NCBI RefSeq assembly: GCF_014196635.1
Contig: NZ_JACIEB010000009.1
Coordinates: forward strand, 62,001-126,000
DNA: 64,000 bases
Reading direction: 5' to 3'
Source: Sphingobium fontiphilum
GTDB lineage: Bacteria > Pseudomonadota > Alphaproteobacteria > Sphingomonadales > Sphingomonadaceae
Shown here: positions 1 to 64,000 of the stretch, in pieces
Position numbering within the stretch: position 1 is the first letter of the stretch
Layout: each line of letters starts with the position of its first letter
Program-made: the position numbers and the translations under genes
Notes under the pieces: generated by a model
Seen by the model: the letters and a program-made list of their open reading frames with translations, nothing else
Told to the model about the DNA's origin: nothing
Database searches by the model: none

Positions 1-968
<968 letters not shown>

Positions 969-977
969 AGCAACATT

Positions 978-1265
978 TCAGGCAACAACGCCCAGAATGT
1001 CCGATTCCTTCATGATGAGCAGGTCTTCACCGTCGACCTTGACTTCGGTGCCCGACCACTTGCCGAACAGGACGCGGTCGCCAGCCTTGACGTCGAGCGG
1101 GGTCACCTTGCCGTCTTCGGCCTTGGAGCCGGTGCCGACCGAGACGATTTCGCCTTCCTGCGGCTTTTCCTTGGCGGTGTCGGGGATGATGATGCCACCG
1201 GCGGTCTTCGCCTCCGCTTCAATGCGGCGAACGAGAACGCGGTCGTGCAACGGACGAAATGCCAT
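978..1265 (-). CDS. groES: Co-chaperonin GroES (10 kDa)
   Basis: Heptameric lid of the GroEL chamber. The 95 residues match the family length. The N-terminus [12 protein letters not shown], the mobile-loop region [12 protein letters not shown] and the C-terminal strand [15 protein letters not shown] are all visible. It is first gene of the groESL operon; the 5' region holds a CIRCE element (1371-1397) and a sigma-70-type promoter, so expression should be repressed by HrcA and raised on heat stress. The start at 1265 is the only reasonable one, since the protein begins directly with the conserved motif. Confidence 0.98.
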
Positions 1266-1370
1266 GTTGATTGCCTTTCCCTTCAGCAGTTGGGATCAGT
1301 CCGGCCGACGGAAGGGCATATGCCCGGCAAACCGCCCGCCTTGTCCTGCTCCCGATAAACTTTGTCGTTG

Positions 1371-1397
1371 TTAGCACTCTTTGGGATCGAGTGCCAG
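1371..1397 (-). promoter_or_regulatory. CIRCE operator (HrcA binding site) of groESL
   Basis: TTAGCACTC, a 9-base spacer, then GAGTGCCAG. The left half matches the consensus exactly and the right half differs in two end bases (consensus GAGTGCTAA). It lies just downstream of the predicted -10, where HrcA would block initiation. Established knowledge: CIRCE is the HrcA operator of groE operons in many alphaproteobacteria. Confidence 0.93.
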
Positions 1398-1403
1398 CAG
1401 CGC

Positions 1404-1432
1404 GAATATGGTCGGCGCTGTGGCCGCGTCAA
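1404..1432 (-). promoter_or_regulatory. Predicted groESL promoter
   Basis: On the minus strand: -35 TTGACG (1427-1432), a 17-base spacer, -10 ATATTC (1404-1409). The spacing to CIRCE is as expected for a repressed heat-shock promoter. The rest of the 1,266-1,603 gap, outside this element and CIRCE, shows no gene; it also holds the upstream region of the divergent stress-protein gene. Confidence 0.6.
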
Positions 1433-1603
1433 GGGGTATGAATGGAATTTATCGCATCGGCATGACCGTTGCGGCCAGTCGCCCTTCGGCGCTGCCGGAT
1501 TGTTGCCGCGTCGCTTTTTTTGATGGCCGGGCGCACGCCGCCCTTTTCCTGACCGCCGTCCATGCCGATGCTGGCATCACGGAAAAACAGAAGGAGTGGA
1601 AGG

Positions 1604-2038
1604 ATGCGCTTTTCCAACATCATCGTCGCCGTTGACGTGCATGATGCGAACAATGGCCAGGCGGCGCTGGCCCGCGCGGCCGCCATCGCCGGGGACGATG
1701 GCCAATTGCACCTGATATATGTCCGCTATTATCTGCCCACCCGCTATTCGGCGCTGATCGTCGAGAATTTCGACCAGCAGGAACGCGACGAGGCCATGGC
1801 GACGATGAAAACATGGTGTGCGCGATTGGGCATCGACCCGAAGAGCGTCGATATCGAGACTCGCCGGGGCCGGGTGCGCGATGAAGTCCTGTCGGCGGCG
1901 CAGCGGCATGGGGCCGACCTGATCGTCATCGGATCGCACCAGCCCAGCCTGTCGTCCAAGCTGTTGGGCTCCAATGCGTCGGCCATCGTCCAGCAATCGC
2001 CGGTCAGCGTCCTGGTGGTTCGCGCGTCCGCCGGTTAG
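1604..2038 (+). CDS. Universal stress protein (UspA family)
   Basis: 144-residue single Usp domain, about the usual family length. It opens with the beta-strand NIIVAVDVHDANNG. The nucleotide-binding-loop region reads LIVIGSHQPSLSSKLLGS followed by a VSVLVV strand, a loose version of the G-2x-G-9x-G(S/T) ATP-loop, so ATP binding is likely but not assured. Start chosen at ATG 1604 because AAGGAG (1591-1596) sits at ideal distance; an earlier in-frame ATG at 1562 has no ribosome site. It is divergent from groESL, a common stress-gene neighbourhood. The target process is unknown. Confidence 0.85.
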   Translation: MRFSNIIVAVDVHDANNGQAALARAAAIAGDDGQLHLIYVRYYLPTRYSALIVENFDQQERDEAMATMKTWCARLGIDPKSVDIETRRGRVRDEVLSAAQRHGADLIVIGSHQPSLSSKLLGSNASAIVQQSPVSVLVVRASAG

Positions 2039-2122
2039 CGCAAGCGCAAAAGGGCGGCGGCGGCATTGCCGATGGGCATGCGGCTTCCTACCTGCGCTGC
2101 GCAAGCCAGGGAGCCCGTACCG

Positions 2123-2992
2123 ATGACCGACAGTTACACGCCGCCCGCAAAATGGACCTGGGACGCCGCCAGTGGCGGCCGGTTCGCCCATATCAACCGG
2201 CCTATTTCCGGATCGACCCATGACAAGGATCTGCCGGTCGGCGAACATCCCCTGCAACTCTATTCGCTCGCCACGCCCAATGGGCAGAAGGTGACGATCA
2301 TGCTGGAGGAATTGCTGGCGGCGGGCCATGGCGGCGCGGAATATGACGCCTGGCTGATCCGCATTCACGAAGGCGACCAGTTTTCCAGCGGGTTTGTGGC
2401 GGTAAACCCCAACAGCAAGATCCCCGCGATGATGGACCACAGCGTATCGCCGCCGCAGCGCGTGTTCGAATCCGGCGCGATCCTGCTTTATCTGGCGGAA
2501 AAATTCGGCGCTTTCCTGCCGGCCGATCCGGCCGCGCGCGCCGCCGCCCTGTCCTGGCTGTTCTGGCAGATGGGCAGCGCGCCGCTGCTGGGCGGGGGCT
2601 TTGGCCATTTCTACGCCTATGCGCCGGAAAAATATGAATATCCGATCAACCGCTACGCCATGGAGGTGAAGCGGCAACTGGATGTGCTCGACCGGCATCT
2701 GGCCGAGAATGACTATATGGCGGGGGCGGAATACAGCATTGCCGACATGGCGATCTGGCCCTGGTATGGCGGGCTGGTGCTGGGCCGCCTTTATGAAGCG
2801 GCGGAATTTCTGGATGTCGAGCGCTATGCCCATGTCCTGCGCTGGGCGCGACAGATCGACGCACGCCCGGCGGTGCGGCGCGGGCGCATGGTCAACATGA
2901 CCAGCGGGCCGCTTGAACTGCAACTGCATGAACGGCACGACGCCAGCGATTTCGAGACCCGGACGCAGGACAAGCTGCAAAACGCCGACTGA
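2123..2992 (+). CDS. yghU: Glutathione S-transferase-like disulfide-bond oxidoreductase (YghU type)
   Basis: 289 residues. The N-terminal stretch PPAKWTWDAASGGRFAHINRP and the thioredoxin-fold domain with LYSLATPNGQKVTIMLEELL, VNPNSKIPAM and ESGAILLYLAEK match the Nu-class YghU family, followed by an all-helical C-terminal domain. Members bind two glutathiones and reduce disulfides and organic hydroperoxides. The start at 2123 is preferred over 2066 because AGGGAG (2108-2113) precedes it and the family begins near here. It stands alone between the stress protein and chrA; cytoplasmic role in redox defence. Confidence 0.9.
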   Translation: MTDSYTPPAKWTWDAASGGRFAHINRPISGSTHDKDLPVGEHPLQLYSLATPNGQKVTIMLEELLAAGHGGAEYDAWLIRIHEGDQFSSGFVAVNPNSKIPAMMDHSVSPPQRVFESGAILLYLAEKFGAFLPADPAARAAALSWLFWQMGSAPLLGGGFGHFYAYAPEKYEYPINRYAMEVKRQLDVLDRHLAENDYMAGAEYSIADMAIWPWYGGLVLGRLYEAAEFLDVERYAHVLRWARQIDARPAVRRGRMVNMTSGPLELQLHERHDASDFETRTQDKLQNAD

Positions 2993-3129
2993 ACCCCCTT
3001 GATCGCCCGCCCCGCTTGCGCCACAACCAACGCAATCGGGGCAAGGCGACCCCCCGATCAGGCGTTCCCCGCCCAAGCGTCGCGGCTTGAATGACGGGGC
3101 GGCGCGGCTGTCCTGTGTCGGGGACGTGC

Positions 3130-4428
3130 ATGATAAAACCTTCCTTTGCAGAACTGGTTCGCGTGTTCGGGCGGATCGGCCTTGTCAGTTTCGGCGGGCC
3201 GGCGGGGCAGATCGCGCTGATGCACCGGGAACTGGTGGATGAGCGCAAATGGGTGGAGGACGACGCCTTCCTCCATGCGCTCAACATCTGCCACCTCTTG
3301 CCGGGGCCGGAAGCGCAGCAACTGGCGACCTGGATCGGCTGGCGGCTGCACGGTGTGAAGGGCGGGCTCGCCGCCGGGCTGCTGTTCGTGCTGCCGGGCG
3401 CGGCGATCATGCTGGGGCTTTCGGTCCTATATGCGTTCGCAGCGGACCTGCATGTCGTCGCCGCGCTGTTTCTGGGCATCAAGGCGGCAGTGCTGGCCAT
3501 CGTCGTGCAGGCGTTGCTGCGCATCGGCGGGCGGGCGCTGACCACCGGGTTCAAGCGCGGGCTGGCGGTGGCGGCATTTCTGGCGCTGTTCCTGTTCAAC
3601 CTGCCCTTCCCGCTGGTGGTGCTGGGCGCGGGCCTGATCGGCTTTGTGGTGGCGCGCGCCCGGCCCGAATGGCTGAAGGCGCATGGAGGCTCCGCGCCCG
3701 CGCCGGTCGGACCGATGCCATGGGGCGCGACATTGCGCAGCGTCGCGATCTGGCTGGCCATCTGGGCCGCGCCGATGGCGGTGATCCTCGCCACGCTGGG
3801 GCCGGACCATGTGTTGTGGAAGATCGGCGCCTTCTTCTCGCAACTCGCCGTGGTGACGTTCGGCGGCGCCTATGCGGTGCTTGCCTATATGGCGCAGCAG
3901 GCGGTGCAGCAGATGCACTGGCTGTCGCCCGGCGAAATGACCGATGGCCTGGGCCTTGCGGAAACCACGCCGGGGCCGCTGATCCTGGTGACCCAGTTCG
4001 TCGGCTTTCTGGGCGCATTTCGCGCGCCCGCGCCCTTCACGCCGCTGGTCGCCGGGATATTGGGCGCGGCGGTGACTTTGTGGGTCACCTTCACCCCCTG
4101 TTTCCTGTGGATTTTCAGCGTCGCGCCATGGATGGAGCGGCTGGAGCGCGCGCCCCGGCTGCGCGGCGCGCTGGCGGCGCTGACCGCCGCCATCGTCGGC
4201 GTCATCGCCAACCTGACGCTGTGGTTCGCGCTGCATGTGCTGTTCGCGCGGGTGAGCGAGCAAAGGATGGGGCCGGTGCGATGGAGCATCCCCGACTGGA
4301 GCAGCATCGACTGGCGCATCGCCCTGATCGCGGCGATGGCGGCGGTGCTGATCTTTGCCCTGAAACGCGGGGTGCTGACCACGCTGACGCTCTGCGCGCT
4401 GGCGGGCCTCGCGCTTAGCAGCGTCTGA
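3130..4428 (+). CDS. chrA: Chromate efflux transporter ChrA (CHR family)
   Basis: 432-residue long-chain CHR protein made of two homologous halves. The first half carries the signature FGRIGLVSFGGPAGQIALMH and LLPGPEAQQLATWIGW; the second carries QLAVVTFGGAYAVLAYM and GLAETTPGPLILVTQFVGF. Around ten hydrophobic segments place it in the inner membrane. The family exports chromate taken up through sulfate porters, though many chromosomal members have unproven substrates. Start taken at ATG 3130 (MIKPSFAELVRVF); no chromate-sensing regulator such as ChrB is adjacent. Confidence 0.88.
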   Translation: MIKPSFAELVRVFGRIGLVSFGGPAGQIALMHRELVDERKWVEDDAFLHALNICHLLPGPEAQQLATWIGWRLHGVKGGLAAGLLFVLPGAAIMLGLSVLYAFAADLHVVAALFLGIKAAVLAIVVQALLRIGGRALTTGFKRGLAVAAFLALFLFNLPFPLVVLGAGLIGFVVARARPEWLKAHGGSAPAPVGPMPWGATLRSVAIWLAIWAAPMAVILATLGPDHVLWKIGAFFSQLAVVTFGGAYAVLAYMAQQAVQQMHWLSPGEMTDGLGLAETTPGPLILVTQFVGFLGAFRAPAPFTPLVAGILGAAVTLWVTFTPCFLWIFSVAPWMERLERAPRLRGALAALTAAIVGVIANLTLWFALHVLFARVSEQRMGPVRWSIPDWSSIDWRIALIAAMAAVLIFALKRGVLTTLTLCALAGLALSSV

Positions 4429-4437
4429 CGCGCGGGA

Positions 4438-7036
<2,599 letters not shown>

Positions 7037-7040
<4 letters not shown>

Positions 7041-7417
7041 ATGTTTGCAACCGGCACCGTTTCGACATGCATCGGCATGGCCGCGATGATCGGGCGGGCC
7101 TTGGCGATGGCGGCGCGGACGGCGGGGATTTTGAGCGATGCCTGATGGCTTTCGCGGCTGTCCCAAATTTCAGTGATCCAGATGGCGTCCGCATTCCCGG
7201 CGTCGAGCGCGATCTGATAGGAGAGGCAGCCGGGCATCGCGCCCGTCGCTTCGCGCAGATAGCCGACCAGTTCGTCGCGCTTGCCCGGTTGGGCCACCAT
7301 CTGGCCGATCAGGCCATAGCGCGGCGCTCCATCGGCCGCTATGGCCGAGGCGGGCAGCGTGGAAAGCGCCGCGCCCATGGCTGCGAAGGTCAATATCTCC
7401 CGTCGATCATGGCTCAT
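7037..7417 (-). CDS. Secreted quinol monooxygenase-like protein (ABM domain)
   Basis: 126 residues. The N-terminus MSHDRREILTFAAMGAALS, ending ASAIAADG, looks like a Tat-type signal peptide (twin Arg, hydrophobic core, AxA-like site). The mature part is one antibiotic-biosynthesis-monooxygenase fold: a GQMVAQPGKRDELVGYL strand-helix, ATGAMPGCLSYQIALD, and WITEIWDSRESHQASL, as in YgiN-like quinol monooxygenases. The exact substrate is unknown. It overlaps the downstream membrane-protein gene by ATGA and follows rnr by 16 bases, so the genes may be co-transcribed. Start at 7417 fits the signal peptide. Confidence 0.82.
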
Positions 7418-7433
7418 CGCCCTGCCCTCTTCC

Positions 7434-9755
7434 TCACTTCTTGCGATGCTTGCCGCGCGCGCCGCCGATGTGGCGGATGTTCGCAGGGCGGCCCCGGCGG
7501 GCGGTTGTCGGGCGGGTGCGGTCGCGGCGCGGCTGTCCGGGGCGGCCGCCGCCGGACGGGCCATCGGGCAGTTCGAAACGCAGCGCGCCGTTGATCGGAT
7601 CGGCCTCCGCCAGCCGCAACGGCATCCGCTGCCCGACCGTATAGCGATCGCCGCTGTCGACGCCGACCAGCGCGCGGGCGGCCTCGTCATAATAGAAATG
7701 TTCCGCGCCCAGCGTGGAAACGGGCACCAGCCCGTCGCCGCCCAGCCCCTCCACCGTGGCGAAGAAGCCGAAATTCTGGACCCCGGTGATCCGCGCCTCC
7801 ACCAGTTCGCCGACATGGGCGGCGAGGAAAGCCGCGACATAGCGGTCTATGGTCTCCCGCTCCGCCTCCATCGCGCGGCGCTCATGCTGGCTGATCATTT
7901 CGCCGACGCGGCCCATATTCTCGAAATCATCCTGGCTGAGCCCGGTGCGATCGGGCAGCGACGTTCCCTTGGGCGCGGGCATTTCGAGGCCATAGGCGCG
8001 CACCAGCGAACGATGCACCAGCAGGTCGGCATAGCGGCGGATGGGCGAGGTGAAATGGCCGTAACTGCCCAGCGCCAGCCCGAAATGGCCCATATTCTGG
8101 GGGCTGTAATAGGCCTGGGTCTGGGTGCGGAGAATCTGTTCCATGATGAGCGGCTTTTCCTCCGCCTCACCGATCTTTGCGATCAGGCGGTTGAAGGTCG
8201 CGGGTTTGATGACCTGCCCCAGCGCGAAATCCATGTCGAACGTGGCGAGATAATCCTTCAGCGCCACCAGCTTGTCGCGACTGGGCGGTTCGTGCACGCG
8301 GTACATGACCGGCGCCTTCTTCGCCTCCAAAGCCTTGGCCGCCGCGACATTGGCGGCGATCATATAATCCTCGATCAGCATATGGGCGTCGAGCCGTTCG
8401 CGCACCGCCACGCTGACGATCTTGCCCCATTCGTCGAGCACCACCCGCCTTTCGGGCAGGTCCAGCGCCAGCGGCTCGCGCTGCTCGCGCGCCTTGCGGA
8501 GCAACGCCCAGCAGGCCCAGAGGGGCCTTAGCGCCGGTTCCAGCAGCTCATGCGGCTTTGTGCCGTCAATCGCGGCCTGCGCGTCCTCATAGGCGAGGAC
8601 GGCGGCGACGCGGATGACGGCGCGGGTGAAGCGCCAGGCGGTCACCTTGCCCTGCGCATTGACGGTCAGGTGACAGGCCATGGCCGCCCGGTCCTGCCCC
8701 GCGCGCAGCGAGCACATGTCGGACGAAAGCTGATGCGGCAGCATCGGCACGACCAGATCGGGGAAATAGACGCTGTTGCCGCGCTTGCGCGCTTCCTTGT
8801 CCAGCGCGCCGCCGGGCCGGACATAATAGCTGACGTCGGCGATGGCGACGATGGCCCTGAACCCGCCGGGATTGGCGGGGTCTTCGTCGGGAGCGGCCCA
8901 CACCGCATCGTCATGGTCGCGCGCGTCGACCGGGTCGATGGCGACGATGGGCAAATGGCGCAGATCCTCCCGCGCATCCTCATGCAGCGGCAGGGCGGAG
9001 GCGGCCACCGCTTCCTCCTCCACCCGGTCGGGGAAGACATGGGGGATGCCGTGCTTGTGGATGGCGATCAGGCTGAAGCTGCGCGGGGCGAAGGGATCGC
9101 CCAATATGTCGGTGACGCGGGCGGAAATGCGCGGCGGGCGGCCGACCGGCTCGGCCAGCACCAGGTCGCCGCGCTTGGCCTCGCCTGCGTCGCTGATCGG
9201 CGTGTCGCGGCGGATGCGCTTGTCGACCGGGCGCAGCCACAGCTTGCCGCCTTCCGCTTCCTCCACCACGCCCAGCAGTTCCTCGCTCGCCTTGGCCAGC
9301 TTCTTCATCGGGTGGGCGACCCAGCCCTTGCCCGCTTCCTCCGTGCGCGCGAGGATGCGGTCGCCGATGGTGAGCGCGGACTGCCGGGTTTTGGGTTTCC
9401 CCCGCTCGATCACGCGCAGGCGCGGCGCGGGCTGCCCTTCGGCTTCCCACCGTTCGGGCGTGGCGATCAGCGTGGTGTCGTCGACGTCGACAATGCGCAG
9501 CACCGTCACCTTGGGCACGCCGCCCATCTTGTGGAAGGCGCGGGCCGGGCCGATGTCAATCAGCCCCTCGTCCGCCATGTCCTTCAGCAGCGCCTTGAGC
9601 GCGATCTTTTCCTGCCCTTTCAGACCAAAGGCCTTGGCGATCTCGCGCTTGCCCGCCGGCTGATCGGAACCGGCGATGAAGTCCATCACCTGGTCGCGGG
9701 TGGGAAATCCGGCGGGGCGGACCTTGGCGGGCTTGTGCTTCTGGGTGGATGCCAT
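7434..9755 (-). CDS. rnr: Ribonuclease R (3'-5' exoribonuclease)
   Basis: Degrades structured RNA and takes part in RNA quality control and stress adaptation. 773 residues: an N-terminal helix-turn-helix-like region (PTRDQVMDFIAGSDQP), cold-shock OB domains, the catalytic RNB domain with the metal-binding run IDPVDARDHDDAVWAA and RKRGNSVYFPDLVVPM, SPIRRYADLLVHR, then a C-terminal S1 domain (VEARITGVQNFGFFAT) and a basic tail rich in Arg/Gly/Pro. I start at ATG 9755 (MASTQKHKPAKVRP); a longer frame to 9794 exists, and neither has a strong ribosome site. Confidence 0.95.
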   Translation of the reverse strand: MASTQKHKPAKVRPAGFPTRDQVMDFIAGSDQPAGKREIAKAFGLKGQEKIALKALLKDMADEGLIDIGPARAFHKMGGVPKVTVLRIVDVDDTTLIATPERWEAEGQPAPRLRVIERGKPKTRQSALTIGDRILARTEEAGKGWVAHPMKKLAKASEELLGVVEEAEGGKLWLRPVDKRIRRDTPISDAGEAKRGDLVLAEPVGRPPRISARVTDILGDPFAPRSFSLIAIHKHGIPHVFPDRVEEEAVAASALPLHEDAREDLRHLPIVAIDPVDARDHDDAVWAAPDEDPANPGGFRAIVAIADVSYYVRPGGALDKEARKRGNSVYFPDLVVPMLPHQLSSDMCSLRAGQDRAAMACHLTVNAQGKVTAWRFTRAVIRVAAVLAYEDAQAAIDGTKPHELLEPALRPLWACWALLRKAREQREPLALDLPERRVVLDEWGKIVSVAVRERLDAHMLIEDYMIAANVAAAKALEAKKAPVMYRVHEPPSRDKLVALKDYLATFDMDFALGQVIKPATFNRLIAKIGEAEEKPLIMEQILRTQTQAYYSPQNMGHFGLALGSYGHFTSPIRRYADLLVHRSLVRAYGLEMPAPKGTSLPDRTGLSQDDFENMGRVGEMISQHERRAMEAERETIDRYVAAFLAAHVGELVEARITGVQNFGFFATVEGLGGDGLVPVSTLGAEHFYYDEAARALVGVDSGDRYTVGQRMPLRLAEADPINGALRFELPDGPSGGGRPGQPRRDRTRPTTARRGRPANIRHIGGARGKHRKK

Positions 9756-9879
9756 GGACCAGCTATAGGAGGGAGCGAGGGCCGCCGCCAGCATTGTTGG
9801 TCATGGCGGGGTTGCGGCATGGGGGCGCAACGAGAGCGGCACGCCGACTGACATGCTGGTCATTTCCAGCCCGAACAGC

Positions 9880-9968
9880 CATGGCGACCAGCCTGCGACA
9901 CCCCGTTCGCGAACCAACTACCCCGCCTCAAGCTTGAACTCGCGGGTGAACTTCCTTCGTTGCATCAT
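9880..9968 (-). pseudogene. Remnant of an IS3-type transposase OrfA
   Basis: The minus strand from ATG 9968 reads MMQRRKFTREFKLEAG, a stop, then LVRERGV, after which the frame is lost. This is the start of the HTH_Tnp_1 domain of IS3-family OrfA proteins (family pattern RRKFTREFKLEA-x-x-LVRERG). An in-frame stop has replaced a sense codon and the remaining ~60 codons and all of OrfB are gone. The sequence from 9970 to about 10090 is probably the left non-coding part of the same element, but I cannot fix its terminal repeats. Otherwise the 9,756-10,103 gap holds no gene. Confidence 0.75.
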
Positions 9969-10103
9969 GGATCTCCGATAGGTGGCAACATCCTATCTCG
10001 GCGCGCGGCTTCCGCGCCCAGCAATAATGGCGCGACCACAGCTTCGCTTTGCAGAAGGTCGGACCGATCGTGTAGAGGCTACCAACCACAATTATGAGTT
10101 ACA

Positions 10104-10934
10104 ATGAATTACCGCCATTCCTTCCATGCTGGCAACAGCGCCGACGTCGTGAAGCACAGCCTCCTGATCGCCCTGGTCCGGGCCTTGCAGCAAAAGGAGG
10201 GCGCGTTGACTCTGATCGATACCCATGCCGGCTGCGGGCTGTACGACCTTGGCAGCGACGAAGCACAACGCACCGGCGAGGCCGCCTGGGGTGTGCTGCG
10301 GGCCTTTGCCAGCACCCATCCCTTGCTGGACGACTACCGCGCCGCCGTGAAGGCGGTGAATGCCAGCGGCGGACCGCGCCTCTACCCCGGTTCGCCGAAG
10401 ATTCTGGCGCAGCTTTTGCGCCCACAGGATTTCCTGATCCTCAATGAAAAGCACCCGAAGGACGTTTACGCCCTGCGCGGCGTGATGCGGGGCGCCAGCG
10501 CGGCCGTGCATCAACGCGACGCCTACGAGCTTTGGCTGGCTCTGCTGCCGCCGCGCACCGGGCGCGGCGTCGTGATAGTCGACCCGCCCTACGAACAGCC
10601 GGACGAACGGGCCCGCATTACCGGCACGCTCGCCGCCGCTCACCGCAAATGGGCGCATGGTGTGACGGTGGTCTGGTTTCCGCTGAAAGACCGCGCGACG
10701 CATTGGCGGTGGAAGGAGCAGCTGCGCAGGCTCGGCATCCCGAAACTGCTCCGGGTGGAGCATTGGCTCTACGACAGCGAGCAACCCGGCATCTATAATG
10801 GCGCCGGCCTCTTCATCGTCAATCCGCCCTACGCCTTTACGCAGGCATTGCCGCCTTTATTGGAGGCATTGCGCCAGGCCTTGGCGCCCGAAGGACATAA
10901 GGGCGAGATCATATCAGATTGGTTGGGCGCTTGA
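10104..10934 (+). CDS. rlmJ: 23S rRNA (adenine-2030-N6)-methyltransferase RlmJ
   Basis: 276 residues, the usual family length. The N-terminus MNYRHSFHAGNSADVVKH is the hallmark of RlmJ, followed by the SAM-site region LTLIDTHAGCGLYDL and the N6-adenine methyltransferase catalytic motif DPPYEQPDE (DPPY). It uses S-adenosylmethionine to methylate A2030 of 23S rRNA. It lies between an IS3 relic and a decayed integrase and appears free-standing, so it may have come with the island; its frame is intact and it looks functional. Confidence 0.94.
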   Translation: MNYRHSFHAGNSADVVKHSLLIALVRALQQKEGALTLIDTHAGCGLYDLGSDEAQRTGEAAWGVLRAFASTHPLLDDYRAAVKAVNASGGPRLYPGSPKILAQLLRPQDFLILNEKHPKDVYALRGVMRGASAAVHQRDAYELWLALLPPRTGRGVVIVDPPYEQPDERARITGTLAAAHRKWAHGVTVVWFPLKDRATHWRWKEQLRRLGIPKLLRVEHWLYDSEQPGIYNGAGLFIVNPPYAFTQALPPLLEALRQALAPEGHKGEIISDWLGA

Positions 10935-11052
10935 GACGAACCCTTGTCCCCGAAACGGAATTGCTTCGCTGCGCTCTTTGGCAACTGGGGCGTCGAGAGC
11001 ATCCTGCGACAGCATGGATGAAGTAGCGCGGCCGACATGCTAGGAGAGTGAC

Positions 11053-11373
11053 ATGGTTCAAGCATCCGACCGCAGCGGCACTGTCGAGATCGACGGTCTG
11101 AAATATGATTGGGAGCTCCTGAGCGAGCCTCAACTATCCTCTTCCGATGGCTGGAAGGGCATGACGATCTCCCTGCGCGAGAGAGACATGCCGCGCGCAG
11201 CCATACTGGAATTTCCACCGCCCAAGCGCCTGATGAGAGGACTGCCCAAAGGGCGTTTGCACATCAACAATGCCATTGCGTCGCGTGGGATACGGGCAGC
11301 ATTATCGGCCGGATGGGAGCCTTCGTCGCGAGGCAAACCTACGGTTTTCATGGTTGATGCCAACGGCGACTAA
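11053..11373 (+). CDS. Uncharacterised small cytoplasmic protein in the island
   Basis: 106 residues, not recognised. AGGAG just upstream (about 11042-11046) supports the ATG at 11053. There is no signal or membrane segment. It looks like a compact beta-rich protein: VEIDGLKYDWELLSEPQ, MTISLRERDMPRAAILEFPPP, and a C-terminal RGIRAALSAGWEPSSRGKP and FMVDANGD. Its position between rlmJ and the integrase relic makes it an island passenger. Codon use is normal enough to argue that it is expressed, but function is unknown. Confidence 0.65.
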   Translation: MVQASDRSGTVEIDGLKYDWELLSEPQLSSSDGWKGMTISLRERDMPRAAILEFPPPKRLMRGLPKGRLHINNAIASRGIRAALSAGWEPSSRGKPTVFMVDANGD

Positions 11374-11599
11374 GGGACGTCGATCGTGCCATCATCATCC
11401 AAGATCATAATGGAAGCGGTCGGAAGGCGCCGTTTGTCTTTACCTGCATCCGGGAAGCGGTCGTTCCGCACCTGAGAAACTGGATTTTCGTGCCGGACGT
11501 CTCCAAGGGGTCGACATATAGGTCGGTGACACCGCTTTTTTGAAGGCTCCTTTGATTACCTTGGCGCCACCGCGGACGAAGTCGATGTGGTCCGACCAG
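11374..11599. other. Non-coding or decayed sequence in the island
   Basis: No frame in this stretch has sustained coding character and I recognise no domain on either strand. It directly follows the 106-residue gene and precedes the integrase relic, and is probably decayed island DNA. The 11,777-11,940 part next to tRNA-Glu likewise holds no gene and is where a former integration junction would lie. Confidence 0.5.
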
Positions 11600-11776
11600 T
11601 GTTCCCGGCCAGAGGCCAAAGGCCAGCGTCTATTGCTTGCCCAGATAACGATGGTTCATCCGCCAGCAGCCCCCAAATGTGGGCCTGACCAATAGAAGCA
11701 GGCCATCGCTGTTGGTGAGCTTATACGCGCTGTCGCGAGCCTTGCTCGCCTTGATGGCAAGGGCAGGGAGGGCCAT
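11600..11776 (-). pseudogene. Remnant of a P4-type tyrosine integrase (DUF4102 N-terminal domain)
   Basis: The minus strand from ATG 11776 reads MALPALAIKASKARDSAYKL, then TNSDGLLLLVRPTFGG and WRMNHRYLGKQ, a TAG stop, and TLAFGLWPG in the same frame. This is the arm-binding DUF4102 domain of P4-type phage/island integrases (family pattern K-x-Y-K-L-x-D-x-x-GL-x-LLV ... W-R-x-x-Y-x-x-GK-x-x-TLxxG). The core-binding and catalytic domains are missing. It lies 165 bases from the 3' end of tRNA-Glu on the same strand, the classic place for an island integrase. Confidence 0.82.
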
Positions 11777-11940
11777 GATGGTATCTCCCATGAGGGGAGC
11801 GCTCGCCTACCATCGGACATACCATCGATTTGGTGGTATCGGGTGGTGCTCAGCTGCTCCACATAGGAGCATTATATCACAGAAAAATCGCAGAAAACAG
11901 CCATTCCTGGCATGTTTTGGCACCGTTTGGGAAGCGAAGG

Positions 11941-12015
11941 TGGTGACCCCTACGGGAATCGAACCCGTGTTTCAGCCGTGAGAGGGCCGCGTCCTGACCG
12001 CTAGACGAAGGGGCC
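11941..12015 (-). tRNA. tRNA-Glu (CTC)
   Basis: Complete cloverleaf on the minus strand: acceptor GGCCCCT/AGGGGTC, D-arm containing TAGCGGTCAGGA, anticodon loop CTCTCAC with anticodon CTC, T-loop TTCGATT, discriminator A, and an encoded CCA at 11941-11943. Its 3' end abuts the integrase relic, so it is the likely attachment site of the former island. Confidence 0.96.
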
Positions 12016-12054
12016 TTTGCACCGCGCATCGCGCGGGCCATGGGCAGGAGCGCG

Positions 12055-12083
12055 CACCTACGCCCGGAAAGGCGGCCCGTCAA
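12055..12083 (-). promoter_or_regulatory. Predicted promoter of tRNA-Glu
   Basis: Minus strand: -35 TTGACG (12078-12083), a 17-base spacer, -10 TAGGTG (12055-12060), about 40 bases before the tRNA. The layout matches those before the other three tRNA genes in the window. Confidence 0.55.
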
Positions 12084-12090
12084 GCCTGAC

Positions 12091-12123
12091 AAAAAACCAC
12101 CCCATGCGATTCGCATGGGGTGG
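12091..12123 (-). terminator. Strong rho-independent terminator
   Basis: Minus strand: a perfect 12-base-pair stem (CCACCCCATGCG with its complement, 12097-12123), a 3-base loop and six T residues (12096-12091). It ends the candidate small RNA and would also stop any read-through from the SapC gene before tRNA-Glu. Confidence 0.9.
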
Positions 12124-12201
12124 CCAGGGTTCAGGGAGGAGACGCCTCCACAAGGGAGGCATCCATATGGCTCACCCGAAAGGGGGACAGGTGCGCCATA
12201 T
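12091..12201 (-). ncRNA. Candidate trans-acting small RNA with anti-Shine-Dalgarno motifs
   Basis: About 110 nt, not annotated by similarity to any class I can name. From the predicted start near 12201 the RNA folds as follows: hairpin 1 (ATATGGC, 12195-12201, with GCCATAT, 12165-12171; inner CACC/GGTG; C-rich loop TGTCCCCCTTTC), hairpin 2 (GATGCCTCC with GGAGGCGTC, 12141-12164), a single-stranded TCTCCTCCCTGAACC linker (12124-12142), and a U-tailed terminator hairpin (12091-12123). The CUCCUCCC stretch can pair with ribosome-binding sites, as in several alphaproteobacterial Hfq-dependent RNAs that carry CCUCC loops. The alternative, a structured 3' UTR of the SapC gene, is less likely because a separate promoter precedes it. 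Confidence 0.55.
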
Positions 12202-12207
12202 ATGCTC

Positions 12208-12236
12208 AAGATAGGGCGAGAGACATTCCGTTGCAA
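12208..12236 (-). promoter_or_regulatory. Predicted promoter of the candidate small RNA
   Basis: Minus strand: -35 TTGCAA (12231-12236), exactly 17 bases, -10 TATCTT (12208-12213). It starts about 60 bases after the SapC stop codon and points to the structured region ending in the terminator at 12091. Confidence 0.55.
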
Positions 12237-12294
12237 GAGGGAACGGAAAATCTCTCCCCCAGACTTGATCGATGATGGACCAATCGGCCGCAGA

Positions 12295-13089
12295 TCAGGC
12301 TTCGGCCGGCGCAGGCTCAGTCGACACGATGGGGGCAATGGGGCCCTTGCCGAGTTGAACCTGACGCTCGAAAATCTCGCGAATCAGCTGGAGCGAAAAC
12401 AGGTGGGCGAACAGCAGCGGCAGCATGCCGTTCTGGTTGATCTTGCGCAGCTGGTCGCCACGAAGGTCGCGCAGCTTTTCTTCGTTGACCATGCGAAAAC
12501 CGCGATAGGTGAAGGGCTGTTCCAGACCGGGAGCCTGAATGGCGACTTCCCCGTCCATCAACAGATCCAGTTCCTTCAGATCCTTCATGAACTGGCCGGT
12601 GCGGGCCGCCGCCTGTTCAAAATCCTCACAGAATTTCAGGATGTTGGCGGTCACTTCAGTCGGCTTGCCATCATCGAACAGCTTGTTGCCCTCATCGAAC
12701 ACGCCGACGCTGGGCGTCGTCGGGTCGAAGCACAGCGACAATTCCTCGCCATCGGGGCGAAGCTTGGCCAGCATCCAGGGATAACGGCGGACATAGGCGG
12801 GGATATAAGTCGGCCCGGTCAGCCCGCCATTTTCATCCAGAAACACGTTGACGCCCTCATTAAGGCCCATCAGCGCCAGCGGCACCGGATCATTGCCAGC
12901 CGAAAAGATGATCGGCAGCATCCGCTGGGCCGCAGCAAATTCGTCGATCGTCAGCGGCACGGCGTGCTGCGTCGCCAGGTGCGGCGCGGCTTCGACTGAA
13001 CGCACGCTGTAATCGGCGTGATCGATGGTGCTGAGCGGCAACAGGTCATTGTAGAAGATGGGAAGCGATTGAGCGGGCGCGCTGGCCAT
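12295..13089 (-). CDS. SapC family protein
   Basis: 264 residues. The whole length matches the SapC-like family: LPIFYNDLLPLSTIDHADYS near the start, then VPLTIDEFAAAQRMLPIIF, LMGLNEGVNVFLDENG, a Tyr-rich YIPAYVRRYPW and the C-terminal FRMVNEEKLRDL. The family is named after a Campylobacter S-layer-linked protein, but its role in sphingomonads is not established; neighbours do not clarify it. Start placed at ATG 13089 (MASAPAQSLPIFY); two in-frame upstream ATGs would add non-conserved residues. A candidate small RNA and terminator follow. Confidence 0.85.
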   Translation of the reverse strand: MASAPAQSLPIFYNDLLPLSTIDHADYSVRSVEAAPHLATQHAVPLTIDEFAAAQRMLPIIFSAGNDPVPLALMGLNEGVNVFLDENGGLTGPTYIPAYVRRYPWMLAKLRPDGEELSLCFDPTTPSVGVFDEGNKLFDDGKPTEVTANILKFCEDFEQAAARTGQFMKDLKELDLLMDGEVAIQAPGLEQPFTYRGFRMVNEEKLRDLRGDQLRKINQNGMLPLLFAHLFSLQLIREIFERQVQLGKGPIAPIVSTEPAPAEA

Positions 13090-13208
13090 GATGTGTTTCC
13101 GTTCTGTCATGTTGGGGCGATGCGCCAGGGCCCACCACCGTTCCATTACTGCCCCAGCGACCTAATGACGTTGACCGGTGGAGGCAATGGTTTTGCGCCC
13201 TGCGATGG

Positions 13209-14666
13209 TCATCCTTCGCCCGGCAGCGGGATCAGCTTTTCGGGGTTCATCAGCCCCAGGGGATCGAAGGCCGCCTTGATCGCGCGCAACGCCGACAGCC
13301 GCGCCGGCCCGGCCAGCCGCCCCAACTCCGCCCGCTTCATTTGACCGATGCCATGTTCAGCCGAAATCGAGCCGCCAGCCGCGACCACCGCGTCATGCAC
13401 GAAGGCGCTGATTTCCTTGCCCTGCGCGGCAATCCACGCCGGGCCATCGCCGGTCCCGGCCGGGGCGCGGACATGAAAATGGACGTTGCCATCACCCAGA
13501 TGGCCAAAGGATGAGGCGGTCGTGCCGGGGAAACGGGCCATAGCCGCCGCCGCTTCCTCCACCATGAAGGCGGGCATCCGCGCGACCGGCACGCTGATGT
13601 CGAACTGCAGGGCGGGGCCCTGCGCCTTTTCCGCGGGCGAAAGCGATTCGCGCAGCCGCCAGAAGGCGTCCGCCTGCGACTCGTTGACGGCGATCGCGGC
13701 ATCAATGGCGATCCCCGCCTCCATAGCCTTGCCCAATGCCGCTTCCAGCCGTTCGCCCGGCGTCGGATCGCCGGATGTCGCGTGATCGACTTCGATCAGC
13801 ACATGCCATGGCGTGCGCGTTTCAATGGGACAGCGCGCATCGGGCAGATAGTCGAGCACATGGCCCAGGCCATCGTCGGCCACGACTTCAAAACCTTCGA
13901 CGCTGTCGCCCAGCTCGCCTTCGATCAGGCGCAGCAGATCGAGCGCGGCGGCGGGGCTTTCCACCCCCACCCATCCTACGGCCCGCGCGGCGATGGCGGG
14001 CACGAGGCGCAGCGAGGCCGCCGTCACGATCCCCAAAGTCCCTTCCGCCCCGATCAGCAATTGCTTGATGTCATAACCGCGATTGTCCTTCTTGAGCGGA
14101 TCGAGCCCAGAGAAGATGCTGCCATCGGGCAGAACCGCCTCGATGCCGTCGACCAGCGCCCGCATCGTGCCATGGCGCAGAACCTGCGTGCCGCCCGCAT
14201 TGGTCGAAATCAGGCCGCCAATGGTGGCTGATCCCTTGGCGCCCAGGCTGAGGGGAAAGCGCCGCCCTACCCCATCGGCCGCGTCGTGCAGGGTCGAGAG
14301 GATGACGCCGGCCTCACAGACGGCGATATTGTCGGCGGCGGAAATCGAACGGATATGGTTCAACCGGCGCAGCGACAGGATCAGAGCCCTGCCATCGGCG
14401 GGCGGCGTCGCGCCGCCGACCATCGACGTATTGCCGCCCTGTGGCGTGAGCGGAATGCGCAGTTCAGTGGCCAGCCCCACCACCGCCGAAACCTCCGCCG
14501 TGTCGGCCGGGGACAGGATCGCCGCCGCCTTGCCATGGAAACGCCCGCGCCAGTCGCTGGTCCAGGGCGCAATGGCGTCGGGATCGTCGGTGAAGCCCTT
14601 CGGACCGAGCAGGTCAGCAAAGCGGGCAAGCGTTTCGGGCGCAATGGAGAGGTTTTCTTTGGTCAT
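13209..14666 (-). CDS. FAD-binding oxidase/2-hydroxyacid dehydrogenase (GlcD/D2HGDH type)
   Basis: 485 residues with the p-cresol-methylhydroxylase-type FAD fold: LTPQGGNTSMVGGATP and GLISTNAGGTQVLRHG contact FAD, and LLIGAEGTLGIVTAA closes that domain. The C-terminal FAD-oxidase domain has the metal-site run FGHLGDGNVHFHV and SAEHGIGQMKR. This layout fits D-2-hydroxyglutarate or D-lactate/glycolate dehydrogenases, which pass electrons to an ETF or a quinone pool; the sequence alone does not choose among them. No GlcE/GlcF subunits are adjacent, which favours the single-subunit 2-hydroxyglutarate type. Confidence 0.88.
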   Translation of the reverse strand: MTKENLSIAPETLARFADLLGPKGFTDDPDAIAPWTSDWRGRFHGKAAAILSPADTAEVSAVVGLATELRIPLTPQGGNTSMVGGATPPADGRALILSLRRLNHIRSISAADNIAVCEAGVILSTLHDAADGVGRRFPLSLGAKGSATIGGLISTNAGGTQVLRHGTMRALVDGIEAVLPDGSIFSGLDPLKKDNRGYDIKQLLIGAEGTLGIVTAASLRLVPAIAARAVGWVGVESPAAALDLLRLIEGELGDSVEGFEVVADDGLGHVLDYLPDARCPIETRTPWHVLIEVDHATSGDPTPGERLEAALGKAMEAGIAIDAAIAVNESQADAFWRLRESLSPAEKAQGPALQFDISVPVARMPAFMVEEAAAAMARFPGTTASSFGHLGDGNVHFHVRAPAGTGDGPAWIAAQGKEISAFVHDAVVAAGGSISAEHGIGQMKRAELGRLAGPARLSALRAIKAAFDPLGLMNPEKLIPLPGEG

Positions 14667-14744
14667 ACGGCCATTCTATGCCCCGCAATTCATGCAATGT
14701 TCAACCGTCAGCGCCTAACCCGACCGCCGTTAAAGGGGTTCGCT

Positions 14745-15164
14745 TTGTTTCATTCCGTCCTGTTGCTGCTGCTCGCGCCGGATGCCGATCCGACCCAGTG
14801 GGCGCAATTGACCATCGAACAGCGCGTCATCATTCGCGTGCCGATGGCCCGCGCGCGGGGACTCGAGCGCAAGGTGGAAAAACCGACGGAGTGGAAGGAA
14901 AGGAAAGGGCCCAAATGCATCGCCATCCGGTCCATCCGTGGCGCATCGATCACATCCCCACGCGGCGTTGACCTGATATTGGCGGATGGCCATCGCTATC
15001 GGGCGCATCTGGAGCGCGGATGCCGATCGGTCGGCTTCTACGCGGGCTTCTATGTCGAACCGTCCCGCGACGGCTCTTTATGTTCGCGACGGGATGAATT
15101 GCAGTCGCGCAACGGCATGGCCTGCGTGGTCGACAGTTTCAAGCGTCTGGTGGAGGATGATTGA
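14745..15164 (+). CDS. Uncharacterised exported protein
   Basis: 139 residues from a TTG start at 14745 preceded by AAGGGG (14733-14738); an in-frame ATG at 14697 lacks a ribosome site. The N-terminus FHSVLLLLLAPDADP is a short hydrophobic leader. The body is basic, carries several Cys (GPKCIAIRS, LERGCRSVGFY, SLCSRRDE, MACVVDS) that could form disulfides, and a predicted beta-rich core. I cannot assign a family. It precedes the helicase gene with no obvious link. Confidence 0.6.
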   Translation: MFHSVLLLLLAPDADPTQWAQLTIEQRVIIRVPMARARGLERKVEKPTEWKERKGPKCIAIRSIRGASITSPRGVDLILADGHRYRAHLERGCRSVGFYAGFYVEPSRDGSLCSRRDELQSRNGMACVVDSFKRLVEDD

Positions 15165-15285
15165 CCCCGACCGCTAACGCAATTTCTTGGGATTTCCTTG
15201 ACAAATCGGGTGGTTTTCCCCAAGGGCGCAGGGTTACCGCCCGTCCTTCGGCGTGGCGGCGTTATTCCTTGTCCCGGACATTTGC

Positions 15286-16677
15286 ATGACTTTTGCCGAT
15301 CTCGGCCTTTCCGATGAATTATTGAGGGCCGTCACCGAATCCGGTTACGACACGCCCACGCCCATTCAGGCGCAGGCCATCCCTTCCGTGCTGATGATGC
15401 GCGACATCATCGGCATCGCCCAGACCGGCACGGGCAAGACAGCCAGCTTCGTGCTGCCGATGATCGACATATTGGCCCATGGCCGCGCCCGCGCGCTGAT
15501 GCCGCGCAGCCTGATCCTGGAGCCGACGCGCGAACTGGCCGCGCAGGTGGCCGAGAACTTCGAGAAATACGGCAAATATCACAAGCTATCCATGGCGTTG
15601 CTGATCGGCGGCGTGCAGATGGGCGATCAGATCAAGGCGCTGGAAAAGGGCGTTGACGTGCTTATCGCCACGCCCGGTCGCCTGATGGACCTGTTCGGCC
15701 GGGGCAAGATCATGCTTAACGGTTGCAACCTGCTGGTGATCGACGAAGCCGACCGGATGCTCGACATGGGCTTCATCCCCGACATCGAGGAAATCTGTTC
15801 CAAGCTGCCCGCCCAGCGGCAAACGCTGCTGTTTTCGGCGACCATGCCGCCGGTCATCAAGAAACTGGCCGACAAATTCCTGTCCAACCCCAAATCGATT
15901 GAGGTGGCGCGGCCCGCCACCGCCTCCACCAACATCACCCAGAGGCTGGTGAAGGTCGATTCGCGCAAGAAGCGCGAAACGCTGTGCGCCATGCTGGAAG
16001 CGGAAGCGGTGAGCAGTTCGGTCATCTTCTGCAACCGCAAGACGACTGTGCGGGAACTCAACAAGAGCCTCCAGCGCATGGGTTTCCGTTCAGGCGAAAT
16101 CCATGGCGACATCGATCAGGCGTCGCGCATCGCCGAACTGGAGCGGTTCCGCGACGGCACCGTCAACATATTGGTTGCTTCCGACGTGGCGGCGCGCGGG
16201 CTGGACATCAAGGGCGTATCCCACGTGTTCAACTATGACGCGCCCTGGCACCCGGACGATTATGTCCATCGCATCGGCCGCACCGGCCGCGCCGGGGCGT
16301 CCGGCGTCGCCTATACCTTCGTCACCGAAGCCGACGCCGAGGCGATCGACAATATCCAGAAGCTGATCGGCACGAAGATCGACTATGTCGAGGGCGCAAA
16401 GCCCCGTCCGGCCGAAAAGGCGCCGGAGGACAAGGCGCCTGTCGACCGGAAGCGCTCGAACAAGGACGGCGAGGAAAGCCGGAGCAAGAGGGAACCTCGC
16501 CGCGAAAAGCCGGACCGGAGCGCGGAAAAGCCCCGCGAGGAACGCGCAGAACGCCCGGCGCGCGCCGCCGATCAGGCCCCCGCCCGCCCCCGCCGCGATG
16601 GCCGCCATGACGATGGCCCGGATGAAGGCTGGAACGGTCCGGTCCCCGAATTCCTGAACTTCGGTTTCAGCAACTGA
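15286..16677 (+). CDS. DEAD-box ATP-dependent RNA helicase (RhlE-like)
   Basis: 463 residues. All core motifs are in order: Q motif PTPIQAQAIP, Walker A AQTGTGKT, PTRELAAQ, TPGRLMDL, VIDEADRMLDMGF, LFSATMPP, VIFCNRKTTV, ARGLDIKGV and HRIGRTGRAG. A ~100-residue Arg/Lys/Asp-rich disordered tail (from about residue 370) resembles the RNA-binding tails of RhlE proteins. Likely roles are ribosome assembly and mRNA turnover. Start at ATG 15286 (MTFADLGLSDELL) matches the family. A weak CGGGCG/CGCCCG hairpin follows at 16685-16702 without a T-run. Confidence 0.94.
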   Translation: MTFADLGLSDELLRAVTESGYDTPTPIQAQAIPSVLMMRDIIGIAQTGTGKTASFVLPMIDILAHGRARALMPRSLILEPTRELAAQVAENFEKYGKYHKLSMALLIGGVQMGDQIKALEKGVDVLIATPGRLMDLFGRGKIMLNGCNLLVIDEADRMLDMGFIPDIEEICSKLPAQRQTLLFSATMPPVIKKLADKFLSNPKSIEVARPATASTNITQRLVKVDSRKKRETLCAMLEAEAVSSSVIFCNRKTTVRELNKSLQRMGFRSGEIHGDIDQASRIAELERFRDGTVNILVASDVAARGLDIKGVSHVFNYDAPWHPDDYVHRIGRTGRAGASGVAYTFVTEADAEAIDNIQKLIGTKIDYVEGAKPRPAEKAPEDKAPVDRKRSNKDGEESRSKREPRREKPDRSAEKPREERAERPARAADQAPARPRRDGRHDDGPDEGWNGPVPEFLNFGFSN

Positions 16678-16708
16678 CCCTGCACGGGCGTTGTTTCGCC
16701 CGCGTCAG

Positions 16709-17482
16709 TCAGCTTCGCAATTCCACCCATGTCGGCGCATGATCGCTGGCCTTTTCGCGTCCACGGAAGGCGCAATCGACCTGTGCGTCGATCAGGCGGT
16801 CGGCCGCCGCCGGGCTGAGCAGCAGATGGTCGATGCGGAAACCGGCGTCGCGCGGCCAGGCGCCGGCCTGATAATCCCAATAGGTCCACACCCCACCGGC
16901 CGGATGGCGGCTGAGGATCGCGTCGGTCCACCCGTCGTTGAGCAGACGGCGATAGGCGGCCCGGCTTTCGGGCTGCATCAGCGCATCATCGGCCATGGCC
17001 TTGACCGAAAAGACATCGGCGTCGCGCGGGATGACATTATAATCGCCAGCCAGGATGGCGGGTGCTTCCTCCGCCCAGATTTGCGCCGCGCGGGCGCGCA
17101 GCCGCTCCATCCAGCGCAGCTTATAGTCGAATTTGGGGCCAGGCTGCGGATTGCCGTTGGGCAGATAAATGGAGGCGACCCGCACCCCCTTCACATCCGC
17201 CTCCAGATATCGGCTCTGCTCGTCCTCAGGCTCTCCATCAAGGCCCCGCCGCACTTCGACGGGCGTTTCGCCGCGCGCCAGGATGGCGACGCCGTTGAAA
17301 CCCTTCTGCCCGAGCCAGATGGCGCCATAACCGGCCTGCTCAATATCCTTCGCCGGGAAAGTCTCGTCGGAAGTTTTGAGTTCCTGCAGACAGGCGATGT
17401 CGGGCCGCGTTTCTTCCAGCCATTCGATCAGGCGCGGCAGGCGCGCCTTGATGCCGTTGATGTTGAAAGTGGCGATGCGCAT
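16709..17482 (-). CDS. xthA: Exodeoxyribonuclease III / AP endonuclease
   Basis: 257 residues, the standard length. The endonuclease-exonuclease-phosphatase fold has MRIATFNINGIKARL, the metal ligand in CLQELKT, AGDYNVIPRDADV, FRIDHLLLSP, and the catalytic SDHAP near the end. It cuts 5' to abasic sites and trims 3' blocking groups in base-excision repair. It is followed on the same strand, upstream, by the Fe-S carrier gene but has its own 60-base gap. Intact. Confidence 0.95.
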   Translation of the reverse strand: MRIATFNINGIKARLPRLIEWLEETRPDIACLQELKTSDETFPAKDIEQAGYGAIWLGQKGFNGVAILARGETPVEVRRGLDGEPEDEQSRYLEADVKGVRVASIYLPNGNPQPGPKFDYKLRWMERLRARAAQIWAEEAPAILAGDYNVIPRDADVFSVKAMADDALMQPESRAAYRRLLNDGWTDAILSRHPAGGVWTYWDYQAGAWPRDAGFRIDHLLLSPAAADRLIDAQVDCAFRGREKASDHAPTWVELRS

Positions 17483-17542
17483 GGAACGGGTCTCCTCGCC
17501 AGCCTCCCTAATGGCAAGATCGGCCCTTGGCCACTATGCCGG

Positions 17543-17869
17543 TCAGACCGAGAAGCTGGACCCGCAACCGCAACCAGCGGTGGCGTTGGGGTTCGTCACC
17601 TTGAACGCCGCGCCGCCCAGATCGGACACGAAATCGACCGCCGACCCGCGAACCAGATCGAGGCTTACATCGTCGACGACCAGCGTCACGCCGTCGGTTT
17701 CGACCGACACATCGTCAGCCTCCACGGCATCGGCCAGGCCAAAACGATATTGGAAGCCCGAACAGCCGCCCCCTTCAACCGCCAGACGCAAGATGGCGGG
17801 CTTGCCCTGCTTGGCGGCGATGGTCGCAACACGGGCAGCGGCGGACGGGGTCAGTTGAATGTCGCTCAT
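17543..17869 (-). CDS. erpA: A-type iron-sulfur carrier protein (ErpA/IscA family)
   Basis: 108 residues. It carries the three cluster-binding cysteines of A-type carriers: one in VEGGGCSGFQYRFG and two in the C-terminal GCGCGSSFSV. The protein delivers [4Fe-4S] or [2Fe-2S] clusters to apo-enzymes. No suf or isc genes are adjacent; a strong hairpin at 17892-17925 separates it from the upstream M23 gene. ErpA is the best name, but IscA and SufA cannot be excluded without a phylogeny. Confidence 0.9.
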   Translation of the reverse strand: MSDIQLTPSAAARVATIAAKQGKPAILRLAVEGGGCSGFQYRFGLADAVEADDVSVETDGVTLVVDDVSLDLVRGSAVDFVSDLGGAAFKVTNPNATAGCGCGSSFSV

Positions 17870-17891
17870 GCCGCCAAGATAGGGACAAGCA

Positions 17892-17925
17892 AAAGGCCCG
17901 GCAAGCTATGTGCTGCCGGGCCTTT
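17892..17925 (-). terminator. Rho-independent terminator after the M23 peptidase gene
   Basis: A perfect 12-base-pair stem AAAGGCCCGGCA (17892-17903) with its complement (17914-17925) and a 10-base loop. On the minus strand it ends GGGCCTTTTGC. It would end the M23 peptidase transcript before the erpA gene. Confidence 0.8.
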
Positions 17926-17945
17926 GCTTTTAACCGAAACAGGGA

Positions 17946-18668
17946 TCAGTCGGCCGCCTTTTCCTGCGCGCGGGTCGGGCCGCCCATGGCGACCGGCGGC
18001 TTGGCGTTCATCGCCACCAGATAATCGGGACCGGCGACGAAGGGCAGCGGGTTGACGGCGGCGCCTTCCACCCGGACTTCGTAATGAAGATGGCTGCCGG
18101 TCGAACGGCCGGTCGAGCCCATAAGACCGATGATCTGGCCGCGTTTCACGAAGCTGTTGGCCGCCACCAGCAGCTTCGACATGTGCCCATAACGGGTTTC
18201 CATGCCATTGCCGTGCGAAATCTGGACGAGGTTGCCATAACCGCTAGCCCAGCCGGAGCGGCTGACGATGCCATCGGCGGTGGCGCGGATCGGCGTACCG
18301 ATCGGGCCGGGAATGTCGATGCCCTTGTGCATCCGCGCGCCGCCGTTGAACGGGTCGGAACGCACGCCGAAATTGGATGTGAGGCTCAGCTTTTCGACCG
18401 GGCGGCCCGAGGGGATATAGGCGGCCGACTTGGTCGAACCGTCCAGACGCTCCATCGAGGAGAAGAGGCTGGCGAAAGCGGCGTCGCCCTGACCCAGCGG
18501 GCTGGCTTCGCTGACGTCGCCATAGGGATCGTCATCATCCGTCGCATGGGCCGGCGCGGCGGCGGCCATCAGACCGGCTGCACCCGCAAGGGCGGCGATC
18601 CGAGCCTTTTTTGCGATGATGTGGAACCAGAGTGACGTGCGACCGTTATTGGTAGGAAGGTTATTCAT
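17946..18668 (-). CDS. Secreted M23 family metallopeptidase (LytM domain)
   Basis: 240 residues. A long basic N-terminus and a hydrophobic segment (AALAGAAGLMAAAAPAHA) form a signal peptide. The C-terminal LytM/M23 domain keeps the zinc ligands: MHKGID (His and Asp) and GSHLHYEVRVEG (HxH), with the fold marker GYGNLVQISHGNG. It should cut peptidoglycan cross-bridges or regulate amidases in the periplasm. It stands alone, with terminators or gaps on both sides. Confidence 0.9.
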   Translation of the reverse strand: MNNLPTNNGRTSLWFHIIAKKARIAALAGAAGLMAAAAPAHATDDDDPYGDVSEASPLGQGDAAFASLFSSMERLDGSTKSAAYIPSGRPVEKLSLTSNFGVRSDPFNGGARMHKGIDIPGPIGTPIRATADGIVSRSGWASGYGNLVQISHGNGMETRYGHMSKLLVAANSFVKRGQIIGLMGSTGRSTGSHLHYEVRVEGAAVNPLPFVAGPDYLVAMNAKPPVAMGGPTRAQEKAAD

Positions 18669-18774
18669 GCAGACCCCGACTAACCCGCCCGGATCTTTTT
18701 CGATCCGTGGCGTATTCCCCGTTCAACAAAGCAGCTTGGCTGCCCCCGACGAGTTGGAGACTGCCCATCCCCGC

Positions 18775-19566
18775 TCAGCTTGCAAGCGGCGAGTAGAAAT
18801 CGCGCGTTAAACCGGCCTCGTGACGCGCCGAGTCGTTGAATGGAGGCTTAATGCCTCCCCGAAAATGGCGCTGAACCAACAATTGATAATGGGCCGCCGC
18901 ATCCAGCGACAAATGGTTCGTCGCGCTGCGGAACCATTTCGTCCCGGCCGAAACATGGCGAATCTCGTCGCGCATAATGCGCCGCAGCATCTTCGCCGAC
19001 ACCATGTCGCCCGCCGCTTCGAACCGCGCGATGGTGGCGGGCGTGATGTCGAGCGCCCGCGCCTCCAGCACCATCGGCACGATGGCGAGCCGCGCCAGCG
19101 GATCATGCGCCGTCTCCTGCGCTGCCTGCCACAGCCCGTCATGCGCAGGCAGAGCGCCATAATGGCTGCCCAGCGATCGCAACCGCCGGTCGAGCAGGGC
19201 AAAGTGCATCGCCTCATCCGCGCCGACCCGCAGCCAGTCGGTCAGGAAGGCGCGCGGAAAGCCCGCCCCGAACCGCCCGGCCATGTCGAAGGCAAGGTCA
19301 ATGGCGACAAATTCGATATGGGCGAGCGCATGAAGCATGGCGATCCGCGCGCGCAGCGATCCGCCCTTGCCCCGCCGCGGCATTTGCGTCGGCGGCAGCA
19401 ATTCGGGCCGATCGGGCCGAGCCGGGCGCTCGGGCATGGCCACGTCACACGCCTCGCCGATCCGCCCCAGCCGCCATCCCCGCGCGACGGACCGCGCCAG
19501 CATCACCTTGGCATGGGGGTCGGCGGTCAGCAGGACATCACGGCACGCCCGACCGATTGTCGTCAA
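18775..19566 (-). CDS. DUF455 family ferritin-like protein
   Basis: 263 residues. The helical bundle has the family's metal-binding runs ALAHIEFVAIDLAFD, VGADEAMHFALLDRR and IMRDEIRHVSAGTKWF (Glu and His pairs), typical of ferritin-like DUF455 proteins of unknown role. I place the start at TTG 19566, which overlaps the bcp stop (TTGA), so it is translationally coupled to the peroxiredoxin gene. The coupling suggests a role in iron or oxidative-stress handling, but that is inference. Confidence 0.83.
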   Translation of the reverse strand: MTTIGRACRDVLLTADPHAKVMLARSVARGWRLGRIGEACDVAMPERPARPDRPELLPPTQMPRRGKGGSLRARIAMLHALAHIEFVAIDLAFDMAGRFGAGFPRAFLTDWLRVGADEAMHFALLDRRLRSLGSHYGALPAHDGLWQAAQETAHDPLARLAIVPMVLEARALDITPATIARFEAAGDMVSAKMLRRIMRDEIRHVSAGTKWFRSATNHLSLDAAAHYQLLVQRHFRGGIKPPFNDSARHEAGLTRDFYSPLAS

Positions 19567-20027
19567 AGCGCCTTTACCGCGTCCAGCACCTCGGCGGCAT
19601 GGCCCTTCACTTTCACCTTGGGCCAGACGCGCAAGACAGCGCCATCGGCCCCGATCAGGAAGGTCGCGCGCGCAATGCCCATATAGGTGCGGCCATACAT
19701 GGATTTTTCCACCCATGTGCCGAACGCTTCGCAAAAACCATCATCCTCGTCCGACGCCAGCGTGACGCGCAGGCCGTATTTTTCCGCGAATTTGGCGAGC
19801 TTTGCGGGCTTGTCCTTCGACACGCCGACCACCGGCACGCCGGCCGCCGCGAAATCATCCGCCAGCGCGGTGAAATCCTTCGCCTCACTGGTGCAGCCGG
19901 GGGTGTCCGCCTTGGGATAGAAATAGACCACCAGCGGCTTGCCCAGATAGCGGTCCAGCGTGAAGGACGCGCCGTCGCTATCCTTCACCGGGACGCCGGG
20001 AACCTTGTCGCCTTCGCTCAACATCAT
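19563..20027 (-). CDS. bcp: Thiol peroxidase Bcp (peroxiredoxin Q family)
   Basis: 154 residues reducing peroxides with a peroxidatic Cys in FYPKADTPGCTSEAKDF. The usual resolving Cys five residues later is replaced by Lys (CTSEAK), so this is a one-Cys-type Bcp that needs an outside thiol, or uses another Cys such as the one in GFCEAFGTW. The start at 20027 has GGGGAG just upstream and overlaps the end of glnE by 4 bases; the stop overlaps DUF455. The three genes look like one transcription unit. Confidence 0.93.
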   Translation of the reverse strand: MMLSEGDKVPGVPVKDSDGASFTLDRYLGKPLVVYFYPKADTPGCTSEAKDFTALADDFAAAGVPVVGVSKDKPAKLAKFAEKYGLRVTLASDEDDGFCEAFGTWVEKSMYGRTYMGIARATFLIGADGAVLRVWPKVKVKGHAAEVLDAVKAL

Positions 20028-22711
20028 GTCGTCTCCCCATGGGCGGCGGCCACCGCCTGCCATGCCTGGCCGATGCTTTGCCGTGCCCGGCCATAGCTTT
20101 CAAGCAAAGCTGTCCAATGGGGCAGGCCACAGGCGCGGGCCACCAGTTCGCGCGACGCTTCGGGCGGCTCGGTCGATTTGGGCGACACCAGCCGCGACAC
20201 GATCAGATAGCGGGTGACGAGATCATGCGCCGGGATGAGGTCCGCCGGCAAATGCCCGGCCGCGACCAGTTGCTCCAGCGCCGCCTTGAGGTCGGGCGTG
20301 AACGCCATGCCGTGGCGGAACTGGCTGACATGGATCAGGAATTCCAGGTCGACGAGGCCGCCCGGCGCCAGCTTGACATCCCATTCCCCCGCAGGCGGCT
20401 TGTGCTTGGCGATTTCGCCGCGCATAGACACCGCCTGCGCCGCCAGCGCATCGACATCACGCGGCGCGTGCAGCGTTTCATCGACTATCGCCTGCAACGC
20501 TGCGCGCGCATCAGGCGAACCGAAAATCGGTCGGGCGCGGGTCAGCGCCAAATGCTCCCATGTCCACGCCCCTTCGCGCTGGTATCGGGCGAAACTGTCG
20601 AAGCTGACGGCCAGCAAGCCCTGCGCCCCCGACGGCCGCAACCGCGTGTCGACCTCGTAAAGCGGCCCCGACGCCGTATGCACCGACAGCGCATTGGTGA
20701 TGCGCTGCGCCAGCCGGTTGAAATAGCGGGTTGCGCCCAAAGGCGAAGCGCCATCGGATTCAGCCGCGAAATCGCCGGTGAACAGGAACACGACATCCAG
20801 GTCCGACGCATGGGTCAATACTCCGCCGCCCAGCCGCCCCAACGCCAATATCGCCAGTTCGCCGCCGGGCACCCGGCCATGGGTGGCCTCAAATTCGGAA
20901 ATTGTCGCGCGCGCCAGCGTCTCCACCGCCGCCTCCGCCACCCGGCAATAGCCCCTGCCCGCTTCCAGCGGATCGCCGCCGCGCACGATCTGCGCACCCA
21001 GGGCAAAGCGCCGGTCGCCGACCTTTTGCCGCACGCGATCCAGCAGGGTCTGGTAATCGTCGCCCTGCTCCAGCATGGAAAACTGGTCGGCCAGTTCCGC
21101 GACCGGCGGCGGCGGGTCGAACGCCGATGCGTCGATCAATCCGTCGATCAGCTCAGCCCGACGCCCCAGCGCCTCGGCCAGGGTCGGCGCATGGCTCAAT
21201 ATCTCGCCCAGCAACGACACCAGCGCAGGCCGGGCGGCGAGCAGCTTGAAGAAATTGATGGCGCTCGGCAGGCGACCGATCATGTCGTCCAGCCGGTTGA
21301 TCGCGCGGTCCGGGTCGGGGGAACGCGCCAGTTCGCGCATGAGGCCGGGCAGCAAATCTTCCAGCGCCTCGCGCGCCGGGGCGTTGCGCAGCGCCCGCAT
21401 CTTGCCCGCTCGCCACCCGGCGATGCGCGCGAGCGGCGCAGCCGGATCATCAAAGCCCATGGCCAGCAACTGGTCGCGCAGCTTGTCCTCGTCATGCGAC
21501 AGCGCATCGCGGTCCTGTTCGGGCGTCAGCCGGTCATAATTGCGCCCCACCCATTCGACATGCGGCCGCAACAGGTCGAGCAGCGCGTCGCCATCGGCCA
21601 GGCCATGCAGGCCCGCCACATTGTCAAGCGCGGGCTGCTGCGCGGGCAAGCTGTGGGTCTGCAAATCCTCGACCATCTGGAGCCGATGCTCAATGGTGCG
21701 GAACAGGACATAGGCGGCGTCCAGCCTATCGGCCACTTCCCCCTGGATCAGCCCCGCAGCCGCCAGCGCGCCCAGCGCCTCGCGCGTGGCGCCCGATCGC
21801 AGCGCCGGATCGCGGCCGCCATGGATCAACTGATGCACCTGCGCGAAAAATTCGACCTCGCGAATGCCGCCCCGGCCGCGCTTCAGGTCATAACTGGGGC
21901 CGAACGCCTGCCCCTGGGCATAATGGTCGCGGATGCGGCGCGATATGTCGGTGATCGCGTCGATCGCCCCGAAGTCCAGATTGCGCCGCCACACAAAGGG
22001 GCGGATGGCGCGCAGGAAATAATCGCCCAGTTCGCGGTCCCCCGCCGCCGCGCGGGCGCGGATGAAGGCGGCCTGTTCCCACCCCAGCGCGCTCGATTCA
22101 TAATAGCCGATGGCCGCCTCCACCGGCAGGGCGATGGGCGTCGCTTCGGGCGACGGGCGCAGGCGCAGGTCGACGCGGAACACATAGCCGTCGCCATCGG
22201 GCGCGGTCAGCAACTCGCTCATCCGCCGCCCGATGCGGACGGCCGCCTCGGCCGGTTCCTCCCGGCTGTTGTGCGGCAGCACGCGCGGGTCATAGAGCAA
22301 TATGGGGTCGATGTCGGACGAGTAATTCAGCTCGCGACTGCCATGTTTGCCCAGCGCAAGCACGGCGAAGCCGCGATGCTCGGCATCGGGATATCGTTCG
22401 GCCATGGCGGCGGCCAGCGCCTCGTCCAGCGCCTGATCGGCAAAATCCGACAGGGTGCGCGTGACCCGATCGAGATCCCATGCCCCCGCCAAATCGGCAA
22501 AGCCGGTAACCAGAGCCAGCGCAAACCGGCGGCGGCGCAGCGACTGGGCGACGCTGTCCGCCGCTTCTCCCGCACGGTGCGCAGCCTTCAGCGCGGCCTC
22601 CAAATCGCCCGCGCGCAACAGCCCGGCAATGGCGCCAAAACGGTCCATCTGACGCGAAAGAAAGGGGGAATGGCGGCGGATGCGCGCCTCTGCGCCCACG
22701 GGGTCGATCAT
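20024..22711 (-). CDS. glnE: Bifunctional glutamine synthetase adenylyltransferase/deadenylase GlnE
   Basis: 895 residues with two nucleotidyltransferase halves: the N-terminal one has NYSSDIDPILLYDP and the C-terminal one THASDLDVVFLFTG, each with downstream RLRPS runs. It adds or removes AMP on a Tyr of GlnA according to the uridylylation state of PII; both partners are encoded at 49,059-50,918. Start set at ATG 22711 (MIDPVGAEARIRRHSPFL) with GGAG at good spacing; longer frames up to 22993 would run into the divergent nepR-like gene. Its 3' end overlaps bcp. Confidence 0.93.
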   Translation of the reverse strand: MIDPVGAEARIRRHSPFLSRQMDRFGAIAGLLRAGDLEAALKAAHRAGEAADSVAQSLRRRRFALALVTGFADLAGAWDLDRVTRTLSDFADQALDEALAAAMAERYPDAEHRGFAVLALGKHGSRELNYSSDIDPILLYDPRVLPHNSREEPAEAAVRIGRRMSELLTAPDGDGYVFRVDLRLRPSPEATPIALPVEAAIGYYESSALGWEQAAFIRARAAAGDRELGDYFLRAIRPFVWRRNLDFGAIDAITDISRRIRDHYAQGQAFGPSYDLKRGRGGIREVEFFAQVHQLIHGGRDPALRSGATREALGALAAAGLIQGEVADRLDAAYVLFRTIEHRLQMVEDLQTHSLPAQQPALDNVAGLHGLADGDALLDLLRPHVEWVGRNYDRLTPEQDRDALSHDEDKLRDQLLAMGFDDPAAPLARIAGWRAGKMRALRNAPAREALEDLLPGLMRELARSPDPDRAINRLDDMIGRLPSAINFFKLLAARPALVSLLGEILSHAPTLAEALGRRAELIDGLIDASAFDPPPPVAELADQFSMLEQGDDYQTLLDRVRQKVGDRRFALGAQIVRGGDPLEAGRGYCRVAEAAVETLARATISEFEATHGRVPGGELAILALGRLGGGVLTHASDLDVVFLFTGDFAAESDGASPLGATRYFNRLAQRITNALSVHTASGPLYEVDTRLRPSGAQGLLAVSFDSFARYQREGAWTWEHLALTRARPIFGSPDARAALQAIVDETLHAPRDVDALAAQAVSMRGEIAKHKPPAGEWDVKLAPGGLVDLEFLIHVSQFRHGMAFTPDLKAALEQLVAAGHLPADLIPAHDLVTRYLIVSRLVSPKSTEPPEASRELVARACGLPHWTALLESYGRARQSIGQAWQAVAAAHGETT

Positions 22712-22767
22712 CTGTTCTCCGGTCCTCTGCCTGACCGCCCTATTGCGCGCCCATGCGACGAACGCCA

Positions 22768-22792
22768 GAAACTTTTGCGCGCGACGGCCGTT
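22768..22792 (+). promoter_or_regulatory. Possible EcfG-type promoter before the nepR-like gene
   Basis: GAAAC (22768-22772), 16 bases, CGTT (22789-22792). The general-stress sigma factor EcfG/SigT of alphaproteobacteria recognises GGAAC-N16/17-CGTT, so one base of the -35 differs. It sits only 9 bases before the ATG, which would give a near-leaderless mRNA. The spacing fits well but a chance match is possible. Confidence 0.35.
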
Positions 22793-22801
22793 CATAGAGG
22801 C

Positions 22802-22996
22802 ATGAGCACGCTGCGCAAATCCGATGCCACGACGCGGGATAACCGGGCCTCCACGACGGCTTCGACCCTGATGTCCATCGAGGCGCCGCCCCGTCATCAG
22901 GGGGTAGGCAATGCCTTGCGCGCGACATTTCGCCCGGCGCGCGACGACATGCCCGAAGACATGATGGCGTTGCTGAAACAGCTTGACCGGCATTGA
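22802..22996 (+). CDS. nepR: NepR family anti-sigma factor (predicted)
   Basis: 64 residues. The C-terminal half GNALRATFRPARDDMPEDMM followed by ALLKQLDRH has the two-helix NepR pattern (ALRxxY/F ... D-x-x-P-x-x-x-x-x-LLxxLD), with an unstructured Thr/Ser-rich N-terminus. NepR holds the sigma factor EcfG inactive until phosphorylated PhyR binds it. No phyR or ecfG lies in the window, which is unusual because the three are commonly clustered, so this may be a second, orphan copy. It is divergent from glnE with a 90-base gap. Confidence 0.62.
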   Translation: MSTLRKSDATTRDNRASTTASTLMSIEAPPRHQGVGNALRATFRPARDDMPEDMMALLKQLDRH

Positions 22997-23096
22997 CGGC
23001 CGCCGACCGCCGCGAGGATGGGGCGACAGCTTTTTGTTCAGCTTTTCAGGCTATCCCACTGGCCACGAATATTGATCGGGACTCGCTCGCACCACC

Positions 23097-23417
23097 ATGT
23101 ACAAGCGCTTTGCCATTGCCGTTTTGATCGCCGCGCCTCTGGCGGTCATGGGGCTCGACGATTTTCATCCCCGTAAAAAGGGAGAGGAAGCCAGGGACGG
23201 GCAGCCAACCCCGACCGAAGTTGCGGTTCCAGCCCCCTCGCCGCCGCCCGCAAATAATTACAATGGTCCGCTCGTGCCGCTTGCTGCACTGCCGCCGAGC
23301 AAGGTTGACCCCGCGCCAGCCACCGCATCGGGCGCCGGCATCGCCCCGCCGTCGCCCGTCGTGGCGGACCTGATCGAACCGGCGCCGACGGGCGGGCAGA
23401 CAATCTACGAAGACTGA
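23097..23417 (+). CDS. Exported Pro/Ala-rich protein of unknown function
   Basis: 106 residues. The signal-type N-terminus MYKRFAIAVLIAAPLAVMG is followed by a low-complexity, Pro/Ala/Val-rich tail (VPAPSPPPANNYN, SKVDPAPATASGAG) ending TIYED. No domain is visible and it may be a disordered periplasmic linker or anchor. The coding frame is convergent with the LacI gene, overlapping its 3' end by about 13 bases. No function can be assigned. Confidence 0.55.
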   Translation: MYKRFAIAVLIAAPLAVMGLDDFHPRKKGEEARDGQPTPTEVAVPAPSPPPANNYNGPLVPLAALPPSKVDPAPATASGAGIAPPSPVVADLIEPAPTGGQTIYED

Positions 23418-24415
23418 CGTTCGATCCACTGCGGCGCCAGCCGTTCAGACGGCGGCCTTTTCCCGTCGATCAGCGCGAACAGACTTTCGGTCAGCATTTC
23501 GGCGATCCTTGCGCAATCCTGTCGCACCGTGGTCAATGGGGGCCAGGCGGCCTGCGCCAGCGCTATGTCGTCAAAGCCGACGATGGAAAGGTCGCGTGGA
23601 ATCGCCATCCCCGCCTCCCGCGCGGCGCGCATAACGCTCAGGGCGATAACATCGGTCGCGCAGAATATGCCGTCAGGATGATCGTGGCTCGCAAAATAAT
23701 CACGCGCGGCGCGATAGGCGCCGTCCGGCGTCGCGGGCGCGGGCACATGCTGGTGCATCGCCCATAGATGATCGGGCAGCGCGCGCGCAAAGCCGGAATA
23801 GCGTCCCGCAAATTCCGGCACAGTCACGCTGCCGAAAAAGGCAAGATGGCGGCGTCCCTTGGCGATCAGGTGGCGGGCGGCCATTCCGCCGCCAGCGATA
23901 TTGTCGACCCCGATGGCGATATGTCGCCCCTCCGCATCTGGTTCGCCCCAGACGACCAGCGGCGCGGCGCGGCCATCCTGGTTGCGGAACAGGGCGACAT
24001 GGTCCGACTGGCCGATGACAATGATGCCGTCGACCCGCCCTGATTTCGCCCATTGCGCCAGCCAGTCGCCGCCAGTGGCCGACGCGCCCGACAGCAGCAG
24101 TCCGCACCCGCGCCGGGCAAAGGCGTCGACCAGCAAGTCCAGCATGGTCGATACCAGCGGATCGGACAGCGACCGTCCGCGATCATGGTCGGGCAGCAGA
24201 ACCGCGATGGTTCCGGTGCGCCCCATGCGCAGATTGCGGGCGGACTGGTTGAGGTGAAATCCTTGTTCCGCCGCGACCGCCCGCACCTTGTCCCGCGTTG
24301 CGCGGGTCAGCGTCCCCTTGCCCGACAGGGCGCGCGACACGGTCGAAACCGATACGCCGGCCAGCCGGGCAATGTCGATGATGCTGCGGACGGGCGGACC
24401 GCCCTTTGCGCTCAT
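23405..24415 (-). CDS. LacI family transcriptional regulator
   Basis: 336 residues. The N-terminal helix-turn-helix and hinge read DIARLAGVSVSTVSRALSGK, with the hinge HLNQSARNLRMGRTGTIAVLLP; the periplasmic-binding-protein-like effector domain follows (DGIIVIGQSDHV, GDDFDIALAQAAWPPLTTV-type ending). Such proteins usually bind a sugar and regulate a nearby catabolic operon. No sugar gene lies next to it: upstream is 3-hydroxyacyl-CoA dehydrogenase on the same strand and downstream an unrelated small gene, so its target is unclear. Confidence 0.9.
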   Translation of the reverse strand: MSAKGGPPVRSIIDIARLAGVSVSTVSRALSGKGTLTRATRDKVRAVAAEQGFHLNQSARNLRMGRTGTIAVLLPDHDRGRSLSDPLVSTMLDLLVDAFARRGCGLLLSGASATGGDWLAQWAKSGRVDGIIVIGQSDHVALFRNQDGRAAPLVVWGEPDAEGRHIAIGVDNIAGGGMAARHLIAKGRRHLAFFGSVTVPEFAGRYSGFARALPDHLWAMHQHVPAPATPDGAYRAARDYFASHDHPDGIFCATDVIALSVMRAAREAGMAIPRDLSIVGFDDIALAQAAWPPLTTVRQDCARIAEMLTESLFALIDGKRPPSERLAPQWIERQSS

Positions 24416-24424
24416 AACCGCCGG

Positions 24425-25303
24425 TCAGCGGGTCGGAACCGGCTCCGGCCCCGAATAATCATAAAAGCCGCGGCCGGTCTTGCGACCATACCAGCCCGCC
24501 TCGACATATTTCACCAGCAACGGCGCCGGGCGATATTTCGGATCGCCGGTGGTGCTGAGGAAGATGTTGAGGATTTCGAGCGCCGTATCAAGGCCCACGA
24601 AATCGAGCAGGGTCAGCGGCCCCATCGGATGGTTGAGCCCCAGCTTGCAGCCATTGTCGATGTCGACGATGCTGCCCACGCCTTCACCCAGCACGAACAC
24701 CGCCTCGTTCAGCATGGGCAGCAGGATGCGGTTCACCACGAAGCCGGGGGCGTCAAACGCCTGCACCACCGTCTTGCCGATGCGGTCGGCATAGGCGGAG
24801 ATGGCGGCGACAGTCTCGTCAGTCGTGGCAAGACCGCGAATGACCTCGACCAGTTTCATCACGGGCACCGGGTTGAAAAAATGCACGCCGATGAAACGAC
24901 CGGCATCCGGCGACGATTGGGCCAGGCGCGTGATCGGGATGGAGGATGTATTGGTGGCCAGGATCGCGTCGGACGCCAGCAACGCGCCGACATTGGCGAA
25001 AATGGCGCGCTTGACTTCCTCGCGCTCGGTCGCCGCCTCGATCACCAGTTGCGCGCCGGCCAGCGGCGCGATTTCGCCCGCCGGCGTGATGCGCGCCAGG
25101 ACAGCATCGGCCTCGGCCTGTTCCATCTTGCCTTTTTCGACGGCGCGCGACAGCAGCTTGGCGATGCCCGCCTTGCCCTGTTCCGCGCGCGGCAGGTCGA
25201 TGTCCGACAGGATCACATCATAACCCGCCTGCGCCGACACCTGCGCAATGCCAATGCCCATCTGGCCAGCGCCGATCACGCCGACGGTCTTGATCTCCAC
25301 CAT
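24425..25303 (-). CDS. 3-hydroxybutyryl-CoA dehydrogenase
   Basis: 292 residues. The NAD-binding Rossmann motif VGVIGAGQMGIGIAQ opens the protein; the catalytic His region FIGVHFFNPVPVMKLVEVI and PGFVVNRILLPMLNEAV follow, then the C-terminal dimerisation domain (LNHPMGPLTLLDFVGLD). It oxidises (S)-3-hydroxybutyryl-CoA in butanoate or fatty-acid turnover. The start at 25303 has GGAGG at 8-base distance. Next downstream is the LacI regulator, 9 bases away, so the two may be co-transcribed. Hbd or PaaH naming would need a phylogeny. Confidence 0.92.
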   Translation of the reverse strand: MVEIKTVGVIGAGQMGIGIAQVSAQAGYDVILSDIDLPRAEQGKAGIAKLLSRAVEKGKMEQAEADAVLARITPAGEIAPLAGAQLVIEAATEREEVKRAIFANVGALLASDAILATNTSSIPITRLAQSSPDAGRFIGVHFFNPVPVMKLVEVIRGLATTDETVAAISAYADRIGKTVVQAFDAPGFVVNRILLPMLNEAVFVLGEGVGSIVDIDNGCKLGLNHPMGPLTLLDFVGLDTALEILNIFLSTTGDPKYRPAPLLVKYVEAGWYGRKTGRGFYDYSGPEPVPTR

Positions 25304-25483
25304 GTTCACTGCCTCCATGTTCTTGCCACCGTCCCTAACGCCCGCTGATCTTCGCGCAAGGGCGAAAGATGCTTGGATTTTCGCCGATCTGCGGCCAACT
25401 GGCACTTATAGGGGGACGGATGATGGAGGCCCGCCGATATTCCGGCTTTGCGCTCGCCGCGCACCATGGTTAAAGACCGTGCC

Positions 25484-25951
25484 ATGCCCGTTATCGACAT
25501 GCCCGCGCCGGCGACTGGCCGCTTCATCGCCGCCGTGCATTATTTCCCGCTGCGCGTCTATTTCGAAGATACGGATCTCTCCGGCCTTGTCTATCACGCC
25601 AATTATCTGCGCTTCATGGAACGGGCGCGGTCCGACATGCTGCGCGTCGCGGGCATTGATCAGCGCGGGAACCATGATGGCGGGATTGGCGTCTATGCCG
25701 TCGCGGATGTGACTATCGCCTATCGCCGCCCGGCGCGGCTGGACGACGATCTTCTGGTCCGCAGCCATGTGACCGCCGTGGGCGCCGCGACGTGCGCCAT
25801 TCATCAGACGGTCATGCGCGGGGACGAGATATTGACCGATGCCGATGTCACCGCCGCCTGGCTGACGCCGCAGGGGCGGCCACAGCGGCAACCCAAAGCC
25901 TGGATCGACCTGTTCACACGCCTTGCCCAAGGGGAAAGCCTCCACCCATGA
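25484..25951 (+). CDS. ybgC: Acyl-CoA thioesterase YbgC (Tol-Pal associated)
   Basis: 155 residues with a single hot-dog fold. The active-site run YFEDTDLSGLVYHANYL carries the catalytic Asp (YxDTDxxxxVYHxNYL), followed by RFMERARSDMLR. It hydrolyses acyl-CoA or acyl-ACP at the inner membrane and is conserved as the first gene of tol-pal operons. The stop overlaps tolQ's start (ATGA). Start chosen at ATG 25484; in-frame ATGs at 25448, 25466 and 25499 are also possible and none has a strong ribosome site. Confidence 0.9.
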   Translation: MPVIDMPAPATGRFIAAVHYFPLRVYFEDTDLSGLVYHANYLRFMERARSDMLRVAGIDQRGNHDGGIGVYAVADVTIAYRRPARLDDDLLVRSHVTAVGAATCAIHQTVMRGDEILTDADVTAAWLTPQGRPQRQPKAWIDLFTRLAQGESLHP

Positions 25952-26652
25952 ACTTCGCCATTCCCGCGATCGGCGCCGCTGACGCCGCATCCCTCTCGCC
26001 ACTGGCCCTGTTCCTTCAGGCCGACATCGTCGTGAAGATCGTGATGCTGGGCCTGCTACTGGCCAGCATCTGGACCTGGGCGATCATCATCGGATTCAGC
26101 ATCACGCTGCGCCGCGCCAGCAAGCAGAGCCGCGCCTTCGAAACCGACTTCTGGAAGGCGGAGGACATCGACCGTTTCTATGAAGCGCGCGGCAAGGGCG
26201 AAGTGCCCGCCGCCAGGGTGATGGCGGCGGGCGTCACCGAATGGCGACGCTCCACCGCGCAGCGCAGCGTCGACCGCGAAGGAACGCGCGGCCGCCTGTC
26301 CACCGCCATGGCCAGCGCCATCTCGCTGGAGATCGACCGCCTGTCGGACCGGCTGAACATCCTTGCCACCATCGGGTCGGTCGCACCCTTTGTCGGCCTC
26401 TTCGGCACGGTATGGGGCATCATGCGCGCCTTCACCGCCATCGCCGATCAGCAGAACAGCAGCCTGGCCGTCGTTGCGCCCGGCATCGCCGAAGCGCTGT
26501 TCGCCACCGCCATCGGCCTGTTCGCGGCGATCCCGGCGGTCATCGCCTACAACCGTTTCAGCCATGGCATCAACCGGCTGGAATCGCGGCTGTCGCACTT
26601 TGCCGACGGCTTTTATGCGACACTGAGCCGCGAACTGGAGACGCAGCGGTGA
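25948..26652 (+). CDS. tolQ: Tol-Pal system proton channel protein TolQ
   Basis: 234 residues with three membrane segments: residues ~22-48 (ADIVVKIVMLGLLLASIW), then a long cytoplasmic loop, then a pair around 140-165 (IGSVAPFVGLFGTVWGIM) and 175-200 (ALFATAIGLFAAIPAVIAY). The second and third segments form the TolQR proton channel that energises TolA in the inner membrane during cell constriction. It follows ybgC with an ATGA overlap and lies in the order ybgC-tolQ-tolR-tolA-tolB-pal. Confidence 0.96.
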   Translation: MNFAIPAIGAADAASLSPLALFLQADIVVKIVMLGLLLASIWTWAIIIGFSITLRRASKQSRAFETDFWKAEDIDRFYEARGKGEVPAARVMAAGVTEWRRSTAQRSVDREGTRGRLSTAMASAISLEIDRLSDRLNILATIGSVAPFVGLFGTVWGIMRAFTAIADQQNSSLAVVAPGIAEALFATAIGLFAAIPAVIAYNRFSHGINRLESRLSHFADGFYATLSRELETQR

Positions 26653-26686
26653 CGGTGCGCGCGACAATTGCGAAGGACGCCGGCTG

Positions 26687-27151
26687 ATGGCCATGTCCGG
26701 TCCCCCATCCGGTCGGCGCGGGCGCAAGAATGCGCCGATGGCCGACATCAACGTCACGCCGCTGGTCGACGTCATGCTGGTGCTGCTCATCATCTTCATG
26801 GTGACGGCGCCGCTGCTGGTCACCGGCGTTCCGGTCAACCTGCCCGAAACGCGGGCCAAGGGGCTGGACCAGGACGCCAAGCCGACCATTGTGTCCATCG
26901 ACCGCGACGGCGCGATCTTCGTTGACGAGGCGGAGATCAGCCAGAGCGACCTGCCCGACCGGCTGGCCGAGATCGTGTCCGCCAATGCGGGCAAGCCCGA
27001 AGCGCCGCAGATTTTCCTGCGCGCCGACACCGCGCTCGATTATGGCCGGGTGATGCGGGTGATGGGCGAACTCAACCGCGCGGGCCTGAACAAGGTGGCG
27101 CTGGTGAGCAGCGCCGCCGAGGATGGCGCCGTCAGCGACGGTTCAGAATAG
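26687..27151 (+). CDS. tolR: Tol-Pal system protein TolR
   Basis: 154 residues of the ExbD/TolR family. After a basic cytoplasmic start (PPSGRRGRKNAPMADINVTP), one membrane helix (VMLVLLIIFMVTAPLLV, residues ~28-44) holds the conserved Asp in PLVDVMLVL that carries protons with TolQ. A periplasmic domain (KPTIVSIDRDGAIF) follows. AAGGA upstream of ATG 26687 supports the start. There is a 34-base gap to tolQ. Confidence 0.96.
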   Translation: MAMSGPPSGRRGRKNAPMADINVTPLVDVMLVLLIIFMVTAPLLVTGVPVNLPETRAKGLDQDAKPTIVSIDRDGAIFVDEAEISQSDLPDRLAEIVSANAGKPEAPQIFLRADTALDYGRVMRVMGELNRAGLNKVALVSSAAEDGAVSDGSE

Positions 27152-27173
27152 CGTTCATAGGGTCTGACCATAG

Positions 27174-28136
27174 ATGGAACGCTCGGAAAAAATCGGTCTG
27201 GGAATCGCCACGGCGGGGCATGTCCTGCTGTTCGGCGCGCTTTCGGCCGGTTTTCTGTCGACGCCCAACCCGCTGAAGCTCAAATCGCCACCGATGGATG
27301 TGAGCATCGTCGACGAAGTGGCGCTCAAATCCATGGCGCCACAGATTTCGACCGAGCCGCCGCCGCCCAGCGTCGCGCCCGAAAGAGGCCCGACCGAAGA
27401 CGCAGCCCCGGCGCCGGAGCCGGAACCCGCGCCTCTGCCCGAACCTGCGCCAAAGCCCGCGCCAGCGCCGCCCCAGCCGAAAGCGGCGCCCGCCAAGGCC
27501 GCGCCCAAGCCCGAACCGGTTGTTAAGCCCAAGCCAACGCCGGCAAAGCCAGCGGTCAAGCCCAAGCCAGCGCCCGCAAAGCCTGCGGCGAAGGCAAAGC
27601 CCACACCGGCCAAAACCCAGGCCACACCTGCGACCACGCCGGCCAAATCCGCCGCCAAGCCGAACAAGGCGCAAGCGCCGGCCAAGGCATCGGGCAGCGG
27701 CAAGGCGGACAAGCCCAAGGGATCGCTGCTCGGCAATGATTTCCTCAAAGGCATCCAGACAGAGGCCGACGCCCCGCGCAAGGCCCCCGCGCCGCCCGCC
27801 GCCGCGTCGATGGGACCGCAGCAAAAGGCCGCGCTCGACCGGGTCATCAGCGAACAAATTTATCGCCACCTGCGCCTGCCGTCGGGCGCGGATGTCGAAC
27901 TGCTGGTCGCCTTTCTGGATGTGAAGCTCGACAAATCGGGCAACGTCATCGGCACGCCCCAGGTCACCGACGTGCAGGGCATTACCGCGAGCAACCGGCC
28001 GCAGGTCGCAATCTACCGCGAACGCGCCGTCCAGGCTGTCATGCAGGCTTCTCCCTTCAGGGGATTGCCGCCGGAATATCATAATGAGTGGAAATGGCTC
28101 AGCCCCTTAAGAATCTATGCAAGGAAAGCGCGATGA
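27174..28136 (+). CDS. tolA: Tol-Pal system envelope spanning protein TolA
   Basis: 320 residues: an N-terminal membrane helix (LGIATAGHVLLFGALSAGF, ~9-27); a long periplasm-spanning, low-complexity domain rich in Pro, Ala and Lys (~60-180, repeated PAKPAAK/KPAP units); and a C-terminal domain (IYRHLRLPSGADVELLVAF) that contacts Pal/TolB. It transmits the TolQR motion to the outer membrane. The Pro/Lys-rich rod replaces the Ala-rich helix of enteric TolA, as usual in alphaproteobacteria. The stop overlaps tolB's start (ATGA). Confidence 0.93.
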   Translation: MERSEKIGLGIATAGHVLLFGALSAGFLSTPNPLKLKSPPMDVSIVDEVALKSMAPQISTEPPPPSVAPERGPTEDAAPAPEPEPAPLPEPAPKPAPAPPQPKAAPAKAAPKPEPVVKPKPTPAKPAVKPKPAPAKPAAKAKPTPAKTQATPATTPAKSAAKPNKAQAPAKASGSGKADKPKGSLLGNDFLKGIQTEADAPRKAPAPPAAASMGPQQKAALDRVISEQIYRHLRLPSGADVELLVAFLDVKLDKSGNVIGTPQVTDVQGITASNRPQVAIYRERAVQAVMQASPFRGLPPEYHNEWKWLSPLRIYARKAR

Positions 28137-29455
28137 AAGGCTTTGTAATTCGGGCGTTGCTGGTCGCCAGCGCGATGGTCGCCCTTCCGGCGCAGGCCCA
28201 GTTGTCGGTCGACGTCACCGGCGACATCGACAGCAATCTGACCATCGCGGTCCCCGCCCTGCCCGCGCAGCAGGATGTGGCGACGCCGGCGGGCACGGCC
28301 AGCGAACTGGGCCGCAAGATCGCCGAGGTGATCGCGTCGGACCTTAAAGGCTCCGGCCTGTTCGACCCGTCCGGCCCCGGCGGCCTGCCCGCCGTCGCCC
28401 TGCCCGAAGTCACCTTCCCCCAGTTCGAAAAATGGGCGTCGTTCCAGGCGCTGGTCCACGGCTTTGTCCGCACCACCGGCGGGGAAGCCGACATCACCGT
28501 GGGCTGCTACCTCTATGACGTGGCGCTCAAGCAGGAAATGACGCGCCAGGGCTATGTCGTGGCTCCCCGCGACTGGCGCCGCGCCGCGCATAAATGCGCC
28601 GACGCCATCTATGCCCGCCTGTCGGGCGAAAGCCCCTTCTTCGACAGCCGCATCGCCTATATCGCCGAAAGCGGGCCGAAGGGTAACCGCGTCAAGCGGC
28701 TCGCCATCATGGATTCGGACGGCGCCAACCACCGTTTCATCACCAATGGCCAATCGATCGCGCTGACCCCGCGCTTCTCGCCCGATTACAAGTCGATCGT
28801 CTATGTGAGCTATCTCAACAACCGGGTGCGCATCTTCGTCTATGACATCGGCACCGGCACCCAAAGGCTGGTGACCGAAAGCAACAACCCGACCTTCGCC
28901 CCGCGCTGGTCGCCCGATGGCCGCTATGTCCTGTTTTCCATGGCGGTCGCGGGCAACACCGACATTTATCGCGTCTCGTCGCAGGGCGGCGCGCCCCAGC
29001 GCCTGACCAATTCGCCCGCCATTGACGTCGGCGGCAGCTATTCGCCCGATGGCACGCAGATCGTCTTTGAAAGCGACCGTTCGGGCGGCCAGCAAATCTA
29101 TGTGATGAATGCGGACGGCTCCAACCAGCGTCGCATCAGCCATGGCGGCGGCCGTTATGCGACGCCCGAATGGAGCCCGCGCGGCGACCTGATCGCCTTC
29201 ACCAAAATTGCTGGCGAGTTCAAGATCGCGGTGATGACGCCGGGCGGCGAGAATGAGCGCATCCTGACCAATGGCTGGCAGGACGAGCAGCCCAGTTGGT
29301 CGCCCAATGGCCGCGTGCTGCAGTTTTTCCGCACTACGCCAGGCCGACAGGGCAACAGCCAAGTGTGGCAGGTCGACCTGACCGGGGTGAACGAACGGCG
29401 CATCCCGACGCCGCTCAGCGGCTCCGACCCAGCCTGGGGTCCGCTGCTGCCGTGA
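28133..29455 (+). CDS. tolB: Tol-Pal system beta-propeller protein TolB
   Basis: 440 residues. The signal peptide ([15 protein letters not shown]) is cut after AQA. An N-terminal alpha/beta domain is followed by a six-bladed propeller with blade signatures [60 protein letters not shown] and [13 protein letters not shown]. Periplasmic partner of Pal and TolA. AAGGA precedes the ATG at 28133, which overlaps the tolA stop, so translation is coupled. Confidence 0.97.
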
Positions 29456-29485
29456 TTTTGCGCGGTTCCAGGGAACCTTATCGTC

Positions 29486-29514
29486 TTGACAGCGTAACGA
29501 ACTTACCCAAGCAT
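29486..29514 (+). promoter_or_regulatory. Possible internal promoter before pal
   Basis: TTGACA (29486-29491), a 17-base spacer, AAGCAT (29509-29514), within the 104-base tolB-pal gap. A GGAAC at 29472-29476 followed 16 bases later by CGTA also resembles a stress-sigma site with one mismatch. Either would let pal be made in excess of the other Tol proteins; neither is proven. Confidence 0.3.
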
Positions 29515-29559
29515 GATCGCGTTTCGCGGGCGCACAAATTCTCGTTCAAGGAGATTTTC

Positions 29560-30072
29560 ATGATCCGGACCCGTCCTTTCCTGATGGCCGCTGCCGTCCT
29601 CGCCCTTGCCGCCTGCTCGAAAAAGCCGCCGGAAGAACTGCCCCCCGCCCCCGGCCCGGCGCCGACCACCGGTTCGACCGGTTCCTACACGCCGACCGGC
29701 CCGGTGAAGGGCAGCCAGGAAGATTTCATCGCATCGGTCTCTTCCGACCGCATCTTCTTCGACACCGACAAATATGATGTCGATGCGCAGGATCAGGCGA
29801 CGTTACAGAGCCAGGCCGCCTGGCTGCAACAGAACCCGACCGTGCGCGTGACCATCGAAGGCCATGCCGACGAACGCGGCACCCGCGATTATAATATCGC
29901 GCTGGGCGAACGCCGCGCCAATTCGGCGAAAAACTATCTCGCCTCCATCGGCATCGACCCCAGTCGCATCACCACGGTCAGCTATGGCAAGGAACGTCCG
30001 GCCGCGCTGGGCTCGGACGAAGCCGCCTGGGCGCAGAACCGCCGCGCGGTGACGGTGACCGTCCAATATTGA
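29560..30072 (+). CDS. pal: Peptidoglycan-associated outer-membrane lipoprotein Pal
   Basis: 170 residues. The lipobox LAAC (after [13 protein letters not shown]) anchors it in the outer membrane, followed by a Pro-rich linker and an OmpA-like peptidoglycan-binding domain ([51 protein letters not shown]). With TolB and TolA it tethers the outer membrane to the wall at the division site. It is last gene of the tol-pal cluster and is followed by a strong terminator. Confidence 0.98.
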
Positions 30073-30118
30073 TGACATCGGGTGGCGGGCCGCCGCGCCC
30101 TCCACCAAAAGGGGAAAT

Positions 30119-30150
30119 GCCCCGCTGGTCACGCGACCGGCGGGGCTTTT
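30119..30150 (+). terminator. Rho-independent terminator after pal
   Basis: A 12-base-pair stem with one G-T pair (GCCCCGC and its complement, with an inner GGTC/GACC), loop ACGC, then TTTT. It ends the tol-pal transcript before the convergent small gene. Confidence 0.85.
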
Positions 30151-30171
30151 CCGTTCCGTTCAACCCGGTGT

Positions 30172-30474
30172 TCAGGCCCTGCGCGTGCCCGAGAATGCCG
30201 CCGCGCCGAACGCGCCCAGTTGCAGCGTGCCGGTGATGGCGTCGCCGTTCACTTCCGCATCGCAATCCAGCGTCATCGGCATGGGCATGGTCATCGTCAT
30301 CTTCCAGGTCAGCCTGGCGCCGTCGACCTGACCGTCCTTGACGTCGAGCGACCCCATCATCCCCGCAAAGGTGCCGTTGAAATGGTCGCCGCTGCTGATC
30401 ACCGTCAGCACGCCATTCTGGTCACCCATGGGCGTCTTGGCGACGCAATCATAAACGCCATCGACTCCAGCCAT
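30172..30474 (-). CDS. Conserved small protein of unknown function
   Basis: 100 residues, no signal peptide or membrane segment. It looks beta-rich with a repeated strand-turn pattern: GVYDCVAKTPMGDQNGVLTV, GDHFNGTFAGMMG, and a Met-rich strand KMTMTMPMPMTLDC. The overall form resembles small soluble beta-barrel proteins that bind hydrophobic ligands, but I cannot name a family. It is convergent with pal and 30 bases from the M16 peptidase stop on the same strand, so it may be the distal or proximal partner of that gene. Confidence 0.6.
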   Translation of the reverse strand: MAGVDGVYDCVAKTPMGDQNGVLTVISSGDHFNGTFAGMMGSLDVKDGQVDGARLTWKMTMTMPMPMTLDCDAEVNGDAITGTLQLGAFGAAAFSGTRRA

Positions 30475-30503
30475 TATCCTGTCTCCTTCCGCTTAGCCGA
30501 AAA

Positions 30504-33371
30504 TCAGTCAGCCAGCGTGCCCGTTTCCACCGGCAAGCCGACCGCGTCAAGTTGCGGCCGCACCAGCTTGGCGTCGCCCACCACGACCCAGATCAGTTGA
30601 TCGGCATTGATCGCCTCGCGCGCGGCCTTGTCCAGATCGGCGGCGGTCATCGCGCGATAGGTGGCGGGCAGCGTCGCATAATAATTGTCGGGGCGGCCCA
30701 GCATCGCGTTGCGCATCATCGCGCCCAGCAATTCCGACGATGTTTCGAAACTGCCGGGCAGCGACAATATCTGGCTGTTGATCGTCTGGTTGCGCTCGGC
30801 TTCTGTCACGCCCTTGGTCGACAGGAAATCCCTGATGTCCTGCCGCGCGGCGAGAATCGATTCGCCGGTCTTGTCGGTCTGCACCGGGGCATAGACGAGC
30901 AGCGGGATCGTATCCTGAACGCTGGGCAGGCCGGTGCCCGCGAAATAGGCCCAGCCCTTCGTCTCGCGAAGGTCCATGATGAGGCGCGACGTCGTGCTGC
31001 CGCCCATCACTTCATTGGCGGTCTGGAGCGTGACCGGATTGTCCGTCCCTTTCTTCGCCGTCAGCACGCCCGCCAGGATCATCGACTGCGGGCTTTGCGG
31101 CTTGTCGATCAGGACGATGCGCGGCGGCCGGGCCATGCGATCCATGCGGAACAGCTTGACGCCCTTTTGACCCTTGGGCGCCTTCCAGTCGCCGAACCGC
31201 TTTTCGAGCTGCGGCAACAGGTCGGCCAGCGTGGTGTCGCCGGTGGCGAAGATGGTCGCATTGTCGGGGCGCATCCACTTCTGATGGAAAGCCACCAGAT
31301 CGCCGCGCGTCACCGCCTTCACGCCGGTTTCGGTGCCCGATCCGGTAAAGGGAATGCCATAGGGATGTGCGCCGCCATAAAGCAGCGGCGGCAGCATGCG
31401 CTGCGCGATCGCCATGGGCTGCGTCTTTTCGGACGCGATCCTGGTGAGCAACTGGCCGCGAATACGCTCCACTTCCTCCGGCGCAAAGGCGGGGTTGCGA
31501 ACGATGTCAGACAACAGGTCGAGCGAACCGCCCAGATTGGGCTTCAGCGCGAACAGGCCGACATTGGTGCGGTCCATGCTGCTGCCCGCGCTGATCGACG
31601 CGCCCAGACGTTCCTGCTCCTGCGCGATCTGAACCGATGTACGGCTCTTCGTGCCTTCGTCGAGCAAGGCGGTGGCGAGCGCGGTTGTGCCCAGCTTCGC
31701 CTTGTCATCCGCGGCGTTGCCCGCGTCGAACGACACCGACACGCGCACCGTGGGCACCGCCGTGCGACGGGCGAACAGCACCGGGATGCCGTTCTTCAGC
31801 TTGGCATGTTCGACCGTGGGAAATTCAAGGTCTGCGACCGGCTCGATGGCGGGCTCGGCGATCTTCGTCGGCGCTGGCGGTGTGGCGGCCACGGGCGCAG
31901 GCGCGTCGGGATCGCGGAAATGGGCGGGGCGATGCGTGGCGTTGCCCGCCAGCGCATTGTCCGCCGCCGACCGTTCGCCCGGCTCCACCGTCAGGCGGAA
32001 CACGGGGCGACCCAGCCATTTGCGCGCGGCGTCGCCCACGCTTTGCGGGGTCGCGGCGGCATAAGCGGTCAGGTTCGCCTTATATTTGGCGGCATCGTCC
32101 GAGTAGACCGCGCCTTCGGCCAGCGTCACCGCCTTGCCCGAAAAACCGCCGACCTTTTCCAGGCCCGAAATCGTGCCCGCCACCTGCTGCGTTGCGGCCC
32201 GTTGAACCTCGTCCGCGCTCGGCCCCTTGGCGAGATATTCGGCGAGCAGTTCGTCCAGCCGCTTGCCAACCATGGCCGGATCGACGCCCGGCTTCACATC
32301 GACGGTGATCTCGGCGATGCTGACCTTCTCGAAAGGCTGGATGCTGGCCTTCGCGCCCACCGCGACTTTCTCATCGCGCACCAATATGTTGGACAGGCGC
32401 GAGGAGGACAGGCCGCCAAAGATCGACATGGCGAGGTCCAGGTCGGGCAAATCGGCGCCATTGACGCCCGGCACCACCCAATTGCGATAGAGCCGGACGG
32501 CGGCGACATTGTCCTTCATCACCTTCTCGACATCCTTGTCGAGCGTGGGAATGCTGGCGTCGACATCCTGCGGCGCGGGCCCGGCCGGAATATTGCCGAA
32601 CCAGCGTTCCACCTTCGCCTTTGCCGTCGCGACATCAATGTCGCCCGCCAGCACCAGCACGGCGTTGTTCGGGCCATAATGGGTTTTGAACCAGCTTTGC
32701 ACGTCGGCCAGGCTGGCGGCGTTCAGGTCCGCCATCGAACCGATGGTCGAATGGCGATAGGGATGGCCATCGGGGAACAGCGCGGCGAGTTGCGCATATT
32801 CGACCAGGCCATAGGGCTCATTCTCGCCCATGCGCTTTTCATTCTGCACCACGCCGCGCTGGGTATCCAGCTTCACCTGCGTCACCGCGCCCAGCAAATG
32901 GCCCATACGGTCCGATTCCAGGAACAGCGCGCGGTCGAGCGCGCCGGTCGGCACGGTTTCGAAATAATTGGTGCGATCGAACCATGTCGTGCCGTTCCAG
33001 TCGGTCGCGCCAATATCCTCCAGTCGCCCGAAGAACGGGCCATCGGCATTTTCCGAGCCATAGAACATCAGATGTTCGAACAGATGGGCAAAGCCGGTCT
33101 TGCCCGCCGGTTCATGCCGCGATCCGACATGATACCAGATCGACACTGCGACCACGGGGGCCTTGCGGTCGGTATGGACGATCACGCGCAGCCCGTTGGG
33201 CAGCGTGAACTGCTCATAGGGAATGTCGACGGCGGAGACGAGTTGCGAAAGCGGCGCGGGCGGCGTTGGTGTGGCGGCGGCATGGGCCATGGGCGCCATG
33301 GCGGGCATCAGCGCCAGGGGCGACAGGCCGATCGACAGGGCGATGCGGGACGACAGCGAAAACAGGGACAT
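30504..33371 (-). CDS. Periplasmic M16 family zinc metallopeptidase (two-domain)
   Basis: 955 residues. A signal peptide (IALSIGLSPLALMPAMAPMAHAAA) is followed by two pitrilysin-like halves. The first has the active zinc motif HLFEHLMFYGS (HxxEH) and the distal Glu in VQNEKRMGENEPYG; the second (from ~residue 500: LKNGIPVLFARRTAVPTVRV) lacks the motif and is the inactive partner. Fits PqqL-like periplasmic peptidases that degrade peptides. Start at ATG 33371; an upstream frame to 33491 adds non-conserved residues before the signal. Confidence 0.92.
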   Translation of the reverse strand: MSLFSLSSRIALSIGLSPLALMPAMAPMAHAAATPTPPAPLSQLVSAVDIPYEQFTLPNGLRVIVHTDRKAPVVAVSIWYHVGSRHEPAGKTGFAHLFEHLMFYGSENADGPFFGRLEDIGATDWNGTTWFDRTNYFETVPTGALDRALFLESDRMGHLLGAVTQVKLDTQRGVVQNEKRMGENEPYGLVEYAQLAALFPDGHPYRHSTIGSMADLNAASLADVQSWFKTHYGPNNAVLVLAGDIDVATAKAKVERWFGNIPAGPAPQDVDASIPTLDKDVEKVMKDNVAAVRLYRNWVVPGVNGADLPDLDLAMSIFGGLSSSRLSNILVRDEKVAVGAKASIQPFEKVSIAEITVDVKPGVDPAMVGKRLDELLAEYLAKGPSADEVQRAATQQVAGTISGLEKVGGFSGKAVTLAEGAVYSDDAAKYKANLTAYAAATPQSVGDAARKWLGRPVFRLTVEPGERSAADNALAGNATHRPAHFRDPDAPAPVAATPPAPTKIAEPAIEPVADLEFPTVEHAKLKNGIPVLFARRTAVPTVRVSVSFDAGNAADDKAKLGTTALATALLDEGTKSRTSVQIAQEQERLGASISAGSSMDRTNVGLFALKPNLGGSLDLLSDIVRNPAFAPEEVERIRGQLLTRIASEKTQPMAIAQRMLPPLLYGGAHPYGIPFTGSGTETGVKAVTRGDLVAFHQKWMRPDNATIFATGDTTLADLLPQLEKRFGDWKAPKGQKGVKLFRMDRMARPPRIVLIDKPQSPQSMILAGVLTAKKGTDNPVTLQTANEVMGGSTTSRLIMDLRETKGWAYFAGTGLPSVQDTIPLLVYAPVQTDKTGESILAARQDIRDFLSTKGVTEAERNQTINSQILSLPGSFETSSELLGAMMRNAMLGRPDNYYATLPATYRAMTAADLDKAAREAINADQLIWVVVGDAKLVRPQLDAVGLPVETGTLAD

Positions 33372-33519
33372 GGAAAGGCGCCTCTCGACGGACTTGGGAC
33401 TATGCGCCCCACCATAGCGAGGCGTTTTAGCGGTGCAATACGCTTTGCGCTGGACAGGGCGCAGCGCGGCGATAGGCTTGCTCTCCCCCAATCATCCTTT
33501 GAACCAAGAGGTTGCGTCC

Positions 33520-35160
33520 TTGCCATCCGCCCGCTTTGCCTCCGTCGCGCTGCTCGCCCTTGCCTTGAGCGGAATGGCCGCCGCCCAGCCCCCAAAAACG
33601 CCCGCCTTCTCGCCCGAAGAAATCCGTGCGGACGTCGGCTTCCTCGCCGACGACCTGCTGGAAGGACGCGACGCCGGCACGCGCGGTTACGACATCGCCG
33701 CCCACTATGTCGCGGCGCGCTTTGCCGCGCTTGGCCTGACCCAGGCGGTCAAGGGCGACTGGTTGCAGCCTGTGACGCTGGCCGTCGCCGATCTCGACAA
33801 GAACGCGCCCGCCGCCTTCATCATCGGCGGCAGGCGCTTTACCAATGAAGGCGACGTGATGATCGGCGCCATCGGCCGCGAAACGCGGCAGACGCTGGAA
33901 GCGCAGGCCGTCTTCGTCGGCTATGGGCTGCAATCGGCGCGCGAGAAGATCGATGATTATGCGGGCCTTGACCTGCGCGGGAAGATCGCCGTTGCCCTGT
34001 CCGGCGCGCCCGGCGGCATGCCGAGCGAGGTTGCGGCCCATCTGGCCGCTGAAAAGGCCGTCGCCGCGCAACAGGCGGGCGCCATCGGCCTCATCAGCAT
34101 TCCCAGCCCCAGCCTGCTGGCGCGGCGGCCATGGGAGCGGTTGAAACAGGCGGCGGGCGGGCCCACCGTCAGCTGGATCGACAGCGACGGCAAACCCTAT
34201 GTCCGCACGCCGGAAATCCGCATCGGCGGCTATGTCCATGGCCCGGCGGCAGAAGCCCTGCTGGCGGGGTCGGGCCGCACGCTCGCCCGCATCTATGCTC
34301 AGGCGTCGAAAAAGGGCGGCCGTCCGAGGGGTTTCGCGCTCAAGCCCCTGGTGAAGATCGAGCGGACAAGCATCGTCACCACCGCCCAAAGCAGCAACGT
34401 GATCGCCATTTTGCCGGGCTCCGACCCGGCGCTGGCCCATGAATATGTGCTGTTGATGGCCCATCTCGACCATCTGGGCGTCAAACCCGACGCCAGGGGG
34501 GATGACAAGATTCACAACGGCGCGATGGACAATGCCTCAGGCGTCGCGACGATGATGGCGGTGGCGAAAGCCTTCGCGGAAAATGGAGATCGGCCGCGTC
34601 GTTCGATCCTGTTCGCCGCCGTCACGGCGGAGGAGGACGGCCTGCTCGGCGCGCAATATCTGGCAAAGCATCCGGTGCTGCCCGCTGGCGGCAAGCTGGT
34701 CGGCGTCATCAACCTCGACATGCCGGTGCTGACCTATGATTTTCAGGATATGGTGGCGTTTGGCGCCGAACATTCGACGCTCGGCCCCATCGTCGCGCAG
34801 GCGGCGCAGGCGCAGGGCATCGCCCTGTCGCCTGACCCCCTGCCCGCCGAAGGGCTGTTCACCCGCTCCGACCATTATCGCTTCGTGCAGGAAGGCGTGC
34901 CGTCGATATTCCTGATGACCGGCTTTGCCGGGCCGGGCAAGGAAGCCTTCGAAGCCTTCCTCGCCACCCATTATCATCAGCCGTCCGATCAGGCCGACCT
35001 GCCCATCCATTGGGACGCCGCCGCCAAATTCGCCCGCGTCAACCATGCCATCGCCCGCGCCATCGCCAATGGCGACGAAGCGCCACGCTGGTTCAAGGGC
35101 GATTTCTTCGGAGACGCCTTCGCCCCTGAAGCACCCAAGGCCGTGCGGGAGAGGAAATAG
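33520..35160 (+). CDS. Secreted M28 family zinc aminopeptidase
   Basis: 546 residues from a TTG start at 33520 preceded by AAGAGG (33506-33511). The signal peptide (FASVALLALALSGMAAAQ) is followed by a protease-associated-type insert and the M28 catalytic domain: LMAHLDHLG (zinc His), HNGAMDNASGVATMM (bridging Asp), AVTAEEDGLLGAQYL (catalytic Glu and ligand), INLDMPVL (Asp) and THYHQPSDQ (final His). Likely trims peptides in the periplasm. It is divergent from the M16 gene with a 148-base gap. A frame opening at 33433 is available but the TTG start is better supported. Confidence 0.88.
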   Translation: MPSARFASVALLALALSGMAAAQPPKTPAFSPEEIRADVGFLADDLLEGRDAGTRGYDIAAHYVAARFAALGLTQAVKGDWLQPVTLAVADLDKNAPAAFIIGGRRFTNEGDVMIGAIGRETRQTLEAQAVFVGYGLQSAREKIDDYAGLDLRGKIAVALSGAPGGMPSEVAAHLAAEKAVAAQQAGAIGLISIPSPSLLARRPWERLKQAAGGPTVSWIDSDGKPYVRTPEIRIGGYVHGPAAEALLAGSGRTLARIYAQASKKGGRPRGFALKPLVKIERTSIVTTAQSSNVIAILPGSDPALAHEYVLLMAHLDHLGVKPDARGDDKIHNGAMDNASGVATMMAVAKAFAENGDRPRRSILFAAVTAEEDGLLGAQYLAKHPVLPAGGKLVGVINLDMPVLTYDFQDMVAFGAEHSTLGPIVAQAAQAQGIALSPDPLPAEGLFTRSDHYRFVQEGVPSIFLMTGFAGPGKEAFEAFLATHYHQPSDQADLPIHWDAAAKFARVNHAIARAIANGDEAPRWFKGDFFGDAFAPEAPKAVRERK

Positions 35161-35298
35161 GGCGTCATAGCGCCGCGCCGCGCATTGGCGGTACGGCATC
35201 CCTTTTCGGTGCGCAAAGGGCAAACCATGGGGCCGGGCGACAGCGCTGCACCGTCGCAAGCGCCGCTTCCAGCTTCATCGCTAAGTAATTGTATGAAT

Positions 35299-35375
35299 TG
35301 GCGCGCCCGGAACGATTCGAACGTCCGACCCTCAGATTCGTAGTCTGATGCTCTATCCAGCTGAGCTACGGGCGC
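35299..35375 (-). tRNA. tRNA-Arg (ACG)
   Basis: Complete cloverleaf on the minus strand: acceptor GCGCCCG/CGGGCGC, D-arm TAGCTCAGCTGGATAGA, anticodon loop CTACGAA (anticodon ACG, read as ICG), T-loop TTCGAAT, discriminator G and encoded CCA at 35299-35301. Flanks are non-coding. Confidence 0.97.
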
Positions 35376-35420
35376 GCTGCCATTTCTGGCCGGGGCCGCC
35401 AGGCCCCGTTGGGAGCCCGG

Positions 35421-35449
35421 CAGATAGAGGGGGCCGCCATGCTTGGCAA
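35421..35449 (-). promoter_or_regulatory. Predicted promoter of tRNA-Arg
   Basis: Minus strand: -35 TTGCCA (35444-35449), a 17-base spacer, -10 TATCTG (35421-35426), 46 bases upstream of the tRNA. It overlaps the region just after the ppdK stop. Confidence 0.55.
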
Positions 35450-35464
35450 CCCCCTTTTTGCAAA

Positions 35465-38143
35465 TTATTGACGGGCCGCCAGAGCCGCCTGCGCAGCGGC
35501 CAGACGCGCGATCGGCACGCGGTAGGGCGACGCCGAAACATAGTCGAGGCCGGTCTTTTCGCAGAAGGCGATGGAGGCCGGATCCCCGCCATGCTCGCCG
35601 CAAATGCCCAGTTTGATGCCGGGGCGCGTCGCCCGGCCGCGCTCGGCGGCCAGCTCGATCAGTTCGCCCACGCCCTCGACATCGATGCTGACGAACGGGT
35701 CGCGGGCGAATATGCCCTTGTCCACATATTGCGTCAGGAAACGGCCGGCGTCGTCGCGGCTGATGCCGATGGTGGTCTGCGTCAGGTCGTTGGTGCCAAA
35801 GGAGAAGAATTCGCCCACTTCGGCGATTTCCCCGGCCTTCAGCGCCGCGCGCGGCAGTTCGATCATCGTGCCGACCAGATAGTCGACAGACGCGCCCTGC
35901 TCGGCAAAAACCTCGGCCGCGACGCGATCGACGATCGCCTTCATCAGCTCCAGTTCCTTCTTGGTCGCGACGAGAGGGATCATCACTTCGGGGATCGGCG
36001 CGTCGCCCGACCGCTGCTTGACGATAAGGGCCGCCTCGAAAATGGCGCGCGCCTGCATTTCGTATATTTCAGGATAGGTCACGCCCAGGCGACAACCGCG
36101 ATGGCCCAGCATTGGGTTGAACTCATGCAGCTCCGAAGCCCGACGCTTCAGCATATCGACGCTTACACTCGCGGCCTTCGCCACTTCCTCGAACTCCGCC
36201 TCGCCATGGGGCAGGAATTCGTGCAGCGGCGGATCGAGCAGGCGGATGGTCACGGGCAGGCCCGCCATCACCATGAAAATCTGCGCGAAATCGTCCCGCT
36301 GTTCGGGCAGCAGCTTGTCGAGCGCCAAGCGGCGGCCCTTCTCGCTGTCGGCCAGGATCATCTCACGCACGGCGGTGATGCGCGCCGCGTCGAAGAACAT
36401 ATGCTCGGTGCGACACAGACCGACGCCTTCCGCACCGAAATCGCGGGCGGTCTGGCAATCGAGCGGGGTTTCGGCATTGGCGCGCACCTTCAGGCGGCGA
36501 ACCTTGTCGGCCCAGATCATCAGCGTGCCGAAATCGCCCGCCAGTTCGGGCTGAACGGTCGGCACTTCGCCCGCCATCACTTCGCCGGTCGCGCCGTCGA
36601 TGGTGATGATGTCGCCTTCCCTGAACTCGCGCCCGCCGACGCGCAGCACCTTCGCGGCATTGTCGATGGACAGGCCGCCCGCGCCGGAAACACAGGGGCG
36701 GCCCATGCCGCGCGCCACCACGGCGGCGTGGCTGGTCATGCCGCCGCGCGCGGTCAAAATGCCCTTGGCCGCGTGCATCCCGTGAATATCCTCCGGGCTG
36801 GTTTCGACGCGAACCAGGATGACCGAATCGCCCAGTTCATTGCGGCGCTCGGCGGTGTCGGCATCGAACACGATGGCGCCGCTGGCCGCGCCCGGCGACG
36901 CGGGCAGCCCCTTGGTCAGCACGTCGCGCGGCGCCTTGGGGTCGAGCGTCGGGTGCAGCAACTGGTCCAATGCTGCGGGATCGACGCGGGCGACGGCTTC
37001 TTCTTCGGTAATCAGCCCTTCATGCGCCATGTCGACCGCGATTTTCAGCGCGGCCTTGGCCGTGCGCTTGCCCGAACGGGTCTGGAGCATCCACAGCTTG
37101 CCCTGCTGGACCGTGAATTCAATGTCCTGCATGTCGCGATAATGGGTTTCGAGTATCTGGAACACCCCGGCCAGTTCGGCATAGGTTTCCGGCATCGCCT
37201 CTTCCATCGACAGCGGCTTGGCCCCGGCCCGTTCGCGCGCCGCCTTGGTCAGATATTGCGGCGTGCGGATGCCCGCCACCACGTCCTCGCCCTGCGCGTT
37301 GATCAGATATTCGCCATAATAGGCGTTCTCGCCGGTCGCCGGGTCGCGGGTGAAGGCGACGCCCGTCGCGGAGGTTTCCCCCATATTGCCGAACACCATC
37401 GCCTGCACATTGACGGCGGTGCCCCATTCGCCGGGAATGTTGTTCAGGCGGCGATAGACCTTGGCGCGTTCCGACTGCCAGCTACCGAAGACGGCCGAAA
37501 TGGCGCCCCACAATTGGTCATGCACGTCCTGCGGGAAGGGCTTGTTCCACAGCTTTTCCACCAGCGCCTTATATTCGGCGACCAGAGCCTTCCAGTCGTC
37601 GGCGGTCATTTCGGTGTCGAGGCTGTAGCCATTATCCTCCTTGGCGATTTCGAGAGCCTCCTCGAACGCGCCATGGTCCAGTTCCAGCACCACGTCCGAA
37701 TACATCTGGATGAAGCGGCGATAGCTGTCCCAGGCGAAACGCTCGTCGCCCGACGTCGCGGCCAGACCGACGACGGTTTCGTCGTTGAGGCCGAGGTTCA
37801 GCACCGTGTCCATCATGCCCGGCATGGACGCGCGCGCGCCCGAACGCACCGACACCAGCAACGGATCGGCAGGGTTGCCGAATGTCTTGCCGGTAATGCC
37901 TTCGATATGGGCGATGCCGCTGGCGACTTCGGCGTTCAGGCTTTCGGGATATTTGCCGCCGTCGACATAATAGCGGGTGCACATTTCCGTGGTGATGGTG
38001 AAGCCCGGCGGCACCGGCAGGCCAATGGCGGCCATGCCGTCAAGATTCGCGCCCTTGCCGCCCAGCAGGTTGCGGTCGCCCTTCCCTCCGTCATCAACGC
38101 CGCCGCCGAAACGATAGACATAACGGGTGGCGGTATCGTTCAT
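35465..38143 (-). CDS. ppdK: Pyruvate, phosphate dikinase
   Basis: Interconverts pyruvate, ATP and Pi with phosphoenolpyruvate, AMP and PPi. The 892 residues have the full layout: an ATP-grasp N-terminal domain (LLGGKGANLDGMAAIGLPVP), the swivelling phosphohistidine domain with the catalytic His in GGMTSHAAVVARGMGRPC, and the C-terminal PEP/pyruvate TIM barrel (GVGLCRTEHMFF, MLGHRGCRLG). The regulatory Thr next to His is Ser here (TSH), so control by a PpdK regulator may differ. Start at 38143 (GAGG upstream). A palindromic, FNR/CRP-like site lies upstream. Confidence 0.96.
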   Translation of the reverse strand: MNDTATRYVYRFGGGVDDGGKGDRNLLGGKGANLDGMAAIGLPVPPGFTITTEMCTRYYVDGGKYPESLNAEVASGIAHIEGITGKTFGNPADPLLVSVRSGARASMPGMMDTVLNLGLNDETVVGLAATSGDERFAWDSYRRFIQMYSDVVLELDHGAFEEALEIAKEDNGYSLDTEMTADDWKALVAEYKALVEKLWNKPFPQDVHDQLWGAISAVFGSWQSERAKVYRRLNNIPGEWGTAVNVQAMVFGNMGETSATGVAFTRDPATGENAYYGEYLINAQGEDVVAGIRTPQYLTKAARERAGAKPLSMEEAMPETYAELAGVFQILETHYRDMQDIEFTVQQGKLWMLQTRSGKRTAKAALKIAVDMAHEGLITEEEAVARVDPAALDQLLHPTLDPKAPRDVLTKGLPASPGAASGAIVFDADTAERRNELGDSVILVRVETSPEDIHGMHAAKGILTARGGMTSHAAVVARGMGRPCVSGAGGLSIDNAAKVLRVGGREFREGDIITIDGATGEVMAGEVPTVQPELAGDFGTLMIWADKVRRLKVRANAETPLDCQTARDFGAEGVGLCRTEHMFFDAARITAVREMILADSEKGRRLALDKLLPEQRDDFAQIFMVMAGLPVTIRLLDPPLHEFLPHGEAEFEEVAKAASVSVDMLKRRASELHEFNPMLGHRGCRLGVTYPEIYEMQARAIFEAALIVKQRSGDAPIPEVMIPLVATKKELELMKAIVDRVAAEVFAEQGASVDYLVGTMIELPRAALKAGEIAEVGEFFSFGTNDLTQTTIGISRDDAGRFLTQYVDKGIFARDPFVSIDVEGVGELIELAAERGRATRPGIKLGICGEHGGDPASIAFCEKTGLDYVSASPYRVPIARLAAAQAALAARQ

Positions 38144-38253
38144 GCTGGCCTCTTCCATCGTCAACATTGTTCGCGGCTTTCCCTGCCCATGCTACGCGCG
38201 CCATTGTGCGCTGCAACAATGAATAGCAACAAATGGGCGACGAATGCACCCAC

Positions 38254-38295
38254 TTATACGATATAATCTGTCTCACTCCGTGATGTGCGTCACGG
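38254..38295 (-). promoter_or_regulatory. Palindromic operators upstream of ppdK, including a CRP/FNR-like site
   Basis: 38278-38295 reads CCGTGA, six bases, TCACGG, i.e. the GTGA-N6-TCAC core recognised by CRP/FNR family regulators, with an outer CC/GG extension. A second inverted repeat TTATA-N3-TATAA lies at 38254-38266. Both fall in the 170-base gap between ppdK (start 38143) and glyS, so control of ppdK by a CRP/FNR-type protein is plausible. This is pattern matching only. Confidence 0.4.
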
Positions 38296-38314
38296 TCTCG
38301 AAATAGTCGCGACG

Positions 38315-40720
38315 TTAGCCGGTAATTTTCGAAAAGTCAGCCACGGCGTGCACCGCGTCGCGCACCCGCGCCAGCAGCGCCAGACGCGCGGCCCGCTTGG
38401 CCGGATCGGCGTCGTTCACCGTCACCTGTTCGAAAAAGGCGTCGATGGGCGCGCGCAGGCTGGCGAGCGCCGCCATCGCATCCTCGAACCGTTCGTCCGT
38501 CACCGCAGCGGCGGCCAGAGGCTCGGCCGCATCGAGCGCCGCGAGCAGCGCCGCTTCGGCGGGTTCAGGGGTGTAGGAAAGCGTATTGTGCTCCTGCGAA
38601 GGCAGGAGCCCAGGGCCAGATTGCGCCTCGTCGCCCTGGGCTCCGGCTTTCGCCGGAGCACTCATTATGTGGGGCGCTTCCTTCTTCAATATGTTGGCCG
38701 CGCGCTTGTAACCGGCGAGCAGGTTCGCGCCATCATCGGTCGCGACAAAGGACTGGAGCGCATGAACGCGGGCGAGCAGCCGGACGAGATCGTCCTCGCC
38801 GCCGAGCGCAAACACCGCGTCGATCAGATCGTGCCGGACGCCCGCTTCCTTCTGCTGAACCTTGAGGCGGTCGGCGAAGAAGTCGAGGAGACGTTTAATA
38901 GTAGCTTCAAAATTACCATAATCGTCAAATCTAAAAATAGTCGGACGATCAGGACTTTTAACTCGGTAAATTACCTTATCACCATACCGAATAACGTCAT
39001 AACCCTCCTCCGTATCGAAGTTGTAGTTTTCATCACCATGATCGTGCAGCTCAGGATATTCTGACGAATCTGTTGCCGCCAGCAATTGGAATTCAAGTAT
39101 CCATCGTAAACGCTCGAACACACGTTTAAGTGAAATCTCTAATCCATTTTCATGGATCAAGCGAATGACACCTAAGGCGGAGCGCCTAAGCGCAAACGGG
39201 TCTTTTGAACCAGTTGGTTCCTGACCAATTGAATAAAAGTTGAAAAGGCTATCCAGCTTATCCGCCAAACTCACCGCCACCGTCACCGGCGCAGTGGGGA
39301 CGTCGTCGCCCTGCCCGACCGGCTTGTAATGGTCGCGGATGGCGTCAGCGACTTGCGGGTCCAGACCTTCCTCGCGGGCGTAATAGCCGCCCATAAGCCC
39401 CTGAAGTTCAGGGAATTCGCCAACCATTTCGGTGACGAGGTCGGCCTTGCACAAATGCGCGGCCTGTTCGGCGAGGTCGGCCAGTTGCTCCTTCGTCATG
39501 CCAGCGAATGCTGGCATCTCAGGCGTTGGCGCGCTGCCGCCTGAGACCCCAGCCTTCGCTGGGGTGACGGTGGTGGCTGGCGTGACGGTTGCGGGGGTAA
39601 CGATGCCCTCTTCCACCAGCCATCGTGCCAGCTTCGCCACCCGCTCGACCTTGTCGGCGACGGTGCCCAGCTTTTCGTGGAAGGTGATGCGCGACAGTTT
39701 CTTCGCGTGATCTTCCAGCTTCGTCTTCTTGTCCTGTTCCCAGAAGAAACGGGCGTCGGAGAGGCGCGCGGCCAGCACCTTGCGGTTGCCCGCGATGATC
39801 GCTTCGCCGCCATCCTTCGCCTCGATATTGGCGGTGCAGATGAACGCCGGGGCCAGTTTCCCTTCCCCGTCGCGCAGCACGAAATATTTCTGATTTATCC
39901 GAAGCGTTAGCTGAATAACCTCAGGCGGAACATCCAGAAACGCCGGGTCGAAATCGCCCAGCAGCGGCACCGGCCATTCGGTCAGCCCCGCATTTTCCGC
40001 GACCAGCCCCTTGTCCTCGATCACGCTGTAGCCATGGGCGGCCGCCGCCGCTGCAGCCCTTTCCGCGATCACCGCCTGCCGCTCTTCATGGCTGGCGATG
40101 ACATGGGCGGCGCGCAGCTTTGCGGCATAATCATCGGCGCCATCGATGCTGATCGCGCCGGTCGAATGGAACCGATGGCCCACCGTCTCGCGCCCCGAAA
40201 CGATGCCGTCGATCTCCATCGGCACCACGTCCCCGCCCAGCAGCGCGACAATGCCCTGCAACGGCCGAACCCAGCGCAGGCTTTCGGTCGTCTGGCTCGC
40301 CGCGCCCCAGCGCATGGATTTGGGCCAGGGAAAAGCGCGAACAATGGCGGGCACCGCCTGCGTCAGCACATCGGCGGTCGGCTGGCCGGGCCGGTTGACC
40401 ACGGCAAACCACACGCCGTCGCGATCCTCCAGTTGGTCCTGGGTCAGCCCGGTCTTGCGCAGGAAGCCCTCCAGCGCCTGCGCCGGGGCCGAAGTGCGCG
40501 GGCCTTTATACTCCTCGCTCACCGCCGCCGTTTCCATCGGCAGGCCGCGCGCGATCAGCGCCAGCCGCCGGGGCGTGACGAAGCTCTCGATGGCGGCGGG
40601 CTTCAGCCCGGCCTTCGCCAGTTCCTCGGTGAACAGCCGCGCCAGATCGTCCGACGCCTTCAACTGCATCCGCGCGGGGATTTCCTCGCCACGCAATTCG
40701 AGCAGGAAATCGCGCATCAT
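38315..40720 (-). CDS. glyS: Glycyl-tRNA synthetase beta subunit (with in-frame repeat insertions)
   Basis: Partner of GlyQ in the tetrameric bacterial glycyl-tRNA synthetase. 801 residues, well above the ~690 of E. coli. The conserved start [58 protein letters not shown] and [18 protein letters not shown] are all present, so it is functional-looking. Three insertions lengthen it: palindromic repeats read in frame at 39495-39568 and 38588-38661, and an AT-rich ~60-residue insert encoded about 38,890-39,110. The start overlaps the glyQ stop by ATGA. Confidence 0.93.
38588..38661. repeat. GCGAA-loop palindromic repeat inside glyS (second copy)
   Basis: Opens GTGCTCCTGCGAAGGCAGGA and closes with the inverted complement CTTTCGCCGGAGCAC, with inner CCCAGGG/CCCTGGG arms. 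It is read as residues [19 protein letters not shown] in glyS. Same architecture as the repeats at 888-968 and 39495-39568. The reading frame of glyS continues through it, so the repeat added codons without a stop. Confidence 0.85.
39495..39568. repeat. GCGAA-loop palindromic repeat inside glyS (first copy)
   Basis: Opens GTCATGCCAGCGAATGCTGG and closes in the inverted copy CCAGCCTTCGCTGGGGTGAC. It is read as [11 protein letters not shown] ... [10 protein letters not shown] in glyS. It is followed at 39569-39610 by short tandem copies of a GTGACGGT-like unit, read as repeated VTPAT. Belongs to the same dispersed family as 888-968 and 38588-38661. Confidence 0.85.
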
Positions 40721-41589
40721 TGGGCCCACCCGTTGGTCTTCATCCACGCTTCGCAGCTACCCTTCGCCATGTCGCGCACCTGCCCCATATAACTGGCGCG
40801 TTCCTGCACGGAGATCACACCGCGCGCCTGCAACAGGTTGAACGTGTGGCTGGCCTTGATCGCCTGTTCAAAGGCGGCGAGCGGAACGTCATTGTCGATG
40901 CACTGCTGCCATTCGGCCTGGCAATCCTTGAACCAGCGGAACAGCTTGTCGGTGTCGGCGACCTCGAAATTCCATTTCGACATCTGCTTTTCATTTTCCA
41001 GGAACACGTCGCCATAGCTGACGCCCGCGTCGTTGAAGCGCAGGTCGTACACATTGTCGACGCCCTGAATATACATGGCGAGCCGCTCCAGCCCATAGGT
41101 CAACTCACCCGCCACCGGCTTGCAGTCGAAACCGCCCATCTGCTGGAAATAGGTGAACTGGCTCACCTCCATCCCGTCGCACCATACTTCCCAGCCCAGT
41201 CCCCATGCGCCCAGCGTCGGGCTTTCCCAGTCATCCTCGACAAAGCGGATGTCGTGGACCAGCGGGTCGATGCCGATTTCGATCAGGCTGCCCAGATACA
41301 GGTCCTGCAAATCGGCCGGGCTGGGCTTCATAATGACCTGATACTGGTAATAATGCTGGAGCCGGTTGGGGTTTTCGCCATAGCGGCCGTCGGTCGGGCG
41401 ACGACTGGGCTGGACATAGGCGGCGTTCCACTTGTCCGGCCCCAGCGCGCGCAGCGTCGTCGCCGGATGGAAGGTGCCCGCGCCCACCTCCATGTCATAG
41501 GGCTGAAGGATGACGCAGCCCCGCTCGCTCCAGTAGCGATGCAGGGTCAGGATCATGTCCTGAAAGGAAAGCGCGTTGCTGGTCGCCAC
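40717..41589 (-). CDS. glyQ: Glycyl-tRNA synthetase alpha subunit
   Basis: 290 residues, standard length. The N-terminal run [20 protein letters not shown] and the class-II catalytic regions [44 protein letters not shown] and [20 protein letters not shown] are intact. With GlyS it charges tRNA-Gly. It is first gene of glyQS with an ATGA overlap. No regulatory T-box or riboswitch is seen upstream. Confidence 0.98.
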
Positions 41590-41725
41590 AAATGGTCCTT
41601 GCGAAAATCACGGTTTTGTCGGGCCGCGACTAGGCGGTGCGGGGGGCCATGGTCAAGCATAAGTGCGGCGATGAAGAGGGTTAAGGGTCTTGCCCCCCGC
41701 TCCCCTGATCCGCATGGTGCCTCCT

Positions 41726-42631
41726 ATGTCCATTCGGAAAAACGCGCGGGCGCTTGCCGCCGCCCTTCTGCTGCTGGCGGGCGCCGCGCTCTCGACGCCG
41801 GCCATTGCGCGCGCGCCGGAACCGGCCCGCCCCGCCCTTTGGCTGGTGCAGGATGCCGACACGCGCATCTATCTGTTCGGCACCATCCATGTGCTGAAAC
41901 CCGGCATCGACTGGTTCAACGGCCCGGTTCGCCGGGCGTTCGACGGCGCGGACGAACTGGTGACGGAGATCGTCGTCCCCGACGATCCGCAGGAAATGGC
42001 GGCGATCATGGGGCAGAAGGCGCTGGCGACCGACAATATCCGCCTGTCCGACCGGCTGGAGCCGCAGGCGCGCGCGCGCTATCAGGCGGCGATGGCGGCC
42101 AACGACCTGCCGGTGCAGGTCTATGACCTGTTCAAACCCTGGATGGTGGCCGTCACCCTGTCGCTCAAGCCGCTGGAAAAACTGGGTTACGGCAAGGACA
42201 GCGGCGCCGAGGCGGTGCTGACCAGGGCGGCAAAGGAAGCTGGCAAGCCCCATGGCGCGCTGGAGACGGTGGCGGAACAGATCGGCTTTTTCGACGACCT
42301 GCCGATGGAACAGCAGGTCGCTTTCCTCAACGCCACCGTGGACGACCTGCCACGGGCGGAGGCCGATTTCGGCCGGATGATCGATAGCTGGGCAAAGGGG
42401 CGGCCCGATGTGCTGGCGAAGGAAATGAACGAATCGCTGGAAACCACGCCCGAACTGGCCGACCGGCTGCTGACGCAGCGCAATGCGCGCTGGGCGCAAT
42501 GGATCAAGGCGCGGCTGGACCGGCCCGGCGCCGTGTTCGTCGCCGTGGGCGCGGGGCATCTGGCCGGCAAGGGCAGCGTTCAGGATCAGATCAAGGCGCT
42601 CAAACTGCGCGCGAAAAGGGTGACGAAATGA
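41726..42631 (+). CDS. TraB/GumN family protein, copy 1
   Basis: 301 residues. The signal peptide (ALAAALLLLAGAALSTPAIARA) is followed by the TraB/GumN domain: [24 protein letters not shown] and the closing FVAVGAGHLAGKGSVQDQI. The HLxG run and a conserved GTIHV suggest a metal-dependent hydrolase of the Tiki/TraB clan, but no substrate is proven. It overlaps its paralogue by ATGA, so the two are co-translated. Start at 41726; no clear ribosome site. Confidence 0.87.
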   Translation: MSIRKNARALAAALLLLAGAALSTPAIARAPEPARPALWLVQDADTRIYLFGTIHVLKPGIDWFNGPVRRAFDGADELVTEIVVPDDPQEMAAIMGQKALATDNIRLSDRLEPQARARYQAAMAANDLPVQVYDLFKPWMVAVTLSLKPLEKLGYGKDSGAEAVLTRAAKEAGKPHGALETVAEQIGFFDDLPMEQQVAFLNATVDDLPRAEADFGRMIDSWAKGRPDVLAKEMNESLETTPELADRLLTQRNARWAQWIKARLDRPGAVFVAVGAGHLAGKGSVQDQIKALKLRAKRVTK

Positions 42632-43518
42632 CGATGCGGCTTGGCCAATGGCTGCTTTCCCTGCTGGCGCTGTCGCTGCTGGCGGCTTGCGGCAGCCAGC
42701 CCGAAGCGCCCCCGGCGACCAAGGACGGCCCCGCCATGTGGCGGGTGCAGCGCGGCGACCTTGACGCCACGCTGTTCGGCACCATCCATGTCCTGCCCGA
42801 CGGCATAGAGTGGCAGACGCCCGCCATCCGCGACGCCATCGCCCAATCCGACCGGCTGGTGCTGGAGGCCGCCGATTTACAGGATGAGGTCAAGACTCTG
42901 ACCCTGTTCGAACAAATGGGCCGCAGCCCCAACCTGCCCCCGCTGGAGGCGCGCGTGCCCGAAGCGGACAAGGCTGACCTTGCCGCTATCGTCGCCAGCG
43001 GCGGCACGACCACCGGGCTGTTGTCGGGCTATGAAAGCTGGGCGGCGGCGATGCTGCTCTCCTCCGCCTCGCAACAGGCGCTGAAGATCAGTCAGGATAA
43101 TGGCGTCGAACCCGCGCTGATCGCTACCTTCAAACAGGCGGGCAAGCCGATTGGCGGGCTGGAGACAGTGGAGCGGCAATTTTCCGCCTTCGACACGCTG
43201 CCCGAAAGCGCCCAGCGCCGGATGCTCTCGCAAACCGTGCATGAGGCAAAGGATATGCGCGGCCTCTATGACCGCATCCTCAAGGCCTGGCTGAAAGGCG
43301 ATATGGACGCGATCGCCAGGGAAGATCAGGTCGGCGAACAGCCCGACCCGTTGGTTGAGGAAGCCGTGCTGGTCGCGCGCAACCGCGATTGGGTGAAGGC
43401 CATCGAACCGATGAAGGGCCGCCCGTTCATCGCGGTTGGGGCGGGGCATCTGACAGGACGCGACAACCTGATCGGCCTGTTGCGGGCCAAGGGCTACACG
43501 GTGACGCGGGTGCAATAG
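42628..43518 (+). CDS. TraB/GumN family lipoprotein, copy 2
   Basis: 296 residues. Similar to the preceding gene in layout ([22 protein letters not shown]... and the closing [20 protein letters not shown]), but its N-terminus [22 protein letters not shown] ends in a lipobox, so this copy is a membrane-anchored lipoprotein while copy 1 is soluble and periplasmic. A tandem duplication followed by change of localisation is the simplest reading. Start at ATG 42628 overlaps the upstream stop (ATGA). Confidence 0.87.
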
Positions 43519-43536
43519 GGCCACCCGCGCCAAGGC

Positions 43537-43564
43537 TTGCATTCCAGCCCTTTTCTGCTAAAGG
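43537..43564 (+). promoter_or_regulatory. Predicted promoter of the L25 gene
   Basis: TTGCAT (43537-43542), a 16-base spacer, TAAAGG (43559-43564), in the 119-base gap after the GumN pair. It is similar to the tRNA promoters here and about 75 bases before the L25 start. Confidence 0.4.
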
Positions 43565-43637
43565 CCGCGCTCCCCGTGATGGTCATCCCTGGAGGCGTTG
43601 CGGGAAAGAACAACCATTTCAACTTTGGAGACAAGCA

Positions 43638-44249
43638 ATGAGCGAGCAGCTTACGCTGTCGGCCGAGGTTCGCGATCGGGCAGGCAAGGGAGCCTCCCGC
43701 GCTCTCCGCCGCGAGGGCCGCGTACCCGCCGTCATTTACGGTAATAATGAAGAACCCCAGTCGATCCACGTCGAAGAAAAGCTGCTGAACAAGCTGCTGG
43801 GCACTGGCCACTTCTTCAATTCGGTGATCATGGTCGAAGTCGACGGCGCGACCGTCCGCACCCTGCCCAAGGATGTCGCCTTCCACCCGGTGACCGATCG
43901 CCCGCTGCACGCCGATTTCCTGCGCGTTTCCGAACATGCGACCGTGCACGTCAACGTGCCCGTCCGCTTCGAGAACGAAGCCGCCTCGCCGGGCCTCAAG
44001 AAGGGCGGCGTGCTCAACATCGTTCGCCATGACGTCGAACTGATCGTCGACGCCGCCGAAATCCCCGACGATGTCGTGGTCGACCTCAAGGGCTTCGAAA
44101 TTGGCGATTCGATCCACATCAGCGCCGTGACCCTGCCCAAGGGCGCGAAGACCGCGATCGACGACCGCGACTTCACGCTGGCGACCATCGTTGCGCCCAA
44201 GGGCCTCAAGAGCGCCGAAGGCGACAGCGAAGCGTCGGCCGAAGGCTGA
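43638..44249 (+). CDS. rplY: 50S ribosomal protein L25/general stress protein Ctc
   Basis: 203-residue long form with two domains: the N-terminal 5S-rRNA-binding L25 domain ([35 protein letters not shown]) and the C-terminal TL5/Ctc domain ([35 protein letters not shown]). GGAG at 43627-43630 supports ATG 43638. It precedes pth in the common L25-pth order, with a terminator between. Confidence 0.97.
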
Positions 44250-44291
44250 TAGCCCGACCGGCCCGCCGCCATTGCGGCTGGTAATTTTCAT

Positions 44292-44327
44292 CCCGTCCGC
44301 CTACCCGGCGGGCGGGATTTTTCTTTT
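44292..44327 (+). terminator. Rho-independent terminator between L25 and pth
   Basis: A 10-base-pair stem with one G-T pair (CCCGTCCGCC, 44292-44301, with GGCGGGCGGG, 44307-44316), loop TACCC, then ATTTTTCTTTT. It lies 16 bases before the pth start, so it may act as a leaky terminator or attenuator for pth. Confidence 0.75.
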
Positions 44328-44342
44328 GGGGAGTGACGCGCG

Positions 44343-44912
44343 ATGCAATTGTGGGTGGGCCTTGGCAATCCCGGTCCGCAATATGCGCTGCACCGGCACA
44401 ATGTCGGCTTCATGGCGCTGGATGTCATCGCCGACATGTATCGTTTCTCGCCCGCGAAGAAGCAGTTTCAGGGCTGGACGCAGGAAGGGCGGATCGGGAC
44501 GGAGAAGGTCATCCTGCTCAAACCCGCAACCTTCATGAACGAAAGCGGCCGCTCGGTCGGCGCGGCCATGCGCTTCTACAAATTGACGCCTCAGGACGTG
44601 ACCGTCTTTCACGACGAACTCGATCTTGCCCCCATGAAGGTGAAGGTGAAGCGCGGCGGCGGCACGGCCGGGCACAATGGCCTGCGCTCCACCGACGCGC
44701 ATATCGGCCCCGATTTCCGCCGCGTGCGCATCGGCATCGGCCATCCGGGCCACAAGGACCGGGTGCATGGCTATGTGCTCGGCAATTATCACAAGAGCGA
44801 GCAGGACGCGCTGACCGACATGCTGGGCGCCATCGGCGCGGAGGCGCCCTGGCTGGCTGCGGGCGACGACGCGCGCTTCATGAACGACGTGGCGCTGCGC
44901 ACGACGGGCTGA
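44343..44912 (+). CDS. pth: Peptidyl-tRNA hydrolase
   Basis: 189 residues, the family length. The catalytic His-containing run LWVGLGNPGPQYALHRHNVG, FMNESGRSVGAAM, VFHDELDLAPMKV and GGTAGHNGLRSTDAHIG are all in place. It recycles peptidyl-tRNA released from stalled ribosomes. Start at ATG 44343. The preceding terminator may limit read-through from L25. Confidence 0.98.
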   Translation: MQLWVGLGNPGPQYALHRHNVGFMALDVIADMYRFSPAKKQFQGWTQEGRIGTEKVILLKPATFMNESGRSVGAAMRFYKLTPQDVTVFHDELDLAPMKVKVKRGGGTAGHNGLRSTDAHIGPDFRRVRIGIGHPGHKDRVHGYVLGNYHKSEQDALTDMLGAIGAEAPWLAAGDDARFMNDVALRTTG

Positions 44913-45011
44913 TTGCGCCGCGGCCTGCGCCCGTTAACCCCATCCCTTCACGCTCACGCAATATCCGGCCCGCACATTGAAGCAGTCCCGGGGGGAAACT
45001 GGGAGAATGCA

Positions 45012-45344
45012 ATGCCCGACAAGCAATGGAACGGCCGGACGGAGCGCCGCCGCGACCCCCGATATGTCGCCGACATCAACGGACGGCTGCTATGGGACGG
45101 AATGAATCAGCCCGTCAACATCGTCGACATTTCGCGCTATGGCGCCCTGCTCGACAGCCGCTATCCGCCGCCGGTCGGCACCCGCGTGACGTTGATCGCC
45201 GATGGGCTGGAAAGGACTGGCACGGTCATCTGGCTGGGCGTCGATCAGTGCGGCATCCTGCTCAGCCGGGCGGTCGAGCCCTTGCGCGTCATCCGCGAAA
45301 GGCCGGTGCGGACCAAAAGCATCACGGTCAGGGCCATGCTCTGA
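45012..45344 (+). CDS. PilZ domain cyclic di-GMP receptor
   Basis: 110 residues with a single PilZ domain. The two c-di-GMP-binding motifs are visible: RRDPR (RxxxR) and DISRYG (DxSxxG). The barrel continues TRVTLIADGLERTGTVIWLG. It likely alters motility, envelope or biofilm behaviour in response to c-di-GMP. The ATG at 45012 is preceded by GGGAG (45001-45005), favoured over a longer frame that begins at 44913. Confidence 0.88.
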   Translation: MPDKQWNGRTERRRDPRYVADINGRLLWDGMNQPVNIVDISRYGALLDSRYPPPVGTRVTLIADGLERTGTVIWLGVDQCGILLSRAVEPLRVIRERPVRTKSITVRAML

Positions 45345-45354
45345 TCCGCGTGGA

Positions 45355-46008
45355 TCAACCGGCCAATGTCGCCGCCCGTGCAAACACGGCGTCGAACATG
45401 TCGTCGGTCAGCCGCCCGGTATTCCGGTTATAACGCGAGCAATGATAGCTGTCGATCAACACCCGGCCATCGGGCATCCGATGTTCGGCCAGATGGGCAA
45501 AGCGCGCCTTGGGCAGCTTGCCGCCCAGCAGCTTGACAGTCGACCGGTGGGCGATTTCACCCAGCGCCACGAAAATATGCGCCTGCGGCAGCGCCTCTAT
45601 GGCGCGGTCCAGAAAGGGACGACAATTGCGCGCCTCTTCCGGCGTGGGCTTGTTCTGCGGCGGCAGGCAATGGACCGCATTGAGGATCGCCACGCCGCGC
45701 AGCGTGACTCCATCGTCGCCATGCCCCTGATAATCGCCCTCGACCCACCCCTGCCTCGCCAGCGCGGCGAACAGCGCCACGCCTGAATCATCGCCGGTGA
45801 ACGGGCGACCCGTGCGGTTGGCGCCCATGCGCCCAGGCGCCAGACCGACGATCACGATCCGCGCCTGCGGGTCGCCAAAGCCGGGCACCGGCGCATTCCA
45901 CCAGTCGGGATGCTCGGCGCGGCATTGCGCCCGCAATTCCACCATGCGCGGACAGAGCAGGCAATCGCGCGGCGGCGCGCCCGATGCGAAGGGGCTTTGC
46001 AGGATCAT
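45355..46008 (-). CDS. Type-5 uracil-DNA glycosylase
   Basis: 217 residues. An Fe-S-type Cys run (RDCLLCPRM; later VHCLPPQNK and RNCRPFL) and the family-5 active-site motif VGLAPGRMGANRTGRPFTGDD fit UDGb enzymes; motif 3 reads YHCSRYNRNTGRL. It removes uracil, hypoxanthine and other deaminated bases without the Asp/Asn of type 1. It is convergent with the PilZ gene. Start taken at ATG 46008 (MILQSPFASGA). Confidence 0.9.
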   Translation of the reverse strand: MILQSPFASGAPPRDCLLCPRMVELRAQCRAEHPDWWNAPVPGFGDPQARIVIVGLAPGRMGANRTGRPFTGDDSGVALFAALARQGWVEGDYQGHGDDGVTLRGVAILNAVHCLPPQNKPTPEEARNCRPFLDRAIEALPQAHIFVALGEIAHRSTVKLLGGKLPKARFAHLAEHRMPDGRVLIDSYHCSRYNRNTGRLTDDMFDAVFARAATLAG

Positions 46009-46031
46009 CCCGCCCCGATAGGCCGCACGGC

Positions 46032-46535
46032 ATGACCTTCGCAAGCCATGCCCATCTCTATGCCCTGTCCATGGGATCGAATCGGCCGATCAGCGCCCGC
46101 CTGTCGCCGCGCGCGATCCTCCCGGCGGCGGTGGAGGCGCTTGCCAGACAGGGCGGGACTGTGATCGCGGTTGCGCCAACCATCATCACACCGCCGCTCG
46201 GCCCGTCGGCACGGCGTTACGCCAACAGCGCGCTGATCCTGGCCAGCCCGCTGCCCCCATCCGCCCTGCTGGCGCTGATCCACGCCATTGAGGCGCGCTT
46301 TGGCCGCCGCCGCCATCGCCGTTGGGGCGCCCGAACGCTGGACATCGACATCCTGCTGTGGTCGGGCGGCCGGAAAAGGGGGCGGCATCTGTCCATCCCC
46401 CACCCCGCCTTCGCCACGCGCGCCTTCGTGCTGGCGCCGCTCTGCCGGATCGCACCGGACTGGCGCGATCCGATCAGCGGCCTGTCCGTCCGCCAACTCC
46501 ACCATCGCCTGCAAAAGCCGCACCGCAAAACTTGA
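46032..46535 (+). CDS. folK: 2-amino-4-hydroxy-6-hydroxymethyldihydropteridine pyrophosphokinase
   Basis: 167 residues. The HPPK signature RWGARTLDIDILLW (with the catalytic Asp pair) and an opening ALSMGSNRPI fit FolK; it transfers pyrophosphate from ATP to the pterin on the way to folate. The middle is compact compared with the enteric enzyme. Start ATG 46032; other folate genes are not in the window. Its 3' end carries the promoter of tRNA-Lys. Confidence 0.9.
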   Translation: MTFASHAHLYALSMGSNRPISARLSPRAILPAAVEALARQGGTVIAVAPTIITPPLGPSARRYANSALILASPLPPSALLALIHAIEARFGRRRHRRWGARTLDIDILLWSGGRKRGRHLSIPHPAFATRAFVLAPLCRIAPDWRDPISGLSVRQLHHRLQKPHRKT

Positions 46536-46560
46536 CCCCGCGCCCCACCGCCTCTAGGGG
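46532..46560 (+). promoter_or_regulatory. Predicted promoter of tRNA-Lys
   Basis: TTGACC (46532-46537), a 17-base spacer, TAGGGG (46555-46560), 19 bases before the tRNA. The -35 overlaps the folK stop codon. Confidence 0.5.
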
Positions 46561-46578
46561 GAGCCGCACCCGGCAAGT

Positions 46579-46654
46579 GGGTCCATAGCTCAGTCGGTAG
46601 AGCAACTGACTTTTAATCAGTAGGTCGCTGGTTCGAACCCAGCTGGACTCACCA
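46579..46654 (+). tRNA. tRNA-Lys (TTT)
   Basis: Acceptor GGGTCCA/TGGACTC, D-arm TAGCTCAGTCGGTAGA, anticodon loop CTTTTAA (anticodon TTT), T-loop TTCGAAC, discriminator A and encoded CCA at 46652-46654. Confidence 0.97.
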
Positions 46655-46712
46655 CTTCCTCCATCGTTGCGCGCCATCGCCAACCGGCCTATCTTCCGGT
46701 TCAGGGAGAAAG

Positions 46713-47114
46713 ATGATGATGCGTGCTTCGATGATGATGGCGTTGTTGGCGGCCTCCATGGCCGCGCCGGGCGATGCACAGGCCCAGAGCCAGCGGGATC
46801 TGCGCCGGGCGGTGGATGCGGCGATTGCGTCCGACATCGCGGCTGATCGTCAGGCGGAGCGCGAGGCCAAGCAATATCCCTATGCCGACGACCGGCAGGG
46901 CGGCATTGCCTCCACCGCCGCCGCCCGCGACGCCTGTGGCGCCCGTGCGGCGGGCCAGCTCAGCGCTTCGGCGAAGGTCATCGGCCAATCCTATGCCCGC
47001 CCCATGTCCACCGGCTGGGAGGTCGAAGGCGTGGTTGGCGATACGCAGGGCGACGTCAACTTCGTCTGCTCGGTGCGCAATGGTTCGGTCACCGGGGTCT
47101 TGCTGAACCCCTGA
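46713..47114 (+). CDS. Exported protein of unknown function
   Basis: 133 residues. A Met-rich signal peptide (MMMRASMMMALLAASMAAPG, cut near AQA) is followed by a short helical segment (RAVDAAIASDIAADRQ) and a beta region ending VNFVCSVRNGSVTGVLL, with two Cys (ARDACGAR and NFVCSV) that could form a disulfide. Not assigned to a family. It lies just after tRNA-Lys and has no partner gene. Confidence 0.6.
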   Translation: MMMRASMMMALLAASMAAPGDAQAQSQRDLRRAVDAAIASDIAADRQAEREAKQYPYADDRQGGIASTAAARDACGARAAGQLSASAKVIGQSYARPMSTGWEVEGVVGDTQGDVNFVCSVRNGSVTGVLLNP

Positions 47115-47134
47115 TCGCTCGCCCGCCCCTCCGA

Positions 47135-47908
47135 TCAGATGCCGCCGGCGATCGTGGGCCAGCCGGCCTTTTCCAGCGCCGCCTTCAAATCGGCCATGCA
47201 GGCGTCCAGTCCCGCCTGCGAGGTTGATCGGACGACGAAATTGGCGCCCACCCGGCCTTCGCGGAAAAAAGGATAGCTGCCGATCTGGCACCCGTCATGG
47301 CTCCGCTCGGCTTCGCTCAAAAGGTCGGCGATCTCGCTCTCCGCCACCCAGCAACCGATCTGCGCGGACAAGAGCGGCGCGCCGCCCTCCAGCGTGCCGG
47401 TCAGCGCCTCCAGCATCCCGGCGGTGATGTGCGGCACACCCGCCATGATGAAGATATTGCCAAGGCGAATGCCCGGCGCGCCCGACATGCGGTTTTCGAT
47501 GAGGTCCGCGCCCGCGGGCACCCGCGCCATGCGCAGCCGCGCCTCCGTCAGTCCGCCGCGCGTTTCATAATAGCCCGCCAGCATCGCTCGCGCCGCCGGA
47601 TGGACCTCCACCCCCACGCCCAGCGCCATGGCGATGGCGTCGACGGTGATGTCGTCATGCGTCGGACCGATGCCGCCGGTGGTGAACAGATAATCGTTGC
47701 GCGCGCGCAGGGCGTTGACCGCTTCACCAATGGCGTCGCTGTCGTCCGCGACGACGCGCACTTCCCTCAGGCGAATGCCCTGCACGTTCAGCCAGCTCGC
47801 GATCTGGGCGATGTTCCGGTCCTGCGTCCGGCCCGACAATATTTCGTCGCCGATGACAATCAGCGCGGCGGTCCAGATGCGTTCCCGAGCTCCCATGCCA
47901 TCGCCCAT
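47135..47908 (-). CDS. CinA N-terminal-type molybdopterin-binding domain protein
   Basis: 257 residues. The MoaB/MogA-like fold shows VIGDEILSGRTQDRNI and FTTGGIGPTHDDITVDA, typical of the COG1058 part of CinA (nicotinamide-nucleotide pyrophosphatase-like). The C-terminal deamidase domain of full CinA is absent, so this is the single-domain form common in alphaproteobacteria, and ADP-ribose pyrophosphatase activity is the best guess. Start at 47908 or at ATG 47896. It is divergent from map. Confidence 0.85.
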   Translation of the reverse strand: MGDGMGARERIWTAALIVIGDEILSGRTQDRNIAQIASWLNVQGIRLREVRVVADDSDAIGEAVNALRARNDYLFTTGGIGPTHDDITVDAIAMALGVGVEVHPAARAMLAGYYETRGGLTEARLRMARVPAGADLIENRMSGAPGIRLGNIFIMAGVPHITAGMLEALTGTLEGGAPLLSAQIGCWVAESEIADLLSEAERSHDGCQIGSYPFFREGRVGANFVVRSTSQAGLDACMADLKAALEKAGWPTIAGGI

Positions 47909-47985
47909 AGCGGCTGGCGCTGATCCTGCAAAGGGGCCGCGCGGCCCCCTCGCAATATCCGCCCGCCCCTCCTATAGTCATCGCC

Positions 47986-48816
47986 ATGACCGAATATATG
48001 ACGATGACGGCCGACGCGCCGATTTCACGATCCACCGCGATCAAACTGTATGACGAAGCCGGTTTTGCCGGGATGCGCCGGGCCGGGCGCCTCGCCGCCG
48101 AGATACTCGACGCGCTGGTCCCCCATGTCGTGCCGGGCGTATCGACGCAGGAACTGGACGACATCGTCCGTTCCATGACGCTGGCGGGCGGCGGCGTGCC
48201 CGCGACGCTGGGCTATCGCGGCTACACGCACAGTTGCTGCATCAGCCTGAACAACGTCATCTGCCACGGCATTCCGGGCGACTATCGCCTGAAGGAAGGC
48301 GACATCCTCAACATCGACGTGACGCCGCAGGTCGACGGATGGCATGGCGACAGCAGCCGCATGTATATTGTCGGCGAAACCTCCATCAAGGCGCGCCGCC
48401 TGATCGACGTGACCTATGAATGCCTGATGCTGGGCATCGAACAGGCAAGGCCGGGCAATCATCTGGGCGACATCGGCCACGCCATTCAGGTTCATGCCGA
48501 AAAACATCGTTACGGCGTGGTGCGCGACTTTTGCGGCCATGGCCTGGGCAAGGTGTTCCACGACAGCCCCGAAGTGGTGCATGTCGGCCGCCCCCGCACG
48601 GGGCCGGAACTGCGCCCCGGCATGTTCTTCACCATCGAACCGATGATCAACATCGGCAAGCCCGGCATCCGCTTGATGGAGGACGGATGGACGGCGGTGA
48701 CCCGCGACCGCACCCTGTCCGCCCAGTTCGAACATTCGATCGGAATCACCGAAACGGGCTGCGAGATCTTCACCAAAAGCCCCACTGGCCTGGACGCGCC
48801 GCCCTATGTCGGCTGA
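47986..48816 (+). CDS. map: Type I methionine aminopeptidase
   Basis: 276 residues. Catalytic ligands are clear: NVICHGIPGD (His), DILNIDVTPQVDGWHGDSSR (two Asp), DFCGHGLGKVFHDSP (His), FFTIEPMIN (Glu) and QFEHSIGIT (Glu). It removes the initiator Met from nascent proteins. A ~15-residue N-terminal extension (MTEYMTMTADAPISR) precedes the usual domain. Next comes a long gap with the glnB regulatory region. Confidence 0.97.
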   Translation: MTEYMTMTADAPISRSTAIKLYDEAGFAGMRRAGRLAAEILDALVPHVVPGVSTQELDDIVRSMTLAGGGVPATLGYRGYTHSCCISLNNVICHGIPGDYRLKEGDILNIDVTPQVDGWHGDSSRMYIVGETSIKARRLIDVTYECLMLGIEQARPGNHLGDIGHAIQVHAEKHRYGVVRDFCGHGLGKVFHDSPEVVHVGRPRTGPELRPGMFFTIEPMINIGKPGIRLMEDGWTAVTRDRTLSAQFEHSIGITETGCEIFTKSPTGLDAPPYVG

Positions 48817-48858
48817 CCGTGCGGAAGGTGCCCAAAATTGAGGCAGCGCGACAGGAAA

Positions 48859-48877
48859 TTGCACGAAATGCGGGCAA
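48859..48877 (+). promoter_or_regulatory. Possible NtrC enhancer site upstream of glnB
   Basis: TTGCACGAAATGCGGGCAA resembles the NtrC dyad TGCAC(C)-N5-(G)GTGCA in half-site spacing, with an exact left half and two differences in the right. It lies about 55 bases upstream of the sigma-54-like promoter, a suitable enhancer position. A single weak dyad is not conclusive. Confidence 0.4.
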
Positions 48878-48927
48878 TATGGACAAAGAATGGCGCATGG
48901 CCGATGCAGGTTGTGGCGATTCGTTGA

Positions 48928-48944
48928 TTGGCACGGTAATTGAT
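48928..48944 (+). promoter_or_regulatory. Sigma-54-type promoter of glnB-glnA
   Basis: TTGGCACG, GTAA, TTGAT: the -24 GG (48930-48931) and the -12 dinucleotide (GA at 48942-48943) are separated by the required 10 bases, and TGGCACG-N4-TTG is the RpoN consensus, differing only in GC to GA at -12. About 115 bases before glnB, as expected for nitrogen-controlled glnBA. Confidence 0.7.
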
Positions 48945-48950
48945 TGTTAA

Positions 48951-49397
<447 letters not shown>

Positions 49398-49505
49398 GGA
49401 AATTTTCCATTTTGCGGTCGGCGGCGGTGGCTGGCGGACGCAGGGTAATAGTCAAGCAATCACCTTCCCCTTCGGGGGGGAAACATGAGAGAAGGGCAAG
49501 CGCAC

Positions 49506-50918
49506 ATGGCCAATACGCCAAAAGACATTCTCAAGATGATCGAGGAAAAGGAGATCGAGTGGGTCGACGTCCGCTTCACCGATCCCAAGGGCGCTTGGCA
49601 CCACCTGACCATGTGCGCCAGCGTCATTGGCGAAAATGAGCTGACCGACGGCCTGATGTTCGACGGCTCCTCGATCGAGGGCTGGAAGGAAATCAACGAA
49701 TCGGACATGATCCTCAAGCCCGATCTGGACGCGGTCTATATCGACCCGTTCAGCGCGACGCCGATGATGATCCTGGTGTGCGACATCGTCGAACCGGAAG
49801 ACGGCTCGCTCTATTCGCGCGATCCGCGCTCGACCGCCAAGCGCGCCGAAGCCTTCCTGAAGTCGACGGGCCTGGGCGACACCGTCTATATCGGTCCGGA
49901 ACCCGAATTCTTCATGTTCGACAGCGTCGAATTCGACAACACCTACTCGTCGAGCTTTTACAAGCTGGACGACGTCGAATTGCCGACCAACACCGGCACC
50001 AAATATGAAGGCGGCAACATGGGCCACCGCCCGCGCGCCAAGGGCGGTTACTTCCCCGTTGGCCCGGTCGACGTGACCACCGACATCCGCGCCGAAATGG
50101 TGACGACGCTGATGGAAATGGGCCTGCCCATGGACAAGCATCACCACGAAGTCGCCGGTTCGCAGCACGAACTGGGCCTGACCTTCGGCAAGCTGGTGGA
50201 AACCTGCGACCGCATCCAGATCTACAAATATGTCGTGAAGATGGTCGCCCAGGCCTATGGCAAGACCGCCACCTTCATGCCCAAGCCGATCAAGGCCGAC
50301 AACGGGTCGGGCATGCATACCCACATCTCGATCTGGAACGAGGGCAAGAACACCTTCGCCGGCGACGGCTATGCCGGGCTGTCCGACACCTGCCTCTACT
50401 TCATCGGCGGCGTCATCAAGCACGCCAAGGCGATCAACGCCTTCACCAACCCGACCACCAACAGCTACAAGCGTCTGGTGCCCGGCTTCGAAGCCCCCGT
50501 GCTGCTCGCCTACTCGGCGCGCAACCGTTCGGCTTCCTGCCGCATCCCCTATGGCGCTGGCACCAAGGCGAAGCGCGTCGAATTCCGCTTCCCCGATCCG
50601 CTGGCCAACTCCTACCTCGCCACGGCCGCGCTGCTGATGGGGGGCATCGACGGGATCGAAAACAAGATCCATCCCGGCGAAGCCATGGACAAGAACCTCT
50701 ACGATCTGCCGCCGGCCGAACTGTCGCTGGTGCCGACCGTCTGCGGTTCGCTGCGTGAAGCGCTGGAATCGCTCGAAAAGGACCAGGACTTCCTGCTCAA
50801 GGGCGGCGTGTTCACCAAGGACCAGATCGACGCCTATATGGAACTGAAGTGGCCGGAAGTATATCGTTGGGAAATGGCGCCCAGCCCGGTCGAATTCGAC
50901 ATGTATTACAGCGGCTGA
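49506..50918 (+). CDS. glnA: Glutamine synthetase type I
   Basis: 470 residues. It makes glutamine from glutamate, ammonia and ATP. Signatures: [18 protein letters not shown], the ATP site [16 protein letters not shown] run, the metal-binding GPEPEFFMF, and the adenylylation loop [12 protein letters not shown], with the Tyr targeted by GlnE. AGAAGGG lies just upstream of ATG 49506, 109 bases after glnB, so the two are one transcript. A strong terminator follows. Confidence 0.98.
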
Positions 50919-50947
50919 TCCCTTTCTCGGCCGTTTCGTGGGGAAAG

Positions 50948-50984
50948 CCCGGTCGCGCATCGCGCGGCCGGGTTTTTCTTTTTT
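50948..50984 (+). terminator. Rho-independent terminator after glnA
   Basis: CCCGG-T-CGCGC pairing with GCGCG-G-CCGGG (50948-50972), a 3-base loop, then a run of T residues (50973-50984, one C). Eleven base pairs with one wobble. It ends the glnBA transcript. Confidence 0.88.
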
Positions 50985-50998
50985 GCAGCCGATCCTGA

Positions 50999-51766
50999 TC
51001 AGCGCAGGCGGGTGATCCGCCCGAACAGGACATGATAGCCATCGCCCTGCCCGCCCGTGTCGAATGCCGCCATCACCCGCCGCATCACACCCGGCCCAAG
51101 CGGCGCGACGCCATCGCGCGGCACCACCGCGCCAATGCCGCGCAAATGGCCGATCAGCCCGCGCGCGTCGCCGCAATCGAGCGGATAATCCTCGTCAAAG
51201 GCGAAGGCATCGTCAAAGGCCGTCAGGCTGGCGCGCAACCGGTCCAGCGAAGGATAGGCCGGAACCGCCGCCACCGCGCCGCAGACCGCATGCGCCGCCC
51301 GCCAGCGCGCAAAGCTGCGTTCGCCCATGGTGGAAAAGATCAGGCTGCCGCCCGGCCGCAGCAACTCCGCCAACCGCTTGAGCGCCCCATCAAGATCGTC
51401 AAACCACTGAAAAGCCAGACTGGAGAGGATGAGGTCGAACCATTGTCCCTCAAAAGGCGGCGTCTCGCCGTCCATCGCCAGGAACGTGCCGCCGATCATG
51501 GCGTCGCGCGCCGCATGATCGACCATGGCGGGCGCGATATCCGTCACCAGCAAGCGTCCATCGGGCCATTGCCGCTGCAAATGCCGGGTCAGCAGGCCAG
51601 TGCCGCAGCCGATTTCCCAGATATGCGGCGCCCCTTGCCTGTGCTGGCGCGCGGCCAGATCGGCGACCAGCGTTGCTGCGGCGCGTTGCGGCCCGGCATG
51701 GGCCTCATAATCGGTCGCCGCCGCGCCGAAGCTGTCGCTTATCCGTTGCTTGCGCCCGTCAATCAT
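50999..51766 (-). CDS. SAM-dependent methyltransferase, BioC-like (malonyl-ACP methyltransferase)
   Basis: 255 residues with a class-I SAM fold: the SAM loop IWEIGCGTGLLTRHLQRQWP, VTDIAPAMVD, and FDLILSSLAFQWFDDL. The N-terminal QRISDSFGAAATDYEAHAG is typical of BioC, which starts biotin synthesis by methylating malonyl-ACP; no other bio gene lies nearby, so the assignment is by sequence only. Start at ATG 51766; an ATG at 51778 is an alternative. Divergent from the DUF418 gene. Confidence 0.82.
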   Translation of the reverse strand: MIDGRKQRISDSFGAAATDYEAHAGPQRAAATLVADLAARQHRQGAPHIWEIGCGTGLLTRHLQRQWPDGRLLVTDIAPAMVDHAARDAMIGGTFLAMDGETPPFEGQWFDLILSSLAFQWFDDLDGALKRLAELLRPGGSLIFSTMGERSFARWRAAHAVCGAVAAVPAYPSLDRLRASLTAFDDAFAFDEDYPLDCGDARGLIGHLRGIGAVVPRDGVAPLGPGVMRRVMAAFDTGGQGDGYHVLFGRITRLR

Positions 51767-51806
51767 GGCTAGTCGCATGACAGAAACCAGCGTCCCAAGG
51801 AAGCCC

Positions 51807-53045
51807 ATGTCCCCCACCCCATCCCGTGTCGCCGCCATGGACATGCTTCGCGGCGTTGCGGTGCTGGGCATATTGTGGATGAACATCACCGCCTTCGCCC
51901 AGCCCAGCGCCGCTTATCTCAACCCCGCAGCGGCCGGGCCGCTTTCGGCGATGGACAAGATCGTCTGGCTGGTCGGCTTCGTCGTCGTGGACGGCAAGAT
52001 GCGCGCCCTTTTCGCCATGCTGTTTGGCGCGTCGATGCTGCTGGCGATCGACAAGGCGGAAATGGCCGGACGCGACGGGTGGCGCGCCCATGTCCATCGC
52101 GCCATCTGGCTGCTTGTCATCGGCCTCACCCATTATCTGCTGCTCTGGTGGGGCGACATATTGGCCTATTACGCCATCGTCGGCGTTCTTGCCCTGCCGC
52201 TGACGACGCGCGAACCGATGGCGCTCATTAAATGGGCGCTGATCGCCTTTCTGATCCATTTCCTGCTGGTCGCGAGCACGATCGGCGGATTTTATCTGTG
52301 GCAAAGCGCCGCCACGGCGGCCGATGCCGCACCCGCGACCGTGGCGGGCTGGCGCGATTTCACCGCCAGCATGAGCGATCCCGCCAGCACAGCGATACAA
52401 GACGACATCGCCATCCACCGTTCGGGCCTGCCGACGATCATCGCCCACAGGATCGACCTGCTATCCAGCGACTGGCTGCGCGGCCTGCTCTTCACCGGAT
52501 TTGAGATATTCGGTTTCATGGCGCTGGGCATGGCGATGTTGAAAAGCGGCTTCCTGCTGGGCCAATGGGATAGCGAACATTATCGCCAGACGGCGCGCCA
52601 TTGTTTCCTCATCGCCGTCCCGCCGATGCTGGGCATCGGCCTTTGGGTGATCGCGACGGGATTTGAACTCCTGCCGGCAACAGGGGCCGTCATCGCCTGG
52701 TCTTTCCCCTTCCGCATCCCTCTGGCCGTAGGCTGGGCGTCGCTGCTGCTCTGGCTGTTCCGACGCCAGCCCGACGCCGCCGCCTTCATCCGCCTGGGCA
52801 CGGTCGGACGATTCGCCCTTTCCAATTATCTGGGTTCCTCACTGCTGATGACCGCCATCTTCTATGGCTGGGGTATTGGCCTGTTTGCGCGCGTCGGACT
52901 GGCGCAGCAGATGATCTTCGTGCTGGCGGGATGGGCGCTCATCCTCCTGTGGTCCCCGCTGTGGGCCGCCCGTTTCCGAATCGGCCCGGCCGAATGGATC
53001 TGGCGCTGCCTGGCGAGCCGAAAGCTGCAAAAGCTGCGGCTATAG
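51807..53045 (+). CDS. DUF418 family inner-membrane protein
   Basis: 412 residues. The N-terminal hallmark AAMDMLRGVAVLGILWMNI and a mid-length pattern RALFAMLFGASMLLAID fit the DUF418/DUF405 family of multipass proteins. About eight to ten membrane segments are visible; the C-terminal part ends IWRCLASRKL. Function is unknown, possibly transport or lipid-linked. AAGGA precedes ATG 51807; earlier in-frame ATGs at 51765 and 51777 overlap the divergent gene. Confidence 0.85.
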   Translation: MSPTPSRVAAMDMLRGVAVLGILWMNITAFAQPSAAYLNPAAAGPLSAMDKIVWLVGFVVVDGKMRALFAMLFGASMLLAIDKAEMAGRDGWRAHVHRAIWLLVIGLTHYLLLWWGDILAYYAIVGVLALPLTTREPMALIKWALIAFLIHFLLVASTIGGFYLWQSAATAADAAPATVAGWRDFTASMSDPASTAIQDDIAIHRSGLPTIIAHRIDLLSSDWLRGLLFTGFEIFGFMALGMAMLKSGFLLGQWDSEHYRQTARHCFLIAVPPMLGIGLWVIATGFELLPATGAVIAWSFPFRIPLAVGWASLLLWLFRRQPDAAAFIRLGTVGRFALSNYLGSSLLMTAIFYGWGIGLFARVGLAQQMIFVLAGWALILLWSPLWAARFRIGPAEWIWRCLASRKLQKLRL

Positions 53046-53104
53046 GTATTTCTACTATTGCGACCCATTATCAAATTCGCTATCTCTGCCTGCAGGAGAA
53101 AGCG

Positions 53105-53275
53105 ATGGTTGTCTGCGTCTGCAATGCCATAAGGGAAAAGGATCTGAAGGAGGCCGTGCGCGATGGCGCCGACACCCCGTGCAGCGCCTATGCCCGCTTC
53201 GGCCGCCGCCCCAAATGCGGCCAGTGCGTCCCCTTTGCCCGCACCATCATCGCCGCCGAACGCGCCTCCGCCTGA
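53105..53275 (+). CDS. bfd: Bacterioferritin-associated ferredoxin
   Basis: 56 residues. The [2Fe-2S] ligands are in the Bfd pattern: CVCN near the start (CxC) and KCGQC (CxxC) about 33 residues later. It reduces bacterioferritin to release stored iron. GGAG upstream of ATG 53105 is well placed. The bfr gene follows 124 bases downstream on the same strand, matching the usual bfd-bfr order. Confidence 0.92.
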   Translation: MVVCVCNAIREKDLKEAVRDGADTPCSAYARFGRRPKCGQCVPFARTIIAAERASA

Positions 53276-53291
53276 AAGCGCGAAGGTCTCG

Positions 53292-53304
53292 CAATAGCAT
53301 ATTG
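53292..53304 (+). promoter_or_regulatory. Possible iron-responsive palindrome between bfd and bfr
   Basis: CAATA-GCA-TATTG, a perfect 5-base inverted repeat in an AT-rich patch of a GC-rich chromosome, about 30 bases before the predicted bfr -35. It has the look of a Fur/Irr-type operator, but I cannot match it to a precise consensus. Confidence 0.35.
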
Positions 53305-53335
53305 AAATTACGTCCATTTCCTGCTGCTTCCCGCC

Positions 53336-53364
53336 TTAACTTCATCGCGTGAAGGGTCTATAGT
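53336..53364 (+). promoter_or_regulatory. Predicted promoter of bfr
   Basis: TTAACT (53336-53341), a 17-base spacer, TATAGT (53359-53364), 36 bases before the bfr start. Confidence 0.5.
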
Positions 53365-53399
53365 CGCGGGCAACCACGACAACAGGCGGAGCAGTCACC

Positions 53400-53879
53400 A
53401 TGAAGGGCGACCCCAAGGTCATCGATTTCCTCAACGACGCGCTCAAAAATGAGCTGACGGCGATCAACCAGTATTTCCTGCATTACCGGATGCTGGGCCA
53501 TTGGGGCGTCAAGAAGCTCGCCAAGTTTGAATATGAAGAATCGATCGACGAGATGAAACACGCCGACAAGCTGGCGGAGCGCATCCTGTTCCTTGATGGC
53601 CTGCCCAATTTCCAGCTTCTGGGACGTCTGAAAATCGGCGAAACCGTCGAGGAAATCCTGAAGGCCGACCTTGAACTGGAATATGAAGCCTTGCCGCCGC
53701 TGAAGGATGCCATCGCCTATTGCGAACAGATCCGCGATTATGTGTCACGCGACCTCTTCCAGTCGATTCTCGAAAGCGAGGAAGAGCATATCGACACATT
53801 GGAAACCCAGTTCGAAATGATCGAACGCATGGGCATCCAGAATTATATCCAGTTGCAGAGCGAAGCGGCCGAGGATTGA
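53400..53879 (+). CDS. bfr: Bacterioferritin
   Basis: 159 residues. Di-iron ferroxidase ligands lie in [12 protein letters not shown] (Glu) and [15 protein letters not shown] (Glu, His, and the haem-binding Met), with a further Glu/His pair in [13 protein letters not shown]. It stores iron in a 24-subunit shell with haem between dimers. Bfd is encoded just upstream. Its own promoter lies in the bfd-bfr gap, so it can be transcribed apart from bfd. Confidence 0.97.
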
Positions 53880-53901
53880 TCCCGCCGGTTTGCGGACGCC
53901 T

Positions 53902-54309
53902 TTACAACAAGGCGTCCAGTACGCCGATCATCGGCAGATCGGCGGGCGGCATGGCGAGCGCATACATTTGCGCGGGCCGCACCCATGTTAGCGCCGTAGC
54001 GTGCCGGGCTTCCGGCACGCCTTTCCATTTGCGGCAGACATAGAGCAGCAGCAGCAATTGCCGTTCGCCCAGCGGCTCGCTGGCGAACGTCGCCGGGGCG
54101 AGACAGCTTTCATGGGTCTCGATCCCCAGTTCCTCGTGCAACTCGCGCACCAGCGCCGCTTCGGGGGTTTCGCCCGGCTCCACCTTCCCCCCCGGAAATT
54201 CCCACAATCCCGCCATGGATTTACCCGGAGGCCGTTGCTGCAAAAGGACGCGGCCATCGGCGTCGATCAGGGCGACGGCAACGACGAACAATGGTGAGGA
54301 TGGTGACAT
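53902..54309 (-). CDS. mutT: MutT-like Nudix hydrolase (8-oxo-dGTP diphosphatase)
   Basis: 135 residues. The Nudix box GGKVEPGETPEAALVRELHEELG (GX5EX7REUXEEXGU) is exact. With LLQQRPPGKSMAGLWEFPGG it fits MutT, which cleans 8-oxo-dGTP from the nucleotide pool. Start at ATG 54309; a TTG at 54318 is possible. Convergent with bfr. Confidence 0.9.
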   Translation of the reverse strand: MSPSSPLFVVAVALIDADGRVLLQQRPPGKSMAGLWEFPGGKVEPGETPEAALVRELHEELGIETHESCLAPATFASEPLGERQLLLLLYVCRKWKGVPEARHATALTWVRPAQMYALAMPPADLPMIGVLDALL

Positions 54310-54387
54310 GACGTCCAATGAAGGGCTTTCTTAACCCTTCCCGTTTTACAAAGTCGCGGGCGTTCTGCAACCGGGGCGGGTCTGAAC

Positions 54388-54573
54388 ATGCACGCAATGA
54401 TCCAGATGATTAAGAAAATGGCGCTTTTGCGCTGCGAACGCGGTGCGACCGCGGTCGAATATGGGCTCATCATTGCGATGATCGTCCTCGCGCTCATCGC
54501 TGCGCTCAACAACATCGCCAACAAGACAACCGGCATGTGGAACAATGTATCGACAGAGGTTCTGGCCCATTAA
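54388..54573 (+). CDS. Flp family type IVb pilin, copy 1
   Basis: 61 residues. The Flp signature is present: a short leader ending RCERG, then the mature ATAVEYGLIIAMIVLALIAA with the conserved Glu-Tyr pair and a single hydrophobic helix, cut by a prepilin peptidase after Gly. A longer polar tail (GMWNNVSTEVLAH) distinguishes it from copy 2. No tad/cpa assembly genes are in the window. Confidence 0.85.
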   Translation: MHAMIQMIKKMALLRCERGATAVEYGLIIAMIVLALIAALNNIANKTTGMWNNVSTEVLAH

Positions 54574-54722
54574 GATCTGTTAACCAAATAAAAATTACAC
54601 TTCCGAACCGACCATTAAATCTTTTTCAACCGACTGATCGTAAATCAACCCTTGCTGACCTGATCCAAATAATGGGGCGGCCGGGAAATTACGGTTCACA
54701 GTTACCATCAAGGAGACATGAC

Positions 54723-54884
54723 ATGCAGTTCATTCGTAAGATGCTGAAGAACGAAAAGGGCGCCACCGCGATCGAATACGGCCTGATCGCCGCTCTGATC
54801 GCCGTCGCCGCCATCGGCGCTATGACCAGCCTGGGCACCAAGCTGGGCAGCACCTTCAACAACGTCTCGGGCAACCTGAAGTAA
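54723..54884 (+). CDS. Flp family type IVb pilin, copy 2
   Basis: 53 residues with MQFIRKMLKNEKG leader and ATAIEYGLIAALIAVAAIG, the standard Flp pattern, ending NNVSGNLK. AAGGAG (54710-54715) is at ideal distance from ATG 54723. It differs from copy 1 in about half of its residues, so the pair is an old duplication or two subfamilies; the better ribosome site suggests this is the main pilin. A terminator follows. Confidence 0.9.
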   Translation: MQFIRKMLKNEKGATAIEYGLIAALIAVAAIGAMTSLGTKLGSTFNNVSGNLK

Positions 54885-54909
54885 GCCTGAAACGCTTGAA
54901 GCGAACAGC

Positions 54910-54945
54910 AAAAGGGGCGGCGGACCATGGTTCGCCGCCCCTTTT
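54910..54945 (+). terminator. Bidirectional terminator between flp2 and accA
   Basis: AAAAGGGGCGGCG (54910-54922) pairs perfectly with its complement (54933-54945), with A and T flanks on both ends, so it can end the pilin transcript (+) and the accA transcript (-). Confidence 0.85.
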
Positions 54946-54991
54946 CTCATGAGTGCCGATGCGGAAGCCCAGCCATCGGCCCGGCGCGGCT

Positions 54992-55936
54992 TCAGGCCCC
55001 GATAGCCAGGAATTTATCGGCGCGGTCCCGGCGCAAGGCCGCACCGTCCATCACCGACAGAGCATCCAGTTCCTTCGCAATGGCGTCGGCCAGATTGGCG
55101 ATGGCCTCCACCGGCTGACGATGCGCGCCGCCCACAGGTTCGGGCACGATCCGGTCGATGACGCCCAGCGCCTTGAGATGCTGCGCCGTAACCTGCATCG
55201 CCGTCGCCGCATCGCTCGCCTTGTCGGCCGTGCGCCACAGGATGGACGCGCACCCTTCGGGCGAAATCACCGAATAGACGGCATGTTCGAACATCAGCAC
55301 GCGGTTGGCCGCCGCCAGCGCGACCGCGCCGCCTGATCCGCCCTCGCCCACCACGGCCGCGACCATGGGCACGCCCAGCGCCAGACAGGCCTGCGTCGAA
55401 CGGGCGATAGCCTCGGCCTGCCCCCGCTCTTCCGCCTGAATGCCCGGAAATGCGCCCGATGTATCCACCAGAGTCACAACCGGCAGACTGAACCGGTCGG
55501 CCAGTTCCATCAGGCGGATCGCCTTGCGATAGCCCTCGGGCTTCGCCATGCCGAAATTATGGCGCACGCGGCTGGCGGTGTCGTCGCCCTTTTCATGGCC
55601 GATCACCATCAGGCGGCGGTCGCCCAGCGTCGCAAAACCGCCAATGATCGCCTGATCGTCGGCAAAGGCGCGATCACCGGCCAGCGGCATGAAATTGTCG
55701 AACAGACCCGCGACATAATCCTTGAAATGCGGCCTGTCGGGATGGCGGGCGACTTGCGTCTTCTGCCAAGGCGTCAGCTTCGCATAGGTGTCGGCCAGCA
55801 ATTTGCTCGCGCGATCCTCCAGCTTGGCGATTTCGCCGTCAATGTCGATGTCGCCCACGCCCGCCGTGGCGCGCAATTCTGCGATTCGCGCTTCCAATTC
55901 GGCGACCGGCTTTTCAAATTCCAGAAAGCTAACCAT
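54992..55936 (-). CDS. accA: Acetyl-CoA carboxylase carboxyltransferase subunit alpha
   Basis: 314 residues. The carboxyltransferase core reads [37 protein letters not shown] and [14 protein letters not shown], all typical of AccA. It makes malonyl-CoA with AccD and the biotin carboxylase for fatty-acid synthesis. It is followed on the minus strand, upstream, by xerD with a 12-base gap, so the two could be co-transcribed. Confidence 0.98.
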
Positions 55937-55947
55937 GGCGGATGGCG

Positions 55948-56889
55948 TTAGGGCGCGGGAGGCGTGTCGTCAACGTGGCCCTTGCCTCGATCACGCCCGG
56001 CATGGCGCATGGCGGCCAGAGGATGACGGCTGTTGACCAGATCGACCAGTCGGCGGCTGTCGACATGGGTGTATATCTGCGTTGTGCCAATGTCGGCATG
56101 GCCCAGCATGGATTGCAGCGCGCGCAGATCCGCCCCACCCTCCAGCAAATGGGTGGCAAAGGCGTGGCGCAGCACATGAGGACTGACCCGGTCCGGCCGG
56201 ATGCCGGCGGCGGCGGCCAGTTCCTTCACCATCTGATACAGGCGAATGCGGCTCAGATGCGATTTTCCCGACGGAAACAGCCAGGGCGATTCGGTCGGCA
56301 CATGGGCCAGCCAGTGTCCGATGGCGGCCCGCGCGCAATCCGAAATCGGCACCAGCCTCTCCCGCCCGCCCTTGCCTTTCAGGATCAGGAACGGCCGGTC
56401 AGCGGCCAGCGCCCTGCGGGGCAGGGACACAAGCTCTGTCGCGCGCAGGCCTGACCCGTAAAGAAGCTCGATCAACGTCGCCAGCCGCAGGTCCAGCGGC
56501 GCGGGATGCTCCACCGACAGGCGTTCGGCGATCACCGCGAACAGCCTGTCCACGTCAATAACGCTCATCACCTTGGGCAAGGGGCGGCGCGTCGCGGGGC
56601 GGGCAAGGCCGCTTGCCGGATTGTCCGCCCGCAACCCTTCCTCCTCCAGAAAGGCGTAGAAGGCGCGCAAAGCCGATAATTTGCGCGCCACGCTCGACGC
56701 CGCCAGGCTGGCCCAGGCCTCCGAAAGGCGGGCCAGGTCATCGCGCGACGCTGTCCCCAAGGCCCCGACAACCTCCGCCGCCCGCTCCAGATCGGTGCGA
56801 TAGGCGAGCAACGTGTTGCGCGCCGCGCCGCGTTCCGCCGCCATCATTTCCAGAAAGCGGTCGGTCAGCGCCTGGTCGTCCGGGGTCAT
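55948..56889 (-). CDS. xerD: Site-specific tyrosine recombinase XerD
   Basis: 313 residues. Catalytic pentad visible: Arg in [15 protein letters not shown], Lys in [24 protein letters not shown] (His and Arg), [15 protein letters not shown] (His and nucleophilic Tyr). The N-terminal SAM-like core-binding domain is complete. It resolves chromosome dimers at dif with XerC. Length and completeness mark it as the housekeeping recombinase, unlike the integrase relic near 11,700. Confidence 0.95.
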
Positions 56890-56896
56890 CGCCCGG

Positions 56897-58702
56897 TCAG
56901 AGCCTGCTGATCGCCTCTGCCGCGATCATCCGCGCTTCGGGGTCCAGCCCGACGCGATGGAGGGCGGCAACGACATGATAGAGATGGGCGGGCGACATCT
57001 GGCCCCAGCCATTGGCCTGCATCCCGACTGCCGCCAGCAGCGCGACGGTGCCCTGCTCGCCCCGCTCAGCCGCCGCCGCGATGGCGCGCGACCAGCGGCT
57101 GTTGGCGGCCAGAGTGAAGCCCTTGTCAGCCGCGAGCTGCCCCGCGACATCGGGCGTCAGACGGGCAAGCCCGGCCAGCGCAGCGATCACCGCACGCGCC
57201 TTCGCCTCGCCTGCCGCGCCCGCATAGCCGGAAATCTTCCCTTCATTAACGTCGACCGCCACGCTCGGCGCGCCCACCGCCAGCAGCGCCCAGGCGTCGC
57301 CATTGCCCGCGCCGCTGATCTGCCCCAGCGCCCGCGCCCAGCGCGCAGCATTGCGATCATACCCGGCCGACAGCATGGACGCGATCAGACGGGCGGCGTC
57401 GGTCGCGTCAGCCTGCGCCACGGGCAGCGCGGCTGCGGCGCGAGCGGTGGCGATCAGGCCCAGATAGGATGGTGCGGCTTCCGCCCCCCATAATTGCCGC
57501 ATGGCGTCGATCCGCGCCCCAACGGTCGCGCCCGCATGGGCCGAACGCAATGCCGCGATCCTGTCCGCAACCTCGGCGGGCGCGTCGCCATCCGTCCCGG
57601 CCTGGGCATAGAGACCAACGAGCGCCGCGCTGGAAAAGACGCCCAGTTGCGCCGCAACCTCCGCCCCCGGAACGCGCCGCGCCGCCGACAGCGCGGGCGC
57701 GCGCGCTTCCCATGCGCGCACATGCGACCCTGCGGTGGCGTAAAGCGGCGCGGGAATCTCGACATTGAGCGCGGTGGCGAGGCCAAAGCGCCATGCGGTC
57801 AGGCGATCAACGCCCTCCCATTCGATCTTGACCGAGCGGCGCGCGTTGAAACCCGTGCCGACAACCTTTTCGCCCAGCCGGTAATCGACGCCGCGAATGA
57901 CGCCGCGCCGCTGAATCTGGTTCAGCGATCCGCTGGCGGTGCCCTGATCGCCCGACAGCGCGGCGCAGATCGGCTCGCTCATGGTCCAGGCCGGCTCCTT
58001 GCTGACCTTGCGTGCGCCCAGCGCCAGCGGACACAACCCCGCCGGATCGGCCGTCGCCAGATAGGTCTGCATCGCCACGGCATAGAGACGCGGGGTGAAA
58101 TTATCGGCGTCGACGCTCTGCACCAGCAGGCGGGCGCTGTCCGCCTCGCCCATGCGCAGGAGCAGCCATGCGCGTTCCGCCACCCAGTCAGCAGCGGCGA
58201 TCCCGGCGGGCGTATCGACCGACGACAGCAGCGCCCGGCGCAGCAATATCGACGCCCAGCGCGACAGCACCGGCGCGCGCGTCTGCTTCATCAATGTCGC
58301 CAGATAAGGCCCGGACGCGGTGCCAAAGGCGTTGCTGGCAAGCCCCCGGCTGCGCGGCGACAACGGCCCGATGCGATCCAGCGACCGGCGCGCACCATCG
58401 GGAAGGTCATATTTCTGACGTTCCGCCGCCAATTCCTCTTCGGACAGTTCCTCGCCGGCGGCGTTGGCGGCAAGAGTTGGCGCGACGGGCGGCGCGGAAC
58501 CGGCTTCGGTTGGCACAAGCTGCGCCGGCTGGCCGGGGGCGGCGGGGCGCGGCGCGCCGGGCGCTGGCGTCGGCGCTTCGGGCGCATCGCCAAATCCTGG
58601 CGGCAACAGGGATTCGGGCGCTTCCTGCGCGACGACGGGCAGGGCCAGCGCCAGTGCGGCGGACCCCAGCATCCATTTCCAGTTCCCCCGTTCCCAGCGC
58701 AT
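56897..58702 (-). CDS. Large exported protein of unknown function
   Basis: 601 residues. A signal peptide (WKWMLGSAALALALPVVAQ) is followed by a Pro/Ala-rich linker (residues ~30-80) and a long all-helical region with Ala-rich repeats (RLLVQSVDADNF, YLATADPAGLCPLALGARK, AALRSAHAGATVGARIDA) that resembles tandem helical repeats of envelope proteins. I cannot assign a family. It is 7 bases from xerD and 7 bases from the small TM gene upstream, which suggests a shared transcript. Likely conserved in sphingomonads. Confidence 0.6.
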   Translation of the reverse strand: MRWERGNWKWMLGSAALALALPVVAQEAPESLLPPGFGDAPEAPTPAPGAPRPAAPGQPAQLVPTEAGSAPPVAPTLAANAAGEELSEEELAAERQKYDLPDGARRSLDRIGPLSPRSRGLASNAFGTASGPYLATLMKQTRAPVLSRWASILLRRALLSSVDTPAGIAAADWVAERAWLLLRMGEADSARLLVQSVDADNFTPRLYAVAMQTYLATADPAGLCPLALGARKVSKEPAWTMSEPICAALSGDQGTASGSLNQIQRRGVIRGVDYRLGEKVVGTGFNARRSVKIEWEGVDRLTAWRFGLATALNVEIPAPLYATAGSHVRAWEARAPALSAARRVPGAEVAAQLGVFSSAALVGLYAQAGTDGDAPAEVADRIAALRSAHAGATVGARIDAMRQLWGAEAAPSYLGLIATARAAAALPVAQADATDAARLIASMLSAGYDRNAARWARALGQISGAGNGDAWALLAVGAPSVAVDVNEGKISGYAGAAGEAKARAVIAALAGLARLTPDVAGQLAADKGFTLAANSRWSRAIAAAAERGEQGTVALLAAVGMQANGWGQMSPAHLYHVVAALHRVGLDPEARMIAAEAISRL

Positions 58703-58709
58703 CGGCGGC

Positions 58710-58895
58710 TTACTGGCCCAGCTTTTCGGCCGGAATCACCTTTTCCACCGGCGCCTGCGGACGTTCCCCGCCGCGCGACCACAACAGCGCGATCAGCGCC
58801 AGCAGGATAACCACAACAACGATGGGAATGATGGGCAGGCGCGAACGACGCCGCGAAGCGCCTTCAAACGATCCGAATTTGCGGTTGCTTTTCAT
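58710..58895 (-). CDS. Small single-span membrane protein
   Basis: 61 residues. A basic N-terminus (KSNRKFGSFEGASRRRSRL) and one membrane helix (PIIPIVVVVILLALIALLW, ~21-39) are followed by a Pro/Glu-rich periplasmic tail. AAGGA upstream of ATG 58895 supports the start. It lies 7 bases before the 601-residue gene, so the two may form a membrane-plus-periplasm pair. Not recognised. Confidence 0.65.
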   Translation of the reverse strand: MKSNRKFGSFEGASRRRSRLPIIPIVVVVILLALIALLWSRGGERPQAPVEKVIPAEKLGQ

Positions 58896-58973
58896 GAGTC
58901 CTTCTGCGGCCGAAGCGACCGGTAAAACTAGCGATTTGCCTTCAAGACGATGGGCTGTATAGCCCCGCTCGCC

Positions 58974-59522
58974 ATGCAGCGAAACAGCAAATCCCATGAA
59001 ACGGGCTGGAAAGGCGGACCGATCGTTCTGGTCGGCATGATGGGCGTGGGCAAATCCACGGTCGGGCGGCGGCTGGCGGCGCGGCTGGGCCTGCATTTCG
59101 TCGATGCCGATGAAGAAATCGAAAAGGCCGCCGGCATGACCATTACGGAAATGTTCGAACGCTATGGCGAAGCGCATTTCCGGGACGGCGAACGGCGCGT
59201 GATCGCCCGGCTGATGGATGGCGAACCGCGCGTCATCGCCACGGGCGGCGGCGCCTTCATGCAGGAGGAGACGAGGCGGCTGATCCTCAACCATGCGACC
59301 GCCGTCTGGCTCGACGCCGACATCAACATCCTGGTTGACCGGGTGTCGCGGCGCGAAGGCCGCCCGCTGCTGAAGGGCAAGGATCCGCGCGTGGTGTTGA
59401 CCGAACTGGCCGCGATCCGCAACCCCGTCTACGCCCTCGCCCCCATTCATGTGAAGAGCGCGGCCGCGCCGCACGACGTGGCGGTGGAACGCATTTTGGA
59501 GAGTTTGTCGCAATGCCGATAG
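58974..59522 (+). CDS. aroK: Shikimate kinase
   Basis: 182 residues. The Walker A is GMMGVGKSTVGRRLA; the shikimate-binding run HFVDADEEIEKAAGM has the Asp, GEAHFRDGERRV the Arg, VIATGGGAF the Gly triad, and REGRPLL the lid Arg. It phosphorylates shikimate in the aromatic pathway. It overlaps aroB by 10 bases. Start ATG 58974 or 58950; neither has a strong ribosome site. Divergent from the small membrane-protein gene. Confidence 0.95.
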   Translation: MQRNSKSHETGWKGGPIVLVGMMGVGKSTVGRRLAARLGLHFVDADEEIEKAAGMTITEMFERYGEAHFRDGERRVIARLMDGEPRVIATGGGAFMQEETRRLILNHATAVWLDADINILVDRVSRREGRPLLKGKDPRVVLTELAAIRNPVYALAPIHVKSAAAPHDVAVERILESLSQCR

Positions 59523-60628
59523 TGCCGGTCGCGCTGGGCGCGCGCAGCTATGATATTTTGATCGAGGATGGCGCGCTCGACCGGGCTGGCGAGCACCTCG
59601 CCCGCTATGCGCGGCGCGGGCGGCTGGTCGTCGTCACCGACGCCCATGTCGCGGCGGCGCAATTGCCGCGCCTGTCCGCCAGCCTGGCCGATGCTGGCGT
59701 GGCCGTTGAACCCATCGTTCTGCCGGCTGGCGAAGCGACCAAAAGCTGGAGCCAGCTTGCCGGGCTGATGGATGCGCTGTTGACGCTGGAAATCGAGCGC
59801 AGCGACCATATCGTGGCGCTGGGCGGCGGCGTGATCGGCGATCTGGTGGGCTTTGCCGCCGCGATCCTGAAACGCGGCTGCCATTTCGTGCAGGTTCCCA
59901 CCAGCCTGCTGGCGCAAGTGGACAGTTCGGTCGGCGGCAAGACAGCGATCAACACCGGCGCTGGCAAAAATCTGGTCGGCGCGTTTCACCAGCCCGCCTT
60001 CGTGCTGATCGACCCGACGACGCTCGACACGCTGCCCCCGCGCGAAGTGCGCGCGGGCTATGCCGAGGTCGTCAAATATGGCCTGATCGACGACGCCGCC
60101 TTCTTTGCATGGTGCGAGGCGGAGGGCGAATATCTGCTGTCGGGCGACCCGGTCGCGCGGCTGCACGCCATCGAAAAGAGCGTGCGGGCCAAGGCCGCCA
60201 TCGTCGCCGATGACGAGCGGGAGACGAGCGGCCGTCGCGCGCTGCTGAACCTTGGCCACACATTCGGCCATGCGCTGGAGGCGGACACCGGCTTTTCCGA
60301 CGCGCTGCTGCATGGCGAGGGCGTGGCGGCGGGCATGGCTCTCGCCTTCCGCTACTCCGCCCGGCTGGGTCTGTGCCCGCCCGCCGACGCGGCGCGGGTG
60401 ACGGCGCATCTGCGCGCCGTGGGCCTGCCCCATGATCTGGCCAGCGCGCATGTGTCCGGCGACGGCGCGGCGCTCGTCACCCATATGCTGCATGACAAGA
60501 AGATGGCGGCGGGAACCCTTCCCTTCCTGCTGGCGCGCGGCATCGGCCAGACCTTCCTGTCAAAGGATGTGGCGCTGGACGATGTGGCGCGTTTTCTCGA
60601 TGAAGATCGCGATCAGGGCCGCCAATAG
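59513..60628 (+). CDS. aroB: 3-dehydroquinate synthase
   Basis: 371 residues. NAD-binding LGGGVIGDLVGFAAAIL, VPTSLLAQVDSSVGGKTAIN and the zinc ligands in NLGHTFGHALE and LLHGEGVAAGM are all visible. It converts DAHP to 3-dehydroquinate, the second step of the shikimate pathway, with aroK just upstream. The 3' end overlaps the convergent DUF423 gene by 16 bases. Confidence 0.98.
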   Translation: MPIVPVALGARSYDILIEDGALDRAGEHLARYARRGRLVVVTDAHVAAAQLPRLSASLADAGVAVEPIVLPAGEATKSWSQLAGLMDALLTLEIERSDHIVALGGGVIGDLVGFAAAILKRGCHFVQVPTSLLAQVDSSVGGKTAINTGAGKNLVGAFHQPAFVLIDPTTLDTLPPREVRAGYAEVVKYGLIDDAAFFAWCEAEGEYLLSGDPVARLHAIEKSVRAKAAIVADDERETSGRRALLNLGHTFGHALEADTGFSDALLHGEGVAAGMALAFRYSARLGLCPPADAARVTAHLRAVGLPHDLASAHVSGDGAALVTHMLHDKKMAAGTLPFLLARGIGQTFLSKDVALDDVARFLDEDRDQGRQ

Positions 60629-60939
60629 GCCCAGGCCGCCCACAGCCAGCCGGCGATCAGTAGGCTGCCGCCAATCGGCGTGATCGCGCCCAGCCAGCGC
60701 GGCGCGCCCAGCGCCATCAGGTAGAGCGTCGCCGCAAAGATCGCCGCGCCGACCAGCAGCATGGCCGCCGCGCCCCGCGCCACGCTCATGATGGCGATGG
60801 CGGCGACCGCGTGGATCAACTGATAGATGCCGCCGGTTTTAAGCCATTCGGCGGCCTGCGGGCTGGCCGCGCCATGAGCGCCGAATGCGCCCGCCGCCAC
60901 CGCCAACGCCGCCGACAATGCGGCCCATATTGCGATCAT
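60613..60939 (-). CDS. DUF423 family membrane protein
   Basis: 108 residues with three to four membrane helices and the family opening ALAVAAGAFGAHGAASP, followed by GGIYQLIHAVAAIAI and TPIGGSLLIAGWLWAAWAY. The family has no proven role. The start overlaps the stop of the Kef antiporter (ATGA), so it is the last of three coupled genes. It overlaps aroB tail-to-tail. Confidence 0.87.
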   Translation of the reverse strand: MIAIWAALSAALAVAAGAFGAHGAASPQAAEWLKTGGIYQLIHAVAAIAIMSVARGAAAMLLVGAAIFAATLYLMALGAPRWLGAITPIGGSLLIAGWLWAAWAYWRP

Positions 60940-62756
60940 GCCTCGTCCCCTCCTTCGCCGCGCGACACCAGCCGCATGGCGCGGCCCGGCCGGAACATCA
61001 GATCCTTCGCCACCAGAAGGTCGCCATGCTGGATTTGCAGGTCCAGCAGCTCGCGGTCATTGGCGCGATACTGGCGCTCCACCTCCTCGACCTGCTCGTC
61101 GGGCACGCCCAGCACCTGAAGCGACTGGACCCCCATGGCCACAGCCGATTCATAAACTTCGCGCACCACCCCGGCGAGGTCCAGAGTCTGCACCGCCAGC
61201 AATTGCCGCCTGTCGAACGCGCGCAGCATCAGCGCCGCCTGCGGAAAAGCCTCCGCAATCGGCTCCAGCAGGCGACCGTCCAGCGTCGGATCGTCAATGC
61301 AGAAGGCGATCAGGCGCGCCTCATCGGCCCCCGCCCGCCGCAACAGGTCGATCCGGGTGCCGTCGCCATAATAGACGTTCATGTCGAACCGGCTGGAAAC
61401 CTCGATCTGCGCTGGCTTCTTGTCGATCAGGGTGACGGCGAAGCCATGGCCCATCAACAACTGCGCCACCGTCTGTCCGAACCGGCCATAGCCCACGATG
61501 ATGGCGCTGCCCTGTGGCGCCTGCTCGGGATCGACCAGTCCCTTTTCCGATTTGGGCCGCGCAAATTCCAGCCGCCGCGCGAACAGCATCAGGAACGGCG
61601 TGGTCGCCATGGAGAAGGTGACGATGGCGCTGAACAGGCTGGCCGCCTGTGGCGCGATCAGATAGGCGGACTGGGCCTGCGCAAACAGCACGAAGCCGAA
61701 TTCGCCGCCCTGGCTGAGCAACAGCCCAAGCGCGATGGATTGCGGCCATGCCATGCCAAACAGACGCGCAAGCGCCGAAATCAGCACGGCCTTCGTCGCC
61801 ACCAGCATGACCGCCATGGTCAGCACGAACAGGGGATTGGCGGCGACCGTCCGCAGGTCGAGCACCATGCCGACCGCCAGGAAGAACAGCCCCAGCAGGA
61901 TGGAGCGGAACGGCTCCACATCCGATTCAATCTCGTGGCGATAGGGCGAATCGGCCAGCATCACGCCCGCCACGAACGCGCCCAGCGCGGTCGACAAATG
62001 CAGCGCGTGCATCAGCGCGGCGGCCGCCAGAACGGTGAACAGGCCGACGACCACGAACAATTCCCGCTCGCCTAGCCCGCCGACCAGCCGCAACAAGGGC
62101 CGCAGGATGAAGCGCCCGGCCAGCACCAGCCCCGCAATGGCGGCGACGGTATAGCCCGCCATCATCCACCCCGGCGGCCCGCCGGCATCGGCCGGATTGC
62201 GGGAAAGCGCCGACACGATGGTGATCAGCGGCACGATGGACAGATCCTGAAACAGCAGGATCGAAAAGGCCTTCTCGCCAAAGGGCGAGTTGATCCGCCC
62301 GCTGCTTTTGAGGCCCGGCAAGACCTGCGCCGTCGACGACAGCGCCAGCGGCAGGCCCAGCGCGATCGCCGCACCCCAGGTAAAGCCCGTGGAGAAAAAG
62401 ATCAGCCCGGTCAGCGCCAGCCCGCACAGAACCACCTGCGCCAGGCCGAGCGCGAAAATGTCGCGCTTCAGCCGCCACAGCCGTGTCGGATGCAGTTCCA
62501 GTCCGACCAGGAAAAGCAGCAGCACGATGCCGATTTCGGCGATGGCCAGCTTTGATTCGCCACCGCCCACCAGCCCCAGCCCCTGCGGCCCGACCAATGC
62601 GCCCGCGACCAGATAGCCCAGCACCGCGCCCAGCCCGAAACGGCGGAACAAAAGGACGAAGGCGACAGCCGCGCCCAGCAGGATGACGCCCTCGCTCAGC
62701 AATATGTCGGTGGCGCTGGCCTGCGCCGCCGCGCCCGCCTGTATCGCCACCATCAT
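60936..62756 (-). CDS. Kef-type potassium/proton antiporter (CPA2, with RCK domain)
   Basis: 606 residues: an N-terminal Na+/H+-exchanger-type domain of about 12 helices (LGYLVAGALVGPQGLGLVG, IGIVLLLFLVGLELHP, FSILLFQDLSIVPLIT) and a C-terminal TrkA-N/RCK nucleotide domain (IIVGYGRFGQTVAQLL, VYYGDGTRIDLLRRAGADE). Fits KefB/KefC-like systems; no KefF/KefG ancillary gene is adjacent. It overlaps the NifU-like gene upstream (ATGA) and DUF423 downstream (ATGA), so all three are translationally coupled. Confidence 0.9.
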   Translation of the reverse strand: MMVAIQAGAAAQASATDILLSEGVILLGAAVAFVLLFRRFGLGAVLGYLVAGALVGPQGLGLVGGGESKLAIAEIGIVLLLFLVGLELHPTRLWRLKRDIFALGLAQVVLCGLALTGLIFFSTGFTWGAAIALGLPLALSSTAQVLPGLKSSGRINSPFGEKAFSILLFQDLSIVPLITIVSALSRNPADAGGPPGWMMAGYTVAAIAGLVLAGRFILRPLLRLVGGLGERELFVVVGLFTVLAAAALMHALHLSTALGAFVAGVMLADSPYRHEIESDVEPFRSILLGLFFLAVGMVLDLRTVAANPLFVLTMAVMLVATKAVLISALARLFGMAWPQSIALGLLLSQGGEFGFVLFAQAQSAYLIAPQAASLFSAIVTFSMATTPFLMLFARRLEFARPKSEKGLVDPEQAPQGSAIIVGYGRFGQTVAQLLMGHGFAVTLIDKKPAQIEVSSRFDMNVYYGDGTRIDLLRRAGADEARLIAFCIDDPTLDGRLLEPIAEAFPQAALMLRAFDRRQLLAVQTLDLAGVVREVYESAVAMGVQSLQVLGVPDEQVEEVERQYRANDRELLDLQIQHGDLLVAKDLMFRPGRAMRLVSRGEGGDEA

Positions 62757-63175
62757 GCGTCGGCCATCCGCACGGCTTCGGCAACCGCCTCGAAACCGAG
62801 GCGAATGGAGGCGTGGCGCGCCGGATAATCGCGCGCGGGCGACAGGACGGCAAGGCCCGGCCAGAAATCCGGCTCGCCCTCGCCGCTTGCCAGCCAGATC
62901 GTCAGCCTGTCGCGCGCATCCGCCAGTTCCTGGGCGCTCATGCCGATGGCATGGGCCGCCATCAGCGCCGCCGACGCTTGCCCCAGCGCACAGGCCTTCA
63001 CGTCCATGCCGAGCGCCGCAAGCCGCCCGTCAACCATGCGCACATCCACCGTCACCCGCGATCCACAGGTTGGCGAGCGTTTTTCAACGCTGGCCTGCGG
63101 ATCACCCAAACGCTCATGCCGCGCGGTGCTCGTCGCCAGACGCAAAATTTCGATGTTGTAGAGGGGGGAGTTCAT
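62753..63175 (-). CDS. NifU/SufU-like iron-sulfur scaffold homologue
   Basis: 140 residues of the NifU-N/IscU fold. Two Cys of the cluster site are present (SPTCGSRV and VKACALGQASAA), but the third, normally in a C-terminal K-C-A-x-L run, aligns with Ser in YPARHASIRL. This puts it in a divergent scaffold branch that may not hold a normal cluster. The family is often called an iron-sulfur cluster assembly scaffold. It is coupled to the Kef gene by ATGA. Start at ATG 63175. Confidence 0.8.
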   Translation of the reverse strand: MNSPLYNIEILRLATSTARHERLGDPQASVEKRSPTCGSRVTVDVRMVDGRLAALGMDVKACALGQASAALMAAHAIGMSAQELADARDRLTIWLASGEGEPDFWPGLAVLSPARDYPARHASIRLGFEAVAEAVRMADA

Positions 63176-63316
63176 GGGCCCACATGTAGGGCATGAACAG
63201 CGGCGGGTGAAGGCGCGACCGCCCCTTTTGCGGAAACCTTGGACTTTTATCGACCGCGGCGCTGCCAACGTCCCGCAGACCCGCGAATATTGATGAAAAA
63301 AGCTGACCAAGGGCGC

Positions 63317-63345
63317 TTGCCAGCCCGCCCGCCCCCAACTATAGA
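63317..63345 (+). promoter_or_regulatory. Predicted promoter of tRNA-Pro
   Basis: TTGCCA (63317-63322), a 17-base spacer, TATAGA (63340-63345), 48 bases before the tRNA. Confidence 0.6.
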
Positions 63346-63393
63346 CCGCCCCCTGCCTAGGCGGGATCGCGGCTTCGTGATTCCAGCATCGGT

Positions 63394-63470
63394 CGGGGAG
63401 TAGCTCAGCCTGGTAGAGCACTGTCTTCGGGAGGCAGGGGCCGGAGGTTCGAATCCTCTCTCCCCGACCA
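63394..63470 (+). tRNA. tRNA-Pro (CGG)
   Basis: Acceptor CGGGGAG/CTCCCCG, D-arm TAGCTCAGCCTGGTAGA, anticodon loop TTCGGGA (anticodon CGG), T-loop TTCGAAT, discriminator A and encoded CCA at 63468-63470. Confidence 0.97.
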
Positions 63471-63554
63471 ACAATTCTTGCAGGAAAAATCGAAATATTT
63501 TCCGCCCTTTGCGGACGGCTGAGCCGCGCGACCGACGCCGCACGGCCGCCAGGA

Positions 63555-64000
63555 TCAGTTCATCGCCAGGATCATGTTACGGACCTGCGGATAGACCTGC
63601 TTTTCCCATTTGCTGCCAGAAAATACGCCATAATGGCCAACCCCCGGCTGCAGATGGTGGCGCTTCATATGTGGGCGCAGGCCGGTGCACAGCGCATGGG
63701 CCGCCGCCGTCTGGCCCACGGCGCAGACATCGTCCTTTTCCCCCTCGACCGTGAGCAGCGCGGTCTTGCGGATGGCGCCGGGGTTCACCTTATTACCGCG
63801 ATAGAGGAGTTCCCCCTTCGCCAACAACGTGCGCTGGAAGACCCGGTCAACGGTTTCCAGATAGAATTCCTTGGTCATGTCGAGCACGGCGAAATATTCG
63901 GCATAGAATGTCTTGATCCGGTCCGCCTCGACATCCTTGCCATCCGCCAGCAACTGGTAAAGTTCGCGATGCTGCGCGCCGTGGCGCTCCATGTTCATCG
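63555..64000 (-). CDS. phaZ: Intracellular polyhydroxyalkanoate depolymerase, C-terminal part (5' end outside window)
   Basis: The minus strand is open at the window edge; about 148 C-terminal residues are present. They match the PhaZ intracellular depolymerase tail: FYAEYFAVLDMTKEFYLETV, LLTVEGEKDDVCAVGQT (catalytic Asp region), and HHLQPGVGHYGVFSGSKW (catalytic His). The nucleophile and the oxyanion hole lie outside. It mobilises stored PHA, consistent with 3-hydroxybutyryl-CoA dehydrogenase elsewhere in the window. Confidence 0.9.
   Translation of the reverse strand, partial: MNMERHGAQHRELYQLLADGKDVEADRIKTFYAEYFAVLDMTKEFYLETVDRVFQRTLLAKGELLYRGNKVNPGAIRKTALLTVEGEKDDVCAVGQTAAAHALCTGLRPHMKRHHLQPGVGHYGVFSGSKWEKQVYPQVRNMILAMN

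Follow-up and report, generated by a model that had tools for sequence, protein, structure and literature searches.

The small RNAs (sRNAs) that come closest to the locus described here belong to the alphaR8 lineage and its Rfam family RF00519 (suhB/MmgR). MmgR of Sinorhizobium has three stem-loops with an anti-Shine-Dalgarno motif in the first loop (PMC7143759, partial text). The same source describes AbcR1 and AbcR2 (alpha-r15) of Sinorhizobium as RNAs of 120 and 114 nt with three stem-loops, two CU-rich anti-Shine-Dalgarno motifs and Hfq binding; both share partial homology with SuhB RF00519, and AbcR2 is listed with RpoH1/2. In Caulobacter, SisA uses its core to repress a TonB-receptor mRNA at a site ahead of the start codon; in most species, N-formylglutamate amidohydrolase is the usual neighbor of alphaR8 genes (PMC12559287, partial text). 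An RpoH-linked sRNA is also known from Rhodobacter, namely, StsR (PMC8625941, partial text). Because RpoH-linked sRNAs (StsR and AbcR2) were already known, the novelty here would lie in the connection to alphaR8 and in the set of siblings. The part of the literature covered described no SapC-linked or RpoH-type alphaR8 RNA, and SapC, suhB and the core motifs were not found in the main texts of the Zymomonas sRNA papers.

The window, i.e., the whole stretch of 64,000 nucleotides of Sphingobium fontiphilum DNA that was analyzed, contains a predicted sRNA gene on the minus strand between a SapC gene and tRNA-Glu. SapC is transcribed from the same strand and lies about 90 nt away. We infer the existence of the transcript from the following features.

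12091..12204, minus strand: sRNA gene of about 112 nt; the 5' end is predicted at about 12204-12202 from the -10 spacing alone, and the 3' end is at the U tract.
12295..13146, minus strand: SapC gene, the upstream neighbor (Pfam PF07277, 223.4 bits).
11941..12015, minus strand: tRNA-Glu (CTC), the downstream neighbor within the genus, with a promoter-like TTGACG at 12083-12078.
12232..12237, minus strand: -35 element CTTGCA, RpoH-type (CTTGAA in most relatives).
12209..12215, minus strand: -10 element CCTATCT, the commonest form (32 of 138 upstream regions).
12164..12202, minus strand: hairpin 1, with 15 pairs in the genus alignment and 13 in the window's own minimum-energy fold.
12187-12179, minus strand: C-rich loop of hairpin 1, UCCCCCUUU.
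12163-12141, minus strand: hairpin 2, GAUGCCUCC-CUUGU-GGAGGCGUC, with 9 pairs (10 in the window's own fold).
12126..12142, minus strand: core UCUCCUCCCUGAACCCU, mostly single-stranded, an anti-Shine-Dalgarno signature.
12142-12133, minus strand: C-rich 10-mer UCUCCUCCCU inside the core.
12091..12125, minus strand: intrinsic terminator and U tract; the stem (12125-12095) has 14 pairs by scan and a loop of 3, and six U end at 12091.

The minimum free energy of the minus strand from 12204 to 12091 was -62.1, compared with a mean of -36 (SD, 3.1) for shuffled sequences (z = -8.42), and none of 200 shuffles reached it. Two terminator-like patterns were found in 2.5 kb, where 2.3 were expected; the surprise is the stem length and the conservation of the terminator, not the presence of a terminator-like pattern. 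For hairpin 2, RNAalifold offered an alternative GGAGG/CUCCC pairing, which was rejected, as hand pairing gave at least 9 pairs in 28 of the 30 genus loci. The other two loci had 8 pairs (L024) and 5 pairs (L021, whose correct register was missed by the loop limit of the script). The initial annotation had proposed an RNA of about 110 nt with two hairpins, an unpaired C-rich stretch and a long terminator with six U, and had pointed to Shine-Dalgarno complementarity in the first loop, in hairpin 2 and in the unpaired UCUCCUCCCU. All of these elements were located in the sequence, and their agreement exceeds chance both in the fold statistics and in the conservation and covariation observed in relatives.

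By BLAST, the sRNA gene was detected in 35 of 37 genomes of the same genus, its own included, and in none of 24 genomes of other genera. Thirty of the 35 same-genus loci were fetched, all of which have SapC upstream and tRNA-Glu downstream and retain both UCUCCUCCCU and the C-rich loop. In the alignment of these loci, 97.9% of cells were paired, and 8 pairs (22 cells) carried double changes, which none of 500 shuffles equaled; for one of the five measures, further pair types, the observed value was reached by 43 of 500 shuffles. A loss of the hairpins and of UCUCCUCCCU at loci where the neighbors stay, which the initial annotation had named as the outcome contrary to its proposal, was thus looked for and not observed: SapC, tRNA-Glu and UCUCCUCCCU are kept at 30 of 30 loci, and the hairpins covary.

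A covariance model, R1, was built from the 30 same-genus loci, the window gene among them. R1 matched 131 of 149 genomes of the family, representing 87 of 96 genera, with a single match in 129 of the 131, and gave no match in the remaining 18. In its own genome, the window gene was the one strong match (112.5 bits), by construction, since the gene is part of R1. A family alignment, A2, of 100 sequences (98 distinct) had 96.4% of cells paired, compared with 34.7 to 49.1% in slid controls. Double changes occurred in 871 cells (shuffled mean, 248; 0 of 500 shuffles) and in 31 of 37 pairs (shuffled mean, 26.9; reached by 2 of 500 shuffles); A2 was fitted to the model and so leans toward its structure, and cells count sequences, not events. 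Every pair of hairpin 1 (15 of 15, with 92.3% of cells paired) and of hairpin 2 (9 of 9, 98.6%) showed double changes, and 99.4% of terminator cells were paired. All 30 genus loci keep the sequence CCTCCCTGAACC, as do 28 of the 29 family loci that R1 detected. An exact 21-mer scan of named genomes gave at least 119 stretches, in Sphingomonas, Novosphingobium, Sphingobium and Erythrobacteraceae; 80 loci among the matches listed were analyzed. These were selected by an exact match to the core and a terminator arm, which are therefore conserved there by construction, whereas hairpins 1 and 2 are unbiased. Among 72,556 plasmid records, none matched the window RNA at an E value of ≤1e-3. An origin from a plasmid or phage was also considered for the sibling loci described below and was rejected: a sibling query matched two plasmid records over 29% of its length, at the terminator end, and no phage record.

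In the wider family, the sRNA and usually SapC are kept, and tRNA-Glu is not. SapC was upstream in 28 of 29 further family loci, and the remaining locus has just 271 bases before the sRNA. Among the matches listed from named genomes, 70 of 80 family loci had SapC upstream on the same strand, 49 of them within 400 nt; the gap, measured from the end of the tblastn match, exceeded 400 nt in 21 and was about 3 kb in two. Of the 10 listed loci without SapC, five had little upstream sequence and five had more than 1.3 kb. A tRNA was present within 400 nt downstream in 4 of the 80 listed loci, every one from Sphingobium, and two diverged same-genus loci (L072 and L073) had no tRNA within the stretch examined. 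The SapC linkage thus looks old and the tRNA-Glu linkage recent, as SapC is usually kept across the family and the tRNA is confined to Sphingobium. One record titled Actinobacteria bacterium carried a sphingomonad sRNA next to SapC and is probably a misbinned contig. Elsewhere in the window, Rfam listed a chrB-b cis-regulatory RNA at 3036-3083 on the plus strand (38.1 bits; cut-off, 36.5), and ARAGORN reported an odd tRNA with an unresolved anticodon at 43914-44004 on the minus strand, which is absent from the Rfam listing.

At the curated threshold, Rfam listed nothing at the place of the sRNA, and the initial annotation had matched it to no named family. A permissive scan corrected this view: RF00519 matched over its full length at 12084..12167 on the minus strand with 36.5 bits (E = 5.7e-6), though below the gathering score of 41. 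The gathering score was not reached by any of 20 family loci, 8 of which were listed at an E value of ≤0.01 with 32.8 to 38.8 bits and 12 of which were unlisted. No alpha-r15 was listed in the permissive scan, and suhB was the best of its clan; one lower-scoring match of the same clan was omitted from the table, unnamed, so that the window RNA may still be akin to AbcR.

Outside the family, R1, although trained on the genus alone, matched 43 genomes of the order among 196 searched, and at 41 of the 43 its place overlapped an RF00519 match among those listed; the other two were in genomes whose RF00519 places ranked below the matches listed. This overlap points to common ancestry with the RF00519 loci, judged on short sequences and not from a tree. 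The out-of-family loci examined carry GUUUCCUCCCUGARCYUGGGCC or a near form and often have their own 5' hairpin in single-sequence folds. N-formylglutamate amidohydrolase was confirmed by Pfam as a neighbor at all three loci tested from other families, and further such neighbors were judged by eye. The window RNA has the alphaR8 layout of a hairpin, a single-stranded core and a Rho-independent terminator. However, the alphaR8 10-mer UUUCCUCCCU (PMC12559287) is absent from the window and from all 30 genus loci, which carry UCUCCUCCCU, and SapC adjoins the sRNA instead of the amidohydrolase; the exact 10-mer was found in 8 of 29 family loci detected by R1. Judged from homology and architecture, the window RNA is an alphaR8 descendant; because it misses the curated score, lacks the exact 10-mer and is not linked to the amidohydrolase, it represents a divergent variant rather than a member.

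Within the family, the over-threshold RF00519 copies examined form another branch, with the core AUCCUCUCCYAAAACU. Only 1 of 30 R1 places, chosen in genomes having rows among the RF00519 matches listed, coincided with a listed RF00519 match over the cut-off, and R1 at an E value of ≤1 missed this other branch except for one copy at 14.2 bits. The sRNA also suggests that a branch spanning the family is concealed by the RF00519 cut-off. The S. fontiphilum genome itself has four over-cut-off RF00519 copies (L032 to L035; contigs C4, C4, C5 and C1) with the common core AUCCUCUCCUAAAACU. Their upstream regions are alike, rich in TTGCA/TGCAA and without an RpoH-like promoter, a hint at one common regulator. 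Another set of alphaR8 loci (family f8: L040, L041, L047 and similar loci) has a conserved 5' hairpin holding CTTGGTGTAGG and no C-rich loop; this hairpin possibly has a different first-loop function.

The initial annotation had described a promoter of good quality. Its elements are present (TTGCAA at 12236-12231, 17 bases, TATCTT at 12213-12208), but as a sigma-70 site it is weak, scoring 8 of 12; when 2.5 kb were scanned with a threshold of 9 of 12, no site was listed, where 0.9 was expected. An RpoH-type reading fits better: CTTGCA-N16-CCTATCT scores 11 of 12 against the consensus CTTGAA-N15/16-CCTATNT, with the sixth -10 base left free, and its -35 element is one base off the consensus. 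The Sinorhizobium consensus is CTTGAA-N15-16-CCTATAT for RpoH1 and CTTGCC-N15-16-CCTATCT for RpoH2, and Sphingomonadales have rpoH1 only (PMC4843759, partial text). The window site is intermediate between the RpoH1 and RpoH2 consensus.

CTTGAA was found in 96 of 138 upstream regions, TTGACA in none and TTGAC in 2; the 138 regions hold repeats, and the counts for the 132 distinct ones are 92, 0 and 2, respectively. A score of at least 9 of 12 was reached by 134 of the 138 regions, compared with 35 of 690 mononucleotide shuffles. The spacer of the best site, ahead of a box like CCTATNT, was 16 in 112 regions, 15 in 25 and 14 in 1, under a scoring that favors 15 and 16 by half a point. The C before TTG was conserved in 125 regions and each C before TAT in 107. 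The tRNA-Glu next door offers a housekeeping-type contrast, with TTGAC between the sRNA and tRNA-Glu in 30 of 30 genus loci. Through the promoter statistics and this contrast, RpoH control of the sRNA is well supported at the level of sequence; sigma-70 was rejected as the best promoter reading on its score of 8, the lack of TTGACA and the tRNA-Glu contrast.

In a scan of heat shock genes, the first regular expression was too strict (2 of 25 loci), and a scored scan with mononucleotide shuffles was then applied to the same data. The hsp20 genes of the genomes examined have CTTGAA-N15/16 sites whose position hardly varies. As a marker of RpoH the motif is imperfect, because only 8 of 14 hsp20 and 7 of 11 groE loci had a site clearly above shuffles (≤7 of 200). 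The strict promoter pattern gave one site across the S. fontiphilum genome and one in the control. GroEL is encoded at positions 1-803 of the window; the region upstream of its operon, as seen in L226, contains CTTGACG-N-CCATAT and, after it, an inverted repeat (GGCACTC...GAGTGCTAA) that resembles CIRCE.

A weak R1 match in the S. fontiphilum genome (C2:98522-98603, 24.9 bits) led to sibling loci. Of 46 genomes, 22 contained related loci, with up to five matches each, and every one of the 22 belonged to the same genus; these counts include the SapC-linked gene itself, and short matches may be terminators only. Eleven dispersed siblings come from other genomes, and some of these siblings clearly represent the same locus in several species. 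Their promoters, with CTTGAA or ATTGAA, score 10 to 11 of 12 (0 to 3 of 200 shuffles), and their core is CCUCCCUGAACC or one near it. By eye, the siblings have a C-rich hairpin loop and a terminator. The sibling in the S. fontiphilum genome lacks an RpoH-type promoter (7 of 12; 165 of 200 shuffles). R1 matched all 12 sibling loci examined at an E value of ≤5e-4, and Rfam listed none of them at an E value of ≤0.05.

The window gene is probably a free-standing gene for an RpoH-driven, Hfq-assisted, trans-acting sRNA of about 112 nt of the alphaR8 lineage that masks Shine-Dalgarno sites. Under heat or protein-folding stress, RpoH would become active and transcribe the sRNA, Hfq would hold it by the U tail, and translation of several mRNAs would stop once their Shine-Dalgarno regions are paired with the core, CUCCUCCCUGAACC, and the loop of hairpin 1, CCCCCUUU. 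Masking of ribosome-binding sites is proposed because of the analogy with SisA of Caulobacter (PMC12559287, partial text). The exact pattern TTCAGGGAGG-N3-12-ATG occurred in 52 of 99 genomes, with 79 matches, of which at least 14 were the sRNA gene read backwards; the reversed-pattern control gave 51.

A wider reading is held more tentatively, at somewhat less than even confidence: an alphaR8 carbon regulation RNA may have been converted to an arm of the RpoH heat shock response, in which a single, usually SapC-linked copy bearing two C-rich anti-Shine-Dalgarno sites, joined in Sphingobium by dispersed siblings that share its core and heat shock promoter, lowers the translation of many mRNAs under protein-folding stress. 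If this is true, a carbon control RNA lineage has been rewired to the heat shock sigma factor. Biologists studying pollutant degradation by sphingomonads would gain a clear regulator to test, with the sRNA in 131 of 149 sampled family genomes.

The same sRNA could instead be under the housekeeping sigma factor and respond to growth rate or carbon rather than heat shock, like SuhB of Sphingopyxis or MmgR of Sinorhizobium. SuhB of Sphingopyxis granuli and MmgR do act in carbon/PHB control with Hfq (PMC6563040 and PMC7143759, partial texts), and TTGAAA-17-TATCTT is another possible reading of the site. We regard this as unlikely, since TTGACA and TTGAC are absent or nearly so from the sRNA upstream regions, yet TTGAC precedes tRNA-Glu at every genus locus, and since the C before TTG and the CC before TAT are conserved. 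A role as a sponge or decoy partner would make a G-rich regulatory RNA, not mRNAs, the main partner of the C-rich core, with either of the two capturing the other. Such a role has a parallel in Caulobacter, where alphaR8 RNAs pair with the sponge CrfA (PMC12559287, partial text). The core is also conserved past its anti-Shine-Dalgarno part (GAACC), more than Shine-Dalgarno pairing alone needs. No partner RNA is known, however, and this role is judged improbable.

The two remaining alternatives deny a separate sRNA gene. That the stretch is only the 3' untranslated region (UTR) and terminator of sapC would agree with its place after sapC in the window, but it is very improbable given the conserved promoter-like site of the sRNA itself, the long gaps at 21 of the 70 listed SapC loci and the eleven siblings elsewhere with the same promoter type. 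A short coding gene is hardly credible: an open reading frame of 153 codons with a TTG start does cross the stretch on the minus strand, but the changes in the stems are compensatory, and the loop of hairpin 2 differs among loci by insertions of one base.

The putative RpoH-driven sRNA of alphaR8 descent can be set beside several described systems. With MmgR of Sinorhizobium meliloti and RF00519, it shares the full-length match, the hairpin, the C-rich single-stranded core and the Rho-independent terminator. It differs from alphaR8/RF00519 in its score (36.5 bits versus a cut-off of 41), in the 10-mer UCUCCUCCCU found in the genus and in its SapC neighbor in place of N-formylglutamate amidohydrolase. 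It is also longer than MmgR (about 112 versus 77 nt), and its promoter is RpoH-type, whereas MmgR is listed with RpoD and RpoN (table of PMC7143759, partial text). SisA to SisD of Caulobacter crescentus are likewise alphaR8 siblings with an anti-Shine-Dalgarno core, SisA repressing the mRNA of a TonB-dependent receptor; the Caulobacter siblings have unrelated promoters (PMC12559287, partial text), whereas the window gene and the 11 sibling loci in relatives have one promoter type. AbcR1 and AbcR2 are similar to the window RNA in their length and layout and also in the class of promoter.

SuhB of Sphingopyxis granuli TFA is a sphingomonad RNA of 61 nt that is Hfq dependent and acts on a 5' UTR (PMC6563040, partial text). 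Because of its length, SuhB is more likely the counterpart of the four RF00519 copies with the AUCCUCUCCUAAAACU core in the S. fontiphilum genome. CcsR1 to CcsR4 of Rhodobacter and the cuckoo RNAs are also stress-linked alphaproteobacterial sRNAs and carry a loop motif of the CCUCCUCCC type. CcsR arises by processing of the ccaF1 3' UTR (PMC8625941, partial text), whereas the window RNA, which lies downstream of SapC, has a promoter-like site of its own.
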